The notes under the pieces are model-generated. The model made no database searches, was not told the DNA's origin, and saw nothing but the letters and a program-made list of their open reading frames with translations. The position numbers and the translations under genes were made by a program. A DNA stretch of 64,000 nt, from the NCBI RefSeq assembly GCF_024198255.1, contig NZ_JAJVKW010000001.1:248001-312000 (forward strand). Direction: 5' to 3'. Of the stretch, positions 1 through 64,000 are shown in pieces. The DNA comes from Myxococcus guangdongensis (lineage in GTDB: Bacteria > Myxococcota > Myxococcia > Myxococcales > Myxococcaceae). Each line of letters begins with the position of its first letter. The stretch's first letter is position 1.

Positions 1-618
1 GGCCCGCTCGTACGCGCGCTCGGCCTCCGCGTAGAAGCCCTTCTGCGCGTAGCAGATGCCCAGGTCCAGCTGGGCCTCGAAGTTGTCCGGCTCCAGCCGC
101 ACCACGTCCTTGAGCAGCGTGATGGCGGAGCGGTAGTCGCCCTCGTCCATCATCAGCGCCGCCAGTTCGTGCCGGGGGAACGCGTCCTGCGGGTCCAGCT
201 CGATGGCCGCCTGCAGCTCGCGCATCGCCTCCTCGACGCGGCCCTGGTCCGCGTAGGTGAGGCCCAGGTTGAGGTGCGCGTCCGGGTACTCGGGGTCCAG
301 CTCGATGGCCTCCTTGTACTCCTCCACCGCCATCTCCCCCGCGTGCGTGGAGAGGAAGCAGGCCAGGTTGTAGTGCGCCGTGGCGCTCTCCGGCTCCAGC
401 TTCAGGGCGGTGAGGTACTCGGTGAGCGCCTCGCGGAAGAGCTTCTTCTCCGCGTAGACGGTGGCCAGGTTGTCGTGGGCGTGGGCCGAGCTGGGGTCCA
501 GCTCGATGGCCTTCTTGAACTCCTTGATGGCCTCGTCCAGCCAACCCCGGTCCGCCAGCTCGATTCCGCGAGTGTTGTGCTCGTCGGAGAGCGCGATGTT
601 GTCCTTTTCCCGGGCCAT
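1..618 (-). CDS. TPR repeat protein, 3' part outside window
   Basis: Reading the minus strand from the ATG at 616-618 gives 206 uninterrupted residues running off the left edge, so the C-terminus is missing. It begins MAREKDNIALSDEH and has no signal peptide or membrane segment. At least six consecutive 34-residue TPR units are visible, most ending in a helix-B pattern such as AIELDP (for example KAIELDPSS, TALKLEPES, EAIELDPEY, AAIELDPQD). TPR arrays are protein-interaction scaffolds, so the partner and role cannot be inferred from sequence alone. It is divergent from the CapA-like gene, with 63 bases between the two starts, so a shared control region is possible. Confidence 0.85.
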   Translation of the reverse strand, partial: MAREKDNIALSDEHNTRGIELADRGWLDEAIKEFKKAIELDPSSAHAHDNLATVYAEKKLFREALTEYLTALKLEPESATAHYNLACFLSTHAGEMAVEEYKEAIELDPEYPDAHLNLGLTYADQGRVEEAMRELQAAIELDPQDAFPRHELAALMMDEGDYRSAITLLKDVVRLEPDNFEAQLDLGICYAQKGFYAEAERAYERA

Positions 619-681
619 GAGAGCGCGGGGCAATCTACGCGCCGCGCAAACACAGGTGCAAGGTAGAGTTTCCCTCCGCCC

Positions 682-1881
682 ATGCGCCACGTCGCCCTGC
701 TGCTCCTCCTGTTCTCCGCCTGTCATCCACGCCCCGTCCCGGTGACGGTGGACCCCACCCCCACCGCCCCGGCCCCGCCCCCTGGGGACGCTGGGCCCCC
801 CGCCGCCCTGGCGCCCCCCTCCCCGCCCGCCGTCACCCGGCCCATCACCCTGCTGTTCGGCGGGGACGTGACGCTCGGCCACAACCACCAGAAGTTCTTC
901 GACGACGAGCTGGCCAAGGGCCGCCCCCGGGACGAGCTCTTCGCCTACGGCTTCAAGGAGGTCCGGGCCCTGGGGGACGCGGCGGACCTCTTCGTCATCA
1001 ACCTGGAGTGCCCCTTCACCGAAGGGGGCGAGAAGCTGCCCAAGAACTTCAACTTCCGGGCCCGCCCGGAGCTGGTGGGCGCGCTCACCGCGGGCGGCGT
1101 GGACGTGGTCAGCCTGGCCAACAACCACCTGATGGACTACGGCGCCCAGGGGCTGCTCGACACCCTGGCGACGCTGGAGGCCGCGCGCATCCCCTACTTC
1201 GGCGCCGGGCGCACCCTGGCCGAGGCGCGCCGCCCCGCCATCGTCACCGTGGGCGGCCTGCGGGTGGCCTTCCTGGGCTACTTCTTCCTGGGCGAGCGCA
1301 ACATCGAGCCGCCGGAGGTCTACGCCACCGACACCACGCCGGGCGTCGCGGGCCACTTCTCCGACGTGGACGTGATGGAGCGGATGCTGCGCGAGGACAT
1401 CACCGCGGCGAAGGCCCAGGCGGACGTCGTGCTGCCCTACTTCCACTGGGGCCGCGAGGGCACCCAGGTGCTGGAGCCCTACCAGGTCCGCCTGGCGCAC
1501 GCCGCCATCGACGCGGGCGCGTCGGGCGTGCTGGGCAGCCACCCGCACGTGCTCCAGGGCATGGAGCTCTTCCAGGGCAAGCCCGTGGTGTACTCGCTGG
1601 GCAACTTCGTCTTCGGGGGCAACTGGAACCCGCGCGACAAGCGCAGCGCGCTGTGGAAGGGGACCTTCGGTCCGGAGGGCTACCTCAAGAGTGAGGTGCT
1701 GCCGCTGCGCACGGACCGCTTCCCGGAGCTCCCCTTCCAGCCGGTGCCCGTGACGGGGCCGGCGGCCGAGGAGGTGCTGCGACTGCTGGCCGAAAGCTCA
1801 CGCTCCCTGGGGAGGATGCTCCCCGAGTTGGAGCCGTGGGCCGGGCCGACTCCCTCCCCCGCGACGGGCGGGAGGGAGTAA
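682..1881 (+). CDS. CapA-family (PGA_cap) metallophosphatase-like lipoprotein
   Basis: The 399-residue protein opens with a lipoprotein signal ending in LFSAC (Cys about 14), then a Pro/Ala-rich linker. The rest matches the CapA/PGA_cap fold, related to calcineurin-like phosphoesterases: LLFGGDVTLG near residue 55, NLECPFTEGG, SLANNHLMDYG, HWGREGTQ and GSHPHVLQG. These Asp/Asn/His motifs are the expected metal ligands. Family members are linked to poly-gamma-glutamate capsule synthesis, but many bacterial copies have no capsule partner and none is seen here. The protein is predicted to be membrane-anchored and to act in the envelope. The domain call is firm; the capsule role is not. Confidence 0.88.
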   Translation: MRHVALLLLLFSACHPRPVPVTVDPTPTAPAPPPGDAGPPAALAPPSPPAVTRPITLLFGGDVTLGHNHQKFFDDELAKGRPRDELFAYGFKEVRALGDAADLFVINLECPFTEGGEKLPKNFNFRARPELVGALTAGGVDVVSLANNHLMDYGAQGLLDTLATLEAARIPYFGAGRTLAEARRPAIVTVGGLRVAFLGYFFLGERNIEPPEVYATDTTPGVAGHFSDVDVMERMLREDITAAKAQADVVLPYFHWGREGTQVLEPYQVRLAHAAIDAGASGVLGSHPHVLQGMELFQGKPVVYSLGNFVFGGNWNPRDKRSALWKGTFGPEGYLKSEVLPLRTDRFPELPFQPVPVTGPAAEEVLRLLAESSRSLGRMLPELEPWAGPTPSPATGGRE

Positions 1882-1889
1882 CCGGCGCG

Positions 1890-2012
1890 TCAGACCTTGT
1901 TGTTGGACTGGCCCTTCTTGGCGCGGCTGCGGCGGCGCTTCAGCTGGGCCTTCCGGCCCTTGGCGCGGTTGGCGACCTTCTTCTTGGAACGATTTCCCTT
2001 CTGGGCGGGCAT
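1890..2012 (-). CDS. very basic 40-residue protein
   Basis: An ATG at 2010-2012 opens a 40-codon frame ending in TGA at 1890. About 16 of its 40 residues are Lys or Arg (start MPAQKGNRSKKKVANRAKGR). There are no acidic residues, no Cys and no hydrophobic segment. It fits exactly between the CapA-like gene and prfA, and both flanking gaps are short. The composition resembles small ribosome-associated or nucleic-acid-binding peptides, but I recognise no family. A chance frame of this length is possible in GC-rich DNA; the strongly lysine-biased, low-complexity composition argues for a real gene. Confidence 0.6.
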   Translation of the reverse strand: MPAQKGNRSKKKVANRAKGRKAQLKRRRSRAKKGQSNNKV

Positions 2013-2176
2013 GGAAGGACTCCGTGTAGGTGATGTGAGACCGACCGCTCGGGCACGAGGCTCGGCGGTGAGGGCGGCCCTTCTTTCATGCTACCGCCCG
2101 AGCGGCCAAGGAATTTCTTGACTCCGTCCTCCCTTGCCAGCAGCCGGACAAAGGGGCAATACCCCCTGGAACGACG

Positions 2177-3271
2177 ATGATTGACAAACTCGAAGACGTC
2201 GAGCGCCGGTTCGAGCGCCTCACCGCGGACCTGTCGAACCCGGACGTGCTCGCCGATTCGGCGAGGCTCCAGAAGGTCTCCAAGGAGCGTGCGGGCCTGG
2301 AGAAGCTGGTGGAGACGTTCCGGACGTACCGCCAGGTGCTCGCGGACCTCAAGGAGGTCGAAGCCTGGCTCGACGCCGGCAGCGCCGACGAGAAGACCTA
2401 CGCGCGCGAGGCCCTGCCCGGCCTGAAGGAGCAGCGCGACGCGCTCGAGGCCAGCCTCAAGGTGCTGCTGCTGCCCAAGGACCCCAATGACGACAAGAAC
2501 GTCATCCTGGAGATTCGCGCGGGCGCCGGCGGCGACGAGGCGGCGCTGTTCGCCGAGGAGGTCATGCAGATGTACCTCCGGTACGCGGACACCCGCGGCT
2601 GGAAGTCGGACATCATCGACATGAGCCCCGGCAACGCGGGCGGCGTGAAGGACGCCACCGTGACGCTGTCGGGCGACGCGGTCTTCAGCAGCCTCAAGTA
2701 CGAGTCCGGCGTTCACCGCGTGCAGCGCGTGCCGGCCACCGAGACGCAGGGCCGCATCCACACCTCCACGATCACGGTGGCCGTCATGCCCGAGGCCGAG
2801 GAGGTGGACGTGAAGATCAACGAGGCGGACATCGACCGGCAGGCCATGCGCTCCACGGGCTCCGGCGGCCAGAGCGTCAACACCACGGACTCCGCGGTGC
2901 GCCTGACGCACCGGCCCACGGGCATCGTGGTGAAGTGCCAGCAGGAGAAGAGCCAGTTGAAGAACTACAACATGGCCCTGCGCATGCTCCGCGCGAAGAT
3001 CTACGAAATCGAGCAGGAGCGCATCCGCTCCGAGCGCGACTCCACCCGCCGCTCGCAGGTGGGCACGGGCGACCGCAGCGAGAAGATCCGCACGTACAAC
3101 TTCCCCCAGGACCGGCTGACGGACCACCGCATCGGCCTGACGGTTCACAACCTGCCGGCCGTGATGATGGGCGACATCGAGGACATCATCACCGCCTGCC
3201 GGACCTACTACCAGGCCGAGGCCCTCAAGGCGCAGACGGGCGGCGGTCCGAGGCCACAGCCCGAAGCATGA
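2177..3271 (+). CDS. prfA: peptide chain release factor 1
   Basis: The 364-residue protein is a full-length class I release factor that reads UAA and UAG and triggers hydrolysis of peptidyl-tRNA on the ribosome. The GGQ motif is at about 230-232 within [18 protein letters not shown]. The tripeptide anticodon is PAT (about 186-188, in [14 protein letters not shown]), which identifies RF1 rather than RF2 (SPF). The coiled N-terminal domain is intact. Its TGA overlaps the ATG of prmC as ATGA, so the factor and the enzyme that methylates its GGQ glutamine are translationally coupled, a common bacterial arrangement. Confidence 0.98.
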
Positions 3272-4149
3272 GCAGCGAGACCTGGACCATCCGCAAGGTC
3301 CTCACCTGGACGACGCAGCACTTCGAGAAGCGTCAGGTGGATGCGCCGCGGCTCACCGCGGAAATCCTCCTGTCGCACGTGCTGAAGACGGGCCGGGTGC
3401 GGCTGTACGTGGACCTGGACCGCCCGCTCTCCAAGGACGAGCTGGCCACCTACAAGGCCCTCATCGCCCGACGTCTGTCGGGTGAGCCCACGCAGTACCT
3501 CACCGGGACGCGCGAGTTCTACAACCGCGCCTACAAGGTGGACGCGCGCGTGCTCATCCCCCGCCCGGAGACGGAGCTCCTGGTGGAGGCCGCCCTGCGC
3601 AAGCTCCCCAAGGACGCGCCCGCGCGCGCGCTGGACGTGTGCACCGGCTCGGGCTGCATCGCCATCAGCCTCGCGGCGGAGCGGCCCCTGCTGGCGGTGA
3701 CGGCCACGGACCTGTCGCCGGATGCGTGCGCGCTGGCGCGCGAGAACGCGGAGGCGCTCAAGGTCTCCGAGCGCGTGACGGTGCTGCAAGGCGACTTGTT
3801 CTCCCCGCTGCCCGCCGACGCCCGCTTCCACGTCGTCGTGTCCAACCCGCCCTACATCGCGTCGGACGAGATTGCCGGGCTGTCCGCCGAGGTGCGACGC
3901 GAGCCCCGGCTGGCGCTGGACGGAGGGCCCGACGGACTGGTCGCCCTCAAGCGCGTGGTCGACGGGGCGCGGAAGTGGTTGGAGCCTGGCGGACTCCTTG
4001 CACTGGAGATGGGGGAGACGCAGGGCCCCGCCGTCCTGGAGCTCCTGCGCGCGGCCGGCTACGAGGACGCGCGCGTGGAGAAGGACCTCGAGCGGCGGGA
4101 GCGCATGGCATTTGGGACACAGCCCGCGGGCAGCGGGCCACAGGGCTGA
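3268..4149 (+). CDS. prmC: release factor glutamine N5-methyltransferase
   Basis: This cytosolic SAM-dependent enzyme methylates the Gln of the GGQ motif in RF1/RF2. The start is the ATG overlapping the prfA stop, giving 293 residues, the usual PrmC length. The N-terminal helical domain (about 1-95) is followed by a Rossmann fold. The SAM-binding stretch is [13 protein letters not shown] (about 122-134), and the diagnostic NPPY at about 193-196 positions the substrate amide. The order prfA-prmC-murA, with only 14 bases between prmC and murA, indicates one transcript. Confidence 0.97.
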
Positions 4150-4163
4150 GGGCCGGAAGCAAC

Positions 4164-5435
4164 ATGGACAAGATCGTGATGAAGGGCGGCGCGGAGCTGC
4201 ACGGCGAGGTCGTCGTCTCGGGCGCGAAGAACGCGGCGCTGCCCATCCTCGCCTCGGCGCTCCTGGCGGACGGCACCTCCACCTTCCGCAACGTGCCGGA
4301 CCTGGCGGACGTCGCCACCATGCTCAAGGTGCTGCGCACCATGGGCTGCGGCGCGGAGCGGCTCACCGCGCGCAAGAAGGACATCTGCGAGGTGGGCGTC
4401 ACCGGACACATCACCCCGGAGGCGCCCTACGACCTGGTGAAGACGATGCGCGCCAGCGTGCTGGTGCTCGGGCCGCTCGTCGCGCGCTTCGGGCGGGCGC
4501 GGGTGTCCATGCCGGGCGGGTGCGCCATCGGCGCGCGGCCCATCGACCAGCACCTGAAGGGCCTCAAGGCCCTGGGCGCGGACATCCACCTGACGGAGGG
4601 CTACGTGGAGGCCCGCGCCAAGCAGCTCAAGGGCGGCACCGTCAACTTCGACGTCATCACCGTCACCGGCACGGAGAACGTGCTGATGGCGGCCGTGCTG
4701 GCCAAGGGCCGCACCATCATGGAGAACTGCGCGCGCGAGCCCGAAATCGAGGAGCTGGCGCGGGTGCTCAACAAGATGGGCGCGCGCATCGAGGGCGCCG
4801 GCACCTCCATCATCACCGTGGAAGGCGTGGAGGGCCTCAAGCCCGTCGAGCACGCCATCCTCCCGGACCGCATCGAGGCGGGCACCCTGCTCGTCGCCGC
4901 GGCCATCTCCGGCGGCAACGTCCTGGTGAAGCACGCCGTCCCCGAACACCTGGACGCCGTCATGGACAAGCTGCGCGAGGCCGGGTGCACGCTCACGGCC
5001 GAGGCCGGCGGCATCCGCTGCAAGGCGCCTCGCACGCTGACGTCCGTCAACATCACGACGACCGAGCACCCGGGCTTCCCCACCGACATGCAGGCCCAGC
5101 TCATGGCCCTCATGTGTGTGAGCCAGGGGACATCCGTCATCAGCGAAAACATCTTCGAGAACCGCTTCATGCACGTGCCGGAGCTGCACCGTCTTGGCGC
5201 CGACATCACCATCCAGGGGCACACCGCGGTGGTGAAGGGCGTGAAGCACCTGAGCGGCGCGCCCGTCATGGCCACGGACCTGCGGGCGAGCGCTTCGCTC
5301 ATCCTGGCGGGCCTGCGCGCCGAGGGACGCACGGACGTCAGCCGCGTCTACCACCTGGACCGAGGCTACGAGCGGCTGGAGCGCAAGCTGCGCGCCCTGG
5401 GCGCGGACATCCGCCGGGTCAAGGCGAAGGCCTGA
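4164..5435 (+). CDS. murA: UDP-N-acetylglucosamine 1-carboxyvinyltransferase
   Basis: MurA catalyses the first committed step of peptidoglycan synthesis, transferring enolpyruvate from PEP to UDP-GlcNAc in the cytosol. The 423-residue protein has the family length. It shows the N-terminal [10 protein letters not shown] substrate-binding stretch and the active-site loop [11 protein letters not shown], with the catalytic Cys at about 120. Because that position is Cys rather than Asp, the enzyme should be fosfomycin-sensitive in principle. It starts 14 bases after prmC and is probably co-transcribed with prfA-prmC. Confidence 0.98.
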
Positions 5436-5483
5436 GGAGCACGGGGCCTTTCGACCCCAGACGGCGCGTTGCCAACAGAAGCG

Positions 5484-5551
5484 GCAACCTGGGTTGCATC
5501 CCAAAATTCGCGCGACCTATCATTCTCTGACCACTGGGGACGTGCGTCCCC
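5484..5551. promoter_or_regulatory. two inverted repeats upstream of the zinc-ribbon gene
   Basis: The 128-base gap after murA holds two dyads: GCAACC-TG-GGTTGC at 5484-5497, and GGGGAC-GTGC-GTCCCC at 5536-5551, which ends 12 bases before the next ATG. Neither is followed by a T-run, so they look more like an operator or a 5' leader hairpin than a terminator. This is seen only as sequence symmetry. Confidence 0.35.
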
Positions 5552-5563
5552 CATTGCAGGAGA

Positions 5564-5965
5564 ATGAACCGTCCCATGGATTGCCCCAGCTGCAACGTCG
5601 AGATGGCCGATCTCGTGGGGGATGACCAGACGTTGCGAAAGTGTGGAGACTGCGGCGGGCTGTGGATCGACGTCGCGGACCTGAACCGGGTCCTGCTCCA
5701 CAACAACCTCCAAGGGCTGGAGCATCAGGGCGGCAAGGTGGACGCGGAGGCGTTGACCGGCCAGTGCCCCGAGTGCCATGTCGACCTCGTCCGAGTGGAC
5801 GGCGGCGACCGCCAGCACCCGCTCCACTACGACACCTGTGAGTCCTGTGGCGGCATCTTCCTGGAGTCGGAGTTCCAGGACGCCACCGACGTGAAGGTCG
5901 CGGAGAAGGAGATCATCGACTTCTTCCGCCGCTTCAGCGCCAAGAAGAAGGTGGCCGCCCTCTAG
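5564..5965 (+). CDS. double TFIIB-type zinc-ribbon protein
   Basis: The 133-residue acidic, soluble protein carries two CxxC...CxxC zinc ribbons. One is near the N-terminus (CPSC, then CGDC with GGLWID). The second is in the middle (CPEC, then CESC with GGIFLE). The paired ribbon plus C/GGLWxD pattern is the zf-TFIIB family of bacterial proteins, whose function is unknown. The tail is lysine-rich. Two starts are possible: the ATG at 5564 lies too close to AGGAG, while the ATG at 5576 has better spacing. The protein probably binds two zinc ions; no pathway can be assigned. Confidence 0.85.
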   Translation: MNRPMDCPSCNVEMADLVGDDQTLRKCGDCGGLWIDVADLNRVLLHNNLQGLEHQGGKVDAEALTGQCPECHVDLVRVDGGDRQHPLHYDTCESCGGIFLESEFQDATDVKVAEKEIIDFFRRFSAKKKVAAL

Positions 5966-5995
5966 TCGGGCGGCGCGCCGGACGGACGGCTGGAC

Positions 5996-6826
5996 CTAGG
6001 GTTGGCCGCGGAAGGCGCGGCCCCACTCCTCGGCGAGGGCCCCCTCGGGCTCCAGGGTGGCGCCCGCTTCGTCCGAGCCGCCCTTCTGCAGCTTCAGCGT
6101 CACCTTGCCCCGCTTGGGCACCTCCAGCGTGAGTCGGGAACCGGACAGGGCATACGTGCCCGTCACGGCGCTGGGCTCGCCGCCCTCCAGCGGCTCGTGC
6201 GCGAAGCGGTAGGTCCCATCCACGTAGAGGGAGAGGAAGCGGTCCGGCGCCCCGTCCAGGCCGCTGAACCACGTGCCCAACAGGGGCGCCAGGCGCGCGT
6301 CGTAGCGCAGCCGGGGCGCCAGCCACGTGCCGTTGAGCGCCTTGCCTCCCGAGTAGAAGATGAGGTCGGTGATGCACACGGGGCCGTCCTCCTGGGCGCC
6401 GGGGAAGCGCTCGGGGACCTCCAGCGTGAAGCGGTTGCCCGTCATGGCGGGGCTGATGGGGACGGCCTGGAGCCCGCGCTTGTCCTCCACCTTGAGGCTC
6501 TTGGACGCGTCCACGGTGGTGAGGGTGAGCTTCTTGGCCCGCGCGTGGGCCTTGTACGCGGCCTTGTCGGTGCCGTCGCCCGTGTAGACGCGCACCTCGT
6601 CGATGGTCACCACGTCCTTGAAGCCGATGGTGACGGCGGCGGGCGAGGCCCCCGTGGCGCACCAGGCCGTCGTGTCGCGTCCATCCAAGAGGTGCAGGGG
6701 CGAGTAGCGCTCCGGTTGGCGCTCGCGCTCCAGGTAGTCGGAGGCCTGGGCGTAGCCCGGCGGGGCGGTGGACGCGGCGGGCGCGGCGCTCGAGAGCAGC
6801 AGCAGGGCGAGGGGGAGGCGGCTCAT
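5996..6826 (-). CDS. secreted protein with NADase-type/discoidin-like glycan-binding domain
   Basis: The 276-residue product begins with a signal peptide (MSRLPLALLLLSSAAPAAST). Residues about 40-170 contain LLDGRDTTAWCATG followed by a beta-rich stretch (VDEVRVYTGDG-like, then ITDLIFYSG). This matches the discoidin-type NADase glycan-binding module, in which a D-G-x-x-x-T-A-W-C motif is typical. The C-terminal half (LLGTWFSGLDGAP and after) resembles a lipocalin-like or DUF-type beta domain that is not further recognisable. It is probably periplasmic or secreted. It converges on the zinc-ribbon gene and is divergent from the PPC lipoprotein gene. Confidence 0.65.
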   Translation of the reverse strand: MSRLPLALLLLSSAAPAASTAPPGYAQASDYLERERQPERYSPLHLLDGRDTTAWCATGASPAAVTIGFKDVVTIDEVRVYTGDGTDKAAYKAHARAKKLTLTTVDASKSLKVEDKRGLQAVPISPAMTGNRFTLEVPERFPGAQEDGPVCITDLIFYSGGKALNGTWLAPRLRYDARLAPLLGTWFSGLDGAPDRFLSLYVDGTYRFAHEPLEGGEPSAVTGTYALSGSRLTLEVPKRGKVTLKLQKGGSDEAGATLEPEGALAEEWGRAFRGQP

Positions 6827-6987
6827 GGCGCCATCTTGGATCGCCCCGCGCCGATGGCTCCAGTCCCCGACCTGAAGTCTTCGCGGTGAATCCAGCGACA
6901 GCGGATCCCCGGCCAGGGGGATGAAAGCGCCCGGCGCGATGTTGGCGTGCTTGACACTCGGACGCCGCGAGGAAGTGATGCGGCACG

Positions 6988-8955
6988 ATGCGGAGAATGA
7001 ACGTGACGCGACGTTGGGGGTGGGTCTGTGTGCTGGCCGCGACGCTGGTCGCCTGCAAGGACGACAAGCCGAGCGAGGTGCCCGACGCGGGGCCCGTGGA
7101 GACAGGGCCCGCGGCGCTCACGGAGCAGGAGCCCAATGAACGGCCCGAGCAGGCGCTCGACATCACCCGCGACAGCGTGGTGACGGCGGAGCTGACGGCG
7201 CAGCCCAACAAGGCGGACGAGGACTGGTACCGGCTGGCGCCCGCGTCGCCCCGGGTGGTGGACCTCACCGTGTCGGGCCTTCCCGGCGGGGACATCACCT
7301 TGGAGGTCCACGACCGGGACAGAAACCGCCTGGCCGCCATCAACAGCGAGGGGGACGGCAAGCCGGAGCGCTTCCCCAACCTCTACGTGGAGAAGGAGCG
7401 GTGGGTGCGCGTGGCGCCCGCGCGCAAGGGCGTGGGCGGGGCGTACACGTTGACGGTGAAGATGCGCGCGCCCAACGACGGCGAGGAGCACGAGCCGAAC
7501 GACCGGGCGGTGGACGCGATTTCGCTGCCCCTGGGGCAGACGGTGACGGCGTTCCTGGGCCACGCGGGCGACGAGGACTGGTACCGGGTGGAGCTGCCCG
7601 AGGCCGCCGTCCCCACGCCGCCGCCGGGTGAGGGCGTCCCCGCGACGAACGACACGCAGGGCTCCGCGCCCCAGGGAGCCGACGCGCTCCAGGGCGCCGT
7701 GGCGCAGGGCGCGGCCGCCGCGCAGGGTCAGACGCCCTCCCCCGCCCCGGGCTCGGAGAGCGGCACGGCCACGGGCACCCCGGAGGAAGGCGCGGCGCCG
7801 CTGGACACGCCGCCCGCCCCCACGGGCACCTTCGCGGGAGGAGAGCCTCCCGCCGTGGCGCAGGCGACGGACGCGGGGGTCGCCGTGCCGCCCGAGCCTC
7901 CTTCCGTGGCGTTGAAGATCGAACTGTCCGCGGTGGAGGGCGTGCGGCCGGAGATCTCCGTGCTGTCGGCGGCCGAGGCGCCGCTGTTCTCGCTGCGCGG
8001 CAAGGAGGGCGAGGCGCTGTCCCTGCGCAACATCGGCGTGCGCGCGACGGACCGGGTGGTCTACGTGGTGGTGAAGGGCGGCTGGACGGGGACGGGCAAG
8101 GAGGCGCGCCGCACGTTCAACTCGGGCACGCCGTACACGCTCACCGTGACGCAGGAGGAGGCGGGCGCCAACGCGGAGCTGGAGCCCAACGACGAGCTGT
8201 ACAAGGCGACGCCGCTGACGGCCGGCAGCTACCGCGAGGGCTTCATCTCGCCCAAGGGCGACGTGGACCACTTCGTGCTGCGCACGACGGAGCCGGTGCT
8301 GGCGAAGGTGGAGTTGTCGGGCGTGGAGCGGCTGGACCTGGTGCTTTCCATGGTGGAGCCGCCCCAGGGTGACGGCCAGCAGGAGACGGTGCTGCTGCGC
8401 GCCAATGACGGCGCGCTGAAGGAGCCCGAGCGCCTGAACAACGTCGCGTGCAGTGGCTCGTGCTGGTTCCGGGTGGAGGGCGCGTCGCGCAAGGTGGAGG
8501 GCAAGTGGGTGAAGGACTTCGAGAACGCGGAGCAGCCCTACCGCATCAGCATCACCACGGTGCCGGACAACGGCGGCGAGGAGCGCGAGCCGAACAACAA
8601 CCTGGAGCGCGCGCAGGAGCTGACGCTCGGCAAGGCGGTGCGCGGCACGGTGTTCCCGGTGAAGGACACGGACTTCTACCGGTTGGATTTGTCGGACCGT
8701 CCGGTGCGCACGCCGCTGAAGGCGACGCTGCTGGGCATCCTCAAGGTGGACGTGGGTCTGTACCTGCACCGCGTGCAGCCGGACGGGAAGCTGTCGCTCG
8801 TACAGACGGCGGACCGGGCCAAGGGCGACCAGCCGGAGAGCATCCGCTTCAGCGCGGAGCCCGGCGTCTACATCTTCGAGGTGCGTGACGCGAAGAACCG
8901 CGAGGCCAACTTCCAGGACTCGTACCAGCTCACGGTGGAGGAAGGTGAGCAGTGA
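6988..8955 (+). CDS. lipoprotein with four PPC-like (pre-peptidase C-terminal) repeats
   Basis: The 655-residue lipoprotein has lipobox TLVAC, with an ATG at 6988 or, three codons later, at 6997. Four repeats each begin with an EPN motif, at about residues 47, 167, 400 and 531, and run into D-x-D-W/F-Y (DEDWYRLAP, DEDWYRVELP, DVDHFVLRT, DTDFYRLDLS). This is the PPC beta-sandwich pattern common in secreted bacterial enzymes and in stand-alone myxobacterial lipoproteins. An Ala/Pro/Gly-rich insert (about residues 210-300) interrupts repeat 2. There is no catalytic domain, so an adhesive or structural envelope role is inferred. Its stop overlaps the next start as GTGA. Confidence 0.8.
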   Translation: MRRMNVTRRWGWVCVLAATLVACKDDKPSEVPDAGPVETGPAALTEQEPNERPEQALDITRDSVVTAELTAQPNKADEDWYRLAPASPRVVDLTVSGLPGGDITLEVHDRDRNRLAAINSEGDGKPERFPNLYVEKERWVRVAPARKGVGGAYTLTVKMRAPNDGEEHEPNDRAVDAISLPLGQTVTAFLGHAGDEDWYRVELPEAAVPTPPPGEGVPATNDTQGSAPQGADALQGAVAQGAAAAQGQTPSPAPGSESGTATGTPEEGAAPLDTPPAPTGTFAGGEPPAVAQATDAGVAVPPEPPSVALKIELSAVEGVRPEISVLSAAEAPLFSLRGKEGEALSLRNIGVRATDRVVYVVVKGGWTGTGKEARRTFNSGTPYTLTVTQEEAGANAELEPNDELYKATPLTAGSYREGFISPKGDVDHFVLRTTEPVLAKVELSGVERLDLVLSMVEPPQGDGQQETVLLRANDGALKEPERLNNVACSGSCWFRVEGASRKVEGKWVKDFENAEQPYRISITTVPDNGGEEREPNNNLERAQELTLGKAVRGTVFPVKDTDFYRLDLSDRPVRTPLKATLLGILKVDVGLYLHRVQPDGKLSLVQTADRAKGDQPESIRFSAEPGVYIFEVRDAKNREANFQDSYQLTVEEGEQ

Positions 8956-9722
8956 GCAACGCGGTGAAGTCGTGGGACGAGAACTTCGACACGTATCTCA
9001 TGGAGCTCGAGGACGGCCCCACCTCGTTCCTCCTGGACATGACCGCGGCGGCCCATGCGCCGCTGACGAGCCACCCGCTGCGGCTCACCGTGCGCGTGGT
9101 GATGAAGTCGCCCCGGCCGGATGGCCTGCGCTCGCGTGAGGAGTCGGAGGCCCTCTTCAATCTGGAGGACGGGCTCGTCCCGGCGCTCGGGACGCTGGGG
9201 TTCCACTTCGTGGGCCGCAGCGTGGGACAGGGACTCACGGAGGCGTTCTTCTTCGGTCCGCGGGGCGTCGAGCAGTCCGAGGTCCAGCGCAGGGTGACCC
9301 CCGTGCAGGGTGACTACACGCTGGAGCTGGAGCTGGAGGAGGACCCGGAGTGGTCCGTGTACTTCGACTGGCTCTACCCTCCGGAGCTCCATCGCCACCT
9401 GATGTCGAACCGGAGCCTGCTGGACCTGCTGGCGAAGCAGGGAGACCGCAGCGAGGTGGCGCGCGAGGTGGACCATCTCGCGCACTTCCCCAGTGAGGAG
9501 CAGGCGCTCCGCGCCGGGGCGCAGCTCACGAAGCAGGGGTTCAAGGTCTCCGCGCCGCGAGCGCCCGAGGCCCCCTCGGCGCGGTGGGCCGTGTCCTTCA
9601 CGCGAGAGGACTCGCTGGCGGAGGGGCGCGCGGACGCGGTGACGGTGGAGATTCTGGAGGTCCTCCAGGCCCACGAGGGTGACTACGACGGCTGGGGCTG
9701 CGTGCTGACGACGATGCAGTAG
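8952..9722 (+). CDS. DUF695 plus RraB-like fusion protein
   Basis: The 256-residue soluble protein starts at a GTG overlapping the upstream TGA. Residues about 1-150 (KSWDENFDTY, then TVRVVMKSPRPDGLRS and DWLYPPE) look like DUF695. Residues about 155-256 (LLAKQGDRSEVAREVDHL, FPSEEQALRAG, EGDYDGWGCVL) match the RraB ferredoxin-like fold. RraB inhibits RNase E in enterobacteria, but DUF695-RraB fusions occur widely in bacteria and their role is unknown. Tight overlap with a lipoprotein gene suggests translational coupling, though a functional link between the two is not obvious. Confidence 0.75.
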   Translation: MSNAVKSWDENFDTYLMELEDGPTSFLLDMTAAAHAPLTSHPLRLTVRVVMKSPRPDGLRSREESEALFNLEDGLVPALGTLGFHFVGRSVGQGLTEAFFFGPRGVEQSEVQRRVTPVQGDYTLELELEEDPEWSVYFDWLYPPELHRHLMSNRSLLDLLAKQGDRSEVAREVDHLAHFPSEEQALRAGAQLTKQGFKVSAPRAPEAPSARWAVSFTREDSLAEGRADAVTVEILEVLQAHEGDYDGWGCVLTTMQ

Positions 9723-9735
9723 CCCTGCCCTCGCG

Positions 9736-11277
9736 TCAGTCCCTGGAGCCATGGCGGCGGTACTCGTCGATGCTCGGCGGGTACTCGGTCCAGAACATCA
9801 GGGCTCCGCTGTGTGTCATCAGCGTCTCCTGCTTGCCTCGCGTGTCCGCGTCGGAGACCGCGAGCGAGAAGCCGAAGGAGACCCGCGACGCCTCCACACC
9901 GAGGTCCGACAGCGGGAGCGTGAGCGTCATCTCGTACCCCTGAGGGCGCTTGCGCCAGGTGCCCTGGATGGACGGCAGGGGCGTGTTCGCCTCTCCCGTC
10001 CAGTCACGCGCCTCGACGCTTCCTCCCGCGGCCAGCAGGACCCCCAGCTTGAGGTTGGAGCCTCCCGACGGTCGCACCGCGAGCTCCACGTGGTCCGAGT
10101 GCACGCCGGTGCCCGTGCTCGAGGGAACCACCTTGTCATCGTGCACCTCGACGTGGAGGGCGAGCGCCCCGCCCACGCGCGCCAGTCGCCACGCGAAGGC
10201 CAGGTCGTCCTGTCCCGTCCAGCCCGAGAGCCCCCAGGAGATGTGAGTCCGCGTATAGGCTTGCGCCGTGGGCGCCAGTGCGAGCGCGGCCTCCGCGGAG
10301 CGCGCGGACCGCACCGGGTACGGCGAGATTCCGTCGACGACGGCGCCCACCGTGTCGCTGAACACCATGTAACCCGGCCGGAGGCGTGAGAGCGTCTCCA
10401 TGGGCTCCATCGCGCCGCGAGCGCCGACGGGACCCGACACGACGTACGCCGTGGGTGACACCTCGACCTCGGCCCCCTCCTCGTCGAACCCGAGCGACTG
10501 GAGGTCCTCCCCCTTCACCACGAGGCCACAGACCGGTCCCCGGATTCCGTCCGAGGGCGCGGGGGAGACCTCCTCGGTGTCTGACTCGGACGAGGGCTCG
10601 ACACCGGAGAGCAGCAGCAGGCACGCCCCATCCCGGCAGGCGTAGTCCACGGGAGTGAAGCGCAGGTCCTTGCGACACAGGGCGCGAGCCCGAGCGAGGA
10701 GCGCGTCGTCCACGGGCCGTGACTTGGGAGGCTTCGAGACAGCGCGGGCATCCCCACGGCGAGCGGCGGGCTTCGTCCACTTCGGCGGCGGAGCGGAAGC
10801 CGCGATGAATCGCGAGCCATCCGGCGCGACCTTCAGGACCTGCCGGGACACACCCAGCGGGTCCAATGCCTCGGCGGGGATGTTGAAGGGCTCGTTCCTT
10901 CGGGTGGTGACGACCTCGACATGCTCCGCGTCGATGAATCGCAGGGCGTTCGAGGCCCACGCGTCGAGGTCCTCCGCCGCCCCCAGGAACCGCCCCTCCA
11001 GGTCCGACAAGACCATCTGCTGGTTCGTGCAAAGTCCATAGAAGCAGGGCCCCAGACTCTGGACCACGTGCCACAGGCAGAGCCGGCCCTCGCAGCCGAT
11101 GCGCTTCTGCGTATCCATCCCGTAATACGCGCCGTCGTCGGGCGTCGCGACCAGGACAGTCCCCTTCTCGAACCAAGGCTCATTGGGGGCGGCCAGGGCC
11201 GTCGTGCACCCGAGTGCCAGCGCGAGCGACAGGATTGACGGGCAGACGCGGAACAGGTGGGTCACGTGAGCGCTCAT
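9736..11277 (-). CDS. secreted CBM9-like protein, paralog A
   Basis: The 513-residue protein has a signal peptide (SLALALGCTTALAAP). Its N-terminal half has paired cysteines (CEGRLCLW, CFYGLC, CRDGACLLLL) suggesting disulfides. Residues about 350-500 (FAWRLARVGGALALHVEV, GVHSDHVELAV, GTWRKRPQGYEMTLTLPL) resemble the CBM9/DOMON-like beta-sandwich that binds sugar ends or haem. It begins three bases after the stop of paralog B, without a clear Shine-Dalgarno, so the pair is an operon. No hydrolase domain is present. The export call is firm and the ligand unknown. Confidence 0.7.
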   Translation of the reverse strand: MSAHVTHLFRVCPSILSLALALGCTTALAAPNEPWFEKGTVLVATPDDGAYYGMDTQKRIGCEGRLCLWHVVQSLGPCFYGLCTNQQMVLSDLEGRFLGAAEDLDAWASNALRFIDAEHVEVVTTRRNEPFNIPAEALDPLGVSRQVLKVAPDGSRFIAASAPPPKWTKPAARRGDARAVSKPPKSRPVDDALLARARALCRKDLRFTPVDYACRDGACLLLLSGVEPSSESDTEEVSPAPSDGIRGPVCGLVVKGEDLQSLGFDEEGAEVEVSPTAYVVSGPVGARGAMEPMETLSRLRPGYMVFSDTVGAVVDGISPYPVRSARSAEAALALAPTAQAYTRTHISWGLSGWTGQDDLAFAWRLARVGGALALHVEVHDDKVVPSSTGTGVHSDHVELAVRPSGGSNLKLGVLLAAGGSVEARDWTGEANTPLPSIQGTWRKRPQGYEMTLTLPLSDLGVEASRVSFGFSLAVSDADTRGKQETLMTHSGALMFWTEYPPSIDEYRRHGSRD

Positions 11278-11280
11278 TCG

Positions 11281-12849
11281 TCAGTTCATCGAGTGAAAGA
11301 AGTCACCGCTGTATTCGAGGATCGTCGGTGGGTATTCGGACCAGAGGTTCAGCCCCCCCAGCTGCTCCATCAGGGTCTCCTGCTTGCCTCGGGCGTCCGC
11401 GTCCGAGACAGCCATCACGAACCCCACTCGGGTCACCGGATTCGTCAGGCCGAGGTCCGCCCATGGCAGCACGAGCGTCACCTCGTACCCCTGGGGACGC
11501 TCGCGCCAGGTGCCCTGGAGGAAAGGGAGCATCACGTTGGCCTTCTCCGTCCAGTCACGCACCTCGACCTCACCTCCGGCTCCGAACAGCACCCCGAGCT
11601 TGCGCTTCTCCGGACGCGGACCGCTCCATCCCCTTTCCTGCCAGAGGGTCAACTCCAGATGGTCCGAATGGACCCCTGTGCCCGTGCCATGGGGAACCAC
11701 CCTCTCGTCGTTCACCTCGACCTGAAGCACGAGCGAGTCCTCCACGCGCGCCAGTCGCCATGCGAAGGACAGGTCCGCCGCGTCCTTCCAGCGCTCGAGC
11801 CCCCAGGTGATATGCGCCTGCGTGAAGGCCTGGACGGTGGGAGCCAGGGCGAGCGCGTCCTCGGCGGACGGTCCGAATCTCACGGGATAGGGCTGGCTCC
11901 CATCGACGACCACGCCCGCGGTGTCGGCCAGCACCATGTAGCCCGGCTGGGTTCGTGAGAACTCGATCACCGGCACGAACCCACCGCGAACCGCCATCCC
12001 GCCCCAGAATCGATAGGACGCGGGCAGCACCTCGACCGAGGACCCATCATCCGCGGCGGAGAGCAGGGTCAGCTTCTTTCCCTGGACCACGATGGAACAC
12101 AGCGGTCCCCGGACGCGGCCGTCCAGCGTCCAGGTCGCCTCTTCGGGAGGGCCGTCTGGCTCGGGCTTGAACCCGGAGAGCAACAACAAGCACCTCCCAT
12201 CCCGACAGACATACTCCACCGGCTCGTAGCTCGCGTCCTTGGGGCACACGGCGCGCGCTCTCTCGAGAAGCGCGCCATTCACCGCCCGAGGCTTGGGAGG
12301 CTTCGGGTGACTGGACGTGTTCCCGGACCGAGCGCCGACAATCGTCCAACCCGGCGCGTGTCCCGGCACGTCGATGAAGCGATCTCCATCCCTCGACACC
12401 TTCAGGACCTGCCTGTCCACACGGAGCGGGTCCAACCCCGTGTCGATGACTTGGAAGCGCGTATCCCGGGTCCAATTGACGACCTCGATATGCTGAGGGT
12501 CCACGAACCGCAGGGACCGCGAGGCATGGTCGTCGATGCCTCGACTCGCCCCCAGGAATCGCCCCTCCCGGTCCGACACCATCAACTGCACGTGGGAGCA
12601 ATACCCGCTGGCACACGCCCCAAGTTCCTCTGTGACAAGCCAGAGACAGAACCGACCTTCGCAGGTGAGACGCTGAACCGAGCCTGTATTCCATCCGGGC
12701 TCGTCAGCCTTCTCGACCAGGACCGTGCCTTTCGGAATGGGGAGTTCGATGGGAGTCGCCAGCGCGGCCGTGCCCCCGAGCCCCAGGCAGAGCAACAGGA
12801 CACGGACACCGGGGTGTCTGGACACGCGCTCCCACATCCCTCGAGTCAT
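11281..12849 (-). CDS. secreted CBM9-like protein, paralog B
   Basis: This is a 522-residue paralog of the downstream gene, with the same order of blocks: CEGRFCLWLV, ACASGYC, CRDGRCLLLLSG, then the CBM9/DOMON-like region (FAWRLARVEDSLVLQVEV, GVHSDHLELTL, GTWRERPQGYEVTLVLPW). The frame stays open upstream to 12978. I chose the ATG at 12849 because the signal peptide (VRVLLLCLGLGGTAALA) follows it closely; the ATG codons at 12855 and 12837 are alternatives. Tandem duplication followed by divergence is the simplest origin. Function is unknown, presumed periplasmic or secreted. Confidence 0.7.
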   Translation of the reverse strand: MTRGMWERVSRHPGVRVLLLCLGLGGTAALATPIELPIPKGTVLVEKADEPGWNTGSVQRLTCEGRFCLWLVTEELGACASGYCSHVQLMVSDREGRFLGASRGIDDHASRSLRFVDPQHIEVVNWTRDTRFQVIDTGLDPLRVDRQVLKVSRDGDRFIDVPGHAPGWTIVGARSGNTSSHPKPPKPRAVNGALLERARAVCPKDASYEPVEYVCRDGRCLLLLSGFKPEPDGPPEEATWTLDGRVRGPLCSIVVQGKKLTLLSAADDGSSVEVLPASYRFWGGMAVRGGFVPVIEFSRTQPGYMVLADTAGVVVDGSQPYPVRFGPSAEDALALAPTVQAFTQAHITWGLERWKDAADLSFAWRLARVEDSLVLQVEVNDERVVPHGTGTGVHSDHLELTLWQERGWSGPRPEKRKLGVLFGAGGEVEVRDWTEKANVMLPFLQGTWRERPQGYEVTLVLPWADLGLTNPVTRVGFVMAVSDADARGKQETLMEQLGGLNLWSEYPPTILEYSGDFFHSMN

Positions 12850-13009
12850 CGGCATCCTTGGCGAGATTGCAGACGGCATGCCGCCGCCACGCCCCGGTGA
12901 AACCGACGCCAGGGAGCCTACCCAGGCAGAAACGTGGCTCCGGGACCACGCGCAGAGGGCCCGCGGACACACTCGCATCGAACGCGACGCGGAGCGGACC
13001 GGCGCTGCC

Positions 13010-13795
13010 TCACGCGCGCCGCAGCGTCGCGACCAGGGGCAGATGGTCCGAGGGCTCCTGCTCCGAGGGCAGCGGTGTCACGTCATCGATGACCGGCGGC
13101 GCCACGGGCCGGGCGTTCAGGGCCCGCGAGTGGAAGATGAAGTCGATGGCCTTGGCTTCCCCATTCGCGTTGCACGTGGGCGCGTGCTGGCCCTGGTAGG
13201 CGTCTTCCAGCCCGGCCTCGGTGAACGCGCGAACCAGCGGCTCGCCGGGGCGTGCATTGAAGTCACCACAAGCCACCCACAACGCACCCGGGTCCGCCTG
13301 GACGACCTCCTCGAGCAACTCCGAGGTCTGCTGCATCCCCTGGTGCAGCGCCACCGGCCTGTCGGGCCGGTCCCATCTCAGGTGCGTACACGCCACGCGC
13401 AAGCGGTCCTGTCCCATCTCGAAGTCGACGACCAGCGCCAGATGCCCCGAGACGCGCCCGTCCTCCAACACGTCCTTGAAGTAATGGGCCCGGTGCCCCA
13501 CGGAGCGCACGACGCGATGGAACACCGCGCAGCCATCGGGCTTGCCTTGCTGCTTCAACGCGAGCACGCCCGAGTACCCGTGCGGTGACAGGGATTGCTG
13601 GAGCGCGTCGAAGGTGGGGGACTCCACCTCCTGGAGACAGACGATGTCCGCGTCCAACGACAGGATGCGGTGGGCGAGGGCCTCCTGCCGCCTTCGTGGC
13701 TCGAAGAGGTGCGCGGGCGTGTTCGGGAACCACTCGGGCCGGATGTAGGAATCCGCGAGGATGTTGTACGAGGCCACCCGAAGTTCCCACGCCAT
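13010..13795 (-). CDS. endonuclease/exonuclease/phosphatase family protein
   Basis: The 261-residue soluble protein follows AAAGGAG at good spacing. It has the whole EEP (DNase I-like) signature set: ASYNILAD near the N-terminus, IVCLQEVESP (metal-binding Glu), CTHLRW, ACGDFNARPGEP (catalytic Asp/Asn) and a C-terminal SDHLPLVATL (Asp-His pair). There is no signal peptide. Related proteins include CCR4-type deadenylase-like enzymes, sphingomyelinases and DNA repair nucleases. The ILAD and FEPRRRQEAL features lean toward the CCR4/nocturnin side, but the substrate cannot be fixed from sequence. Confidence 0.85.
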   Translation of the reverse strand: MAWELRVASYNILADSYIRPEWFPNTPAHLFEPRRRQEALAHRILSLDADIVCLQEVESPTFDALQQSLSPHGYSGVLALKQQGKPDGCAVFHRVVRSVGHRAHYFKDVLEDGRVSGHLALVVDFEMGQDRLRVACTHLRWDRPDRPVALHQGMQQTSELLEEVVQADPGALWVACGDFNARPGEPLVRAFTEAGLEDAYQGQHAPTCNANGEAKAIDFIFHSRALNARPVAPPVIDDVTPLPSEQEPSDHLPLVATLRRA

Positions 13796-13886
13796 CGGCG
13801 ACTCCTTTTGACGCCACCGCCTCGCGCCGGGTGCAGGTGCCCGGCCCTGGGGACAGGGCCCGCCCGTTATCGCAGGCCATGCCCTT

Positions 13887-14537
13887 TCAGTCGACGGCGT
13901 CGATGGAGAGCATGATGCGCCGCTGCCCCGACTCGAGCGCCGGAGAGCGGTGGACGACGCCGTTCCCCGCGTTCGCCGGCCACGCCTCCCCTTTCAACAG
14001 CGCCACATCGAAGCGCTCCAGCCGCTGCACGCGCCCACCCGACCGGAGCACCTCGCCCTTCGGCCCCAGCCCCTCGCGCAGCGCGTCCGCGTTCTCCAGC
14101 CACTCGGTGGCGGGCCCCGCATAGGTGCAGAGCAGCCGCACCCCGACCCGGTCCACGTGGAAGCGCGGGCACATCTCCCGCTCCGACGTGGTGAGTCGCA
14201 CGCCCAGCCATCGGCACTCGAGGAGGTCCGCGTACACCTGACAGAGCTGGCGGAGATCCTCACACCAGGCCTCGCGCTCCTCCACCTCGGGCAACTCCGC
14301 GAGCGTCCGTCGGAAGTCCAGGCGCCTTGCGTCCACGCGCTCGACGACGTGGAGCGTGTGTCGGGCACAGACGCGCCCCAACCACCGGCTGAGCTCGGAG
14401 CCCAGGCCCCGTCGCCACACGCACAGATTGAGCCCCTCGCGGTAGATCTCCGCGAGCTCCGAGGGCTGCCAGACGAGGACGTGCGAGGCGGACCACGACT
14501 CGGGAGGCCGTGAGCTCCACGACGAGGCGGTCTCCAT
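13887..14537 (-). CDS. DUF1826 protein, last gene of a putative zinc-limitation operon
   Basis: The 216-residue protein starts at the ATG overlapping the stop of the GTPase gene by one base. Typical DUF1826 landmarks are the C-terminal CTYAGPATEWL, a VHRSPALESGQRRIMLSIDAVD-like end (RSP block shown only in part) and FHVDRVGVRL, with His and Cys positions that could bind metal. The function of DUF1826 is not established. In other bacteria the domain is often found near COG0523 GTPases, and the one-base overlap here supports that partnership. Cytosolic, no signal peptide. Confidence 0.8.
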   Translation of the reverse strand: METASSWSSRPPESWSASHVLVWQPSELAEIYREGLNLCVWRRGLGSELSRWLGRVCARHTLHVVERVDARRLDFRRTLAELPEVEEREAWCEDLRQLCQVYADLLECRWLGVRLTTSEREMCPRFHVDRVGVRLLCTYAGPATEWLENADALREGLGPKGEVLRSGGRVQRLERFDVALLKGEAWPANAGNGVVHRSPALESGQRRIMLSIDAVD

Positions 14538-15781
14538 CAGACGCTCCGCTCCTCGGCGGCCGCGTCCTCTTCGCGCACCACCTCCCACGCCGGGAAGGGG
14601 TCTTCCAGCTCCGCCCATCCCGAGGGCCCCAACGCGAGCTCCGCGGGCGTCAGCAGACAGGCCTCGAGCTGCCCCAGCACCTCCTCGGGGTCCGCCTCCC
14701 GGGTGATGAAGACCAGCTCCTGACGCCGGTCCCCATGCGGCCCCACCATCTCGCGCTCGAGCTCGGCCCGGACCTCGGGTTCCTCCGGCCACTCCTCGCG
14801 AGGCACCGCGTCCCACCACAAGCCCGCGGGCTCGAAGCTGCAAGCCCCGCCGGCCTGGGCCCACACCCCCGTGATGTCCATCCGGGTGGCGAGCCAGAAG
14901 AAGCCCTTGCTGCGCAGCACGCCCTTCCAGCTCCCATGGATGAAGTCCCAGAAGCGCTGGGGATGCAGCGGGACGCGGCCGCGGAAGACGAAGCTGCGGA
15001 TGCCGTACGTCTCGGACTCCGGCACATGCTCGCCGCGAAGTTCCTTGAGCCACCCCGGCGCACGACTCGCGCGCTCGAAGTCGAAGCGCCGGGTGTCGAG
15101 CACCTCCGCGAGCGGCACCCTGCCCCGCTCCGCCAACACCTGCCGCGCCTCCGGGTTGAGCCTGCGCAGGATTTCGCCCAGCTCCTCCACTTGCGACGCG
15201 GAGACCAGGTCCGTCTTGTTCAGCACCAGCACGTCCGCGAACTCCACCTGCTCCACCAGCAGGTCCACCACGGTCCGCTCGTCCTCCTCGGCGACGGCCA
15301 GGCCACACTCGGCCAGCCCCTGTGCGCCCTCCCAGTCGCGCAGGAAGTTGAAGGCATCCACCACCGTCACCAGCGTGTCCAGCCTCGCCACGTCGGACAG
15401 GCTGCGGCCGGACTCGTCGGCGAAGGTGAAGGTCTCCGCGACCGGCAGCGGCTCGGAGATGCCGGTGGACTCGATGAGCAGGTAGTCGAAGCGCTCCTCA
15501 CGGGCCAGCCGTCCGACCTCCTCGAGCAGGTCCTCCCGGAGCGTGCAGCAGATGCAGCCGTTGGACAGCTCCACCAGCCTCTCGTCCACGCGGCTGAGCG
15601 AGGCGCCACCCTGGACGAGCCGCGCGTCGATGTTCACCTCGCTCATGTCGTTGACGATGACGGCGACGCGCAGGCCCTCACGGTTGTTGAGGATGTGATT
15701 GAGCAGGGTCGTCTTCCCCGCGCCGAGGAAGCCGGAGAGGACGGTGGTGGGCAGGCGGCGCTTCACGGCGGGCGCGCTCAT
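14537..15781 (-). CDS. COG0523 (CobW/ZigA-like) metal-chaperone GTPase
   Basis: The 414-residue G3E GTPase has Walker [11 protein letters not shown] (about 16-25), the family metal-binding motif GCICC (about 75-79), switch and Walker [12 protein letters not shown], and NKTD for guanine specificity. The C-terminal CobW_C domain ([11 protein letters not shown]-like, [14 protein letters not shown]) is complete. COG0523 proteins deliver metals, and the ZigA/ZNG1 type acts in zinc starvation. Its ATG overlaps the stop of the cysteine-free L33 gene (ATGA), which supports the zinc assignment. Cobalamin and nitrile hydratase roles are unlikely because no such genes are nearby. Confidence 0.88.
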
Positions 15782-15942
15782 GGCTTGCCCTCCACGAACA
15801 GCACATGCTTGCGCACGCGCGGGTCGTACTTCTTCAGCTGGAGCTTGTCCTGCGACTTCCGCTTGTTCTTCGTCGTCGTGTAGAAGTAGCCGGTCTTCGC
15901 GGTCGAGACGAGATGGACAATCGTCCGGTTGCCCTTGGGCAT
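15778..15942 (-). CDS. rpmG: 50S ribosomal protein L33, zinc-independent (C-minus) form
   Basis: The 54-residue L33 ([20 protein letters not shown], ending [10 protein letters not shown]) has the family length and YDPRVRKH core. It lacks both CxxC pairs that hold zinc in the C-plus form. In many bacteria such C-minus paralogs are made under zinc starvation, so ribosomal zinc can be spared. Overlap with the COG0523 GTPase start makes this more than a generic ribosomal gene. Whether a C-plus copy exists elsewhere cannot be seen here. Confidence 0.93.
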
Positions 15943-16046
15943 GATGAATCCATGGAGAAAGAGGAATTGAAAGAGGCGCGCACCAGGGCGCGACGAGGCG
16001 CCAGGCGCATGGCCCAGGCCCACGACAGGTGACGGAGTGCCGCGAC

Positions 16047-16454
16047 TCAGCGACCGGGCGGAGAGCCCTTCGGTGCGAGCGCCAGCAACGGAACGCCACA
16101 GCCCTCCCCCACGGACTCCCCGAGCAGGAGGAGCTGTCGCGAAGGAGGGAGCGTCAGCAGGAGTCCGGAAGGAAGGAACTCCACCTGACGCGCCTGTGCC
16201 CAGGCCAGGGCACACCGCGCATGCGAATCCCCACCCGCCTCGCCATCCGCGAGCGCGACCGCGGACTCGGTCCCCGGGCGCGCGAACGAAGCGAGGAGGC
16301 CCTCATCGTCCAGCTCCTCGAAGGCCCGATGCTCGGCACAGTAGCGGTGCGCGTGCTCGCCCGAATGGAGCGCCCCCACCAGCGGCAGCGCCAGCCACAG
16401 CACCGCGAGGGTGGCCGCGCAGGCACGCACTGGAATGGACAGGGAGCGGAGCAT
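16047..16454 (-). CDS. exported His/Cys-containing small protein, possible metal binder
   Basis: From the ATG at 16454 the product is 135 residues, with an N-terminal hydrophobic export signal ([15 protein letters not shown]). A metal-ligand-rich stretch follows directly: [18 protein letters not shown], then [16 protein letters not shown] at 16487 in the same frame is a weaker start. I recognise no named family. Being first in line before rpmG, the COG0523 GTPase and DUF1826, 105 bases upstream on the same strand, it may be a periplasmic zinc-binding component of that set. Function is inference. Confidence 0.6.
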
Positions 16455-16460
16455 CGGACG

Positions 16461-16488
16461 CTTACGTAACTCGATTGCAAAAACCAAT
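16461..16488. promoter_or_regulatory. candidate operator of the zinc-limitation genes
   Basis: Just upstream of the start at 16454 lie the palindrome TTACGTAA (16462-16469) and the dyad GATTG-N7-CAATC (about 16473-16489), in a locally AT-rich stretch. This is a plausible position for a Zur-type repressor site. The sequence is not the TGTTATA-type box of enterobacteria, so the assignment is tentative. Confidence 0.35.
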
Positions 16489-16508
16489 CAAGCCCGACGT
16501 CCCCCTCC

Positions 16509-17930
16509 CTACTTGAACTCCGCGGGTGAAAGCCCGTGCCGGCGCAACAGCTCGTAGAAGTCCGTCCGGTTGCGGCTCGCGGTGCGCGCGGCGGCGGCCA
16601 CGTTGCCCTTCGAGCGGCGGAGCACCTCGGAGAGGTAGCGCCGCTCGAAGCGGTCTCTCGCCTCGCGCAGCGTGGGCAGCTCCCCTTCCGCGCTCAGCCA
16701 GTCCTGCTCCTCCTCGCGCGCGGCGTCCGTCGGCGCGCGTGAGGACGTCGGAGGGTCGAACATGCGCGCCACGTGCTCGGAGCGGACGTCGTCCTCGGGC
16801 GCCAGCAGCACCAGCGCCTCCATGGCGTTCACCAACTCCCGGACGTTGCCCGGCCAGGCGTGCGTCCGCAGCAGGTCCATCACCTCCGGCGCCAGCCGTG
16901 GCATGCGCATGCCGTTGCGCGCGGCGGCCTGCTCCAGGTGCCGCGTGGCGAGAATCGGGATGTCCTCCAGCCGCTCGCGCAGCGGTGGCATCACGATGGG
17001 CAACACCGCCAGGCGGTAGTAGAGGTCCTCGCGGAAGCGCTTCTCCTCGACCTCCTCGCGCAAGTCGCGGTTGGTGGCCGCCACCACGCGCACGTCGGCC
17101 TCCTCCTCCACCGTGCTGCCCACGCGGGAGAAGCGTCTCTCCTGGAGCACGCGCAAGAGCTTCACCTGCACCCGGAGCGCCGCCTCGCCAATCTCGTCGA
17201 GGAACAACGTGCCGCCGCGCGCCGCGCCGAACAACCCCTCGCGCGTCTGTGTGGCCCCGGTGAAGGCGCCCTTCACGTGGCCGAACAGCTCGCTCTCCAA
17301 GAGCTCCGGCGGCAGCGCTCCACAGTTGACCGCGACGAACGGCCCGCTCGCGCGCCGCGACAGCGCATGGACCTGCCGCGCCGCCAGCTCCTTGCCCGTG
17401 CCGGACTCCCCCAGGATGAGGACCGTGGCCTCGGACGGCGCCACCCGCGCGATGCGATCTCTCACCTCGGCGATGGCGGGGCTCGTGCCCAACAGCCGCT
17501 CGGGCGTGGTGCCCGCGACGATGCGACGCAGGTCCGCCAGCTCCCGCCGCAGGTCATTGCGCTCCGTCGCGTGCAGCAGCTTCTGGACCAGCTCGTGGTC
17601 CTGGAAGGGCTTGGTGAGGAAGCCGTACGCCCCCCGCTGCATCGCCTCCACGGCCGTCTCGATGGTGCCGTGCGCGGTGAGGATGACCACGGGCAGGTCC
17701 GGCGAGCGGGCGCGCATCTGCCCCATCACCTCCAGCCCATCCACCCCCTCCAGCCGGAGGTCGAGCACGACGGCGTCCACCTCCTCCTGCTCGAGCAGCT
17801 CCAGGCCCCGGGCCGCCGTGAGCGCGGTGGTGACCTTCATCCCGCGCGCTTCCAGTCTCAACGAGATGAGCTCACACAGCTCCGCGTCGTCGTCCACCAC
17901 CAACACATGTCCACCGCGGGGGCGCTTCAT
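16509..17930 (-). CDS. sigma-54-dependent response regulator (NtrC family)
   Basis: The 473-residue activator has three domains. The receiver has acidic DDD at 13-15, phospho-acceptor Asp57 in VVLDLRL and Lys107 in LTKPF. The AAA+ domain has Walker A GESGTGKE at about 174-181 and GAFTGA at 221-226, the loop that contacts sigma-54. The C-terminal Fis-type HTH (NVAAAARTASRNRTDFYELL) binds DNA. All key residues are present, so it should be a phosphorylation-controlled enhancer-binding protein of the GlrR/AtoC type. Its ATG overlaps the stop of the kinase gene (17927-17930), indicating co-translation. Confidence 0.95.
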   Translation of the reverse strand: MKRPRGGHVLVVDDDAELCELISLRLEARGMKVTTALTAARGLELLEQEEVDAVVLDLRLEGVDGLEVMGQMRARSPDLPVVILTAHGTIETAVEAMQRGAYGFLTKPFQDHELVQKLLHATERNDLRRELADLRRIVAGTTPERLLGTSPAIAEVRDRIARVAPSEATVLILGESGTGKELAARQVHALSRRASGPFVAVNCGALPPELLESELFGHVKGAFTGATQTREGLFGAARGGTLFLDEIGEAALRVQVKLLRVLQERRFSRVGSTVEEEADVRVVAATNRDLREEVEEKRFREDLYYRLAVLPIVMPPLRERLEDIPILATRHLEQAAARNGMRMPRLAPEVMDLLRTHAWPGNVRELVNAMEALVLLAPEDDVRSEHVARMFDPPTSSRAPTDAAREEEQDWLSAEGELPTLREARDRFERRYLSEVLRRSKGNVAAAARTASRNRTDFYELLRRHGLSPAEFK

Positions 17931-19435
17931 GCTTCGTACCTCTTGGACTTCGTTTCCGTCGTCGCCGGGACGGGTGTCCCCAACCCCAGCGGGAACACCA
18001 GCACGAACCGCGCGCCGGGGTTCGCGTTCTCCAGCACCAACACGTCGCCGCCCAGGGCCCGCATCATCCGCTGCGCCAAGGGCAGCCCCAACCCCAACCC
18101 ATCCGCGGCGGCGGCGCCCACCGCGCGGGTGAAGAAGGGCTCGAAGACCCGCGGGCGCACGTCGTCGGGCACCCCCGGCCCTTCATCCCGCACCTCGATG
18201 CGGGCCCACGTCCCGGGCTGTCCGTCCGGCCCCCGGGGCAGGAGCGTGCGGGTGACGTAGACCGTCTGTCCGGGCGCGGAGACGCGCACACCATTCGTCA
18301 TCAGGCTCACCAGCGAGCGCTCCACCAGCGCGGCATCCAACGAAGCCGGAGGGGTCGTCCCCTCGGCCTGGAGCACGAGCTTCGTACCGCGTTCCTCCGC
18401 CAGCTCGTTGACCTCCTCGACGGCGCGCGCGATGACGTCGTCCAACCGACACCCCTCGTCCCGCCGCACGGCCTTGCCCGCCTGGACCCGCGTCAAATCC
18501 AACAGCGCGGTGACCAGTCGGATCTCCCGCTCACACGCCACCTGCGCCAGCGCCACCACGCGCTGCTGCTGCGCCGTCAAGGGGCCCGCGGTGCCGTCCG
18601 CGAGCAGACCGATGGCCGTGCGCAGTCGCGCCAGCGGCGTGCGCAAATCATGGGACGCGGAGGCCACGAAGGCGTCCTTGAGCTGGTCGAGTTCCGACAG
18701 TCTGCCCCGCATGCGGTCCAGGTCCGCCCACAGCGCGCGAATCTCGCTGGGCCCGGAGACCTCGGGCAGCGGCGCGAAGTTGCCGTCCCCCACCCGGTGC
18801 GCCAGCGCGGACAGCTGCCCCAGGGGGCGTGTCACCCCTTGCGCCACCCACCGCGCCACCGCCCACGCGGCCAGCACCGCCAGCGCGCCCAGCAGCAGCC
18901 CCACGGCAATCGCCGACGAGCCGATGTCGTGCGCGCGCATCTCGCGCTGACGGATGGCCGAGTGCAGCGCGAGCGTGGTGTTGATCCACGCATCGGTGAG
19001 CTGCTCCGCCAGGTGCAACCGCTGGTTGCGCAGCGCCGCGTTCTGCAGTCGCTCGCACGTGTCGCCCTGGAGGATGTGGCTCGCGTAGTTCCTGAACCCC
19101 TCGGCCGCGCGCAGGAGCAACGGTTGTGTGGCGGCGCCGTGACGTTTCAGGAGGGCTTCCAGGTGGGTGAGCCGTTGCCCGAGCGTCGCCGCGGCGGCGG
19201 GCACCTCTTGAGGACTGTGCTCACAAGCAAACAGGCCTTGCCGAGCGGCGACCTCCACGGCCCAGGCGGCCTGGTGGACGGCCTCCTCCTTGATGACTCC
19301 GCCGAGCTGCTCCTCACGCACCTCCGTGAGCAGGGACGTCATCCGGACGATGGCCACCCCCGAGAAGGCAGCCGCGCCCAGGAGCGCGGCGGTCATGAGC
19401 GAGTGGGAGATGAGCAGTCGGTGAGCGAGTCGCAT
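17927..19435 (-). CDS. sensor histidine kinase
   Basis: The 502-residue membrane kinase has TM1 near residues 9-32 and a periplasmic sensing stretch of about 140 residues. TM2 is near 172-195, followed by HAMP (RPLGQLSALAHRVGDG). HisKA carries the phospho-acceptor His at about 261 in SASHDLRTPLARL. The HATPase_c domain ends with EVRDEGPGVPDDV and GLGLGLPLAQRMM. It is the cognate partner of the overlapping NtrC-family regulator. The layout (two TMs, HAMP, sigma-54 partner) resembles GlrK/QseE-type kinases. The signal is unknown; the periplasmic part is helical with two Cys. Confidence 0.93.
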   Translation of the reverse strand: MRLAHRLLISHSLMTAALLGAAAFSGVAIVRMTSLLTEVREEQLGGVIKEEAVHQAAWAVEVAARQGLFACEHSPQEVPAAAATLGQRLTHLEALLKRHGAATQPLLLRAAEGFRNYASHILQGDTCERLQNAALRNQRLHLAEQLTDAWINTTLALHSAIRQREMRAHDIGSSAIAVGLLLGALAVLAAWAVARWVAQGVTRPLGQLSALAHRVGDGNFAPLPEVSGPSEIRALWADLDRMRGRLSELDQLKDAFVASASHDLRTPLARLRTAIGLLADGTAGPLTAQQQRVVALAQVACEREIRLVTALLDLTRVQAGKAVRRDEGCRLDDVIARAVEEVNELAEERGTKLVLQAEGTTPPASLDAALVERSLVSLMTNGVRVSAPGQTVYVTRTLLPRGPDGQPGTWARIEVRDEGPGVPDDVRPRVFEPFFTRAVGAAAADGLGLGLPLAQRMMRALGGDVLVLENANPGARFVLVFPLGLGTPVPATTETKSKRYEA

Positions 19436-19543
19436 GAGGCCGATTCATACGCACGTGAGGGCGCGCTTGTTCCGGAAGTCTCACTACCGAGCTGGCGAGC
19501 GTCGCGCAGCATTTTCGAGCGGATGTTCCCCCGTGAATCTTCA

Positions 19544-19606
19544 TGTCGGTTCCGACAGACAGGTGTCGGCCAACAGGTGACGACGAAGCGTCGGCCTTGG
19601 CCGACA
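19544..19606. promoter_or_regulatory. cluster of TGTCGG palindromes in the kinase/SulP divergent region
   Basis: The 233-base gap between the divergent kinase and SulP genes holds TGTCGG-TT-CCGACA (19544-19557), a half site TGTCGG (19564-19569) and GTCGGCC-TT-GGCCGAC (19590-19605). Arms and the two-base TT centre are shared, and the sites are about 20 and 26 bases apart. This looks like a multi-site operator, possibly for the neighbouring response regulator or another dimeric factor. Confidence 0.55.
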
Positions 19607-19668
19607 GGTGAATCAGGATTCAGAGTGGGGAGGCCGTCGGCACGGTCCATGTAAACGGCACCGGCATC

Positions 19669-21411
19669 ATGGTCGAGACTCCTACGCTCAAGACGCCCCG
19701 TGGATGGACTGAAGGTCCGAAGCGGTTGTGGACGGACTGGAAGCAGATGGTGTCACGCCGGACGCTCCCGGGTGACGCGAGCGCCGCACTGACAGTGGCG
19801 TGTGTCGCGCTTCCTTTGAATCTGGCGCTGGCGGTGGCTTCGGGTCTACCCCCCGAGGTGGGCCTCATCAGTGGCGCTGTCGCCGGCGTCATCGCGGCGA
19901 TGCTCGGTGGCGGTCGGCTCCAGGTGACGGGCCCCGAGGCCGCGCTCGTGCCCACCGTGCTGCTCATCTCGATGAAGCACGGCGTGGCCGGTGTCATCGT
20001 GGCCACGCTCGCTTGCGGCGCGCTCCAGGTGGTGCTCGGTCTGTCCCGCGCGGGCAGGCTCGCGCAGTTCATGCCCGCCGAGGTGACGCGCGGCTTCACC
20101 GCGGGCATCGGGTTGTTGCTGCTCGACGGGCAGATTCCCCGGCTGCTCGGCGCGGTGACGGAGGGCACGTCCTCCGCACGAGCGCTGCTCGCCCCCTCGA
20201 GCTGGTCCACCTGGTCCGTGCACGGCGCCTCCGTGGTGGTGGGCGTGCTGGTGGTGGCCTGCATGCTCCTCATCCCCAAGCTCCACCGCGCCATTCCGGC
20301 GGTGCTGGTGGGTCTGGTGGTCGCCACCGCGGCGTCGGGCCTGGGCGTGTTGTCGGAGGGCCTGGCTCGCGTCGGCGCGCTGCCCACGGGTCTGCCCATG
20401 CCCGTGATGCCCTCCTTCGAGGGACTGAGCCTCCAGGCGCTCCTGCCGGACATCCTGGCGCTGACGGTGCTCGCGTCGTTGGGCTCGCTCTTGTCCGCGC
20501 GGGCGCTGGACCAGCTGCCGGGGCTGGAGAACCACCGGACGGATGGGGACCAGGAGCTGGTGGCCCAGGGCTTCGCCAACGCGGCGTCGGCGATGTTCGG
20601 CGGCATGCCGGTGATGGGCGCCATCGTGCGCTCGTCCGTGTCCGTCCAGGCGGGGGGCCGCACGCGCGCCGCCTCCGTGCTGCACGCGGTGATGCTGCTG
20701 GGCGCTTGCATCATCGCCGGCTCGCTGGTCGCGTTGATTCCGATGTCCGCGCTCGCCGCCATCCTGCTCGTCGTCGCCACGCGGTTGTTGGACTTGCGCG
20801 GGCTGCGCGCGCTGATGCGGCAGAACGCGGGCAAGGCGGCGGTGTCCGTCGCCACCGCGCTGCTCATCGCCACGGTGGGCTTCCTGCCGGGTCTGGTCGC
20901 GGGGGTGATGCTGTCGCTGGCGTGGAGCTTCTTCTCGCGGCCCAAGGCCCACGTGCGCAGCCTGCTGCTTCGCCCGGATGGCCGCCCGCTCTTCCGCCCG
21001 CTCGGCTCGGAGGGACAGGACGTCTACGCGCGGCCTCCCGTGCAGCTGCTGCGCGTGCGCGGCGACCTGGATGTCCGCTCCTGCGGCAACGTGAGCGCGG
21101 CGCTGCAGGCCCCGCCCTGGCCGGACTTCCTGGTGCTGGACCTCTCCGAGGTGAAGTTCATGGACGCCGCGGGCCTGCGCACGCTGCGCGAGCTGACCGA
21201 CGCGCTGGCCGTCCGCCGAGGCCGGGTGCTGGTGGCGGGCGCGCGCAACGGCGTCGCCAAGATGATGGAGACGGACGGGACGTGGTCGGACACCAGTCCG
21301 CACTCGATGATGGCGACGATGGAGGACGTGCTCGAGCACATCAAGCAGGAGAGCACCCAGATGCCTCCCGCGAAGGTGACGAGCACCTCACGAGCTCCGC
21401 AGCCCACGTGA
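19669..21411 (+). CDS. SulP-family inorganic anion transporter with STAS domain
   Basis: The 580-residue integral membrane protein has a SulP/SLC26 core of 10-14 hydrophobic segments in residues about 30-420. It includes the conserved AALTVACVALPLNLALA start and a GLPPEVGLISGAVAG segment. A cytosolic STAS domain follows (about 455-545, FLVLDLSEVKFMDAAGLRTL). SulP proteins carry sulfate, bicarbonate or other anions. No adjacent sulfur-assimilation or carbonic anhydrase gene identifies the substrate. It is divergent from the two-component pair and may be its target. A strong hairpin follows the stop. Confidence 0.93.
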   Translation: MVETPTLKTPRGWTEGPKRLWTDWKQMVSRRTLPGDASAALTVACVALPLNLALAVASGLPPEVGLISGAVAGVIAAMLGGGRLQVTGPEAALVPTVLLISMKHGVAGVIVATLACGALQVVLGLSRAGRLAQFMPAEVTRGFTAGIGLLLLDGQIPRLLGAVTEGTSSARALLAPSSWSTWSVHGASVVVGVLVVACMLLIPKLHRAIPAVLVGLVVATAASGLGVLSEGLARVGALPTGLPMPVMPSFEGLSLQALLPDILALTVLASLGSLLSARALDQLPGLENHRTDGDQELVAQGFANAASAMFGGMPVMGAIVRSSVSVQAGGRTRAASVLHAVMLLGACIIAGSLVALIPMSALAAILLVVATRLLDLRGLRALMRQNAGKAAVSVATALLIATVGFLPGLVAGVMLSLAWSFFSRPKAHVRSLLLRPDGRPLFRPLGSEGQDVYARPPVQLLRVRGDLDVRSCGNVSAALQAPPWPDFLVLDLSEVKFMDAAGLRTLRELTDALAVRRGRVLVAGARNGVAKMMETDGTWSDTSPHSMMATMEDVLEHIKQESTQMPPAKVTSTSRAPQPT

Positions 21412-21417
21412 GGCGCG

Positions 21418-21444
21418 GCGCCACCTGCTGCACCCAGGTGGCGC
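21418..21444 (+). terminator. hairpin after the SulP gene
   Basis: GCGCCACCTG at 21418-21427 pairs perfectly with CAGGTGGCGC at 21435-21444 across a seven-base loop, seven bases after the SulP stop. There is no T-run, so termination may need Rho or be inefficient. Confidence 0.55.
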
Positions 21445-21517
21445 TCGCGCGATTCGCGCGGGTAAGGTGACTCCCGGGGGACGCTCGCGGCCGTGCCGCC
21501 GCCACCGGGAGCACCTC

Positions 21518-22672
21518 ATGAAGCCGCTGTGGCCCGTCGCCCTCGCGTTGCTCGCCCTGTTCCTCCCCTCGCTCGAGGCCCGCGCGCAGTACCTCGACCG
21601 CCGAGGCGAGTGGGTGCTCGTCGAGACGGACACGATTCAGTCCACCGAGGACGACCTCGTCCTCGTGTCGCGGGCGAACACGCCCCTGGTGCTCCTCTCG
21701 CGGACGCTGGAGGTGAAGGCGGGGGACCTGGTCATCCTCAAGGGCCAGGTGCTCGCGACGGAGAACCGGTTGGATGGCGCCATGGGGCGGGCCACCGTGT
21801 GGCTGGCGAAGGGTGGCGCGCGCGTGTCGCCGCTCGCCCACAAGGACCTCAAGCGCTACGGCGGCAACCACCATGGTGGGCTGGAGGTGGATGGCTTCCT
21901 GCTGGCCGACCACGACCAGACGCTCCAGCTCGACCTGGGTGCGCGCGCACTGACGGACCGCTTCTACCTGACGGCGCGAGGCTCGGCCGAGGTCCTCCCG
22001 GGCACGACGCTCATCGACATGTTCGGAACGGAGGTCTTCTTCAACAACCAGCGGCTCTCCGTCCGGACGGAGAACGCCACGGTGGAGAACCATCGGCTGA
22101 CGCAGAGTGCCTTCGGCTGGGCCTCGCCGCGCAACGAGACAGAGGCCCGCTCGTCCATCATCAAGGCCCAGGTCCATGGCGCGAATGGGAGGGGGCTGCT
22201 CACGGACCGTCAGTTCGCGAACCTCCAGGCGCTCGTCTTCACCCGCCAGGGTCCGGGGATGCCGCTGGTGCGCGTCCAGCGCGTCTATCCGTCGCGCGAC
22301 GTCGAGGTGCCCCCGGACGGCCTCGAAGTCCCGCTCGAGGCCACGCCCGTGGAGGTCCAGCACCGCGCCGTCCTCCGGGTCGCCGCGCATCTTCAGGGTG
22401 AAGGCATCGGTGGCACGGCGCCGATGAGCTGCTATCTGCGCATCGAGGTCCTCCAGGACGGCGTCGTCCAGGCGCGCTCCCCCTTCGCCACGCGCTACAT
22501 CGGCGCCAACTACCGGGGCATGGCCCTGCGCAATGAGCACCTCTTCGAGCTGCCCCGGGTGGGCCGCTACCAGGTGCGGCCCCACGTGAAGTGCTTCGGC
22601 TCGGCGGCCAGCGGCACGCTGAAGCTTTTGCCGAGCGGAACCTGGACCACCGTCGACACCTACGCGGACTGA
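21518..22672 (+). CDS. secreted protein of unknown function
   Basis: From the ATG at 21518, with GGGAG seven bases upstream, the product is 384 residues. It has a clear signal peptide (PLWPVALALLALFLPSLEARAQ), and the mature part starts YLDRRGEWVLVETD. The rest is beta-rich with no recognised motif. A segment near residues 220-250 (GRGLLTDRQFANLQALVFTR) and two late cysteines (SCYLR, KCFGS) suggest one disulfide. Its last 13 bases overlap the 3' end of the convergent KAP NTPase gene. Confidence 0.7.
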   Translation: MKPLWPVALALLALFLPSLEARAQYLDRRGEWVLVETDTIQSTEDDLVLVSRANTPLVLLSRTLEVKAGDLVILKGQVLATENRLDGAMGRATVWLAKGGARVSPLAHKDLKRYGGNHHGGLEVDGFLLADHDQTLQLDLGARALTDRFYLTARGSAEVLPGTTLIDMFGTEVFFNNQRLSVRTENATVENHRLTQSAFGWASPRNETEARSSIIKAQVHGANGRGLLTDRQFANLQALVFTRQGPGMPLVRVQRVYPSRDVEVPPDGLEVPLEATPVEVQHRAVLRVAAHLQGEGIGGTAPMSCYLRIEVLQDGVVQARSPFATRYIGANYRGMALRNEHLFELPRVGRYQVRPHVKCFGSAASGTLKLLPSGTWTTVDTYAD

Positions 22673-25600
22673 GGGTCCTTCGATGTGGAGGGCACAAGCC
22701 CCTTGCCCCCAGGCGCATGGGGCGGAATGGAGGGTCCACTCGTGGGGACTTCCGGTGCCACATCACGTGCAGCGGCGACCATCGACGTGGTGAGCGTCTG
22801 CGAGGCGGTCTTCGGTTGCCCGCCCTCCTCCGGCAGTTCGTCCCGCAGATGGAACGAGAAGCGGCAGACGACTCCGAGCCAGTAACGAATCGAGTCGATG
22901 GGCAGCGCATCCAGGTCCTGCTTCAGGACGAGTTGGTCCAGGGCATGGGAGAAATGTTCGAGCCCGGCCGTCCGTGCGAACACCTTCTTGAAGTCGGCCC
23001 AGGTCTTCTCCGTCGCCCCCGGGTTCTTCGCCAACTGCAGGACCTGCGAGAACTCCTCGGGGAAGCCAATCATCGTCGCGAGCAGGATGACCACCAGGGG
23101 ATACTCCGCGGTGCGCCCCTTGCCGAGGAACGCCGCCTCTCGAGACTCGGAGAGCCGCACGCGCAGGAGCCTGTAGCTGTTCGCGAGGCGGTGGGTCGCG
23201 CGCGGCGTGGGGATGAGTCGCCACGTGCACTTGATGACCTCGACCTCGTCGGAGGAGAGGTGAAGCAGCCGAGGCCGCAGCTTCGGCGCGGGCGCGGGCG
23301 TCCCCGCGGTGGGAGACGTCGCCACTCCCTTCGAGGGCCCAGGCACTGGCGCTGTCGGTCGAACCGGCGCGGAGGGGAGGATGGGTGCAACCGCCACGTT
23401 CGGGGTGGGCAGCGGAGGCTGCGCGGGAGGATGGACGGCAACCACCTCGGGGGATGGCTGCGCGGTCGGCAGGAGGAAATCGATGAGCTTGCCGAAGCCC
23501 TGCTCTTCCATTCGATGGAGCGTGAAGGGAATCTGGAAGATCTTCTCGAGGTACGCCTGCGGCGTCGCCGCGTCCTCCGCCGAGAAGGCCGCGTAGCGCT
23601 TCTTCAAGGCATGAAGCAGCCAGCGTGAATCCACCCCCACGACCACGACGAACAGCGGGAAGGCGAGCAGGAGGTGGACAGCCTCCAGCACCTGGACGAT
23701 GCGGTCCTCGGGACAGCGGTCGAGGTCGTCGATGTAGAGCACGATGCGGTCGACGGCCGGCAGCCCCACGCTCTCGGTGTCCCGCGCGTTTCCGAGCAGA
23801 TCACTCAGGGCGGCAAGGTCATTCCGGATGAGCGAGATGAGGCCCAGGTGCTGCCGGTAGTCGCTGCTCTGGTCCCTGTCGGCGAAGAAGTCACGCAGGC
23901 GCTGGGAAGGATGCGCCTTGACCAGCTCCGCCTTGAGGCGTTCGACTTCGAGGCCCGCCTTCACCGCGACCTCCTGAGCGCGGGCTTCTTCCTGCTCGAG
24001 CTCGCTCAACGTCGCCTGCACCTCATCGACGAGCTGCTGGTTGATCCTACCGAGCTCGGCCCGTGCGTCATCGAGGGTCGCGACGACCTTCCGCACCTTG
24101 GGAAGGACGAAGGGGCCCCAACTCGCCAGGGTCGCCAGGGGACCGAACACCGCGCCCAGGACCTTGCTCCACGACTCGGTGCCCACCAGCGTGGCGACGG
24201 CCCACGGGCTCAGTGTGGTGACGAGCGCGCCGAGGATGAGCAGGGCCGCGCGGGTTCGTCCACCTTGCCGGACCCACGCCCAGAGCTCCGTCAGCCAACC
24301 CCAGCCCCGATGAACCTGTTCGTGCCACTTCAGCAATTCCTTCGGGCCGAACTCGGGCCACCGTGTGGCGATCTGCTCGGAGAGCTGCTTCTTGACCTCG
24401 ACGAGCACTCCCGAGCCCAGCCCCTGGACGAAGCGGGCCTCCACCTGTCGCTGGCGCTGCTGGACGTCCCGACCGTGCTGCTCGGCCTGCTGGCGTCGGG
24501 CCTGCGCCACGGCGATGCGGCCCTGCGCGTCGCCGAGCACCAGCTCCGCGCTGCGAAGCTGAGCACGCAGCTTCTCCTCCACGTCCGAGCGCCCGTTCTC
24601 GATGCCATAGCGTGACAGGCCCTCGAAGAGCCGGGCCATCAAGCTGGCCCAGAGGTTTCCGTCGGAGTAGTGCCAGGCATTGAAGCGAATCTGCGCGATG
24701 TCGCGGAAGTAGTAGGGCTTGCCGCTCGAGTCCTCCGCGGGGGACGGCTGTGCGCAGATCTCCCGGAGTCGCTTCTCCATCTTCGACATGAAGAAGCTCT
24801 TGCCCGTCCCCCAGTCACCGAAGAGCCCGATGGCCAGCGGCGGCTCGACGGAGCGGGCGGCGATGATGGAGCAGAGGGCGTTCACATCGGGCTCGATGTT
24901 CAGCCGGTCCGCCAGGTCCACGCCGTCCACGATGTCCGAGCGGATGCCCGCGACCGGCTCCAACAAGAAGTCCGAGCCACTCGATGAGGCAATCCCGGGC
25001 GCCTCGGAAGGAGCGCGCTGGCTGGCGGGGGGCGACACCTCGGGGCTCGGCGCCTCGGAGGCCAGCCCGCTCAGGATGGAGGGAAGATTGAAGACGATGC
25101 GCCAGGCGCCGGGAGGGTCGTACGAGGCGGCCGCATCCTCGAGCAACCGCTCCATCCCCCGACGGAGGCTGCGAAGCACAGCGAAAGCCTCCTCGATGGA
25201 ACCCAGGTGTTCGGCCAGCGCCAACTCGAGCGCGGAGTGCCCCTTGGGCACGGGCGCGATGAGCGCCGCGGCAAGATGCCGGGCGTGAACCTCCCTCGGG
25301 CTGAGGCCCATGAACCCGGCGTAGATCCGAGCCGCCCTGAGAAAGGGAGCCAGGGACTCATGCATCAAGACCCCGGAGACGTTCGACGGAGGAGGACCCG
25401 AGAGCCCCAGCCATGGATGCAGCGGGGGAATCTCGACAGCGACCTGATGGAGATAGGTCGCGGCGGTGTCCCGGTCGTGGGAACCCACCCAGAAAAAGCC
25501 CTTCAGCAAGTGGAGGGGGGACATCGCGGCTCCCCCCGCGTGCGCCCATGCCGTCTCCAGCACGGCATCCGCCGTGAAGCTGAGCTTGAGGTCGGAAGGA

Positions 25601-25788
25601 CGACTCGCCCCTCGTGCCCGCCCAAGCATCGCCGCGAGCGCTCGCGCTCGATTGGCATCGCTCAAGAGCGGGTCCCCGAATCGACGCTTCCCAAGCACTT
25701 CGAAGACACGCTCCGGTAACGGGTCTTCTGGATTCACGCCTGGCCACTCGCTCATGAGGTCCCCCCAGCGCGGCAAGGACAGAGTCAT
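22660..25788 (-). CDS. KAP-family P-loop NTPase with Clp-N-like repeats
   Basis: The protein is about 1042 residues (GTG at 25791 or ATG at 25755 are alternatives). Residues about 60-180 contain two helical segments resembling Clp N-terminal repeats (ADAVLETAWAHAGG with SPLHLLKGFF, and FLRAARIYAGF with ARHLAAALI). The KAP NTPase has Walker A LFGDWGTGKSFF at about 325-337 and Walker B IVLYIDDLDRCPEDR at about 683-697. Between them lie the family's two hydrophobic segments (about 505-555) and a coiled coil (about 577-633). A Pro-rich linker (about 777-835) precedes a helical tail. KAP NTPases are membrane-associated and include phage-exclusion proteins such as PifA, so a conflict role is possible, not shown. 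Confidence 0.88.
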   Translation of the reverse strand: MTLSLPRWGDLMSEWPGVNPEDPLPERVFEVLGKRRFGDPLLSDANRARALAAMLGRARGASRPSDLKLSFTADAVLETAWAHAGGAAMSPLHLLKGFFWVGSHDRDTAATYLHQVAVEIPPLHPWLGLSGPPPSNVSGVLMHESLAPFLRAARIYAGFMGLSPREVHARHLAAALIAPVPKGHSALELALAEHLGSIEEAFAVLRSLRRGMERLLEDAAASYDPPGAWRIVFNLPSILSGLASEAPSPEVSPPASQRAPSEAPGIASSSGSDFLLEPVAGIRSDIVDGVDLADRLNIEPDVNALCSIIAARSVEPPLAIGLFGDWGTGKSFFMSKMEKRLREICAQPSPAEDSSGKPYYFRDIAQIRFNAWHYSDGNLWASLMARLFEGLSRYGIENGRSDVEEKLRAQLRSAELVLGDAQGRIAVAQARRQQAEQHGRDVQQRQRQVEARFVQGLGSGVLVEVKKQLSEQIATRWPEFGPKELLKWHEQVHRGWGWLTELWAWVRQGGRTRAALLILGALVTTLSPWAVATLVGTESWSKVLGAVFGPLATLASWGPFVLPKVRKVVATLDDARAELGRINQQLVDEVQATLSELEQEEARAQEVAVKAGLEVERLKAELVKAHPSQRLRDFFADRDQSSDYRQHLGLISLIRNDLAALSDLLGNARDTESVGLPAVDRIVLYIDDLDRCPEDRIVQVLEAVHLLLAFPLFVVVVGVDSRWLLHALKKRYAAFSAEDAATPQAYLEKIFQIPFTLHRMEEQGFGKLIDFLLPTAQPSPEVVAVHPPAQPPLPTPNVAVAPILPSAPVRPTAPVPGPSKGVATSPTAGTPAPAPKLRPRLLHLSSDEVEVIKCTWRLIPTPRATHRLANSYRLLRVRLSESREAAFLGKGRTAEYPLVVILLATMIGFPEEFSQVLQLAKNPGATEKTWADFKKVFARTAGLEHFSHALDQLVLKQDLDALPIDSIRYWLGVVCRFSFHLRDELPEEGGQPKTASQTLTTSMVAAARDVAPEVPTSGPSIPPHAPGGKGLVPSTSKDPQSA

Positions 25789-25886
25789 CACACGTCCGTG
25801 CCACTGCGGAGGCCCATGCTAGCGGTTGGAAGGGAATGGGCGCGACCCGCTCCCTACGACGCCCCGCAACACGCGTCAGCGGGCCG

Positions 25887-25926
25887 TGCTAAAGACTCAT
25901 TCATCTCAGGATATCCTGTTTTAGCA
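25887..25926. promoter_or_regulatory. nested dyads in AT-rich divergent promoter region
   Basis: TGCTAAA (25887-25893) and TTTAGCA (25920-25926) flank the perfect palindrome CAGGATATCCTG (25907-25918). The whole lies in an unusually AT-rich stretch between the divergent KAP NTPase and propeller genes. The position fits a promoter with an operator serving one or both genes. Confidence 0.5.
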
Positions 25927-25981
25927 GTTAAAAACGAATTCTCCATCCATGCGCGAACGAGCGTGTCGCGCGGGAGGTTCC

Positions 25982-28726
25982 ATGCCCTGTGTCCGAGAGG
26001 TGCGGCTCTCGTTGTTGCTGTGCGTGGTGCTGGTGGCGAGCGTGGCGCGGGCCCAGTCACCGGGCTCGTTCGTGAACTGGGAGCATCCCCACGTCCACCC
26101 GCTGGAGCTGACGCCGGACGGCACGCGCCTGCTCGCGGTGAACACGGCGGACAACCGCCTCATGGTGTTCTCCGTGACGGGCGGCACGCCGGTGCTCACA
26201 GCCTCCATCCCGGTGGGCCTGGACCCCGTGTCCGTGCGCGCCCGGAGCAACACCGAGGCCTGGGTGGTCAACCATGTCTCCGACAGCGTCAGCATCGTGG
26301 ACCTCACCACGCTCAACGTGCGGGCCACCCTCCCCACGGATGACGAACCCGCGGACGTCATCTTCGCGGGCGCTCCTCAGCGCGCGTTCATCTCCTGCTC
26401 CCAGGTCAACCGCGTGCTGGTGCTGGACCCGGCCAATCCGCTCGCCACGCCCACGCGACTGGCGCTGCTCGGAGAGGAGCCGCGCGCGCTCGCCACCAAC
26501 GCGGCGGGCACCCACGTCTACGTCGCCTTCTTCGAGTCCGGCAATCGCAGCACGGTGCTCGGCGGTGGCAACGCGATGGGCGGCGGAGGATTTCCTCCCA
26601 ACGTGGTGAGCGGCGGGCTCGGCCCCTACGGCGGCGTCAACCCTCCCCCCAACGCTGGCAACGCCTTCAACCCGCCCAGGCGCAGTGGCACGCCCGCGCC
26701 TCCTCCCGTGGCGCTCATCGTGAAGAAGAACGCCAGCGGCCAGTGGATGGACGACAACAGCCGGGACTGGACGAGCGTCGTCTCGGGCAGCAACGCCTCC
26801 GCGTCCGGACGACGCCCCGGCTGGGACCTCCCGGACCGCGACGTGGCCATCATCAACGCGTCCACGCTGGCCGTCACGTACGCCAGCGGGACGATGAACC
26901 TGAACATGGCGTTGGCCGTCCACCCGGGCGGCCATGTCGTCGTGGTGGGCACGGACGCGGTGAACGAGGTCCGCTTCGAGCCCAACATCAAGGGCCGCTT
27001 CCTGCGCGTGCTCGCCGCCGCGTTCGACCCGAACAATCCCTCCGTCGTCTCCCGCTTCGACCTCAATCCGCACCTGACGTACACCACGGGCACCGTGCCG
27101 CAGGCGACGCGGCGGCTCGCGATGGGAGACCCGCGGGGGCTCGCCTGGAACGTGGACGGCAGCCGCGTCTACATCACCGGCATGGGCTCCAACAACGTCG
27201 CCGTCATGGACGACGCGGGCGGCCGGATCACCCAGGTGACGGTGGGCGAGGGCCCCACGGGCGTGGTGCTCTCCGGGACGCGGCTCTACGTGCTCAACAA
27301 GTTCGCCGCGAGCATCTCACTGGTCGACACCACCTCGAACACCGAGGTGGCGCGGGTGCCGTTCTTCGACCCCTCCCCTGGCGCCATCAAGGTGGGCCGC
27401 AGGCACCTCTATGACACGCACACGGGCTCGGGCCTCGGACACGTGTCGTGCGCGTCGTGCCACATCGATGGCCGGCTCGACCGGCTCGCGTGGGACCTGG
27501 GAGACCCCGCCGGCGAGATGAAGGCCGTCACCGGACAGAACCTGGGCATGGGCATCCCCGGGCTCACGTCGAACTTCCAGCCGTGGCACGCGATGAAGGG
27601 CCCGATGACCACGCAGACGCTCCAGGACCTCATCGGCAAGGAGCCCCTGCACTGGCGCGGAGACCGCGCGGGCATCGAGGAGTTCAACGGCGCCTTCGTC
27701 AGCCTCCAGGGGGACGACACGCAGCTCACCGTCATCGAGATGCAGCAGTTCGAGGACTTCCTCGCGACGCTCACCTTCCCGCCCAACCCCTTCCGGAACC
27801 TCGACAACTCGCTGCCCACGAGCCTGCCCTTGCCCGGGCACTTCACCACGGGGCGCTTCGGCGCCGCGGGGCAGCCGCTGCCCAACGGGAACGCGGTGAA
27901 CGGCCTGCGCATCTATCGGCCCCCGCGCCTGCTGGACTCAGGCGTCTTCGCCTGCTCGACGTGTCACACCCTGCCCACGGGCCTGGGCGCGGACGTGCGA
28001 TGGAACGGGAGCCAGTTCCTGCCCGTCAACGCGGGGCCCAACGGCGAGCGTCACACGGGGCTCGTCTCCGTGGATGGCTTCACCAACGTGACGATGAAGA
28101 TTTCGCAGCTGCGCAACCTCTACGAGAAGGTCGGCATGGAGTTCACCCAGACGTCGAACCTGGCGGGCTTCGGCTTCTCGCACGACGGCAGCGTGGACTC
28201 CATCGCGCGCTTCATCACCGAGCCGGTGTTCACGCTCCAGAGCGACCAGGAGGTCGCGGACATGGTGGCGTTCATGCTGGCCTTCTCCGGCTCGGACCTG
28301 CCCAAGGGCTCCACGACGACGGTGGCGGAGCCGCCCGGGCCGGACAGCAAGGACACGCACGCGGCGGTGGGCCGGCAGGTGACGCTGACCACGGCGAGCC
28401 CCACGCCCGCGCAGGCGAGCACCCTGGCCTCGTTCCAGGCCCTCGCCGACAGCGGCAAGGTGGGCCTGGTGGCGAAGGGCAACCAGGGTGGCATCGCGCG
28501 CGGCGCCACCTACGTGGGCGGAGGGCTGTTCCAGTCCGACCGCCTGGCGGAGACCGTCACCGCGGCGCAGCTCCAGACGATGGCGCTGCCCGGCAACGAG
28601 CTGACGTACACCGTGGTGCCCAAGGGCTCGGAGGTGCGCATCGGCATCGACCGGGACCTGGACGGCATCTTCGACCGCGATGAGCTGGACCGGGGAACCC
28701 GGCCCGATGACCCGCTGAGCCGATAG
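25982..28726 (+). CDS. exported beta-propeller protein with two haem c (CXXCH) motifs
   Basis: The ATG at 25982 follows GGGAGG; an ATG at 25949 is also in frame. The 914-residue product has a signal peptide (SLLLCVVLVASVARAQ). An N-terminal YVTN-type propeller (about 30-460; ELTPDGTRLLAVNTADN, VYITGMGSNNVAVMDD) is followed by two haem c sites, CASCH near 490 and CSTCH near 658. A Ca-binding-like DRDLDGIFDRDE motif lies near the C-terminus. The order resembles MauG/cytochrome c peroxidase-like modules fused to a propeller. It is probably a periplasmic or surface redox protein; the substrate is unknown. Maturation would need a cytochrome c assembly system. Confidence 0.82.
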   Translation: MPCVREVRLSLLLCVVLVASVARAQSPGSFVNWEHPHVHPLELTPDGTRLLAVNTADNRLMVFSVTGGTPVLTASIPVGLDPVSVRARSNTEAWVVNHVSDSVSIVDLTTLNVRATLPTDDEPADVIFAGAPQRAFISCSQVNRVLVLDPANPLATPTRLALLGEEPRALATNAAGTHVYVAFFESGNRSTVLGGGNAMGGGGFPPNVVSGGLGPYGGVNPPPNAGNAFNPPRRSGTPAPPPVALIVKKNASGQWMDDNSRDWTSVVSGSNASASGRRPGWDLPDRDVAIINASTLAVTYASGTMNLNMALAVHPGGHVVVVGTDAVNEVRFEPNIKGRFLRVLAAAFDPNNPSVVSRFDLNPHLTYTTGTVPQATRRLAMGDPRGLAWNVDGSRVYITGMGSNNVAVMDDAGGRITQVTVGEGPTGVVLSGTRLYVLNKFAASISLVDTTSNTEVARVPFFDPSPGAIKVGRRHLYDTHTGSGLGHVSCASCHIDGRLDRLAWDLGDPAGEMKAVTGQNLGMGIPGLTSNFQPWHAMKGPMTTQTLQDLIGKEPLHWRGDRAGIEEFNGAFVSLQGDDTQLTVIEMQQFEDFLATLTFPPNPFRNLDNSLPTSLPLPGHFTTGRFGAAGQPLPNGNAVNGLRIYRPPRLLDSGVFACSTCHTLPTGLGADVRWNGSQFLPVNAGPNGERHTGLVSVDGFTNVTMKISQLRNLYEKVGMEFTQTSNLAGFGFSHDGSVDSIARFITEPVFTLQSDQEVADMVAFMLAFSGSDLPKGSTTTVAEPPGPDSKDTHAAVGRQVTLTTASPTPAQASTLASFQALADSGKVGLVAKGNQGGIARGATYVGGGLFQSDRLAETVTAAQLQTMALPGNELTYTVVPKGSEVRIGIDRDLDGIFDRDELDRGTRPDDPLSR

Positions 28727-28729
28727 CGT

Positions 28730-30148
28730 CTACAGGGATTCGGCCACGCCCGGAGGACACGAAAACGACGCCGGCACGGACCAGAGCTGCTCCAGGCCGG
28801 TGTCATCGATGGCGGGGAAGAACACGCGGCTGCCCGCGCGAACGAAGGGCTCGGGCCCCAGCCCGAGCACCGCCGGGACGTCGACCTGCGCGAGCTGTCC
28901 CGTCGTCGCCGGCGTGCCTCGCGTGAACCAGGGCCGCGGGGCCGTGCCGTCCCGTGAGCCGGTGAAGAGGACGGCCCCCGAGCCCGTGGCGAACACGGGT
29001 GAAGAGGAGGTGTCACCGCGATGCAGTGAGCGGAAGAGCTCCTGGGTCCCCGCGGCCGTGCCGTTCGTCACCCAGAGCCGCACGTCGTCGGGCACGGGAC
29101 TCAGGCCGTTGAGGCCGACCGAGAAATACAGCGAGTCTCCGGAGGCCGTGGTCCGCAGCACCTCGGGGAGCTGGTCCGGGTTGTCGCGCGGCAGTGTGGC
29201 GACGAGCGTCCTTCCACCGCCACTCAGCGAGAGCCCGTAGAGCTGCGCAGCCTGGGCCACGTACACCTTCGAGCCCAGCCCTCCCACCAGGCGGACGCGC
29301 TGGCCGAAGGTGTCCAGTCGGAGCGTGCCCGCGGCCGTGCCATTCGTCCTCCACACCTCGTGGTTCGCCCCGTCGAGAAGAACGAACAGCCCCTGGCCCT
29401 CCGCGTGTCCCACCTGCTCGATGCCCACGGGGCCCGCGTCCAGTTGCTTGAGGGGCGTGGTCCCCTCCTTCGTGCCGTCCGTGCGCCACAGCGTCGTGGC
29501 CGCGCCTTGCGAGCGGAAGAACAACAGCGCATCGCCGACGCGCAGGGTCCTTTCGAAGGAGAGCCCCAGGACCCCCGGGAGGTTCGAGAGAAGCACCGTC
29601 CCCGCGCTCGTCCCATCCGAGCTCCACAGCGCCGGGCCTCCCGAGGCGCCCAGGTGGAAGAAGACCAGCCGGCCGTGGATGCCTGTCACGGCGCGCAGCG
29701 CGGGGCCGTTGAAGTCCGGCGTGAAGGCCTTGACGAAGCGGGTTCCCGCCGACGTCCCGTCACTGGTCCACAGCTGGACCATTCCCGTCGCCGTGTCGGC
29801 GAGCTGGAAGAAGAGCGTGTTGCCCACCGCCGCCGGAGTGCCCTCCGCGAAGACTCCCGCGGGGAAGGCCCGCACCTGGACGGTGCCCGCCTCGGTGCCA
29901 TCGCTTCGCCACAACACCAAGCCACCCCCGGGCGCGGCGAGCGTGAAGTAGAGCGTCCCCTGGACGTCGGTGAGGCCGTCCAGGTGAGTGAAGCTGGAGG
30001 CCCCCGGTGGATTGACCACCCGCGTCCTCGAGGCCACACCGGGCGGGCAGGCCTGGGCCGTCACGTCATGAGACTCCACCGCGAGTCCCCCGCAGCCCAT
30101 GGCCATCAAAGCCATCCACCCCAGGGCACCACCATTCCTGACACGCAT
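28730..30148 (-). CDS. ELWxxDGT-repeat lipoprotein
   Basis: From the ATG at 30148 the 472-residue protein has a short lipoprotein signal (ALMAMGCGG). At least six ELWxxDGT-type repeats follow: VLWRSDGTEAGT, QLWTSDGTSAGT, ALWSSDGTSAGT, TLWRTDGTKEGT, EVWRTNGTAAGT and RLWVTNGTAAGT, about 50 residues apart. This spacing is the hallmark of the myxobacterial hyperconserved DGT-repeat beta-propeller proteins. No enzyme domain is present, so a surface or structural role is presumed. It converges on the haem/propeller gene with three bases between the stops. Confidence 0.85.
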   Translation of the reverse strand: MRVRNGGALGWMALMAMGCGGLAVESHDVTAQACPPGVASRTRVVNPPGASSFTHLDGLTDVQGTLYFTLAAPGGGLVLWRSDGTEAGTVQVRAFPAGVFAEGTPAAVGNTLFFQLADTATGMVQLWTSDGTSAGTRFVKAFTPDFNGPALRAVTGIHGRLVFFHLGASGGPALWSSDGTSAGTVLLSNLPGVLGLSFERTLRVGDALLFFRSQGAATTLWRTDGTKEGTTPLKQLDAGPVGIEQVGHAEGQGLFVLLDGANHEVWRTNGTAAGTLRLDTFGQRVRLVGGLGSKVYVAQAAQLYGLSLSGGGRTLVATLPRDNPDQLPEVLRTTASGDSLYFSVGLNGLSPVPDDVRLWVTNGTAAGTQELFRSLHRGDTSSSPVFATGSGAVLFTGSRDGTAPRPWFTRGTPATTGQLAQVDVPAVLGLGPEPFVRAGSRVFFPAIDDTGLEQLWSVPASFSCPPGVAESL

Positions 30149-30272
30149 GTCCGCTCCTTCCGAGGCCAGCGGCGGAAGGTAGGGATTGAGGCCCGGCTCC
30201 TCAAGTGCGCCCGAAGGTGTGGGACCCGTCGCGGTGGGACTCCGAGCAGTCAGCGCATCAGGACCAGGGCCC

Positions 30273-30644
30273 TCAGCTGTCGCGGTACGTCCGCCAGAGC
30301 TCGCCGCCCATGCTCTCGAGCTGGACCGGGACATCGGGCGCCGAAATCCCACGGCGGGCGTCGAGCCTGTTGAGCACCCGGATGATGATGTCCCGCATGT
30401 CGCCGTCGCCGAGGGGGAACACGCCGCCACCATAGGCCGCGAGGTCGACGCTCGGGTCATGGAGGAGTTGCCGCAAGCCCAGCAGCAACCAGGGCAGGTC
30501 GCCCGAGGCCTGTGCACCGTAGCGCATCGTCTCGATGTAGCTGTCGAGCTCACCGAGGTCTTCGGGCATCTCGGAGTGGTCGACGAAGTAGGTCAGGGTG
30601 ACCTGGCCCAGATGGTAGCGAAGCATCGCGGTGCAGACCTTCAT
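30273..30644 (-). CDS. small hypothetical protein, immunity-like size
   Basis: The 123-residue, acidic, soluble product (starting MKVCTAMLRYHLGQVTLTYF) has no signal peptide and no motif I recognise. The mix of helices and aromatic residues is typical of small immunity proteins. It ends with LWRTYRDS. The SUKH-type gene is 54 bases upstream on the same strand, so the two may be co-transcribed. The call rests on an intact frame, codon use like its neighbours and spacing. The toxin-immunity idea is inference. Confidence 0.55.
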   Translation of the reverse strand: MKVCTAMLRYHLGQVTLTYFVDHSEMPEDLGELDSYIETMRYGAQASGDLPWLLLGLRQLLHDPSVDLAAYGGGVFPLGDGDMRDIIIRVLNRLDARRGISAPDVPVQLESMGGELWRTYRDS

Positions 30645-30698
30645 GGGACTCCCCCGTTGGCGCGGCGGGGAGCCCCCGCACGCGCCTGGCGCCGAGGA

Positions 30699-31241
30699 CT
30701 ACGCCTCCGCGTAGGTCTCGATGAAGTCGTCGATGACCTTGACGATGTGGGTCGAGAAGTCGCGGAAGTCCTCCGCGTCGGCCTCGCCCTCGGGGAGGCT
30801 GAAGGCCTCGTCATGGCTGTACGCGACGACGGCCAGCTCGCCTTCCGCGGAGCGGGCGCGCGGGTTGAAGCACCAGAAGTTCTCCACCGAGTCGTCATCG
30901 CGACGCTGGAAGAACAGGGCCTGGTTGATGGCGTCCGCGACCTCGGAGTCGTCGCCGTCCACGGCGTCCGAAGGGTCCGGCGCGGCGGCGCGCAGCAGCC
31001 CCGGCTCCTCCATCCCGATGAGCTCCTGCCCGCCATACTCCACCTTGAAGGTGCCGAGCGTGGTGATGAAGCGCACGTAGCTGGGGGGCAGCTTCAGCTT
31101 GTACTTCGCCTCCAGCCCCGCCACCGCCTCGGCGTCCACCGGCGCGGAGAACTCCACGGACATGCCCTCCTTCGTCTCCACGAAGGACTTCAGCCGCTCC
31201 ACCGCCTGCGTCACCGTTCCCTCATTCGACTGCGTCGCCAT
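30699..31241 (-). CDS. SMI1/KNR4 (SUKH) family protein
   Basis: From the ATG at 31241 the 180-residue acidic protein carries the SUKH pattern: AEAVAGLEAKYKLKLPPSYV, followed by FITTLGTF and a later EFSLPEG-like region (RDFSTHIVKVIDDF at the end). SUKH proteins act as immunity factors for contact-dependent and polymorphic toxins, and some are general scaffolds. No toxin gene is adjacent in this window, so this would be an orphan immunity protein or a cellular SUKH member. Confidence 0.82.
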   Translation of the reverse strand: MATQSNEGTVTQAVERLKSFVETKEGMSVEFSAPVDAEAVAGLEAKYKLKLPPSYVRFITTLGTFKVEYGGQELIGMEEPGLLRAAAPDPSDAVDGDDSEVADAINQALFFQRRDDDSVENFWCFNPRARSAEGELAVVAYSHDEAFSLPEGEADAEDFRDFSTHIVKVIDDFIETYAEA

Positions 31242-31341
31242 GCTTGCTCCGACCACGAGCCAGGAAGATGCCTGGTGCACCGACGCTATCCGCCGCCACT
31301 TGCCCTGTCATGCGGCCCGACACCTCCCGCACCATCGGAAT

Positions 31342-32676
31342 TCAAGAATCGATGGGATACCGTTCCCGCAGCTCGGCCCACAAGGCTTCGGAGAGCCCCC
31401 AGGGGCCACAGACGAGCCGCCGCAGTTGGGGGAAGCGGTCGCGATGACGGAGGAGCACGAGCGCGCCCTCGTCCGAGAGGATGGCCCCGGTCAGGTCGAG
31501 CACCTCGAGCTGGGAGGCGTGCTTCATGCGGACCAGCTCGCGACACAGCACATCGCCGAACTCGCAGTTGTGCAGCTCGAGCTGACGCAGGGCGGGCAGC
31601 CCGTCGGCGTCGAGGAGCGGCGCCAGGTCTTCTGGGGTCCACGCGATGTACCACGCGTATTGGAAGTCGACGTGCAGTCTCTCGAGTCGCGGGAGCCGGG
31701 CGTCTCGCAAGAGCTGGAGCCCGCTCCCCTTGGGCACCGGCGCGCGCTTCCATTGCGACAGGTCCGAGGGACCACAGGGCGTGAGGCCCAGCCAATGGAG
31801 CGACAGCTCACGCAGCTCCGAGTGCTCGACGTGCTCCGTGGGGAGCTCCGCCATGGGGAGCACGAGTGTCTGGAGCACTGGGTACAGGGACAGCAGGCGC
31901 GCGAGGGAGCCGAGCTGGACCCAGCGAATGCTCTCCTTCCCGCTGGGACTGGAGAACGACAGGCGCCAGTCACGCAACGTGGGCCGCGGGCCCGCACGCT
32001 CCAGCGTCTGGAGGAGCGCGTCGAAGGAGCTCTCCCCGCGCGCGAGGAGTTGGACGTCGAGCGTCTCGAGCCGCGCGGCCTCGGAGTCCCCGAGCGCGAT
32101 GTCCAACAACTCGAGCCCCGCGTGGGGACGGGAGAGGTCCTGGACGTCCAGTGAGAGCCCGAGCACTCGCGTGCCCTGCCGTTGTAGCTGGAGCTCATCA
32201 TCGGAGATGACGTCCCAGTAGTTCTTCCGGTCGACGAGGAGTTGCTCCAGAGAGGGAGCAAGACCGGCCTGACGAATCTCCTCGAGGAGCAGCGGGAGCT
32301 CCACCTCGGAGCCCGTGAAGTCCACGAGCAGGCGCAGCGCACGAACGGGTTCGTGACGGACGAGTCGTGCGTAGACGCCACGGGCGCGGCGTGCGTCCAG
32401 CGTGACGTGGTCGACAAACCCCCGTGAGAACACGGCATCCCCCGGGAGCAACCCGAGCTCCGCGAGCCATGACGCCTGGTGTTCGGCGAGCAACGCGGCC
32501 TCTTCCTCCCGGAGCCGAGCGGGAGACTGCGCCCCAGCGCGGGCGAGCGCGCACTGCACTTCGATGAACGCGCCCCGAGGGTCACCCCGTCCAAGCAGCC
32601 TCCGAGCGAGACGAAGACGAACGGTGTCTGTCTCATCGGAGGCGAGCGCCGCCAGGTCGTCGGGAGAGAACCTCAC
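31342..32676 (-). CDS. TIGR02996-type repeat protein
   Basis: From a GTG at 32676 (another in-frame GTG lies at 32715) the product is 444 residues. The N-terminus has the TIGR02996 pattern, an RLARRLLGRGDPRGAFIEVQ motif near residues 20-40. The remainder is leucine-rich (LRELSLHWLGL, LERLHVDFQ, LRQLELHNCEFGD, LEVLDLTGA), like irregular LRR units. This family is abundant in myxobacteria and planctomycetes; its function is unknown. It is cytosolic by sequence. A second member starts at 62544. Confidence 0.78.
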   Translation of the reverse strand: MRFSPDDLAALASDETDTVRLRLARRLLGRGDPRGAFIEVQCALARAGAQSPARLREEEAALLAEHQASWLAELGLLPGDAVFSRGFVDHVTLDARRARGVYARLVRHEPVRALRLLVDFTGSEVELPLLLEEIRQAGLAPSLEQLLVDRKNYWDVISDDELQLQRQGTRVLGLSLDVQDLSRPHAGLELLDIALGDSEAARLETLDVQLLARGESSFDALLQTLERAGPRPTLRDWRLSFSSPSGKESIRWVQLGSLARLLSLYPVLQTLVLPMAELPTEHVEHSELRELSLHWLGLTPCGPSDLSQWKRAPVPKGSGLQLLRDARLPRLERLHVDFQYAWYIAWTPEDLAPLLDADGLPALRQLELHNCEFGDVLCRELVRMKHASQLEVLDLTGAILSDEGALVLLRHRDRFPQLRRLVCGPWGLSEALWAELRERYPIDS

Positions 32677-32787
32677 GCGCGGGAGTGTACGCGCGAAGCG
32701 AGCAGGGCAAAACACACCGGTGCCCTGGAAGGCCGGGGACGCAAGGCAGGACGCCCGAGGTCCCCGGCCCGGTGCACGGCTCAGGCG

Positions 32788-33138
32788 CTAGTTACACGCG
32801 TCGCTGCACTGCGCGAGCTGACAGCCGTAGCTGGCCGCCTTCGCGTCGGCGTCCTGGCGCGCGAACCGGCACGCCTTCTTGCAGCCCCCCAGGAACGTGG
32901 TGGAGCCGAAGCCGACGACGTTGCAGGTACCGCCGCTCGCGGTGACGCCCGAGCAGGTCGTCTTGCAGTTGCGCGCGAACGCCTCGACGGGTCTGTCCTC
33001 GGACGAGACGTCATCCGAGACAGGGGGTTGCGACGTCTCACCCGCGGGGACTTCGGGGGCCTCCGTGCCGGGGCCGCAGCCCATGAAACCAGAACCCAGC
33101 ACGGCGAGGATGGCCAGCCAAACGACATGTCGCTTCAT
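32788..33138 (-). CDS. small Cys-rich lipoprotein
   Basis: The 116-residue product has a lipoprotein signal ending GFMGC, then a Pro/Ser/Glu-rich spacer. The C-terminal region holds eight Cys (NCKTTC, GTCN, GGCKKAC, YGCQLAQCSDACN), enough for four disulfides. Such short Cys-rich lipoproteins are common in myxobacteria and have no assigned role. RBS-like GGAG lies upstream of the ATG. The protein would be anchored in the outer or inner membrane. Confidence 0.72.
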   Translation of the reverse strand: MKRHVVWLAILAVLGSGFMGCGPGTEAPEVPAGETSQPPVSDDVSSEDRPVEAFARNCKTTCSGVTASGGTCNVVGFGSTTFLGGCKKACRFARQDADAKAASYGCQLAQCSDACN

Positions 33139-33195
33139 GACAGCTCCTTCAAGCCTTCCTGAGGGGACAACCGCATCCAGGAGGCGAGGAATTGT

Positions 33196-33774
33196 CTAGA
33201 TATCCTCGCGCGACCCGTCAACGCGTTCGGCCACCGATGTGTTTGTCATTGATGCACGTTTGTGAGAGCCCGAGAGAACGAGCGGCTGCGGGGTGTGCGG
33301 TGCGGGGCGTGGGCTCTCCCGCCGTCGGACGTAGAGCGTCTTGTGCACGCGGGCGACGGCCTCGCCCGCGGCGTCGAGGATCTCCAGCGTCCGTCGAGGT
33401 TCGAACTTCTCCCCGCCCTTCGTCTTCTCGCGAATCTCCTCGAGCTGCGCGTCGCTCCAGTCGAACACGGCGGTGACAGTGCCCCGCGCGGGCTTGAGGA
33501 ACTCGATGCTCGCCGCCTTGTCCCAGATGACGTAGCCGCGTCCGAGCAGCGGAATCAGCAGCAGCGCGTAGTGAGGGTCACACATCGCATAGAGGCTCCC
33601 GCCGAAGTGGGACCCGAAGGCGTTGGCGTTGTAGAAGCGCTGGCGCAGGCGCACCGTCGCGCTGCGCCAGCGGGGGTCGACCTCCTCGACGGCGATGCCA
33701 GTGCCCCAATAGGGAGGCCAGACACGCATCGCCGCCTTGAAGAGTCTCGGGCCGCGGAAGATGACGGAGCTCAT
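33196..33774 (-). CDS. DUF4442 hotdog-fold protein (thioesterase-like)
   Basis: From the ATG at 33774 the 192-residue protein shows the DUF4442 signature (RFYNANAFGSHFGGSLYAMC) and a PxxKPARGTVTAVFDW-like strand typical of hotdog-fold acyl-CoA thioesterases. The catalytic acid is not obvious, as usual in this subfamily. A role in acyl-CoA or acyl-carrier turnover is inferred from the fold only. The protein is soluble, without a signal peptide. A longer upstream frame exists but lacks family similarity. Confidence 0.8.
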   Translation of the reverse strand: MSSVIFRGPRLFKAAMRVWPPYWGTGIAVEEVDPRWRSATVRLRQRFYNANAFGSHFGGSLYAMCDPHYALLLIPLLGRGYVIWDKAASIEFLKPARGTVTAVFDWSDAQLEEIREKTKGGEKFEPRRTLEILDAAGEAVARVHKTLYVRRRESPRPAPHTPQPLVLSGSHKRASMTNTSVAERVDGSREDI

Positions 33775-34116
33775 GCCCGACACTCTGCCCACGGAGGCAT
33801 CCGCCGCGCGATTACCCGGGACGTCATGACGCCCCCTCGAAAGCGTCAGGGAGGATCCGAAGGGAGCTCCCCAATCTCGGGCCAGGGGATCACCATGGCC
33901 ACATCGGCGCACTCTCACATGCGTTGCAGGTGTGCGTGGAGTCCTTCAGGACTTGACGTGCGAATTCCACACATCTGATTCAAACAGGACCTCCTGGCGT
34001 TTGACAACCTGCGCCTCCAGCCGCGCAGCGGATGCGCCCCCTTGAGCGATTGCGTCAGTCGCTGGCCGTGTCTGTTGGAAGATGACAGAGTCAGGGACTC
34101 CGGAAAGGAGCTGTAC
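33775..34116. other. 342-base intergenic stretch, no gene seen
   Basis: Between the divergent DUF4442 and small secreted-protein genes I see no convincing frame. It holds the perfect dyad AGTCCT-TC-AGGACT (33940-33953) and a TTGACA-like hexamer near 34001, so promoters for one or both genes are likely here. Confidence 0.4.
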
Positions 34117-34362
34117 ATGTCTTTCACGTGGATGCGATTCCTCGGAGTCCCGCTTGCCGCATCGACCTTGTGGGCCCCTCCCGCGCTGGCGGACACCTGC
34201 GAGGAACAATACGCCTACTGCTATTACCTGGCCTCACTGGAGGGGGACGAACGCGCTCGCGACGCGAAGCAGAACGACTGTGACAACGAATATGGGGTAT
34301 GCACCTCACAGCCCCCTGGCGGGTTGGCGCCCCCGGCGGAATTGGCCACGAGCGCGGAGTAG
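34117..34362 (+). CDS. small secreted four-cysteine protein
   Basis: The ATG at 34117 follows AAAGGAG six bases upstream. The 81-residue product has a signal peptide (RFLGVPLAASTLWAPPALA) and a mature part with four Cys in a paired pattern (DTCEEQYAYC, then NDCDNEYGVC) separated by a charged helix. The spacing suggests a helical hairpin held by two disulfides. The tail is Pro/Ala-rich. No family is recognised. Confidence 0.62.
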   Translation: MSFTWMRFLGVPLAASTLWAPPALADTCEEQYAYCYYLASLEGDERARDAKQNDCDNEYGVCTSQPPGGLAPPAELATSAE

Positions 34363-34426
34363 AACCCGGGCCGCCTCGCGCCGCGAAATAGACGGCGGTC
34401 CGCGGCATGCCTCCGCCCTGGACCGC

Positions 34427-34660
34427 CTACCTGCGCCGCCGCAGACGCCGCGCGAGGAGGAACCCCAGGGAGACCACCGCCACGCAGGTGCCCAACGGGC
34501 GGACCATCGTCCCGATTCCGCCGGCGACGCCCGCAGTGAAGCCGAGCAATGACAGCCAGGTGGCGATGCACAGGGGACACTTCGGGAGGAGCGCGGCCAG
34601 CAGCCCCAGGACCAGCGACACGCCCGGCACGCGTCTGGCCGCCGCGCGGTCAGCGCCCAT
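34427..34660 (-). CDS. small membrane protein with CxxC motif (MerC-like)
   Basis: The 77-residue protein has two hydrophobic segments (LVLGLLAALLPKCPLCIATW and TCVAVVSLGFLLA) and an arginine-rich cytosolic tail. The CPLC motif at the membrane edge recalls MerC-type metal or redox membrane proteins, though homology is not certain. Its start overlaps the end of the DUF899 gene by 11 bases on the same strand, so the two are coupled. DUF899 proteins have a thioredoxin-like fold, which makes a redox partnership plausible. Confidence 0.65.
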   Translation of the reverse strand: MGADRAAARRVPGVSLVLGLLAALLPKCPLCIATWLSLLGFTAGVAGGIGTMVRPLGTCVAVVSLGFLLARRLRRRR

Positions 34661-35357
34661 ACTGGTCCCGCAAACGGACCCAGCTCATCGAGAAGGACAG
34701 CCCGTCCTCGTCGCGCCCCTTCGGCACGAAGTCGAGCAACTGATAGGTGGCGTTGGCGACCTCGATGCCTCGCCCGTAGGTGCCGTAGGTGTGGAACACG
34801 TCGCCGCGCGCGTCCTTCGCGAAGACGCTGAACCCCGGCATCTCCGTGTCGGAGTGTTTCAGCGGTTCGTAGTTGTAGACGGCTTCGCCGCTCGCCAGCG
34901 CTTCCGGAGGGAAGGACACGTTGAAGTCGAAGTTGAAGCCGCTCGTCTGGGACGACACCCACGGGAAGCTCCACCCCATCCTTCGCTGGAACGCCTGGAG
35001 CTTGGACAACGGTGCACGGGAGACCGCCGTGAAACGGACGTCGCGTTGAGCCAGGTGCTCGACGGCGCCGTTGAAGGAGTCCGCCCAGAAGGAGCAGCTC
35101 TTACAACCAACCTCCCACTCCGGAGCGAACATGAAGTGGTAGACGATGAGCTGGCTCTGCCCTTCGAAGAGCTGTGACAGCGTCCTCGGTCCATCGGCGC
35201 TGTCGAACGTGTAGGGCTCCGTCACTCGCAGCCACGGCAGGATTCGACGCTCGGCGCTCAATTCATCGTGCATCCGGGTCAGCGCCTTCTCCTTCGCCAG
35301 CAGCGCCTTGCGCGCGGCCAGCCACTCACTCTTCGACTCCATCAGGTTCTGGGGCAT
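34650..35357 (-). CDS. DUF899 thioredoxin-like protein
   Basis: The 235-residue protein starts at the ATG at 35357 after GAGGAGGGG. It has the DUF899 thioredoxin-like core: LIVYHFMFAPEWEVGCKSCSFWADSF near residues 100-125 (shown in part), with the CKSC redox pair. Later motifs are FPWVSSQTSGFNFDF and VFHTYGTYGRG, the usual family end. Enzymatic activity is unknown, and related proteins are annotated as dithiol-disulfide isomerases. The divergent HTH regulator and the coupled CxxC membrane protein form its neighbourhood. Confidence 0.85.
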   Translation of the reverse strand: MPQNLMESKSEWLAARKALLAKEKALTRMHDELSAERRILPWLRVTEPYTFDSADGPRTLSQLFEGQSQLIVYHFMFAPEWEVGCKSCSFWADSFNGAVEHLAQRDVRFTAVSRAPLSKLQAFQRRMGWSFPWVSSQTSGFNFDFNVSFPPEALASGEAVYNYEPLKHSDTEMPGFSVFAKDARGDVFHTYGTYGRGIEVANATYQLLDFVPKGRDEDGLSFSMSWVRLRDQYGR

Positions 35358-35470
35358 GGGTCCCCTCCTCGGGTTGGATGTCCCCAGACGTAGCGGTCCG
35401 AGCGCGTGGGTCGGGAGTAACAAAGACGACGGGCTTCCCAACGTGGAAGGACTGCCGGAGGATGCTCCGC

Positions 35471-36691
35471 ATGGATGCGCTCGTCAGCGTGGCGGCCCGA
35501 GCCCTTCGCGAAGGAGACCCCTTGGGTGCGCTCCAACGGGTGGCGCTGCGCGAGGACGCGCCCGCGTTGGCCCTGAGGGGCATCGCGATGGCGCAACTGG
35601 GTGAGCTCACCCAGGCGGCAGCGCTGCTGAAGCGGGCCGCGCGGGCGTATGGCCCCGGGGACGCGCTCGCACGGGCGCGCTGTGGCGTCGCGCGGGCGGA
35701 GGTGGCGCTCGCGGCTCGGGAGCTCGAGGGCATCGACCTCGCGCTCGACGAAGCCCTTCTCGTCTTCACACACCACGGGGACACCGAGAACGCTCGCTAC
35801 ACGCGGCTCCTGCGGGCGCGACATGCCCTCTTGCTGGGACGCATCGAGGAGGCGGAGCGAACCCTGTCCGCGCTGGAGCGGGAGGGCCTGCCCGCGATGC
35901 CGTCGACACTCGCGTGGCTCCTGACGTTCGAGGTGGCCGTGCGCAGAGGAACACCTCGCGTCGCGCGCCCAGCCCTGGAGCAGGCACGTACCTCCGCGAG
36001 GCGCGCCCGCATTCCCGCGCTCTTCGCGGAGGTGGAGCAGGCCGCCCGCGCCCTGGACCTCCCCGCGGCGCGAGTCCTCTCACGAGGTGAAGCCCAGCCC
36101 GTCGTGCTCGATGAGGTCGAAGCCCTCCTCGAGTCGGAGCACCTGGTCGTCGACGCCTGCCGTCGAGTGCTCCGCGCCGGCCCACGCGTCGTGACGCTGT
36201 CCACGCGCCCCATCCTGTTCTCGCTGCTGCGGGTGCTGGCCGAGGCCTGGCCGAAAGACTCCTCGCGCGAGGAACTCGTCCGGCAGGTGTTCGGCGCGCG
36301 GAGGATGAACGCCTCACATCGCGCGCGGTTGCGCGTCGAGATGGGCCGGCTGCGCGCCCAGGTGCACGAGGTGGCGGGAATCCAGGCCACGCCCCAGGGC
36401 TTCGTCCTGGAGCCTCGGCGAGCGGTGGAGGTCCGCGTCCTGGCGCCCCCCGTCGAAGGCGCGGGAGGGGCTGTCCTGGCATTGCTCGCGGATGGGGAGC
36501 ACTGGTCGACCTCCGCGCTCGCACTCGCGCTCGGAGCCAGTCAGCGCACGGTGCAGCGCGCGCTCACCACCCTGGAAGCGACCGGACAGGCCCGCGTGTT
36601 GGGACGAGGCCGGGCACGGCGCTGGGTGGCCCCTCCGCTCAGTGGGTTCACGACGACATTGTTACTCCCCGCCTCGCCCCTGCCGGGCTAG
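35471..36691 (+). CDS. HTH regulator with TPR-like sensory region
   Basis: From the ATG at 35471 (GGAGG nine bases upstream) the 406-residue protein has an alanine/arginine-rich helical N-terminal half resembling TPR or MalT-type repeats. A winged-helix-like segment follows near 250-310 (SSREELVRQVFGARRMN). At the C-terminus is an HTH (STSALALALGASQRTVQRAL, about 340-375) with a basic wing. It is probably a DNA-binding regulator with a peptide or protein sensor. It is divergent from DUF899 and 15 bases upstream of the propeller gene, so it likely controls one or both. Confidence 0.72.
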   Translation: MDALVSVAARALREGDPLGALQRVALREDAPALALRGIAMAQLGELTQAAALLKRAARAYGPGDALARARCGVARAEVALAARELEGIDLALDEALLVFTHHGDTENARYTRLLRARHALLLGRIEEAERTLSALEREGLPAMPSTLAWLLTFEVAVRRGTPRVARPALEQARTSARRARIPALFAEVEQAARALDLPAARVLSRGEAQPVVLDEVEALLESEHLVVDACRRVLRAGPRVVTLSTRPILFSLLRVLAEAWPKDSSREELVRQVFGARRMNASHRARLRVEMGRLRAQVHEVAGIQATPQGFVLEPRRAVEVRVLAPPVEGAGGAVLALLADGEHWSTSALALALGASQRTVQRALTTLEATGQARVLGRGRARRWVAPPLSGFTTTLLLPASPLPG

Positions 36692-36706
36692 AGCGGGACG
36701 AAGGGG

Positions 36707-37387
36707 ATGGAGCGGGCCATGGACAAGCATCGGGGCGAAGTCGAGGAGACGCAGCCGGCGGAGGTCCTCCGCGAGTACGGCCCCTTCGACGGCGCGGCGC
36801 GCGTCCATGGCGTCACGTATGACGGCGCGCGCGTCTGGTTCGCGGGAGACGAAGGACTCCAAGCCTTCGACCCCGCGAGCGGCCAGCCCGTGCGCACGCT
36901 CGCGGTGGCCTGTGACGCGGGGACCGCCTTCGATGGGCGCCACCTCTACCAGCTCGCCGGGGGCGTCATCCGGAAGGTGGCCCCCGAGACGGGCCAGGTG
37001 CTGAAGACGATTCCCGCGCCCGGCAAGGGTGATGACTCCGGGCTCACCTGGGCCGAGGGCTCGCTGTGGGTGGGCGAGTACCACGCCCGGAGAATCCATC
37101 GCATCGACCCCGAGACAGGGGCTGTCCTCCGCACGCTCGAATCCAACCGCTTCGTCACCGGTGTCACCTGGGCGCAGGACGAGCTGTGGCACGGCACGCT
37201 GGAGGATGGCACGAGCGACCTCCGGCGACTCGACCCGGTGGACGGGCGCGTGCTCGTCAGGCTCACGATGCCCGAGGGCGTGAGCATCACCGGGTTGGAG
37301 TCCGACGGCGGCGACGTGCTCTATGCCGGCGGCGGCACGAGCGGCAAGGTGCGCGCCGTACGGCGGCCCCGACGTTCGCGCCGCTGA
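36707..37387 (+). CDS. Vgb/glutamine cyclotransferase-like beta-propeller protein
   Basis: The 226-residue soluble protein has short propeller repeats of the Vgb (virginiamycin B lyase)/glutaminyl cyclotransferase type: VHGVTYDGARVWFAGD, GLTWAEGSLWVGEY, RIHRIDPETGAVLRTLE and GVTWAQDELWHG. The catalytic residues of a true lyase cannot be confirmed, and the protein is shorter than a full Vgb. It lies directly downstream of the HTH gene, probably in one transcript. The fold is clear; the activity is not. Confidence 0.72.
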   Translation: MERAMDKHRGEVEETQPAEVLREYGPFDGAARVHGVTYDGARVWFAGDEGLQAFDPASGQPVRTLAVACDAGTAFDGRHLYQLAGGVIRKVAPETGQVLKTIPAPGKGDDSGLTWAEGSLWVGEYHARRIHRIDPETGAVLRTLESNRFVTGVTWAQDELWHGTLEDGTSDLRRLDPVDGRVLVRLTMPEGVSITGLESDGGDVLYAGGGTSGKVRAVRRPRRSRR

Positions 37388-37396
37388 GTCACCGGC

Positions 37397-38272
37397 TCAG
37401 AACTCCAGGTCGTAGGCCGCGGCCACCTGCCGTGCGAAGGCCATGACATCGGCCGGCGCATCCTCGTCCAGCGTGACGCTCTCGAGCCCTCGCTCCACGG
37501 GGAAGGAGACGGACAGCGTCTGTGCGTCGTGAGCGAAGCCCAGCGGCTTCGGAAACGCTTGGATGGGCGCAATCCGGCTCGCGGCGATGAGCAGCGTCGT
37601 GAGCCGATGGACATCAGCGCCGGACTGCTCACCTTCCAAGGTGGAGCGACGGAGGAAGCGGCCGCTCCGGAAGACGGTGAGCGAGAAGCTCCTCGTGTTG
37701 GGGAGACCGGGTGACTTCGACAACTCGAGGACGCGGTCATCCGCGGAGCGCGCGGGCGCGGCTTCCGGATGCGCGAGCCACGGGAGCCCTTCGTGCAGAC
37801 GCAACTGGACCAGCGGGGAGAAGCGGAGGAAGTCCTCGAACCGACCTTCGACGACGTCCGTGCACGCCCCTGGGGCCCAGCCAGGCAGCCCCTCGAGACG
37901 GTAGAAGACCTCGTCGACGTACCACCGTGCCTCACCGCGCCTCACGACGAGGAGGTCCCTGAACGGGGATTGGGGCTCGACGAGCGTGCGGAACTCGCGG
38001 CGCTCCGAGGCCGGGTGGCGCAGATAGCCTTCCAGGTTCGAGGGGAACGGCGCCCGCTCGGCACTCCCTGCATGTGCCTCCTGCTCCTCCAGGAACGCGC
38101 CCAGCGTGGTGTCGGGCTTCGTCTCGCCGAAGTACGGCAGGAAGAGGAGCTTCAAGGACAGCGGGTCGACGCCCTGGGGCGGCACCAGCTCGCACCGCTC
38201 GATGACGGTGCGGGCATCCCCACGATGGACCTCGCGATAGCGTTCGAAACGGAGTGTCTGAGCTGCGGTCAC
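37397..38272 (-). CDS. hypothetical protein
   Basis: The start is the GTG at 38272, preceded by AGGAAAGG; an upstream frame to 38374 lacks an RBS. The 291-residue soluble product is Arg/Glu-rich with a mixed alpha/beta look (LRFERYREVHRGDARTVIE, RDLLVVRRGEARWYVDEVFY, FRSGRFLRRSTLEGEQSGA). No signal peptide, membrane segment or motif I can name is present. Codon use matches its neighbours. It converges on the propeller gene. Confidence 0.6.
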   Translation of the reverse strand: MTAAQTLRFERYREVHRGDARTVIERCELVPPQGVDPLSLKLLFLPYFGETKPDTTLGAFLEEQEAHAGSAERAPFPSNLEGYLRHPASERREFRTLVEPQSPFRDLLVVRRGEARWYVDEVFYRLEGLPGWAPGACTDVVEGRFEDFLRFSPLVQLRLHEGLPWLAHPEAAPARSADDRVLELSKSPGLPNTRSFSLTVFRSGRFLRRSTLEGEQSGADVHRLTTLLIAASRIAPIQAFPKPLGFAHDAQTLSVSFPVERGLESVTLDEDAPADVMAFARQVAAAYDLEF

Positions 38273-38429
38273 GGGCGCCTTTCCTGGAGGTCCTGAGCGG
38301 GTGACGTCCACCCGCCTGGCCTCATGAATACCCACGCCTCGAATCTCGCGCGTCGAGCCAGACGGGTCCAGCACGACGCTCGTCCATCACCGCCTCGCTC
38401 CGCCCGATATCGCGCGAGACAGGTCCGCA

Positions 38430-39278
38430 TCAGGCACGGGGTCGCCAGGTCAGCCACTCGCCGGGGCGCGCGAGCTCCACGTCCACCTTTCGTGCTCGGG
38501 CGGCGGTGAGGAGCAGCGCTTCCGCGTCGGGGACCTCCCGGTAGTCCTCGGAGGGCGCGACGCCGTAGTGAATGGGCACCAGGAGCTTCGCGCCCAACAC
38601 CTTCGCCGCGGCCACCGCCTGCTCGGGCGTCAGGACGCCGTGCACGTCACTGACGGGCTTGCGCCAACCGAAGCGCGCGCCGTTGATGGGCAGGAAGGCC
38701 GCATCGAAGGGGCCGAACTGACGGCCGATGCTCCACCAGGAGCCATGCCACAGCGTGTCCCCACAGTGGATGATGCGGCGCCCGCCCCCGGAGACAATCC
38801 ACGACACCTGGGGGTCGCCATAGCCATCCACCGCGGGGACAGCCGTCGCGGTGAACTCGTTGAGCAGCACCGGCTCATGGAGCGGCGCGGGCCGCACCCG
38901 GAAGCCCGAGGCAGCGGCCGTCGCCGCCATGTCCGGGCCGCACACCAGCGTCCCCGTGTCCCCCAACGCCTGCCGGACGGCCTGGCGGTCGAAGTGGTCG
39001 GGGTGACGATGCGTCACCAGGACGTAGCGATTGCCCGCCCCCACCTCCATCGGGACCAGCGGGTCCTTCAGCGCCGCACCCCACACGGTGGAGTCAATCA
39101 GCGGGTCCAGGAAGAGCGTGTCCTTCCCCAGTCGCAACCGCACTCCGGCCCACGCCAGGCGCTGGGCGCGAAGCGACTCGGGCTCCACGGGCTTCGCCGC
39201 CCGGCCCAGGCCGGGAGGAAGCAGGACCGCCCCCGCCGAGAGCGAGGCCGCCGCTCGCAAGAAGCCTCGCCGGTTCAT
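38430..39278 (-). CDS. Tat-exported metallo-beta-lactamase fold hydrolase
   Basis: The 282-residue protein begins with a twin-arginine signal (MNRRGFLRAAASLSAGAVLL), consistent with folding around metal before export. The MBL core is intact: THRHPDHFD (HxHxDH ligands), HCGDTLWHG and a late PIHYGVAPSEDYREV. It resembles the UlaG/YfkN-like group of L-ascorbate-6-phosphate lactonase-related enzymes, but the substrate is unknown. Its start overlaps the cupin stop by four bases (ATGA), so both belong to one operon under the divergent LysR regulator. Confidence 0.85.
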   Translation of the reverse strand: MNRRGFLRAAASLSAGAVLLPPGLGRAAKPVEPESLRAQRLAWAGVRLRLGKDTLFLDPLIDSTVWGAALKDPLVPMEVGAGNRYVLVTHRHPDHFDRQAVRQALGDTGTLVCGPDMAATAAASGFRVRPAPLHEPVLLNEFTATAVPAVDGYGDPQVSWIVSGGGRRIIHCGDTLWHGSWWSIGRQFGPFDAAFLPINGARFGWRKPVSDVHGVLTPEQAVAAAKVLGAKLLVPIHYGVAPSEDYREVPDAEALLLTAARARKVDVELARPGEWLTWRPRA

Positions 39279-39628
39279 CGCGCCTCCGGAGCACGCACGG
39301 GGTTGATGCCGAAGAGACGCACCCCTGTCTCCGTCCTCGGCTGATGACAGCTCGCCGGAGGGAAGAACAGGTACGAACCCGGACCCAGGCGCTGCGCTCC
39401 CTCGATGAGCTCACCGCTCAGCACGAAGACCTCCTCCCCCGTGTCGTGGACGTCCACGAAGGGCCACTGACTCCCCGGGGCCATGTCCACGACCCAGACC
39501 CTCACGTCGGGGGTGCTCGGCAGGTCCCTGCGCAGGCAGCCGGGACCCACGATGACGGGTTCGACGTCGTCGATCCCCACGGGGACGAAGGGGCCCTGCG
39601 CTCTCGGAAAGCTGTCTGTTCGCGGCAT
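39275..39628 (-). CDS. cupin-domain protein
   Basis: From the ATG at 39628 (AGAGGAG upstream) the 117-residue protein is a single cupin: VVDMAPGSQWPFVDVHDTGE, then VFVLSGELIEG (motif 1 pattern), and PGSYLFFPPASCHQP (motif 2 pattern). Motif 1 keeps one His and a Glu. It resembles ChrR-type cupins, which bind zinc or iron. It is translationally coupled to the Tat-exported hydrolase and divergent from the LysR regulator, which probably controls it. Confidence 0.8.
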   Translation of the reverse strand: MPRTDSFPRAQGPFVPVGIDDVEPVIVGPGCLRRDLPSTPDVRVWVVDMAPGSQWPFVDVHDTGEEVFVLSGELIEGAQRLGPGSYLFFPPASCHQPRTETGVRLFGINPVRAPEAR

Positions 39629-39686
39629 CCATCCGCTCCTCTGGCTGTGGTGCCCCACGTTAAGGAGCGCGGCCTGCTGAGCGCAG

Positions 39687-39721
39687 CGAAACGATTTCAC
39701 CCAGATGCTGAACCCCATTCA
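39687..39721. promoter_or_regulatory. two MetR-type boxes (TGAA-N5-TTCA)
   Basis: The 111-base region between the divergent cupin and LysR genes contains CGAA-ACGAT-TTCA (39687-39699, one mismatch) and TGAA-CCCCA-TTCA (39709-39721, perfect arms). They are 22 bases apart, about two helical turns. The arms match the enterobacterial MetR consensus TGAA-N5-TTCA. Both sites are in the expected place for LysR autoregulation and divergent control. Confidence 0.65.
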
Positions 39722-39739
39722 TGTGAAGCTGACCGGGCC

Positions 39740-40711
39740 ATGCTCGAGCTTCGTCACTTCAAGTTGATCGCCGCGGTCGCCGACACCGGAAGCCTGGCCG
39801 CCGCGAGCCGGCAGCTCCACCTCACGTCCTCGGCCCTGAGCCACCAGCTCCGTGATGCGGAGGAGCGCCTGGGCGTGCGGCTCTTCCAGCGCCGCCAACG
39901 CCGTCTGCTGCTGACCGGCGCGGGCGAGAAGCTCCTGGTCTCCGCGCGGCGGGTCTTGAGTGAAGTGGCCCAGGCCGAGGCGCTGTGCCGCGCGCATCCC
40001 CAGGACGACCTCTTGAGGCTCAGCACCGGCTGCTACACCGCCTATGGCTGGCTGCCGCCCATCCTGGGGCAGTGGCAGTCGGAGCACCCGCGCGTCGAGC
40101 TGCGCATCGTCCTGGAGGCCACGCGGCAGCCGCTCGGGGCACTGCTCGAGGGACAGCTGGACCTCGCCCTGACTCCCGATGTCCCGAAGCAGGCACGGCT
40201 CGCGCGAACAGCGCTCTTCGAGGACGAACTCATGCTGGTGGTCCCCGAAACCCACGCCTTCGCGCGACGAGGGCATGTCACGGCGCAGGACCTGGTGCGC
40301 GAGCACCTGCTCACCTACGCCGCGCCCCGGGAGCAGCTCGATGTCTTCACGCGGGTGCTATGGCCCGCGGGACTCGAGCCACAGCGGGTCTCCCCCGTGC
40401 CCCTCACCGAGGCGCTGATAGAGCTGGTGCGCGGCGGCATCGGCGTCACGGCGCTCCCCGAGTGGATGCTGCCGCCCCAACGCCAGGGATTGCGGACCGT
40501 CCGACTCACGCCTCGGGGAATCCGGCGACGCTGGAGCGCCGTCACCCGCGCCTCGCGCCAACGCTCGGCTCCACTGGCGCGATTCATCGAGCTGCTCGGT
40601 GAGCGATTCTCCGAAGGAACGCCCGGGCCGGTGCGACGAGCCACGGCGCGCCCAGGTGCAGCGCGCCGCGTGCTCAGGAAGGGCGACACACCCGACCACC
40701 CCTCGCTTTGA
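39740..40711 (+). CDS. MetR-like LysR-family transcriptional regulator
   Basis: The 323-residue regulator has a canonical N-terminal HTH (MLELRHFKLIAAVADTGSL and SSALSHQLRDAEERLGVRLF). The effector domain shows MetR-like features (CYTAYGWLPPILGQWQSEHP, VLEATRQPLGALLEGQLDLAL). MetR in enterobacteria senses homocysteine and controls methionine genes. Here the divergent targets are a cupin and a metallo-hydrolase, so the physiological role may differ. The two MetR-type boxes upstream strengthen the subfamily call. The C-terminal tail is unusually basic. Confidence 0.88.
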   Translation: MLELRHFKLIAAVADTGSLAAASRQLHLTSSALSHQLRDAEERLGVRLFQRRQRRLLLTGAGEKLLVSARRVLSEVAQAEALCRAHPQDDLLRLSTGCYTAYGWLPPILGQWQSEHPRVELRIVLEATRQPLGALLEGQLDLALTPDVPKQARLARTALFEDELMLVVPETHAFARRGHVTAQDLVREHLLTYAAPREQLDVFTRVLWPAGLEPQRVSPVPLTEALIELVRGGIGVTALPEWMLPPQRQGLRTVRLTPRGIRRRWSAVTRASRQRSAPLARFIELLGERFSEGTPGPVRRATARPGAARRVLRKGDTPDHPSL

Positions 40712-40712
40712 A

Positions 40713-41244
40713 TCAGTTGCGGACGATGATGTAGACGAGCGGCCCGGCCTGCCAACTGCCGTCGCTGTTCTGATAGCGGTACTTGAATGCCCCGAACGAC
40801 CGCCACTGGTGGGTGTTCGCCACCTCAAAAGCGCTGTCGAAGCCCAGCAGGGCATTGTCACCCTCGCTGCCCGGCTCCTCGTTGCCCACGCTCGAGGGAA
40901 TCACGAGCACCGACCAGTCGCTCACGGAGGTGTTGCCCTGCGCCATGAAGTTCTGGCCATGCAGGGTGGAGCCGATGAAGCTCACGTCGCGAGAGACCAG
41001 CAGGTAGCTCGCCTGGCCCGAGTGGACGAGCGACACGCCCTGGGTACTTGAAACGGGCCGAGACCAACCACGCCGTGCTGCTGAGAGGAGAGGCCGATGC
41101 TTCGAAGCGCAGGAGGGCATTGTCGCCCTCGGAGCCAAGCTCCTGGAAACCCATTCCCCTCGGGACGACCAGGACATTCCAATCGCTGACGCGCGTCCCC
41201 GTTGGGACAGAGATATTGACTCGCCGTGAAGACCAGTCACTCAA
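40713..41244 (-). pseudogene. duplicated beta-domain protein split by a frameshift
   Basis: Two minus-strand frames each encode one copy of the same domain. The N-terminal copy (frame ending near 41035) has TRVSDWNVLVVP, ELGSEGDNALLRF and SARFKY. The C-terminal copy (to TGA at 40713) has TSVSDWSVLVIP, EPGSEGDNALLGF and FGAFKYRYQ. The join lies near 41035-41050 and needs a one-base shift. The first copy begins at a weak TTG (41244); an ATG at 41254 is in another frame. No family is recognised. It is either a decaying gene or a sequencing error. Confidence 0.6.
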
Positions 41245-41404
41245 AACGTATCATTCGAATCTGGCTGCGCCAGCCAGAACATGCATTCGGTCCGACGGCT
41301 GTGAATCAGCGCCGGGTCATCTTCGGCGTCTGGAGAGCCAAGCCCACAGGTCTCACCATGGCGCATTCCAGCCCACACGGACTGTGCTAGAAGCCGTGGG
41401 CGTG

Positions 41405-42199
41405 ATGCCCACGTCCCTGTCCAAGCCCACCCGAGGTTCGCTGCTCCTGATGCTCTGTCTGGGACTCACCCAGCCCGCGCTCGCCAAGGCTCCCGAGGCC
41501 AATGCCCAGGGCTTCGCGGCCTATGGAAAGGGGGACTACAAGAAGGCTCACGCGCTCTTCGAGAAAGCGCTGAAGCAGGACCCCTCCAACGTCTACGCAC
41601 GACTCAACCGGGCCAGGACGACCACCCTGCTCAACCAAGGCAAGGAGGACGCGGACGACTTCGACTACTGCGCCTTCGAGCGCAATTGGATCTACCTGGC
41701 GCTGGCCGACCTGTCGAAGGCGGTGGAGCACGACGCCAAGGCCATCCTACCGAAGATTGATGAAGACACCCAGGGACTGAAGGCACTCAAGGCGCGTGAC
41801 GAATACAAGAAGTGGCGTCAGGCCATCTCGGTGCTGGTGGAGGAGAAGGGCATCCGGGAGAAGGTGCTGAGCACTGCGTCGGACTGGTGGTTCCTCCGAC
41901 CGGGACAACTGCCGAAGAGCATCACCCTCGCGGCGGACAAGCGCGTCATGGAGACCCTCCAGGACATGACCGAGCAGCCCGCGGGCCAGTGGCGTCCCTT
42001 GGGAGGCGGCGTGGAAATCAAGGCGGGGAAGGAGCCGGCGCGCCCGTGGAAGCTGCTGGCCGGCAAGTACGCCTTCGACCAGGGCAATCGCTTCTTCTTC
42101 GAGCTACAGCTCGTCCCGGGCGAAGGGCCACAGCCCGCGGAGTACGGCTGGAGCACGGGGCCCCTGAGCATCGGCCCATTGAGCGGGGACTGTCTCTGA
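41405..42199 (+). CDS. exported TPR-like protein
   Basis: From the ATG at 41405 the 264-residue product has a signal peptide (SLLLMLCLGLTQPALAKA) followed by TPR-like helices (GFAAYGKGDYKKAHALFEKA and NVYARLNRARTTTLL). The C-terminal half is not recognisable (WRPLGGGVEIKAGKEPARPW, PAEYGWSTGPLS). A single Cys pair may form. It sits between two frameshifted genes but is itself intact, and its 3' end may overlap the convergent pseudogene by up to 96 bases. Confidence 0.7.
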   Translation: MPTSLSKPTRGSLLLMLCLGLTQPALAKAPEANAQGFAAYGKGDYKKAHALFEKALKQDPSNVYARLNRARTTTLLNQGKEDADDFDYCAFERNWIYLALADLSKAVEHDAKAILPKIDEDTQGLKALKARDEYKKWRQAISVLVEEKGIREKVLSTASDWWFLRPGQLPKSITLAADKRVMETLQDMTEQPAGQWRPLGGGVEIKAGKEPARPWKLLAGKYAFDQGNRFFFELQLVPGEGPQPAEYGWSTGPLSIGPLSGDCL

Positions 42200-43173
42200 C
42201 GCTCGGCCCTCGCGCCAGGAACGGAGCGGCGTCGCCGGAGCGCCTTCATGCAGATCAGCGTTGAGCAGGTCCGGGATGCTGGACATGAACCCCGGCCCCT
42301 TCCCCGCCGGAAGGACACTCACCACGAGCGCCGGATGACGCCCGGGAGTCTGCTCGGGCCGCGGGTGCGCCTGCGTGACAACGGGCAGGAAGTCCGCCGC
42401 GTGGAAGACATACGAGAGCCGCTTTGTCTGGGGCACCGGCGTGAAGCCGCCCTGCAGGACGGTGCGCTGCCCCTCCAGCGTGGTGAAGGGAGGCGGGATG
42501 AAGACCTCCGTCAGGGAGCGCGAGTCCCCCGTCGCGGAGGTCGTCAGGTGGGTCACCATCGCCGTGTCACCCCGGGCCGCGGCCACCAGCTTGTTCAGGG
42601 ACGACCAGGCGAGGTTGAACGAAGACTGCGCGAGCTGCGTGTCGCCGCCCGTCGGCTCCCCTCCGTCGAAGTGGGAGTGCAGGTCGATGACGACCATCCC
42701 CGCGTTGGCGGAGGTGAGCTGTAGCAGGTCCCTCGGGAGCCATGCGTGCATGGGCGCCACGTCGAACACGAGGGGCGTGGAGACTTCCGGCGTCCGCTGG
42801 TCAGTCCGACCGAGCACGTGCTCGCTCAGGTCCAACCGGCGCTCGGTGCTGGAGAAGCGTGGCAGTTGCTCGCCCACGCGGAGAAGATACGTGGCGCCTG
42901 GGGGATGTCCGGGACGACGAAGGACCCGTCGGAGTCTCCCCGCCCGGGGTCGGAGGTGAAGACGCCATCGGGGCCTCGGGCCCACGCATCGATGGGCGTC
43001 ACGGAGAGGTCCACCGGCACCACCTGCCGGCCCTCGGCCGAATGGTGGATGAGATGGCGCTGCCCCCGAATGCCTGGCGGCTCCTCCGCGGACGCCTCCA
43101 TCGAGGCGAGCAAGAACGAGACGAGCAGGAGCAGACGGGTGGTCAGGAGCGGCAACGAGCGAAGAGGAATCAA
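42104..43173 (-). pseudogene. secreted repeat-type protein split by a frameshift
   Basis: A minus-strand frame beginning near 43173 (TTG after AGAGGA; the frame is open to 43245) encodes a signal-like segment (LLLLVSFLLASMEASAEE) and a carboxypeptidase-regulatory-like strand, ending FVVPDIPQ. The continuation is in a second frame: GATYLLRVGEQLPRF, then FDVAPMHAWLPRD and VLQGGFTPVPQTKR. One missing C at about 42895-42905 would restore a single frame of roughly 350 residues. The far 3' end overlaps the convergent TPR gene and may not be part of it. Confidence 0.55.
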
Positions 43174-43391
43174 GCATTCCTCTGGGTGCGCAGGCCGGCC
43201 CCTGTGGGCGTCATGAACGACATCGACAGGATGCCCTGACAGCAAGGCTTTCCACCAGCGTGGTGCTCAATCGCTGACACCACCGCCGAGTTACATTGTC
43301 TCTACATCTCTTCATCCGGATTGGCCATGCCACGCCGGCCCGAGCTGACGGGTTTGATGACGTCAGACCCGGCTGGTAGAGGCTCCGGACG

Positions 43392-43408
43392 CCCGCCGCT
43401 TTGGCGGG
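43392..43408. terminator. short GC hairpin before the lipoprotein pair
   Basis: CCCGCC at 43392-43397 pairs with GGCGGG at 43403-43408 across a five-base GCTTT loop. It ends 19 bases before the lipoprotein ATG. It could be a weak terminator or a leader hairpin; there is no T-run. Confidence 0.35.
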
Positions 43409-43427
43409 TCTGACACGGAGAGCCTGG

Positions 43428-43775
43428 ATGAACACCCTTGGACGTCTCGCCGCGATGTGCGGCCTGTTGGCGCTGGTTGGTTGCGGTCCGGAAGCACCTG
43501 TCGCGGAGACCTCGGAAGAGAGCGTCGCGAGCATGGCGGATGACCGCAAGCCGCCTCCCCTCTGCCCGCCCGTGATGCCTCCGCCGTGCGAGGGCGGTTC
43601 CCTCTTCCCCATCTACTCGGGCACCTGCCTCATCGGCTTCGAGTGTGTCCCGCCCGTGACCGCCAAAGCCAACTGTCCCCAGATCGTCTACCCGGGCCCT
43701 GGCTTCTGCGAAAACGGCACCATCACGCCGGTGTACTCGGGCGGCTGCCTCGTCCGCTACACCTGCACGATGTAA
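43428..43775 (+). CDS. lipoprotein with two internal Cys repeats
   Basis: The 115-residue product has lipobox LVGC (GLLALVGC), and its ATG is preceded by GGAG eight bases upstream. The mature part contains two copies of a roughly 33-residue unit. Copy 1 runs from CPPVMPPPCEGG through YSGTCLIGFEC; copy 2 runs from CPQIVYPGPGFCENG through YSGGCLVRYTC. Each copy holds four Cys in the same spacing, so two disulfides per unit are likely. No family is recognised. A second lipoprotein follows 29 bases downstream. Confidence 0.68.
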   Translation: MNTLGRLAAMCGLLALVGCGPEAPVAETSEESVASMADDRKPPPLCPPVMPPPCEGGSLFPIYSGTCLIGFECVPPVTAKANCPQIVYPGPGFCENGTITPVYSGGCLVRYTCTM

Positions 43776-43804
43776 CCCCCTCCACACCCCGAACGGAGAA
43801 ACAC

Positions 43805-44080
43805 ATGCGCGCACGAATCATGATGGGACTGCTGGCGATGGGATGGATGGCGGGCTGTGGCGGAGTCGACGGCGACGCCACCGTCGAATCCGAGACGGAG
43901 GCCCAGGCCATTCCGTGTCGTGACATCACGGGCCGCGACTACGTCATCACCTACTACGCGGAGCCCGCGAAGCTCACCAAGGTCGGCGAGCTCCAGTGCG
44001 GGTGCAGCGAACCCGAGCGCGTGCTCACCGGCACCCAGACCACCCACTACGAGAAGGTCTACGGCTGCATCGCGATGTAG
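43805..44080 (+). CDS. small lipoprotein, DUF6289-like
   Basis: The 91-residue protein starts at the ATG after GGAG, with a lipoprotein signal ending MAGC. The mature region (RDYVITYYAEPAKLTKVGEL, then CGCSEP, GTQTTHYEKVYGC) resembles short DUF6289-type secreted proteins with a YYxxPA...VGE...C pattern, but I am not certain of the family. It is co-directional with the preceding Cys-repeat lipoprotein, and a strong hairpin 35 bases after the stop probably ends the transcript. Confidence 0.62.
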   Translation: MRARIMMGLLAMGWMAGCGGVDGDATVESETEAQAIPCRDITGRDYVITYYAEPAKLTKVGELQCGCSEPERVLTGTQTTHYEKVYGCIAM

Positions 44081-44114
44081 CCCTCCGGCGCATCGTCACC
44101 ACCCGACGACACGG

Positions 44115-44147
44115 CACGCGAGCCATGGAACACGCATGGCTCGCGTG
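44115..44147 (+). terminator. 13-bp perfect hairpin after the lipoprotein pair
   Basis: CACGCGAGCCATG (44115-44127) pairs perfectly with CATGGCTCGCGTG (44135-44147), leaving a seven-base loop, 35 bases downstream of the lipoprotein stop. There is no U-tract, so efficiency is uncertain. Confidence 0.6.
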
Positions 44148-44212
44148 AGCGAGACGCGCCGCATGCACCCACGCAAACCCAGTCTCTTCAAGGACGTCGA
44201 GATACCGGCACT

Positions 44213-44262
44213 ACGGACGGGATTCGAACCCGCGACCCCGAGAAGCTCGGGTCCATGGCCAA
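44213..44262 (-). other. tRNA-like 3' fragment
   Basis: On the minus strand, CTCGGGGTCG, then GGGTTCGAATCCC and TCCG reproduce the anticodon-stem end, T-arm and part of the acceptor of the nearby tRNA-Gly, with about two differences in 28 positions. A matching 5' half with a D-arm is absent, and the anticodon loop lacks U33. It is therefore not a complete tRNA. It may be a decayed duplicate or an attachment-site remnant of an integrated element. Confidence 0.5.
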
Positions 44263-44362
44263 CCCAAAGCAACGGGTACCCATCCGCGCAGTGACCGCAA
44301 ACCGAACATGTGGAGAACGTGGCCCAAGTCCATGCCGCAGTCGCGCAGCCTCCGGAAATACA

Positions 44363-44405
44363 GAAGGCCGGCAGTCCCGAGTTTCCTCCAGGACTACCGG
44401 CCTTC
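44363..44405 (-). terminator. strong hairpin directly 3' of tRNA-Gly
   Basis: GAAGGCCGG (44363-44371) pairs with CCGGCCTTC (44397-44405), extended past a one-base mismatch by AGTCC/GGACT, for a 14-bp stem. It starts three bases after the tRNA 3' end on the minus strand and is followed there by TGTATTT. It is a likely terminator or processing hairpin for the tRNA transcript. Confidence 0.7.
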
Positions 44406-44407
44406 AG

Positions 44408-44480
44408 AGCGGCGGAAGGGATTCGAACCCTCGACCCCGAGCTTGGGAAGCTCGTGCTCTACCAACTGAGCTACCACCGC
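44408..44480 (-). tRNA. tRNA-Gly (anticodon CCC)
   Basis: The 73-base minus-strand gene folds into a complete cloverleaf. The acceptor GCGGTGG pairs with CCGCCGC (one G-U). The D-arm is AGCTCAGTTGGTAGAGC and the anticodon stem CGAGC/GCTCG has loop TTCCCAA, giving anticodon CCC. The T-arm is GAGGG-TTCGAAT-CCCTT, and the discriminator base is T. CCA is not encoded. It reads GGG codons, which are used in this GC-rich genome. Confidence 0.96.
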
Positions 44481-44689
44481 GAGCGACTGGGCCGGTGTAC
44501 CGCAGCCCCCCGGGAGCGTCAAGGACGTTGGCGATACCTCCGTCCCCTCCAGCGCCACCTGAACAGCGCCAAATTGCTGGGGAAGTTGCCACCCTGACGC
44601 GCGCCGCCGTCCCCTCCCCGCCCCCACGCCAAGCCCACCCGCCGGGCCCGTCCCGCTCCACGGTCCGCGTGCGACGCGTGGCGGCGCCA

Positions 44690-44765
44690 TTACCACATCT
44701 ACAATTTAAGCGTATTTTTCAGGTATTTCAGTTGATTTGCATTAAACGCGAAATACGTGTCTCCT
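44690..44765 (+). promoter_or_regulatory. AT-rich promoter region of the M36 protease gene
   Basis: The 342 bases between tRNA-Gly and the protease start contain no gene. Positions about 44690-44765 are markedly AT-rich for this genome and carry the dyad CGTATTT (44711-44717) / AAATACG (44751-44757). This is the likely promoter and operator of the secreted protease. Confidence 0.5.
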
Positions 44766-44822
44766 CATACACCCAGTGCCGCCCCGCACGGGGCGGTTTC
44801 ACCCGCAGCGCAGGAGCACGAC

Positions 44823-46889
44823 ATGTCCGTAGGTGCATACCGAAGGCGGCTGTTCCAGGCGGTGGTCTTCACGGCGACCCTCTCCGGGTCCACGGCGTTC
44901 GCAGTGGCGCCGGAGCATGCCCATGGGGGCGAGCGTCACTTCGACGCGCGCACCAGCTACAACGCGCAGGCGCGGTTCGGCTTCTCGACGGCGCAGAAGG
45001 CCCACGTCGAGTCCCTGCGCCGCAGCGTGCCGGACCTGATGGTGGAGACGGACGAGTCGACGGGCGCGGTGCGCTCGCTGGTCAACCCGGTGGGCGCGCT
45101 GACGGGCCCCAGCAGCGGTGACCCGATGGCCATCGCGCTGGACTTCGTCCAGAAGCACCACGAGGCGCTCGGGCTGAGCATCTCCGACGTGTCGACCTTC
45201 GAGGTCACCGACCGCGTCTATTCCGAGGTCAGCGGGGCCACGCACCTGTATCTGCGCCAGACCTTCAAGGGCCTGCCCGTCTACAACGCGCAGCTCCAGG
45301 TCAACGTCGCCAAGGACGGCAGCGTGCTGGGCGTGCACAGCGACTTCCTGCCCTCCATCGAGAAGGCGCTCGCCGGCACCGAGCCGCGCATCAACGCGGG
45401 TCAGGCCGTCGCGGGTCTCGCCCGGCACCTGGGCGTGGAGCTGGCGGCCCAGCCCCGCGCGCTGAAGGCCGAGGCGGGCGTGCAGCGCCGCACGGGCGTC
45501 GAGGTGGACGGCCTGTCGCGCGAGCCCATCACCGCGCAGCTGGCCATCCTCCCCATGCGCCGCGGCGAGGCGCGCCTGGTGTGGCACTTCCAGGTGTTCA
45601 CGCTGGACTCGCAGCACGACTACGACGTGACGGTGGACGCCAACACGGGCGAGGTGCTCACGCGCTTCGACTGGGTGGCCGCGGACTCCTACCAGGTCTA
45701 CCCCGTGCCCGTGGAGAGCCCCAACCACGCCACGCCGCTGCCTCCCGCGGACGGTCGCACCACGGTGACCAACCCCGCCAACGCCCTCGCCTCGCCCTAC
45801 GGCTGGCATGACACCAACGGCGTCGCCGGCGCCGAGTACACCATCCCCCGCGGCAACAACGTCCACGCCTACGAGGACCGCGACGCCAACAACGCGCCGC
45901 CCACCACCGGCCAGCCGGACTGCGGCGCGGCCATCAACTGCGTCTTCCCCATCAACCTCTCCGGCGCGCCCTCCACGTACATCCCGGCGGCCGTCACCAA
46001 CCTGTTCTACTGGAACAACATCATCCACGACGTGCAGTACCAGTACGGCTTCAACGAGGTGGCCGGTAACTTCCAGCAGAACAACTACGGCCGCGGCGGC
46101 GCGGGCAACGACTACGTCCAGGCCGAGGCGCAGGACGGCAGCGGCACCAACAACGCCAACTTCTCCACGCCCGCGGACGGCAGCCGCCCGCGCATGCAGA
46201 TGTACATCTGGACGGCGCCCAACCCGGACAAGGACGGCGACCTCGACAGCGGCATCATCGTGCACGAGTACGGCCACGGCATCTCCAACCGCCTCGTCGG
46301 CGGTCCGAGCAACGTGTCCTGCCTCTCCAACCGCCAGCAGCCGGGCGAGGGCATCAGCGACTTCCTCTCGCTCTTCTACACGGCGCGCACGGGTGACACG
46401 GCGAACAAGATTCGCGGCGTGGGCACGTACGCGCTGAACCAGGCGACCAACGGCAACGGCATCCGCACCCAGCCGTACACGCTCGACTCCACGCGCAACA
46501 CGTGGACGTACGCGAGCATCAACGGCATGGCCGTGCCGCACGGCGTGGGCTCCGTGTTCACCCAGGGCATGTGGGAGGCCTACTGGGCGCTCGTCAACCA
46601 GTGGGGCTTCGACGCGAACCTGTACAACGCCCAGGGCAACGCGGGTAACCAGCGCATGATGCTGTACTTCACCGAGGGCCTGAAGCGCACGCCCTGCAGC
46701 CCGACGTTCACCCAGGTGCGCGACGGCATCATCAGCGCCGCCACCACCCTGCACAACGGCGAGGACGTGTGCCGCCTGTGGACGGCGTTCGCCGCCTTCG
46801 GTCTGGGCAGCAACGCGGTCTCCGGTGGCTCGGCCAGCACCACGCCGACCAACGGCTTCCAGGTGCCCTCCACCTGCGCGGCGCTCTGA
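44823..46889 (+). CDS. M36 (fungalysin-type) secreted metalloprotease
   Basis: The ATG at 44823 follows GGAG. The 688-residue preproprotein has a signal peptide (AVVFTATLSGSTAFA) and an FTP/PepSY-like propeptide (about 60-290; YLRQTFKGLPVYNAQLQV). The catalytic domain has HEYGHGISNRLVGG at about 480 and the third ligand in GEGISDFLSLF near 508. These are the HExxH+E motifs of M36. The propeptide probably keeps it inactive until export. It may serve extracellular proteolysis or predation, as secreted proteases do in myxobacteria. Two Cys pairs are likely disulfides. Confidence 0.93.
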   Translation: MSVGAYRRRLFQAVVFTATLSGSTAFAVAPEHAHGGERHFDARTSYNAQARFGFSTAQKAHVESLRRSVPDLMVETDESTGAVRSLVNPVGALTGPSSGDPMAIALDFVQKHHEALGLSISDVSTFEVTDRVYSEVSGATHLYLRQTFKGLPVYNAQLQVNVAKDGSVLGVHSDFLPSIEKALAGTEPRINAGQAVAGLARHLGVELAAQPRALKAEAGVQRRTGVEVDGLSREPITAQLAILPMRRGEARLVWHFQVFTLDSQHDYDVTVDANTGEVLTRFDWVAADSYQVYPVPVESPNHATPLPPADGRTTVTNPANALASPYGWHDTNGVAGAEYTIPRGNNVHAYEDRDANNAPPTTGQPDCGAAINCVFPINLSGAPSTYIPAAVTNLFYWNNIIHDVQYQYGFNEVAGNFQQNNYGRGGAGNDYVQAEAQDGSGTNNANFSTPADGSRPRMQMYIWTAPNPDKDGDLDSGIIVHEYGHGISNRLVGGPSNVSCLSNRQQPGEGISDFLSLFYTARTGDTANKIRGVGTYALNQATNGNGIRTQPYTLDSTRNTWTYASINGMAVPHGVGSVFTQGMWEAYWALVNQWGFDANLYNAQGNAGNQRMMLYFTEGLKRTPCSPTFTQVRDGIISAATTLHNGEDVCRLWTAFAAFGLGSNAVSGGSASTTPTNGFQVPSTCAAL

Positions 46890-46946
46890 GTCGACATGAT
46901 TGGTAGCGGCGCACCCGCGCTGCCACCGTCATGAGTGACACACCGG

Positions 46947-46976
46947 ACCGGGAGGCTTCTGACGAGGCCTCCCGGT
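46947..46976 (+). terminator. 10-bp perfect hairpin after the protease gene
   Basis: ACCGGGAGGC (46947-46956) pairs perfectly with GCCTCCCGGT (46967-46976) with a ten-base loop, 58 bases after the protease stop. Downstream on the plus strand is the pyrimidine-rich TCGTCTTCTTC. It lies between convergent genes and could serve both. Confidence 0.7.
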
Positions 46977-46985
46977 TCGTCTTCT

Positions 46986-48410
46986 TCAGCAAAGGGTGCG
47001 CGTCAGCTCGTCGCGGCTGAAGTCCCGGGAGAGGTTGCTCGGCTCCAGGAACTCGGCGAGCTCGGTGATGAGGGGCAGCAGCGTCTGGATGCGGTCCTTG
47101 AGCCGCGCGCGCACGTGCTCCTTGAACCCCTGGTTCTCCATCCGCGCCAGCTCGCGCACCTGCTCCGGGACACGGCCGACCAGGTCGTCCAGTGGCCGCA
47201 GCCCCTGCTCGACGGCCCTGTCCGCCTCGCTCTGCAGACGCCCGGGCAGCGCCTTGAGCGTGCTGGCCGCGCCCCTGCGGGTGACCTCCTCCAGGTGCTT
47301 GCTGAAGAGATACGACTCCGCGAGCTGCTCGATGGTCTCGCTGCCCAGCGACTGGATGAAGATGCCCTTGAACTTGTCGCGGAACTTGCCGTCGAGCTCC
47401 TCGGTGAGCTTCCAGTCGGTGTCGAGCGCCGCGGAGACCTTGTCCCGGAAGCCCGAGGCCTCGTTGCGCTGCGCGGAGGTGGCCACGCGGGAGGCCCAGT
47501 CGGAGAGGTACCCCTTGGCCTGGTCGAGCAGGACGCGCGCTTTTCCCAGGTCGTTCTTGTCGTAGTAGGTGAGCACCTCCGCCCGCGTCGAGTTGAAGAG
47601 CAGCAGGACGCTGCCCTTCTCCGCCTGCACCAGGCTCTGGTAGGTCGCCACCAGCGAGCGGTAGTGGCCCTTCTGCGTTTGATAGACATCCGAGCCGCCC
47701 TGCACCGCGTCGAGCAGGTCGCGGTCGATGCCGTCGGGGATGTCGATATCGAACAGCGAGGTGACGAGCTTGGCCAGGTCGATGCCCTTGCCGCCCAGGT
47801 GCTTGTCATCGAGCTGGCGGGCCTTGTCGAGCGACTTCGACGTGGCGCGCGCGATGCCCTCGGAGAGGCGCTTGACGGCGCCGGGGGCCAGGTCGTCGAC
47901 GATCTTCTGCGCCATCTGCGCGACCTGCTGCACCACCTGCCGCTGGTCGTTCTCGAAGCTCACGTCCTTGGACAGGAGGAAGGTCCACTTGTCCCACAGC
48001 TCCCCGAGCAGCTTGTTGAGCACGTCCTGATGCACGAGCAGCTCGTCGTGCCGCTGCGGCGTCTGGACCTTGGAGAGCGCGTCGAAGAAGGCCATCTCGT
48101 GCTCGAGCGCCTGGTACCAGAACAGCTGGAGGGCGGGCGTGAGCAGGTGGTCCTTGGCCGCGTCACCGAAGGCGCGGCTGATGTCCGCCCGGGCCGTGGC
48201 GCAGCGGTCCTGCCACTTGCGCTGGGTGCCCAGGTTGCTGGCGCTGGCGCGCTCGCTGACATCCAACAGGGACGACAGGGCGTCCTCCGCCGCGCGCCCC
48301 GCCCGCTTGATGCCTTCCTCCAAGGCGCGCTTCACCGTGTCCGGGGCCCCCTCGGCGGCACGGGTCATCTGGTCCTGCAGCTCGGAGACTCGGCTCGAAT
48401 ACCCACCCAT
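46986..48410 (-). CDS. all-helical protein of unknown function, operon partner of PDZ protein
   Basis: The 474-residue soluble protein is almost entirely predicted helix, rich in Lys/Glu/Leu/Ala (VKRALEEGIKRAGRAAEDAL, QQVAQMAQKIVDDLAPGAVK, LDKARQLDDKHLGGKGIDLA). It has long amphipathic stretches and no signal peptide or clear transmembrane segment. The pattern resembles coiled-coil, BAR-like or pore-forming helical bundles, but I recognise no family. It follows the PDZ-containing gene by nine bases on the same strand, so they form an operon and probably work together. Confidence 0.75.
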   Translation of the reverse strand: MGGYSSRVSELQDQMTRAAEGAPDTVKRALEEGIKRAGRAAEDALSSLLDVSERASASNLGTQRKWQDRCATARADISRAFGDAAKDHLLTPALQLFWYQALEHEMAFFDALSKVQTPQRHDELLVHQDVLNKLLGELWDKWTFLLSKDVSFENDQRQVVQQVAQMAQKIVDDLAPGAVKRLSEGIARATSKSLDKARQLDDKHLGGKGIDLAKLVTSLFDIDIPDGIDRDLLDAVQGGSDVYQTQKGHYRSLVATYQSLVQAEKGSVLLLFNSTRAEVLTYYDKNDLGKARVLLDQAKGYLSDWASRVATSAQRNEASGFRDKVSAALDTDWKLTEELDGKFRDKFKGIFIQSLGSETIEQLAESYLFSKHLEEVTRRGAASTLKALPGRLQSEADRAVEQGLRPLDDLVGRVPEQVRELARMENQGFKEHVRARLKDRIQTLLPLITELAEFLEPSNLSRDFSRDELTRTLC

Positions 48411-48419
48411 GGGTGCTCC

Positions 48420-50081
48420 TCACAGACTCTGCTGGCTGGTGATGCGCCAGGGGCCACCGGCGCGACGCTGCAGCTCCCAGCGCCGGTGCACCTCGACCGA
48501 GTTGAACGTGCGCGTCTCACCCTCGAAGAGGCCGACGTGGTCGAGCTCCAGTTCGACCTGCTCGATGCGCGGCAGCCCCGGGGCCTCGTCACCGCGGATG
48601 ACGGTGCGCGCGTCACCGCACCAGTGCACCCGCGCGTCCAGGACCTTGTCGAGCAGCAGGCGCCGGGAGCGCACCCACTCGCTGTCGCGGCCGTTCCAGG
48701 TGTAGACCGGGTAGTAGATGGGGCGCTGCTCATCGGGCACGGCGCGCCAATCGGCGAAGAGGCCGTTCCAGGTCTCCTGGTCTCCGCGCTTCACGGCGGC
48801 GACCATCGCCTCCAGCACCTCGCGAGGGCTCGCGTCGTCGGACAGCGGGCCGACGGTCTCCTGGCTCAGCGACGCCTCCCCCGCGAAGAAGGGCCCACCC
48901 TCGCGAGCGTCGGTGACGTCGACGCAGACCGCGCCGCCGATGAGCGCCGCGACGGGCTCCACCTCCAGGCCCGCGGCGGTGCGCCCCGAGCCGGCGAGCA
49001 GCCGAGGGTCCGGGAGGATGCGACCGAGCAGGGCGATGTCCACGCGCACCGACGGAGAGACGTGCCGCTGGTAGCGCTGCATGGCGGAGAAGATTCGGGC
49101 CATGGCCGGCGTGTCGACAGGACAGAAGACCCACGCCCCCGACTGGTTCCAGGCCAGGTAGGCCTTGCCCATGTCGACAATCCACTCACGCTGGGTCACC
49201 TGCGGCAGCGCGACCAGCTTGCCCGTCACCACCGAGCGGTCCCCTCGGAAGGGGTCGACGACAGGAAACGCGCCGAGGGTCTCCGCGGCGCGTGACTCCA
49301 GCAGGGCCTTCCAGGCCGCGGTGGCCTGGAGGCCGATGGCCTTGACCTGCTCCTCGCCCCGGTTGCGGAAGTCGAGGGCGCCCTCGGCAAGCGCAACGAG
49401 GTCGCCGTCGAGACAGTCACGCACCCGCTCCCAGTCGTCGCGCATCGCCGTCGCCAGGGGACCGGGGAAGTGCTCGACCAGGTGGTCCACGCGCGCCTTG
49501 TGCGCGAGGTGATTGGCGAGCTCCATCCGCGTCCCGCGCGAGGTGCGCCAGATGCCGAAGCTCCCGTCGAGCAGGCGCTCCCATTCGAAGACACGCTTGT
49601 CGACCCAGCCCGACCAGGACTCGTCGAAGCCGTCACGGCCCAGCTGCTCGGGCCCGCCCGGCCCGAGGATTCGCTTCGTCGTCTCGCCGATGCTCCAGAG
49701 GCGCTCGTGGCGCAGCGTGCCGCTGATGTCGAGCGTCTCCCAGCCGTCCCCTGGCGCGCGCCTGCGCAGGACTCGCAAGCGGACCGGGTCCCCTTCCTTG
49801 CGCCCCTGACGCGCCCAGGTCTGGTTCTCGGCGTGCTGGCCAATCAGCGTGGGAATGGTGCGCTGCCGGGTGGCCAGGTCCGGCGGATTGACGACGGGCT
49901 CACCCTCGATTGCGACGATGCGGTCCCCCACGCGGAGGCCCGAGCCACGAAAGCCACTGTCCCAGGCAATCCACCCCACCCCGAGATGCGGCGTCACGCC
50001 ATCCAGGCGCGTGTCGGTCTTCAAGCCGCTGCGCAGGTCCTCATGAAGGTACTCCCGCTCGGCGCCACGCTGGCTCAACAC
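48420..50081 (-). CDS. PDZ-domain protein of unknown function
   Basis: The frame starts at a GTG (50081) and gives 553 residues without a signal peptide. Residues about 30-115 form a PDZ-like domain (GVGWIAWDSGFRGSGLRVGD, then RIVAIEGEPV). The rest is alpha/beta, with blocks such as WIVDMGKAYLAWNQSGAWVF, RVDIALLGRILPDPRLL and YYPVYTWNGRDSEWV, and has no recognised catalytic motif. A cytosolic PDZ protein coupled to a large helical protein is unusual. Possible settings are a secretion effector/adaptor pair or a membrane-remodelling module, both speculative. Confidence 0.72.
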   Translation of the reverse strand: MLSQRGAEREYLHEDLRSGLKTDTRLDGVTPHLGVGWIAWDSGFRGSGLRVGDRIVAIEGEPVVNPPDLATRQRTIPTLIGQHAENQTWARQGRKEGDPVRLRVLRRRAPGDGWETLDISGTLRHERLWSIGETTKRILGPGGPEQLGRDGFDESWSGWVDKRVFEWERLLDGSFGIWRTSRGTRMELANHLAHKARVDHLVEHFPGPLATAMRDDWERVRDCLDGDLVALAEGALDFRNRGEEQVKAIGLQATAAWKALLESRAAETLGAFPVVDPFRGDRSVVTGKLVALPQVTQREWIVDMGKAYLAWNQSGAWVFCPVDTPAMARIFSAMQRYQRHVSPSVRVDIALLGRILPDPRLLAGSGRTAAGLEVEPVAALIGGAVCVDVTDAREGGPFFAGEASLSQETVGPLSDDASPREVLEAMVAAVKRGDQETWNGLFADWRAVPDEQRPIYYPVYTWNGRDSEWVRSRRLLLDKVLDARVHWCGDARTVIRGDEAPGLPRIEQVELELDHVGLFEGETRTFNSVEVHRRWELQRRAGGPWRITSQQSL

Positions 50082-50164
50082 GAAGACATCCCCCTCTCCT
50101 GCTGGCCGCCGGAGTGCCGGCCTCGACGACAGGATCTACCTCGCGAGCCCCTTTTCGAGAAGGT

Positions 50165-50230
50165 CCCCCGCGGTGACGTACAACGTCAGGCGGGGGTTTG
50201 CTTCGAGAGCCCCCGTGGCGCGAGCGGGGG
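50165..50230 (-). terminator. two stacked GC hairpins
   Basis: CCCCCG (50210-50215) pairs with CGGGGG (50225-50230), just after the stop of the gene ending at 50240. CCCCCGC (50165-50171) pairs with GCGGGGG (50190-50196), with inner TGACGT/ACGTCA. They separate the small secreted-protein gene from the PDZ operon and probably act as a terminator or processing site. Confidence 0.5.
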
Positions 50231-50239
50231 TGATGGACG

Positions 50240-50764
50240 TCAGTTCTTGACGACGGTGGTGATGGTCAGCGGCGTCGCATTGCCGACGAAGACGCCCGCG
50301 GTGGTCGTGCACGGCATGGGCACCTGCGAGAAGTCCGCGGCGTAGTAGCCGTAGGTGGAGCCGTTGCCCTTCTCGTAGAACTCGCTCCCGTCCGGGAGGA
50401 CCACCTTCCAGACGTAGTTGATGCTCGTGTACTGCGTGGACGAGCGCGACCGGATGACCCCCGTCACCGTGGTGCCCCAGTGCCAGGGAGCCACGGCGGG
50501 GACCTCGACGGTCTGCGGCGCCGGAGCCCAGTCGAACGGGTTCGACGGACCCGCGCTGCCGCCCCAGCCGTAGATGAGGAACACGCTGGTGCCCCAGGGC
50601 AGATCATCGTTGCGGTACGTCAGGGTGATCTCCGCCTGGGAGGTGCTGAAGTAACCACACGTGTTGAGCACCGTGCGCGCCTGCACCCACTGCGAGCCCG
50701 CGAGCGCCGAGGTGGAGGTGAGCAACAGGGAGAGTACGAGCGCGTGGCGCGAGAACCGGGACAT
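50240..50764 (-). CDS. small secreted beta-rich protein
   Basis: From the ATG at 50764 (GGAG upstream) the 174-residue product has a signal peptide (RFSRHALVLSLLLTSTSALA) and a mature region rich in Gly, Ser, Thr and Trp (WVQARTVLNTCGYFSTSQ, GTSVFLIYGWGGSAGPSNPF). Two Cys could form one disulfide. The composition is that of a beta-sandwich exported protein; no family is recognised. Confidence 0.68.
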   Translation of the reverse strand: MSRFSRHALVLSLLLTSTSALAGSQWVQARTVLNTCGYFSTSQAEITLTYRNDDLPWGTSVFLIYGWGGSAGPSNPFDWAPAPQTVEVPAVAPWHWGTTVTGVIRSRSSTQYTSINYVWKVVLPDGSEFYEKGNGSTYGYYAADFSQVPMPCTTTAGVFVGNATPLTITTVVKN

Positions 50765-50919
50765 GCGGAGACTCCAGGAGAGGGTTGACAGCGTCGCCCC
50801 TCTACCAGAGCCCGGGATTCTGAGGGAGCCCGGATACAAACGTCGCGGGCGAGACAGGCCGTGATGTGTTCGAATGTCTGTCCGACACGAGCCGTGTTGC
50901 TCGTCGAGCCCGTCCGCGC

Positions 50920-51390
50920 ATGCCTCGCGAGCCGCCCATCGTCCTGCCCGTCCTGTTGCCGCTGCTGCGGCACGCGAACCCGTGGGCGCTGTTGCTGGTG
51001 AAGCAAGAGGGCCATCCGCTCTCCACCGCCGCCCTGCTCTCCGAGCGCTATGCCTTGAAGAGCAACGAGAAGCCGTTCGTGAAGGAGCTGCTCGAGCGCA
51101 AGCGGAACCTGTGGGTCTTCCGCTGCGACCAGCGCCGGTTCGCGGGGGACTTCGTCGTCGTGGACATGGCGGAGCCGCGCCCCGCCCGGCGACAAGTGGT
51201 GGTGCTGGACCTGAAGATGGGCGCGCCGCTCGTGCTCGGCGGAGGCGGCGCGGGCGTGCAGCTCGTGCATGCCGGGGACGCGGTGGAGGGCGTCGCGGCC
51301 CGCCAGGACGTCATCGCTCCGGGCACGCCGTATGTGCTGGCGACGGGAGATAAAGACGTGATGCTCGCCTACCTGGGCGCGTGCAGCTGA
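50920..51390 (+). CDS. hypothetical protein
   Basis: The start is the ATG at 50920 (an in-frame ATG at 50866 is upstream). The 156-residue product begins MPREPPIVLPVLLPLLRHAN, with a hydrophobic N-terminal stretch that is probably structural. It continues with a charged segment (LKSNEKPFVKELLERKRNLW) and a beta-rich C-terminus with GGGGAG. No motif or export signal is assigned. The frame is intact and codon use matches neighbours. Confidence 0.5.
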   Translation: MPREPPIVLPVLLPLLRHANPWALLLVKQEGHPLSTAALLSERYALKSNEKPFVKELLERKRNLWVFRCDQRRFAGDFVVVDMAEPRPARRQVVVLDLKMGAPLVLGGGGAGVQLVHAGDAVEGVAARQDVIAPGTPYVLATGDKDVMLAYLGACS

Positions 51391-51462
51391 AAAGACAGAC
51401 ATGATGAGCGCCCGGGCATCCTGGCACTTGACTGAACGGAATTTCAGCCCCACTCTGGGACG

Positions 51463-52500
51463 GTGAAAGCCCGCCCCGTCGACAATCCGCCCAACCCGTG
51501 GGCGAGCACCGAGGTGGAGTACCTGGACGAGATTCCTCCCGCGAAGCTGGAGGTCTGGGAGGACCACAGCCGCCAGGTCCTCTCCCACAACGACAGCCCC
51601 GACGTGGGCTTCGACTGGAGCGTCAATCCCTACCGGGGCTGTCTTCACGCCTGCGCCTACTGCTACGCGCGCCCCACCCACCAGTACCTCGACTTCGGCG
51701 CCGGCACCGACTTCGAGACGAAGCTCGTGATGAAGCCGCGCGCGGCGGAGCTGCTCCGCGACGCCTTCGAGCGCCCCTCCTGGAAGGGCGACACCGTCGT
51801 CTTCAGCGGCGTCACCGACTGCTACCAGCCGCTCGAGGCCTCCATGCGACTGACGCGCGCGTGCCTGGAGGTCTGCGCCGAGTACAAGAACCCCGTCGGC
51901 ATCGTCACCAAGGGCGTGCTCATCGAGAGAGACATCGACGTGCTCCAGCGCCTGTCCCGCGACGCCCGGCTGTGGGTCAGCATCAGCCTGCCCTTCCACC
52001 ACGCGGACATCGCCCGCGCCATGGAGCCCTACGCGGCCTCGCCCCAACGGCGGCTGCTCGCCATCCGCCGCCTCGCCGAGGCGGGCATCGACGTGGCCAT
52101 CTCCTTCGCGCCCATCATCCCGGGCCTCAACGACGAGGACATCCACCGCGTCCTCACCGCCGCGAAGGAGGCCGGCGCCAGCCGCGCCCACTACACCCTG
52201 GTGCGCCTGCCCGGCCCCGTGAAGGAGGTCTTCGAGGAGCGGCTGCGCGCCAAGCTCCCCCTGCGCGCCGAGCGCGTGCTCCATCGCATCCGCGAGACCC
52301 GCGGCGGGGAGCTCAGCGACTCACGCTTCAAGCACCGCATGCGAGGCGAGGGGCTCTACGCCCAGACCATCCACGGCCTCTTCCAGACGACGGCGCGCAG
52401 GGTGGGCCTGCGCACCTCGTCCATCACCGAGCCGGCACCGGACACCTTCCGGCGCCCGCCACGAAAGCCACCGCCCTCGCCCCAGCTCAGCCTCTTCTGA
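51463..52500 (+). CDS. PA0069-type radical SAM protein
   Basis: The 345-residue protein begins at a GTG. It carries the radical SAM cysteine motif C-x3-C-x2-C in NPYRGCLHACAYCYARPT near residues 60-75, matching the SPL/PA0069 subfamily rather than canonical Cx3Cx2C enzymes with CxxxCxxC at a different spacing. The following FSGVTDCYQPLEA and the TIM-barrel strands (VGIVTKGVLIERDIDVLQRL) are complete. Spore photoproduct lyase repairs UV photoproducts; PA0069 homologs are uncharacterised. Relevance to DNA damage is inference. Confidence 0.9.
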   Translation: MKARPVDNPPNPWASTEVEYLDEIPPAKLEVWEDHSRQVLSHNDSPDVGFDWSVNPYRGCLHACAYCYARPTHQYLDFGAGTDFETKLVMKPRAAELLRDAFERPSWKGDTVVFSGVTDCYQPLEASMRLTRACLEVCAEYKNPVGIVTKGVLIERDIDVLQRLSRDARLWVSISLPFHHADIARAMEPYAASPQRRLLAIRRLAEAGIDVAISFAPIIPGLNDEDIHRVLTAAKEAGASRAHYTLVRLPGPVKEVFEERLRAKLPLRAERVLHRIRETRGGELSDSRFKHRMRGEGLYAQTIHGLFQTTARRVGLRTSSITEPAPDTFRRPPRKPPPSPQLSLF

Positions 52501-52506
52501 GCGCGC

Positions 52507-52755
52507 CTATTTGCGGATCGCCTGGACGATGCTGATGAGGATGACGGCCCCCACCGTGGCCACGGCCAACGAGTAGAGGTTGAACCCCGTCACGCCGCGC
52601 CCACCCAGCAGGCTGAACAGGAAGCCGCCAATCATCGAGCCGACGATACCCGTCGCAATGTTGGCGAAGATTCCCATCCTCGCGTTCGTTCCCTTGATCA
52701 TGCTCGCGATCCACCCCGCGAGCCCTCCCAGCACCAGCCACGAGCAGATTCCCAT
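52507..52755 (-). CDS. GlsB/YeaQ/YmgE-type stress-response membrane protein
   Basis: The 82-residue protein has three hydrophobic segments (LVLGGLAGWIASMI, IATGIVGSMIGGFLFSLLG and LAVATVGAVILISIVQA). The glycine zipper GIVGSMIGGF and GWIAS motif are typical of the transglycosylase-associated/YeaQ family. It is preceded by AGGAGG. These proteins are induced by stress, and some are linked to envelope or antimicrobial tolerance. Function is unknown here. It converges with the radical SAM gene, with only six bases between stops. Confidence 0.9.
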   Translation of the reverse strand: MGICSWLVLGGLAGWIASMIKGTNARMGIFANIATGIVGSMIGGFLFSLLGGRGVTGFNLYSLAVATVGAVILISIVQAIRK

Positions 52756-52870
52756 GTCATCCTCCTGACCGGCGGGTTGCTATCAGACCCGGCGTCGCCG
52801 TGCACCCAGGCCCACACAGGGCACTACGGCCCACGTGCCCACGTATTTCAAGGCCCCACGCCCGCGGACG

Positions 52871-52907
52871 AAAACGCCCCACGCCTCCCGAGGGAGACAT
52901 GGGGCGC
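52871..52907 (-). terminator. Rho-independent terminator of the chalcone-isomerase-like gene
   Basis: On the minus strand CGCCCCA/TGGGGCG arms enclose a second stem (CTCCC/GGGAG) and are followed by CGTTTTCG. It sits 20 bases after the stop of the gene ending at 52928. Confidence 0.8.
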
Positions 52908-52927
52908 GTGTACGACACGGACGCGGC

Positions 52928-53503
52928 TCAGTCCTTGCCGAGCATCCCGTCCTTCAGGCCGCCATCCACCGGCGACTTGCCCAGCCACACGGAGAACAGC
53001 GCGTCGGCGAAGTCCTTGCCCTCGACCGAGATGGGCTCCGCCACCTTGGTGCTCTGCACGCGGGTGCCGACGCCCGGGACGTAGGTGAGGATGATCTCCT
53101 CGCCCTTCTTCACGTCCGGAATCGCGTTGGCGAAGGTGTCCAGCCGCGCCTGGAGCGCCGGCAGCTTGTCACCCGCGTTCTTCTTGAAGCCCTCCACGAT
53201 GGCGTCGGTGATGCTCTTCTTGTCCAGGTCCCGCAGCATGTACATGCGAACGCGCTTGGGCTCGTCCGCGGCGATGAGCGCGGCGGCATCCTGGCTCGGC
53301 GTCTCCACGTAGAGGCCCACCGCGTAGACCTTGAAGACCATCTTCTTGCGCAGGCCCACGCCGTTGAGCTTCAGCTCCTTGCCCTCCACCTTGGCGGTTC
53401 CGGGGAACTTCACCCCCGCGACTTCCTGGGCCTCTCCCGGAGCGGCGGAAGCAGGCAGGGCGAACAGCAGGCAGAGCGCGACAGCAGACAGGGTGGCTTT
53501 CAT
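52928..53503 (-). CDS. exported chalcone isomerase-like protein
   Basis: From the ATG at 53503 the 191-residue product has a signal peptide (MKATLSAVALCLLFALPASA). The mature part shows the bacterial chalcone-isomerase fold: VAGVKFPGTAKVEGKELKLN, LRKKMVFKVYAVGLYVETPS, KPSITDAIVEGF-like and SVWLGKSPVDGGLKDGML. Bacterial members of this fold lack the plant active-site set and are mostly of unknown function. The periplasmic location suggests a lipid- or ligand-binding role. Confidence 0.88.
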   Translation of the reverse strand: MKATLSAVALCLLFALPASAAPGEAQEVAGVKFPGTAKVEGKELKLNGVGLRKKMVFKVYAVGLYVETPSQDAAALIAADEPKRVRMYMLRDLDKKSITDAIVEGFKKNAGDKLPALQARLDTFANAIPDVKKGEEIILTYVPGVGTRVQSTKVAEPISVEGKDFADALFSVWLGKSPVDGGLKDGMLGKD

Positions 53504-53544
53504 GAATCCCTCCAAGTGGGTTGTTTCACGTGCTCCGACGCACA

Positions 53545-54633
53545 CTAGCCACGCGTCTTCACGAAATGCTCCATGAAGGTGACGAGGGTGCGCACATTCT
53601 CCACAGTCACCGCGTTGTACGTGGAAACCCGGATTCCTCCCGCCGTCCTGTGGCCCTTGAGCCCCACCATTCCTTGCCGCTTCGCGTCAGCGACGAAGGC
53701 CGCGTCGAGCTCTGGCGTGGGCAGGTGGAACACGACGTTCATCACTGAACGCGACGCGCGCTCCACGGGGGCCCGGTAGAAGCCCGCGTGCGTGTCCAGC
53801 GCGCCGTAGAGCAGGTCCGCCTTCTGGCGGTTCCACGCCTCCAGCTGGCCCAGCCCGCCCACGTCCTTCATCCACGCGAGCACGTTGCGCACCAGGTAGA
53901 TGGCCAGCGTGGGGGGCGTGTTGTAGAGCGAGTTGTTCTCCGCGTGGACGGCGTACCGGAAGATCTTCGGGATGTCCTTGCGGCCCTTGGCGATGAAGTC
54001 CTTGGCCGCCACCACCAGCGTGACCCCCGACGGTCCCAGGTTCTTCTGCGCGCCCGCGTAGACGAGCCCGAAGCGCGACAGGTCCATCTTCTTCCACAGG
54101 AAGTCGGAGCTCATGTCCGCCACCAGCGGCACCTGCCCCGTCTCGGGCACCGTGTGCCACTGCGTGCCGTAGATGGTGTTGTTGGTGGTGACGTGGACGT
54201 ACGCGGCCTTCGCGTCGAGCGACAGCTCGTCCTGGCGCGGCACGCGGGTGTAGTGCTTGTCGGGCTGCGCCGTCGTCGCGGCGACGCGGGGCGTGCCGTA
54301 GTACTTCGCCTCGTCGAGCGCCTTCTCGCTCCACACGCCCGTCATGAGGTAGTCCGCGCTCGCGCCGGGGGTGAGGAAGTTCATCGGCACCTGGGCGAAC
54401 TGCTGCGACGCGCCGCCGGTGAGGAAGAGGACCTGGTGCGAGGACGGCAGGCCCGTCAGCTCCGTCAAGAGGGCGATGGCCTCGTCGTGGACGGCCTCGT
54501 ACTCCTTGCCCCGGTGGCTGTGCTCCATGACGGACATGCCGGAGCCCTGGAAGTCGAGCAGCTCGTCCCGGGCGCGCTCCAGGGCGGGAAGGGGCAGGCC
54601 GGCGGGACCGGGGTTGAAGTTGATGACGCGCAT
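53545..54633 (-). CDS. serC: phosphoserine aminotransferase
   Basis: The 362-residue PLP enzyme converts 3-phosphohydroxypyruvate to phosphoserine in serine synthesis. It also acts on the related pyridoxine-pathway intermediate. Landmarks are [10 protein letters not shown] at the N-terminus, [13 protein letters not shown], the PLP lysine at about 197 in [12 protein letters not shown], and [20 protein letters not shown] near the end. Length and motifs are those of SerC. There is a short gap to the chalcone-isomerase gene on the same strand. Confidence 0.97.
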
Positions 54634-54804
54634 GGCGGGCAGGGCTCCTCTTCGAAATGAAACGGCGGGCCCCATTCTTCCTCCCGACGCCCCCCCGGGA
54701 GCCAGTAGGAAGCGGCCCGCCCTCGTCCGCCTCCCCCAGGAGCGGCCACCAGGGCCTGGAAATGCAGCGTGGCCGCCGGGCCGTCCCGGGGGTCTGGAGG
54801 TCAG

Positions 54805-55380
54805 GTGGGTTCCACGGAGGGACTGGCGGAGTGGGTACGGCGCGCGGCGAGTGGGGAGACCTCCGCCTTCAGTGAACTGTATCGGCGCACCCGCCCCCTC
54901 GTGGCGAGGTTGGTGACGGGGTTCGCCCCGCTGGACTCGGACGAGGTGGACGACGTCATCCAGGAGTCCTTCGTCCGGGCGTTCCGGGCGCTGCCCCGGC
55001 TGAAGGAGCCGGGGGCCTTCGAGGCGTGGCTGTTGTCCATCGCTCGCAACCGGGCGCGCACCCGGCTGGAGCGCAAGGCCCACCTGAGGAGGCTGGAGGA
55101 CGACATCGCAGACCCGGAGCCGGAGGCGGTGCCGCCCATGCCGGAGTCCCTCCAGCTCGAGCGCGACATCGAGGTGGTCCGTCAGCTCATCGCCGAGCTG
55201 CCCGAGGGCGAGGAGAAGCGGACAGTGCACCTTTTCTATATCGAAGGGGAGCTGTCCGCGCGTGAGATTGCGGAGCAGCTGGGCGTGGGCAAAAGCGCCG
55301 TGACGATGAGACTCGAGCGCTTCCGGGGCCGTATCAAGAGAGAGTTGCTGCGGCGAGTGCTCGCCGGTCGGTGGGAGTGA
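54805..55380 (+). CDS. ECF-type RNA polymerase sigma factor
   Basis: The start is the GTG at 54805 after GGAGG; the product is 191 residues. Region 2 is clear ([19 protein letters not shown] and [16 protein letters not shown], the latter part of 2.2/2.4). Region 4 has an HTH ([20 protein letters not shown]). An acidic linker separates them. It is followed after 6 bases by a membrane protein with an HxxxxCxxC anti-sigma-like motif, the usual ECF pairing. The group cannot be named without comparison. It probably controls its own operon, including the caspase-like gene. Confidence 0.92.
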
Positions 55381-55386
55381 GAGGTC

Positions 55387-56202
55387 ATGAGACACCTGGA
55401 TGACGAGGCGCTCGGCGCCCTTGCCCGTCGTGAGCCGGACGCGGTGACGTACTTCCGCGAGCACCTGGCCACCGCGTGTGAGGCGTGTGAGGGCTACCTC
55501 GCCACCCACTCCGGCCCCGACCTGCTGGACGGACGGGTGGACGCGGCGCTGCTGGCCCTCTCGCCCCCGCGCCCCGAGGCGCCGCTGGACGAGGTGGGCC
55601 TGGCGCGGGTGAAGAAGCAGCTCCGCGCACCGCCCCGGTGGGACGCGCGGCGCTGGGGCGTGGTGGCGGGCGCGGTGGCCGCGGCGCTCGTCGCGGTGGT
55701 GGTGGTGCCCCGGGTGCGGCAGTCGGGCTCGGGGGTAGAGGTGGGGACGGACTCCCTGGCGCCCGGCGTGAAGGGCCAGGTGGGGAGGATTGCCCTGGAG
55801 CTGGCGGTGGTGGCGCGCGGCGCGGACGGGAGCCTGCGCCGCCTGGACCCGGACACGCAGGTCCCCCCGGGCGACGTGCTGCTCTTGCGCTACCACGCGA
55901 CGGAGGCCGGCACGGGGCTGCTCTTCCAGCAGCGGGCCGAGCAGGAGCCGGAGCTCCTGGGCACCTTCGTGCTGGAGGCGGGGACCCATGACCTGCGTGG
56001 CCCACAGGGGCTGTCCGGGGTCAGCCTGGAGGGCGAGTCGGGGCCGTTGACGCTGTGGTTGGCCGCCACGCCCTCCGGCCTGGAGCCCTCGCCCGACGAG
56101 GTGAAGCGGGTCCTGGTGGGCGGAGGTGAGCGATGGGAACACGGCACGCTCGCCGTGACCCGGTTCGACGTGCGCGTGGGAAGCGGCGAGAATCCGCGCT
56201 GA
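55387..56202 (+). CDS. membrane anti-sigma-like protein
   Basis: The 271-residue protein has an N-terminal cytosolic part with H26 and C31/C34 (HLATACEAC). This resembles the zinc-binding anti-sigma motif Hx3Cx2C but with one extra residue between His and the first Cys. One transmembrane segment ([19 protein letters not shown], about 89-108) is followed by a periplasmic region of about 160 residues, mostly beta ([37 protein letters not shown]). Adjacent to the ECF gene, it probably holds the sigma factor at the membrane. Confidence 0.82.
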
Positions 56203-56206
56203 CCGA

Positions 56207-57859
56207 GTGATTGTGAGGCCCCTCCTCTTCATCCTGCTGGCGGCGCTGACCGCGTGCGCGACGCCTTCGTCCCTGGGGACGGAGAAGGGCGGGCTCGTGC
56301 CGCTGCGGCTCGACGAGGAGGCGCTCTCCAGCGCCTACACGCCCCGGCGGATGGCGCTGCTGGTGGGCATCTCCGAGTTCGATGATCCCCATTGGCGGGG
56401 GCTGCGCTACCCGTCCAAGGACGCCAAGGACCTGGCCGCGGCGATGCTGGACCCGACGAAGGGCCGCTTCGACCAGGTGCGCGTGCTCACGCGTCCGGAG
56501 GAGACGACGCGCTCGGCCATCCTCGCCGCGCTCAGGCAACTGCGGCAGGAGGCGCACCGTCCGGATGACGTGGTGGTGGTCTACTTCTCCGCGCACGGCA
56601 CCCTGGCGCGCGACGCCACCGGGGAGCTGCGCCGCTTCCTGGTGACGCGGGATGCGTCCTATCGCGCCATCGCGCAGACGGCGCTGTCCATGGACGCGCT
56701 GAAGGCGGAGTTCGACGCGCTCTCCAGCCGGCGGCGCCTGCTGGTGCTGGCCTCGTGTCACAGCGGCAACGGCAAGTCGCTGTTGCCCAAGGAGCTGGAG
56801 AAGGAGCTGTCGGGCATCAAGTCCGGCTTCTACGCACGGCCGCTGGAGGAGTCCTCGCGAGCGTCCATGGTGTTCGCCGCCTGCGACTGGGGCGAGACGG
56901 CGCGCGAGGACGAGGGCCTGCAGAACGACATCTACACGCACTTCCTCGTCGAGGGGTTGGGCGGCGGCGCGGACCGCAACGCGGACGGGGCCGTCACGGC
57001 GACGGAGGCGCACGACTACGCGCGCCGACGCACGTTCGCCTTCACGGAAGGACGGCAGCGGCCGTCGGCGGAAATCCTGGAGGTGGGCGCGGACCCCGTG
57101 GTGCTGTCGGGCAGCATCGCCCGCACGGGCCGGCCGGAGCTGTTCTCGTACAACCCCCGGCTGGATGGCTTCACGCTCAAGGTGGACGGAGAGCCGCGCA
57201 CGGAGCTGCCGGGTGGCGCGGCGGTGGTGCCGGGCAAGCGCACGGTGGAGCTGACCAAGGGTGACGCGGTGCTGGTGCGCCGCGAGGTGGACGTGGCGGA
57301 CGGGGAGCGGCTGCCCTTGGAGCAGCTGTTGTCGGAGGCCTTCCCCCGGCGGGCGCTGTCGCTCCTGGGTGGCATGTTCACCTTCGCGGACGCGCGGAGC
57401 CGCGAGGAGCTGTTGCCCATGGCGCCAGAGGTGGCGGTGTCGCTGCGGCTGGAGGACCGTCCACTGCGCGACTTCGGGCTGTTGTTCGATGTCAGCTTCA
57501 GCACGGGACGGCGCACGTTGCAGCTGCTCCCGGAGGACGCGGTCCCCTTCCGCTACACGACGTTCTCCGCGGGGGTGGCGCTGCCCTACCTGTGGCGCTG
57601 GGAGCGGCTGACGCTCTTCGCCGGCCCGCGTGTGGCCACCTTGTACCTGGGGCGGTCTTTCGATGTGGAGACGTACGCCGGCGGGCAGAGCTACTTCACG
57701 GTCAGCCCCGGCGTGGTGGGAGGCGTGGTGCTGAGGGTGGGAGAACGCCTGGAGTTGGTGAGCCAGGCGCAACTCATGCTGACGTACGTGGTGTTGGACG
57801 GGAAGGGACAGGCCGTGGGCTTCACCGGCGGCTGGGCCGGTGTGGGGTACCGCTTTTGA
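56207..57859 (+). CDS. caspase-like (C14) lipoprotein with PEGA-like and beta-barrel-like tail
   Basis: The start is a GTG at 56207 (another is at 56213). The 550-residue lipoprotein has a signal ending LTACA. The caspase-like domain (about 45-290) carries the catalytic pair: His130 in [10 protein letters not shown] and Cys184 in [16 protein letters not shown]-like beta segment (about 320-370) follows. The C-terminus looks like an outer-membrane beta-barrel (alternating aromatics, final Phe; [27 protein letters not shown]). This is an exported orthocaspase, unlike cytosolic ones. The stop overlaps the next start. Confidence 0.85.
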
Positions 57860-58956
57860 TGCGCTCGAAACTGCACATCGCGTTGGGAGTCCTCCTGGCC
57901 CTGGGCGCGGGAGCGTGCGGCAACCTGGAGAACGCGCCCCTGCGGCTGGGCACCATCGAAGGGGAGCTGTCGGAGTTCGACCCGGCGCACGCCCTGGTGT
58001 CGGTGGTGGGCGCGCCGGAGCTGCGCTCGGCGGTGGATGACCAGGGGCGCTTCAAGCTGGAGCGCGTCCCTTCCGGAGACGTGGAGCTGTTCATCGTCGC
58101 CACGCAGGAGAAGGCGACGCGGGTGAAGGTGAAGGTCTCCGGTGGCAAGGCGCTCGACGTCGAGCGCGTCGAGCCGAAGGCCGCGAGCTTCCTGGAGATG
58201 CGCGCCAAGTCCACCCACGGCGAGCGGGTGGCGGGCGTGGAGGTGACGGTGCTGGGCACGCACCTGGACCAGCTGCCACTGGATGGCAAGGGGCGCCTGA
58301 GGGTGGGTCCCCTGCCGGATGGGTGCTACGAGCTGTCCATCGTCGGCATGGGCTTCCCGGAGGTGCGCTCCTCGGCGTGTGTCGGCGCGGCGGAGAAGAA
58401 GGAGCTGCGCATCCAGCTGCAGCCCCGGGCGGACCTGGTGAACCGGTGCGCCGCGACGGGCTGCGAGGACGGCCTGGTGTGCGGCCCGGGTGGCCGGTGC
58501 GTGGAGTGCGTGGCGGATGAGCAGTGCGGCGCGGACATGATGTGCAAGGGCTTCCGCTGCAACGCGAATGGCCCCCAGTGCGGCGCGTGCGTGAATGGCC
58601 GGAGCTGTGGAGACGGCTCCGCGTGCATGCTGCTCATCGGCGGCGGACCGACGTGCGTGAAGTCGTGCTCGGAGGCGGTGGATGAGGACGACCTCGCCGC
58701 GAGCCGCTGCGAGGCGGGCTTCACCTGCCAGGCGGGGAACTGCCGGCCGGACTCGCAGCGCTTCCTGAGCTGCAGCGCGCTGCTGCAGTTTGGCGCCGAG
58801 TGCGCGGACGACGAGCGCTGCCAGGGGCTGGGCATGGCGACGGGCCTGTGCGTGGAGCGCCAGTGCACCGTGTCGTGCGTCGAGGACCTGGACTGCCCGG
58901 GGGCCTCGCGCTGCGAGGACTCCATCGCCGGGCGCGTGTGCTCGGTCCGCGACTGA
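57859..58956 (+). CDS. Cys-rich lipoprotein, last gene of the caspase cluster
   Basis: The ATG overlaps the caspase stop by one base. The 365-residue product has a lipoprotein signal (ALGAGACGN) and an N-terminal beta region with two carboxypeptidase-regulatory-like units (GTIEGELSEFDPAHALVSVV and GVEVTVLGTHLDQLPLDGKG). The C-terminal half is Cys-rich, with EGF/IGFBP-like or DUF-type spacing (ATGCEDGLVCGPGGRCVEC, CGADMMCKGFRC and so on), over 20 Cys in all. Surface location is likely. Such Cys-rich myxobacterial lipoproteins often carry adhesive or sensor roles, but this one is unassigned. Confidence 0.78.
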   Translation: MRSKLHIALGVLLALGAGACGNLENAPLRLGTIEGELSEFDPAHALVSVVGAPELRSAVDDQGRFKLERVPSGDVELFIVATQEKATRVKVKVSGGKALDVERVEPKAASFLEMRAKSTHGERVAGVEVTVLGTHLDQLPLDGKGRLRVGPLPDGCYELSIVGMGFPEVRSSACVGAAEKKELRIQLQPRADLVNRCAATGCEDGLVCGPGGRCVECVADEQCGADMMCKGFRCNANGPQCGACVNGRSCGDGSACMLLIGGGPTCVKSCSEAVDEDDLAASRCEAGFTCQAGNCRPDSQRFLSCSALLQFGAECADDERCQGLGMATGLCVERQCTVSCVEDLDCPGASRCEDSIAGRVCSVRD

Positions 58957-58971
58957 GCGCGGGCGCCCGCG

Positions 58972-59697
58972 TCACCCGCCCGGCGTGAGCACGAGCCCGT
59001 CGCGCGCGAGCCGAGACACCGCGGCGAGGACGTCGGCCTCGGGCATCCCGGTGGCCGCCGTCACGGCGGACGCGGACAGGCCCTCCACCGCCATCTTCAG
59101 CACGAGCAGCGTGGGCGGCGTGGCCTCCTGGTAGTACGTCACCAGGTCCACCGGGTGGCGCCACAGGAGCGCCAGCTCCTCGCCCGTCTCGGGCGCCCCA
59201 CCCTCGCCCCGACTCCGCACGTGCGCGCAGAGGCGGAAGCGGTGCTCCAGCACGGCCAGCGTGGGGTTCGGCGTCAGCGTCTCCACGCGTGCCGGTGACG
59301 GCGCCTGGGACGAGAACACCGCGAAGTCCGTCCACTCGAAGCGCGCGAGCTCGGCCGCGTGGGGCGGCAGGCCGTGGGACACGAGCGAGTCCGCGATGAA
59401 CGCGGGGAAGCCTTCGCCCAGGCGGTTCACCTCGTGGTGCCGCGCGGGACGCGTCAGCGTGTAGCCCTCCACCAGCGAGGCCCACGCGTCCGGCCCCACC
59501 GCGCGGCGCAGGAGGGGATAGAGCTTCTCCACCGCGCCTCGCACGTGGCCTCGCACGAAGTCGCCATAGAGGGACACCCGCCGCGCGGGCGCATCCCAGC
59601 CCGGGTTGCTCGCGTAGAGCTGCTCCAGCGACTCCGCGCCCGGCTTCGCGAGGTACGCGCCCATGCCGTCGAAGAAGTGCTTCAGCGCGGGCTTCAT
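58972..59697 (-). CDS. DUF2063 protein (BufC/HvfC-type partner of MNIO enzyme)
   Basis: The 241-residue soluble protein starts at an ATG overlapping the DUF692 stop. It shows the DUF2063 N-terminal domain pattern (KHFFDGMGAYL, ARRVSLYGDFVRGHVRGAVE, YPLLRRAVGPDAWASLVEGY) and a C-terminal putative HTH-like part (LSASAVTAATGMPEADVLAA). In bufferin and other MNIO pathways this partner binds or presents the precursor to the DUF692 enzyme. The four-base ATGA overlap with that gene makes the functional link strong. Confidence 0.9.
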   Translation of the reverse strand: MKPALKHFFDGMGAYLAKPGAESLEQLYASNPGWDAPARRVSLYGDFVRGHVRGAVEKLYPLLRRAVGPDAWASLVEGYTLTRPARHHEVNRLGEGFPAFIADSLVSHGLPPHAAELARFEWTDFAVFSSQAPSPARVETLTPNPTLAVLEHRFRLCAHVRSRGEGGAPETGEELALLWRHPVDLVTYYQEATPPTLLVLKMAVEGLSASAVTAATGMPEADVLAAVSRLARDGLVLTPGG

Positions 59698-60545
59698 CGT
59701 CGCTCCGTGTTGCCGCCGAGCACGGCGCGCGCCTGGTCCGCCTCGTCCAGCACGGCCGTCATCGACGGGATGTCCTGGTCCCACTCGATGAGTGTCGACA
59801 CGGGGCCGGTGCGCTCGAGCACGTAGCGGTACAGCAACCACACGTCGTCGCAGACGCGGTCTCCGTGCGTGTCGATGATGACGTCGGGGTAGCGCGTGTG
59901 GCCGGCGAGGTGCACCTGCACCACGCGCTCGAGCGGCAGCGCGTCCACGAAGGCGCGCGCGTCGTAGCCGTGATTGAGCGCGTTGACGTAGACGTTGTTC
60001 ACGTCCAACAGGAGGCCACAGTCCGCCTCCTCCACCACGTGCCGCAGGAAGTCCGCTTCGCTCAGCGTGCCCCCGGGCATGTTCGCGTAGTAGCTCGGGT
60101 TCTCCAGCAGGAAGGGGCGGCCCACGCGGGCCATCACCTCGCGCACGCGCGGCACGACGTGCTCCACCACGGCCTCACTGAAGGGCAGTGGCAGGAGGTC
60201 ATGCAGGTACACGCCGCCCAGCCGCGAGTAGCACAGGTGGTCGGAGAAGAACGGCGCGTCCACGCGCTTCACCAACTCGGCGAGGGCCGTGACGTAGTCC
60301 ACGTCCAGCGCGTCCGGTCCGCCGATGTCCAGGCCCACGCCATGCGGCAACACGGGCCAGCGCTCCACGCACGCATCCAGCGCGCGCTGGGGACGACCGC
60401 CGAGCGACAGGAAGTTCTCCGGGATGATCTCCACCCAGTCGAGCGTGCGCTCCGTGCGCGGCAGCTCCTCGTAGAAGCTCCTGCGAAGGCCGATGCCCGC
60501 GCCCAGGGGCTTCAGTCCGTGTCTTCGCGCATACGTCGCCACCAC
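59694..60545 (-). CDS. DUF692 multinuclear non-haem iron oxidase (MNIO, BufB-type)
   Basis: The 283-residue enzyme starts at a GTG (GGAGG upstream). DUF692 motifs expected to bind the iron centre are present: HGVGLDIGG, FFSDHLCYSRLGG, FLLENPSYYAN, LLLDVNNVYVN, HLAGH, IDTHGDRV and IEWDQDIPS. MNIOs convert precursor cysteines into thiooxazole or related groups, with a DUF2063-type partner. The neighbouring Cys-repeat peptide upstream is the likely substrate. This is a TIM-barrel metalloenzyme of the bufferin type by context. Confidence 0.92.
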   Translation of the reverse strand: MVATYARRHGLKPLGAGIGLRRSFYEELPRTERTLDWVEIIPENFLSLGGRPQRALDACVERWPVLPHGVGLDIGGPDALDVDYVTALAELVKRVDAPFFSDHLCYSRLGGVYLHDLLPLPFSEAVVEHVVPRVREVMARVGRPFLLENPSYYANMPGGTLSEADFLRHVVEEADCGLLLDVNNVYVNALNHGYDARAFVDALPLERVVQVHLAGHTRYPDVIIDTHGDRVCDDVWLLYRYVLERTGPVSTLIEWDQDIPSMTAVLDEADQARAVLGGNTERR

Positions 60546-60574
60546 GGCGGGATACCTCCGGAGTCGATGCGAAA

Positions 60575-60608
60575 CCGGGCGGTGGGAGCTGTTGTTCCCA
60601 CCGCCCGG
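60575..60608 (-). terminator. 13-bp hairpin between bufferin precursor and MNIO genes
   Basis: CCGGGCGGTGGGA (60575-60587) pairs perfectly with TCCCACCGCCCGG (60596-60608) across an eight-base loop. On the minus strand it is followed by TTTCGC. It lies inside the operon, 26 bases after the precursor stop. A partial terminator here would give more precursor than enzyme mRNA. Confidence 0.75.
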
Positions 60609-60634
60609 AGGGGCCTGGATGCGGCCCGTGACGA

Positions 60635-60901
60635 CTACTTCTTGCCGCAGCCGCCCGCGCCGCAGGCGTGCTCGGTGCCCTTCTCCGGCGTCGCGGCGGG
60701 GGTGGCGCCGTCGGTCTTCTGCGCGCCGCAGCCCGCCTCGGCGCCCTTGTCGCCCTCGGCCTTCTGCGCGCCGCAGCTGCCCTCGGCGCCCTTCTCCGCG
60801 GCGGCCGGCTGGGCCTCGGCGGACTTGGTGGAGGCACAGCCGGTGGCGAGGGAGGCCAGGGACAGGGTGCCGACAATCGCCGCAAGAGCCTTCGCGTTCA
60901 T
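60635..60901 (-). CDS. bufferin-like RiPP precursor (HvfA/BufA2-type)
   Basis: From the ATG at 60901 the 88-residue peptide has an N-terminal export signal (ALAAIVGTLSLASLATGC). A Cys-motif core follows: EGSCGAQK, AGCGAQK and HACGAGGCGKK, giving four core Cys, each followed by Gly. This matches EGxCG-type cores of HvfA/BufA2 bufferins, which are modified by a DUF692 MNIO. Two near-identical CGAQK units show internal duplication. The signal ends with a lipobox-like ATGC, so the peptide might be membrane-anchored. Copper binding is the family role, here inferred. Confidence 0.85.
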   Translation of the reverse strand: MNAKALAAIVGTLSLASLATGCASTKSAEAQPAAAEKGAEGSCGAQKAEGDKGAEAGCGAQKTDGATPAATPEKGTEHACGAGGCGKK

Positions 60902-61008
60902 GGGGGTTCTTTCCTTTCGGTACTGCGTTGAGGGGATGACTGCTCGCGCGCGCGAGCCATCTGGAGCGCGAGGAGCGCCAGCGTCGTTCTGGACATGGCG
61001 GACCTCAT

Positions 61009-62469
61009 CTACGGATGCCGCTGAATCGCGGATGCATCCGATACGCAATTCCCTGCGGGTGGGTTACACCCTGGATTTTCCAGCGCCTCGCGCAACGCGC
61101 TGTCACGGGCCGGCACCAGGTGGATGCCGTCAGCGCCCGTCGTCACGCCCAGCGTTTGTAGCAAACCTTCCTGCTCCACAAAAGCTGGCCGCTCGAGGTG
61201 GCGGGCGAGCAACGCATCGAACAGCGGCCGCCCCGCGACCTCGTCCACCGCCACGCCAAAAGCACCGAAGGTGGACGTGCTCCCCCGCGCCGCCAGCAAC
61301 TCCAACACATCCTCCAGGTGACGGCGGTTTCCAGTGACACGGCGGATTTCCACATCGAGGTGCAGTGCGAAGAGCGCGCCCGTCCAATAGGTGCCTGGGG
61401 AGAAGTCGCTGTCGGCGACGACCTCCTTCATGGTGCGGGCTTTGGCCACGTCGCGACCGCGCGCGAAGCCGTCCACCAGTTCGCCCCAGGCGCGCTGGGC
61501 GCTCTGCCTTCCCGAGCGGACCTGCGCCATCTCCGTGAGGTAGGTGGCGAGCCCCTCCGACAACCACGGCACGCGCGGGAGAATCGCCGGGTGCGCGAGG
61601 TGGAGCATCTCGTGGAGGGCCACCCAGTCCCGCTCGAACGACGACTCGGTCGCGTCCTGCCCCACGAGCAGCGAGATGCTGGGAGGCGAGCTCCACAGCA
61701 CCATGCCGAAGAGCCCGGGGCCCTTTCTCCCGGGGACGGGGATGACGCGCACGGTGACTCGGGGATACGGGAAGGCGCGGCGCACGGTGAGCACCTCCTC
61801 CGCCGTCCGCCTCAGCCAGAGACACACCCGCGCATCGTCGAGGTGGGTGAAGCGGCCGAGCACCGCCACGTCCAGCACCGCGCCCTGGAGGCCCACCTGA
61901 CAACGCCGTCCGCCGAAGGCGTGGAACCCCGAGTCGACGAGGTCCTCTGCGCGCAGGTGGTACAGGCCGGTGTCATCCGGTTGCCAGGGCAACAGGGCGT
62001 CGATGCCCTCGACGACGAGCTCCACGCGGAGGTCTGGAGGCGCCAGGTTGGGGCGGATGAGGTACGTGCGTCCGGTGAGATGCCACGCGTCGTCCTCGGC
62101 GCTCCCCGCGAAGAGGTCCGCGCCGTGTCCGCGACGACGGGGTTCGAGCGCGTACCGGTAGCGCAGGAAGCGGATGTCGCGCGGCAGTTGCACCAGGCCT
62201 TCGCGGACCGGGAGGTCGAGACGCTCGCCGTCCTCGCGGTAGGCGCTGATGGAGTCCACGCCGCCGGGGCGGGTGAAGCGGAAGGTGCGCGGCGTGCCTC
62301 GGACGAGGACGACCTCCACATCGAGCGCGGGCGTGGGTTCGCGGACGTAGGTGATGTTGTAGCGCAGCGAGGCCGGGTCGTTCGCCGGACGAGGGCGGCC
62401 ACCGCCGAGGCAGGACAACGCCACGAGGCAGAGCAGCGGGAGCATCGAACGGATGCGCGCGTGGGACAT
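61009..62469 (-). CDS. M61-like gluzincin metallopeptidase lipoprotein
   Basis: From the ATG at 62469 (the frame is open to 62529) the 486-residue protein has a lipoprotein signal ending ALSC. It has an N-terminal beta domain (YNITYVREPTPALDVEVVLV) and a gluzincin catalytic site: HEMLH at about 285 with the Glu ligand in WLSEGLATYLTEMAQ downstream. The M61 (glycyl aminopeptidase) family best fits the order. Membrane-anchored and facing the periplasm or outside. The substrate is unknown. The gene is 107 bases upstream of the bufferin precursor gene and may not be co-transcribed with it. Confidence 0.8.
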   Translation of the reverse strand: MSHARIRSMLPLLCLVALSCLGGGRPRPANDPASLRYNITYVREPTPALDVEVVLVRGTPRTFRFTRPGGVDSISAYREDGERLDLPVREGLVQLPRDIRFLRYRYALEPRRRGHGADLFAGSAEDDAWHLTGRTYLIRPNLAPPDLRVELVVEGIDALLPWQPDDTGLYHLRAEDLVDSGFHAFGGRRCQVGLQGAVLDVAVLGRFTHLDDARVCLWLRRTAEEVLTVRRAFPYPRVTVRVIPVPGRKGPGLFGMVLWSSPPSISLLVGQDATESSFERDWVALHEMLHLAHPAILPRVPWLSEGLATYLTEMAQVRSGRQSAQRAWGELVDGFARGRDVAKARTMKEVVADSDFSPGTYWTGALFALHLDVEIRRVTGNRRHLEDVLELLAARGSTSTFGAFGVAVDEVAGRPLFDALLARHLERPAFVEQEGLLQTLGVTTGADGIHLVPARDSALREALENPGCNPPAGNCVSDASAIQRHP

Positions 62470-62543
62470 CACGGGCGCAACCCTAGCCTGGAGCGCAGCG
62501 TGCGCGGGAGCGGCCACCGGCGCTTCCATGCGAGAGTGGGGGC

Positions 62544-63833
62544 ATGACCCTCCGCGGCATCTCTCCCGCCCCGGTCTCCGCCGGTGACTGGAGTGAGCTG
62601 GACCACTCGCTCGTGACGGCCTGGAGTCTGGAGACGCTCGCGGTTCAAGCGGACCTCCTCCAGCAACGCGGAGATCCCCGCGGCGAATTGATGGCGCTGG
62701 ATTTGAACCCGAAGCCCGAGGACCGTGGCTGGCGGCATCGGCGACAGGAGGTGCTCACCACGTGGCTGGGCGCGCCGCTCGCGGCCCGCGCGGGTCACCT
62801 GGTCCAACATGGCTTCATCCACGCGCTCCGCGAGGACCGCTTCCATCCTCCGGGCCTGCTCGACGGCCCGCTGGGCACCTTCGTCAGGCAATACACGGTG
62901 CGCGGCGATGAACAAGCATGGGTACGACTCGCGAGCCGTCCACGGCCCTGGCTGGTTCAGCTCACCTTCATTCCCAGCGGTCCCGGAGTGCGCGTCTGCG
63001 ACGCGGTGCGAGACGCGCTCATCGCAGCGACGCCTCATCTCCAGGAGCTGCACCTTCTGGGGTCACGCCCTTCGTTCGACACCTTCCTCCATCCCACCGT
63101 GCGCCGCGTGTACGTGGGCCAGGGACCGCTCACGGTTCCAGCCGGAGTCGAGGTGCTCGGCACGACTGACGCGGAAGGTCGTCGCGGTCCCTGGGTGGAG
63201 GACGCGGAGTTGGAGTTCGCGCTCGAGGCGGTGCAGGAGCAGCCCGACTGTGGCCAGCTCGAGGCGTCGTATGGCGCGGACTTCGTCACGGTGGGCTCGC
63301 TGCCCGCGCTGCTCGCGCGACTGCGCTCCGCGGGGCTCGTCACGATGGACGGTCCGTGCGTCCGGCTGACGACCGCGGGGCGCGTGCTGCGAAACCTGGA
63401 GCCCCTCCGCGCGCCGAGGATGCCATCGGTGCCGAGTGACCTCGGCCGTTGGGTTCTCTGGGCGGAGGCGCGCCCGTCCGTGGGAGAAGCGCACTCCGTG
63501 CCCATCAAGAGCTTGCGCGGCCACATCCAATGGCTCGATGCGTGTCTCGCGCACGCGCCCCTTCAGAAGGACATCCAGGACACGCTGGCGGGCTATCGCC
63601 GCTTCCTCGTCGACACGTTGGTCCCCGCGGGCGAGCACGAGGTCCTCGCGTTCGACTCACCCGCCGCGCTCGCGGAGGCCGTGGAGACGCTGTTGGATTT
63701 GGAGGACCTGGACCGGGAGTTCTTCCCCGAGGACAACCCCGTGGCACACGATGGGCTCGGAGCGTTGGCGTCCGCGCTCGGCTCTCCGCTGGACTCGAGC
63801 CCCGCCCTCTTTCATCTCGTGTGGGGCTCGTAG
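62544..63833 (+). CDS. TIGR02996-type repeat protein, second copy
   Basis: The 429-residue soluble product begins MTLRGISPAPVSAGDWSELD. It contains the family motif near residues 38-55 (LQQRGDPRGELMALDLNPKP), the short RGDPRG block shared with the gene at 31342-32676. The middle and C-terminal parts are helical and Leu/Ala-rich (LIAATPHLQELHLLG, SLPALLARLRSAGLVTMDG) and resemble scaffold repeats. Function is unknown. It is divergent from the M61-like gene. Confidence 0.78.
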   Translation: MTLRGISPAPVSAGDWSELDHSLVTAWSLETLAVQADLLQQRGDPRGELMALDLNPKPEDRGWRHRRQEVLTTWLGAPLAARAGHLVQHGFIHALREDRFHPPGLLDGPLGTFVRQYTVRGDEQAWVRLASRPRPWLVQLTFIPSGPGVRVCDAVRDALIAATPHLQELHLLGSRPSFDTFLHPTVRRVYVGQGPLTVPAGVEVLGTTDAEGRRGPWVEDAELEFALEAVQEQPDCGQLEASYGADFVTVGSLPALLARLRSAGLVTMDGPCVRLTTAGRVLRNLEPLRAPRMPSVPSDLGRWVLWAEARPSVGEAHSVPIKSLRGHIQWLDACLAHAPLQKDIQDTLAGYRRFLVDTLVPAGEHEVLAFDSPAALAEAVETLLDLEDLDREFFPEDNPVAHDGLGALASALGSPLDSSPALFHLVWGS

Positions 63834-64000
63834 GCGGCAGCGCGGCTCCCCATGACTGCGCCATATCGGCCCCGTGGGGCTACGAGTAGATTCAGCGCCG
63901 TGCATTCCGACATCATGCGCCTGATGCCACATCTCCCCCTGTTCCGACGCCTCACACGAAGAAATCGGCCGGACGTTCAGGCATTTGCACCAATGTCTTT
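63834..64000. other. window edge, no supported gene
   Basis: An open plus-strand frame starts at a GTG (63900) or ATG (63915) and runs off the edge, but there is no ribosome binding site and the residues are unrevealing (MRLMPHLPLFRRL). The strand and identity of the next gene cannot be judged from 167 bases. Confidence 0.3.

Follow-up and report, generated by a model that had tools for sequence, protein, structure and literature searches.

A locus of the soil predator Myxococcus guangdongensis that is, judged from sequence, an MNIO/DUF2063 RiPP locus of the captophorin class makes, with a probability of roughly 70 %, a lipid-anchored, MNIO-modified metallophore peptide. It lies in a window of 64,000 nt, the whole stretch of DNA analysed here (GCF_024198255.1, NZ_JAJVKW010000001.1, positions 248,001-312,000 of the forward strand; contig C1 of the genome labelled G000). 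According to the ORFs of the window, the order on the minus strand is HExxH protein, 88-aa peptide, MNIO and DUF2063 protein (Table 1).

Table 1 Features of the locus (positions in the window)
Feature	Position	Strand	Remarks
RiPP precursor gene, 88 aa	60635..60901	-	Lipobox signal peptide (LATG|C22) and mature part with four Cys-Gly sites
G+C-rich hairpin in the precursor/MNIO gap	60575..60608	-	Fold and covariation; probable attenuator or mRNA 3'-end element
MNIO (DUF692, PF05114) modification enzyme	59694..60545	-	GTG start; 60542 also possible
DUF2063 partner (PME-type 1)	58972..59697	-	Helical DUF2063 domain and C-terminal winged-helix/RRE-like domain
M61-like HExxH zinc peptidase (gluzincin)	61009..62469	-	Upstream of precursor; N-terminal export signal

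An earlier note on this DNA had described a bufferin-type operon with the order precursor-MNIO-partner and an ATGA overlap between the two enzyme genes. Both features were recovered: a Cys-motif peptide is followed by a PF05114 enzyme and a DUF2063 gene, and the latter two overlap at 59694-59697, the MNIO stop being ATGA or GTGA in all 34 relative loci compared (L035-L068). The name bufferin applies at the level of the class, as precursor, MNIO and DUF2063 gene are present and the BufB model is reached, and is not supported in the strict sense, as the precursor lacks a DUF2282 match and has four mature Cys. No DoxX gene adjoins the locus, as the note had said (six matches in the window genome, 0 on contig C1). 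Its description as a minimal version is wrong in one respect, however: the locus is accompanied by a linked, conserved gene for an M61-like peptidase, and in many relatives by a YceI gene as well. Downstream of the locus (54769-57859, plus strand), genes that read as sigma-factor-like, anti-sigma-like and caspase-like, an assignment made by reading, are kept in several relatives.

The precursor peptide and its occurrence

The N-terminus of the precursor, MNAKALAAIVGTLSLASLATGC22, is followed by the four CG motifs that had been noticed before (SCG, GCG, ACG and GCG, all in the mature part). Position 22 is a fifth Cys, absent from the earlier note. It stands at the same place, after LA[TAS]G, in all 27 precursors compared, each of which thus has, by motif alone, a lipobox Cys at the end of its signal peptide. 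Because this Cys is invariant, the product is probably a lipoprotein, that is, a membrane-anchored lipopeptide.

The mature parts of the 27 precursors mostly contain four Cys (18 precursors) or three (6), and two, five and six occur once each. Gly follows 66 of these 103 Cys and Ser another 27, which roughly agrees with the preference of FonBC for a small residue after Cys (PMC13097082). C80 and C85 are invariant in 20 aligned rows, and the precursor of locus L044 contains EGKCGEGKCGEGKCG. The xGxCG cores appear nearer to the EGKCG/oxazolin (HvfA) type than to Buf1 or Buf2. The commonest 5-mer around Cys is EGSCG (20), and EGKCG occurs at only 4 of the 103 sites, which counts against the preferred reading of the locus. 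What also speaks against it is that the window precursor is matched by no Pfam model at E values up to 1, DUF2282 included, and by no NCBIfam model, the HvfA-type domain NF050137 included. Of five further family precursors scanned with NF050137, one passed the cut-off of 19.5 bits (L055, 22.8 bits), one fell below it (L044, 14.2 bits) and L043, L053 and L057 gave no match. In deeper myxobacterial relatives (L064, L065, L187 and L201) the signal peptide is plain and the cores are of the GEKSC[GS] type.

An MNIO of some sort was found in 86 of the 96 family genomes, and an orthologue of the window enzyme (at least 72 % identity) at 69 loci in 63 of them. A profile built from 20 precursors and searched against the same 96 genomes matched 64. 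The earlier note had let its reading depend on the small peptide co-occurring with the DUF692 gene in relatives, and at 69 of 69 orthologue loci a conserved, Cys-containing precursor gene lies directly upstream of the MNIO and shares its strand, the two matches being 19-181 bases apart; a pairing this complete is beyond chance. Eight further strong precursor matches have no orthologous MNIO alongside. That of G019 sits at the end of a contig; the other seven come from genomes that have a precursor-MNIO locus besides, and these stray precursors may thus be substrates in trans. Extra genes of the lipobox family away from the MNIO orthologue were seen at L145-L150 and L152, those at L145-L147 with a YceI gene of their own. 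Two weaker matches were set aside, one in G000:C15 (9.4e-4), where the open frame reads as a lipobox-bearing RND efflux adaptor, and one in G015:C3 (5.9e-4), which was dropped as weak.

In a tree of 86 MNIO rows, with a midpoint root only, one branch (98/98) splits the 27 lipobox rows from seven distant peptidase-linked rows; 52 of the 86 rows belong to no group, and the position of individual distant rows is uncertain owing to a number of long branches. The MNIOs of two Planctomycetota MAGs (L061 and L062) fall inside a 29-row branch with the myxobacterial lipobox loci, at an unresolved fork. Small ORFs upstream of them have a lipobox-like leader ending in VS[VI]GC and one SCG site, and a transfer between phyla is possible. 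The record 'Comamonas sp. KCTC 72670' (L041) is placed within Myxococcus by locus and tree and is probably mislabelled.

The signal peptide is more constrained than the mature part of the precursor. In 12 of the 27 precursors (66 pairs) codons 1-22 had a pN/pS of 0.23, as against 0.92 in the remainder; as pS was similar in both parts (0.45 and 0.39), the constraint acts on the protein. At 11 loci with both a precursor and a YceI gene, precursor identity was 92 % in the signal peptide and 65 % in the mature part, whereas the neighbouring YceI proteins, with starts set by hand, gave 59 and 81 %. The N-terminal 22 columns of the peptidase, in which several rows are trimmed, were 39 % identical at 10 loci versus 65 % elsewhere. 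Since the precursor signal peptide is, unlike those of its neighbours, more conserved than what follows it, a second role as leader would fit. A preliminary, unpublished statement (PMC12452194) counts the signal peptide as belonging to the recognition sequence, and the conservation seen here adds independent support to it.

Modification enzymes and the intergenic hairpin

The MNIO matches PF05114 at 4.6e-102. Among the NCBIfam models, BufB is reached just above its cut-off (317.2 versus 310 bits), and HvfB gives 284.1 bits against a cut-off of 360. In an alignment of 16 MNIOs, H68, H103, E148, D181, N184, H212, D225, H227 and E254 do not vary. These residues are probably the iron ligands; together with the PF05114 match they place the enzyme among the MNIOs. 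An alignment to 3bww, which is closely related to HvfB, makes N184, D225 and H227 the probable counterparts of N175, D242 and H244 of HvfB, each of which is essential there (PMC13419390).

The partner matches Pfam DUF2063 at 4.7e-13. Its structure model (mean pLDDT 92.2) consists of a helical N-terminal and a winged-helix-like C-terminal part, and its best PDB match is NGO1945 (3dee) at 2.4e-7, followed by TglHI chains; by sequence alone 3dee gives E = 0.057. Pfam, the model and the structure match thus agree in describing a DUF2063 protein with an RRE-type domain.

Other MNIO loci were seen in passing. The second MNIO of the window genome (L153:4174-6217, G000:C22) is a 593-aa frame with a weak, below-cut-off NGO1945_C-like C-terminus, flanked by an upstream ORF for a signal-less Cys-rich peptide and a downstream glycosyltransferase-PqqD fusion; this is a different RiPP cluster, possibly with a glycosylated product. 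The third (L154:4715-6525, G000:C4) follows a frame with hydrophobic stretches, a CGGCGGGGD tail and no Pfam match, which presumably resembles the TIGR04222 proteins. In two myxobacterial MAGs (L066:4375-5022 and L067:4354-4986) the frame upstream of the MNIO is lipoprotein-like and has GCPA motifs, a CxxCH motif and a weak, below-cut-off likeness to cytochrome P460; an MNIO substrate fused to a haem protein is a possible reading.

Between the precursor and MNIO genes the sequence folds as a long, G+C-rich hairpin whose stability exceeds that of shuffled sequences by 2 s.d. or more in 23 of 27 cases (the exceptions are L042, L043, L054 and L057). The covariation count took in 21 of these 27 sequences, leaving out L042, L043, L050, L052, L056 and L057. 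Over these 21 rows, 92.6 % of the cells pair and 15 cells are changed on both sides, and for each of these values 0 of 500 shuffles were as high. Less clear are two of the five measures: six pairs are changed on both sides, a number reached or exceeded in 8 of 500 shuffles, and there are 15 additional pair types, reached or exceeded in 89 of 500. Pairing in slid controls does not rise above 66.9 %, a comparison that favours the hairpin because the structure was read from the same sequences. It may be a partial terminator or a 3'-end stabiliser that favours the precursor mRNA.

The linked peptidase and YceI genes

The peptidase gene upstream of the precursor adjoins the MNIO locus in most relatives. 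A profile built from ten sequences was run on family and phylum genomes. Within the family it gave 65 strong matches (E <= 3.4e-60), 60 of them within 3 kb of an MNIO and on its strand (57 upstream, 3 downstream); the others are in G027, G046, G048, G050 and G019, the last beside a precursor at a contig end. Weak zincin matches (E >= 1.6e-17), in which the catalytic stretch alone was matched, were dropped as probably general M61 proteins. Counted from the enzyme, 57 of the 69 orthologue loci have the peptidase gene, and its absence from 12 speaks against a place in the pathway. Among these 12 are all 7 loci of one genus, which has kept precursor and MNIO; the others are second copies in three genomes, the locus of G080 and that of G021, whose contig seems to end just upstream, cutting the YceI match.

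Matches at E <= 1e-20 occur in 77 of 195 phylum genomes. Of 15 such places outside the family 14 were examined: at three (L187, L189 and L195) the stretch holds an MNIO, and tblastn detected none at the other 11, some of which are on short contigs. The position of the gene varies: it lies upstream or downstream on the same strand, the latter also at L187 and L189, or is divergent (L060). At L195, in a distant family, it is upstream and beside the MNIO, with no clear Cys-rich precursor next to the two. At L189 no DUF2063 match was found; the precursor there reads like a six-Cys Buf2 type, so the peptidase link may extend beyond the lipobox precursor family. A scan of L035-L114 with a narrow HExxH pattern, over flanks of at most 5 kb and often shorter, found the peptidase in myxobacterial loci only.

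The model of the window peptidase (pLDDT 87.1) has M61 peptidases as its best structural matches. Top-ranked is 7xyo of Myxococcus fulvus (1.4e-18, TM 0.55/0.51, 21 % identity), which we take to be probably MfuP; 8j9c (TM 0.64/0.53) and 4fgm (0.64/0.54) also match. H286, E287, H290 and E305 do not vary over 27 aligned rows, so that model and alignment together give an M61 fold with an HExxH...E zinc site. Six homologues were scanned with the Pfam M61 model, of which L064, L065 and L187 reached the cut-off and the window protein, L058 and L199 missed it. The window enzyme is possibly lipid-anchored, a clear lipobox being present in some relatives only.

The YceI-domain protein of L036 matches PF04264 at 8.4e-21. 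Genes like it are present in 28 of the 96 family genomes (E <= 1e-20), invariably on the strand of the precursor and 40-67 bases from its match. Four of the 28 are without an MNIO within 3 kb, one of these at a contig end, and the window genome has no YceI gene at this threshold. No paper tying M61 or YceI genes to MNIO clusters was found in the literature searched, essentially the main texts of freely available papers.

Proposed pathway, alternatives and known systems

In the pathway proposed for the lipid-anchored metallophore, the DUF2063 partner would hold the precursor in the cytoplasm, probably via the unusually conserved signal peptide, while the MNIO would carry out a four-electron oxidation of the Cys in xGxCG sites, most likely yielding 5-thiooxazoles. 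Sec would then export the modified peptide, which would receive diacylglycerol on Cys22 and, after cleavage by signal peptidase II, be anchored in the envelope, where its thiooxazoles would bind a soft metal, most likely Cu. The hairpin between the first two genes would probably hold precursor output above enzyme output, and the exported M61-like peptidase would probably trim the modified peptide or free it from its anchor.

Copper as the metal is carried over from relatives by analogy. A modified and lipidated peptide with another job, be it another metal (Zn, Au or Hg) or surface thiol/redox buffering, is unlikely, as the MNIO-PME1 products characterised so far reportedly bind Cu as a rule (PMC13097082). 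It would fit that no copper regulator or exporter was noticed in passing beside the locus and that the Microbulbifer mmr cluster went undetected in proteomes with or without added copper (PMC12538549), two points that also count against the copper-metallophore reading as such; bufferin-MerC fusions suggest other metals (PMC12452194). An ordinary Buf1/Buf2-like bufferin operon, making a secreted soluble peptide against copper stress with no further partners, would account for the BufB equivalog match and for the gene order and ATGA overlap that the earlier note gave for Buf/Hvf. The lipobox Cys in 27 of 27 precursors checked, the missing DUF2282 match, the four and not six mature Cys and a peptidase gene linked in several gene orders make it distinctly improbable. 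Hardly credible is that the small ORF codes for an ordinary small lipoprotein and that the MNIO acts on another substrate: the low-complexity mature part with its pN/pS near 1 would suit this, yet the precursor adjoins the MNIO at every orthologue locus, C80 and C85 do not vary in 20 rows, and L055 exceeds the HvfA-type cut-off (22.8 versus 19.5 bits).

The peptidase gene could be a bystander with no role in the peptide pathway, its place merely inherited along with the gene order, and there is some real chance of this, given its absence at 12 of 69 loci, the 5 of 65 strong matches away from an MNIO (that of G019 beside a precursor), the 11 of 14 homologues outside the family near which no MNIO was detected (a number of them on short contigs) and a window protein unrecognised by the Pfam M61 model. 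Against it stand the four invariant zinc-site residues and a linkage that persists across gene orders (57 upstream, 3 downstream, the divergent L060, and L187, L189 and L195). A fuller version of the preferred reading, in which a surface-tethered thiooxazole metallophore is cut loose by the linked M61 peptidase and in many species a YceI lipocalin binds or carries the lipidated peptide, is offered tentatively and has to be called doubtful. If true, it would describe a store-and-shed module, and captophorin maturation would include a proteolytic step after lipidation. Digestion of EGKCG products has been called unclear (PMC13097082), and the absence of a protease near the cluster described there is noted in PMC12538549; for one branch, the module would settle whether such products stay whole or get digested. 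The linkage of M61-like and YceI genes makes this stated open question, whether the modified polypeptide is processed, directly testable.

Myxococcus thereby gains an intact putative lipidated-captophorin locus that is open to testing. The locus of M. xanthus AM003 (L043) has the genes for the peptide, the MNIO, its partner and the peptidase, so that M. xanthus, which is genetically tractable, may serve as host. That copper plays a part in predation by M. xanthus has been published (PMC7010606), in a text that contains neither of the terms DUF692 and MXAN.

Among the closest known systems is NedABC of Neisseria dentiae, a 'DAG-RiPP' (RiPP-lipoprotein), which shares with the window locus a lipobox precursor, repeated xGxCG sites, an MNIO and a partner protein, and whose product NedA is a lipidated oxazolin, isolated in triacylated form with -12 Da over three motifs (PMC12636315). 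The present family differs in being myxobacterial, in having mostly Ser or Gly and not Lys before Cys, and in its linked M61-like and YceI genes, of which no mention was found for NedABC in the text available of PMC12636315. More generally, the captophorins FonABC (fontiphorin) and HvfABC (oxazolin) and the bufferins share an MNIO, a PME1 partner and Cys-Gly sites (PMC13097082). Their large groups have DUF2282 or Lys-Cys (EGKCG) or Cys-Lys cores, unlike the window peptide; DoxX often co-occurs with them and no peptidase is named in the part of PMC13097082 available, whereas the window locus has a peptidase and no DoxX. Buf1 and Buf2 have the same order of precursor, MNIO and DUF2063 gene and a Sec signal; of the Buf2 peptides, about 16 % are predicted to be lipoproteins (PMC12452194). 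The window peptide departs from Buf1 by giving no DUF2282 match, or any other with Pfam at E values up to 1, and from Buf2 by its four mature Cys in place of 6 (or 12) conserved ones; the adjacent DoxX gene that is frequent, not obligatory, in bufferin clusters is absent as far as the window genome goes. A parallel from another class is MfuP, an M61 endopeptidase encoded, like the peptidase here, in a myxobacterial RiPP cluster. MfuP cuts the modified core of an M. fulvus lanthipeptide (PMC10885120), whereas the window peptide would presumably be Cys-oxidised and lipid-anchored. As NedA has already been shown to be lipidated, the lipid anchor would be a further instance of a known principle. 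Novel, within the literature searched, are the myxobacterial family itself, its links to M61-like and YceI genes and the signal-peptide contrast.
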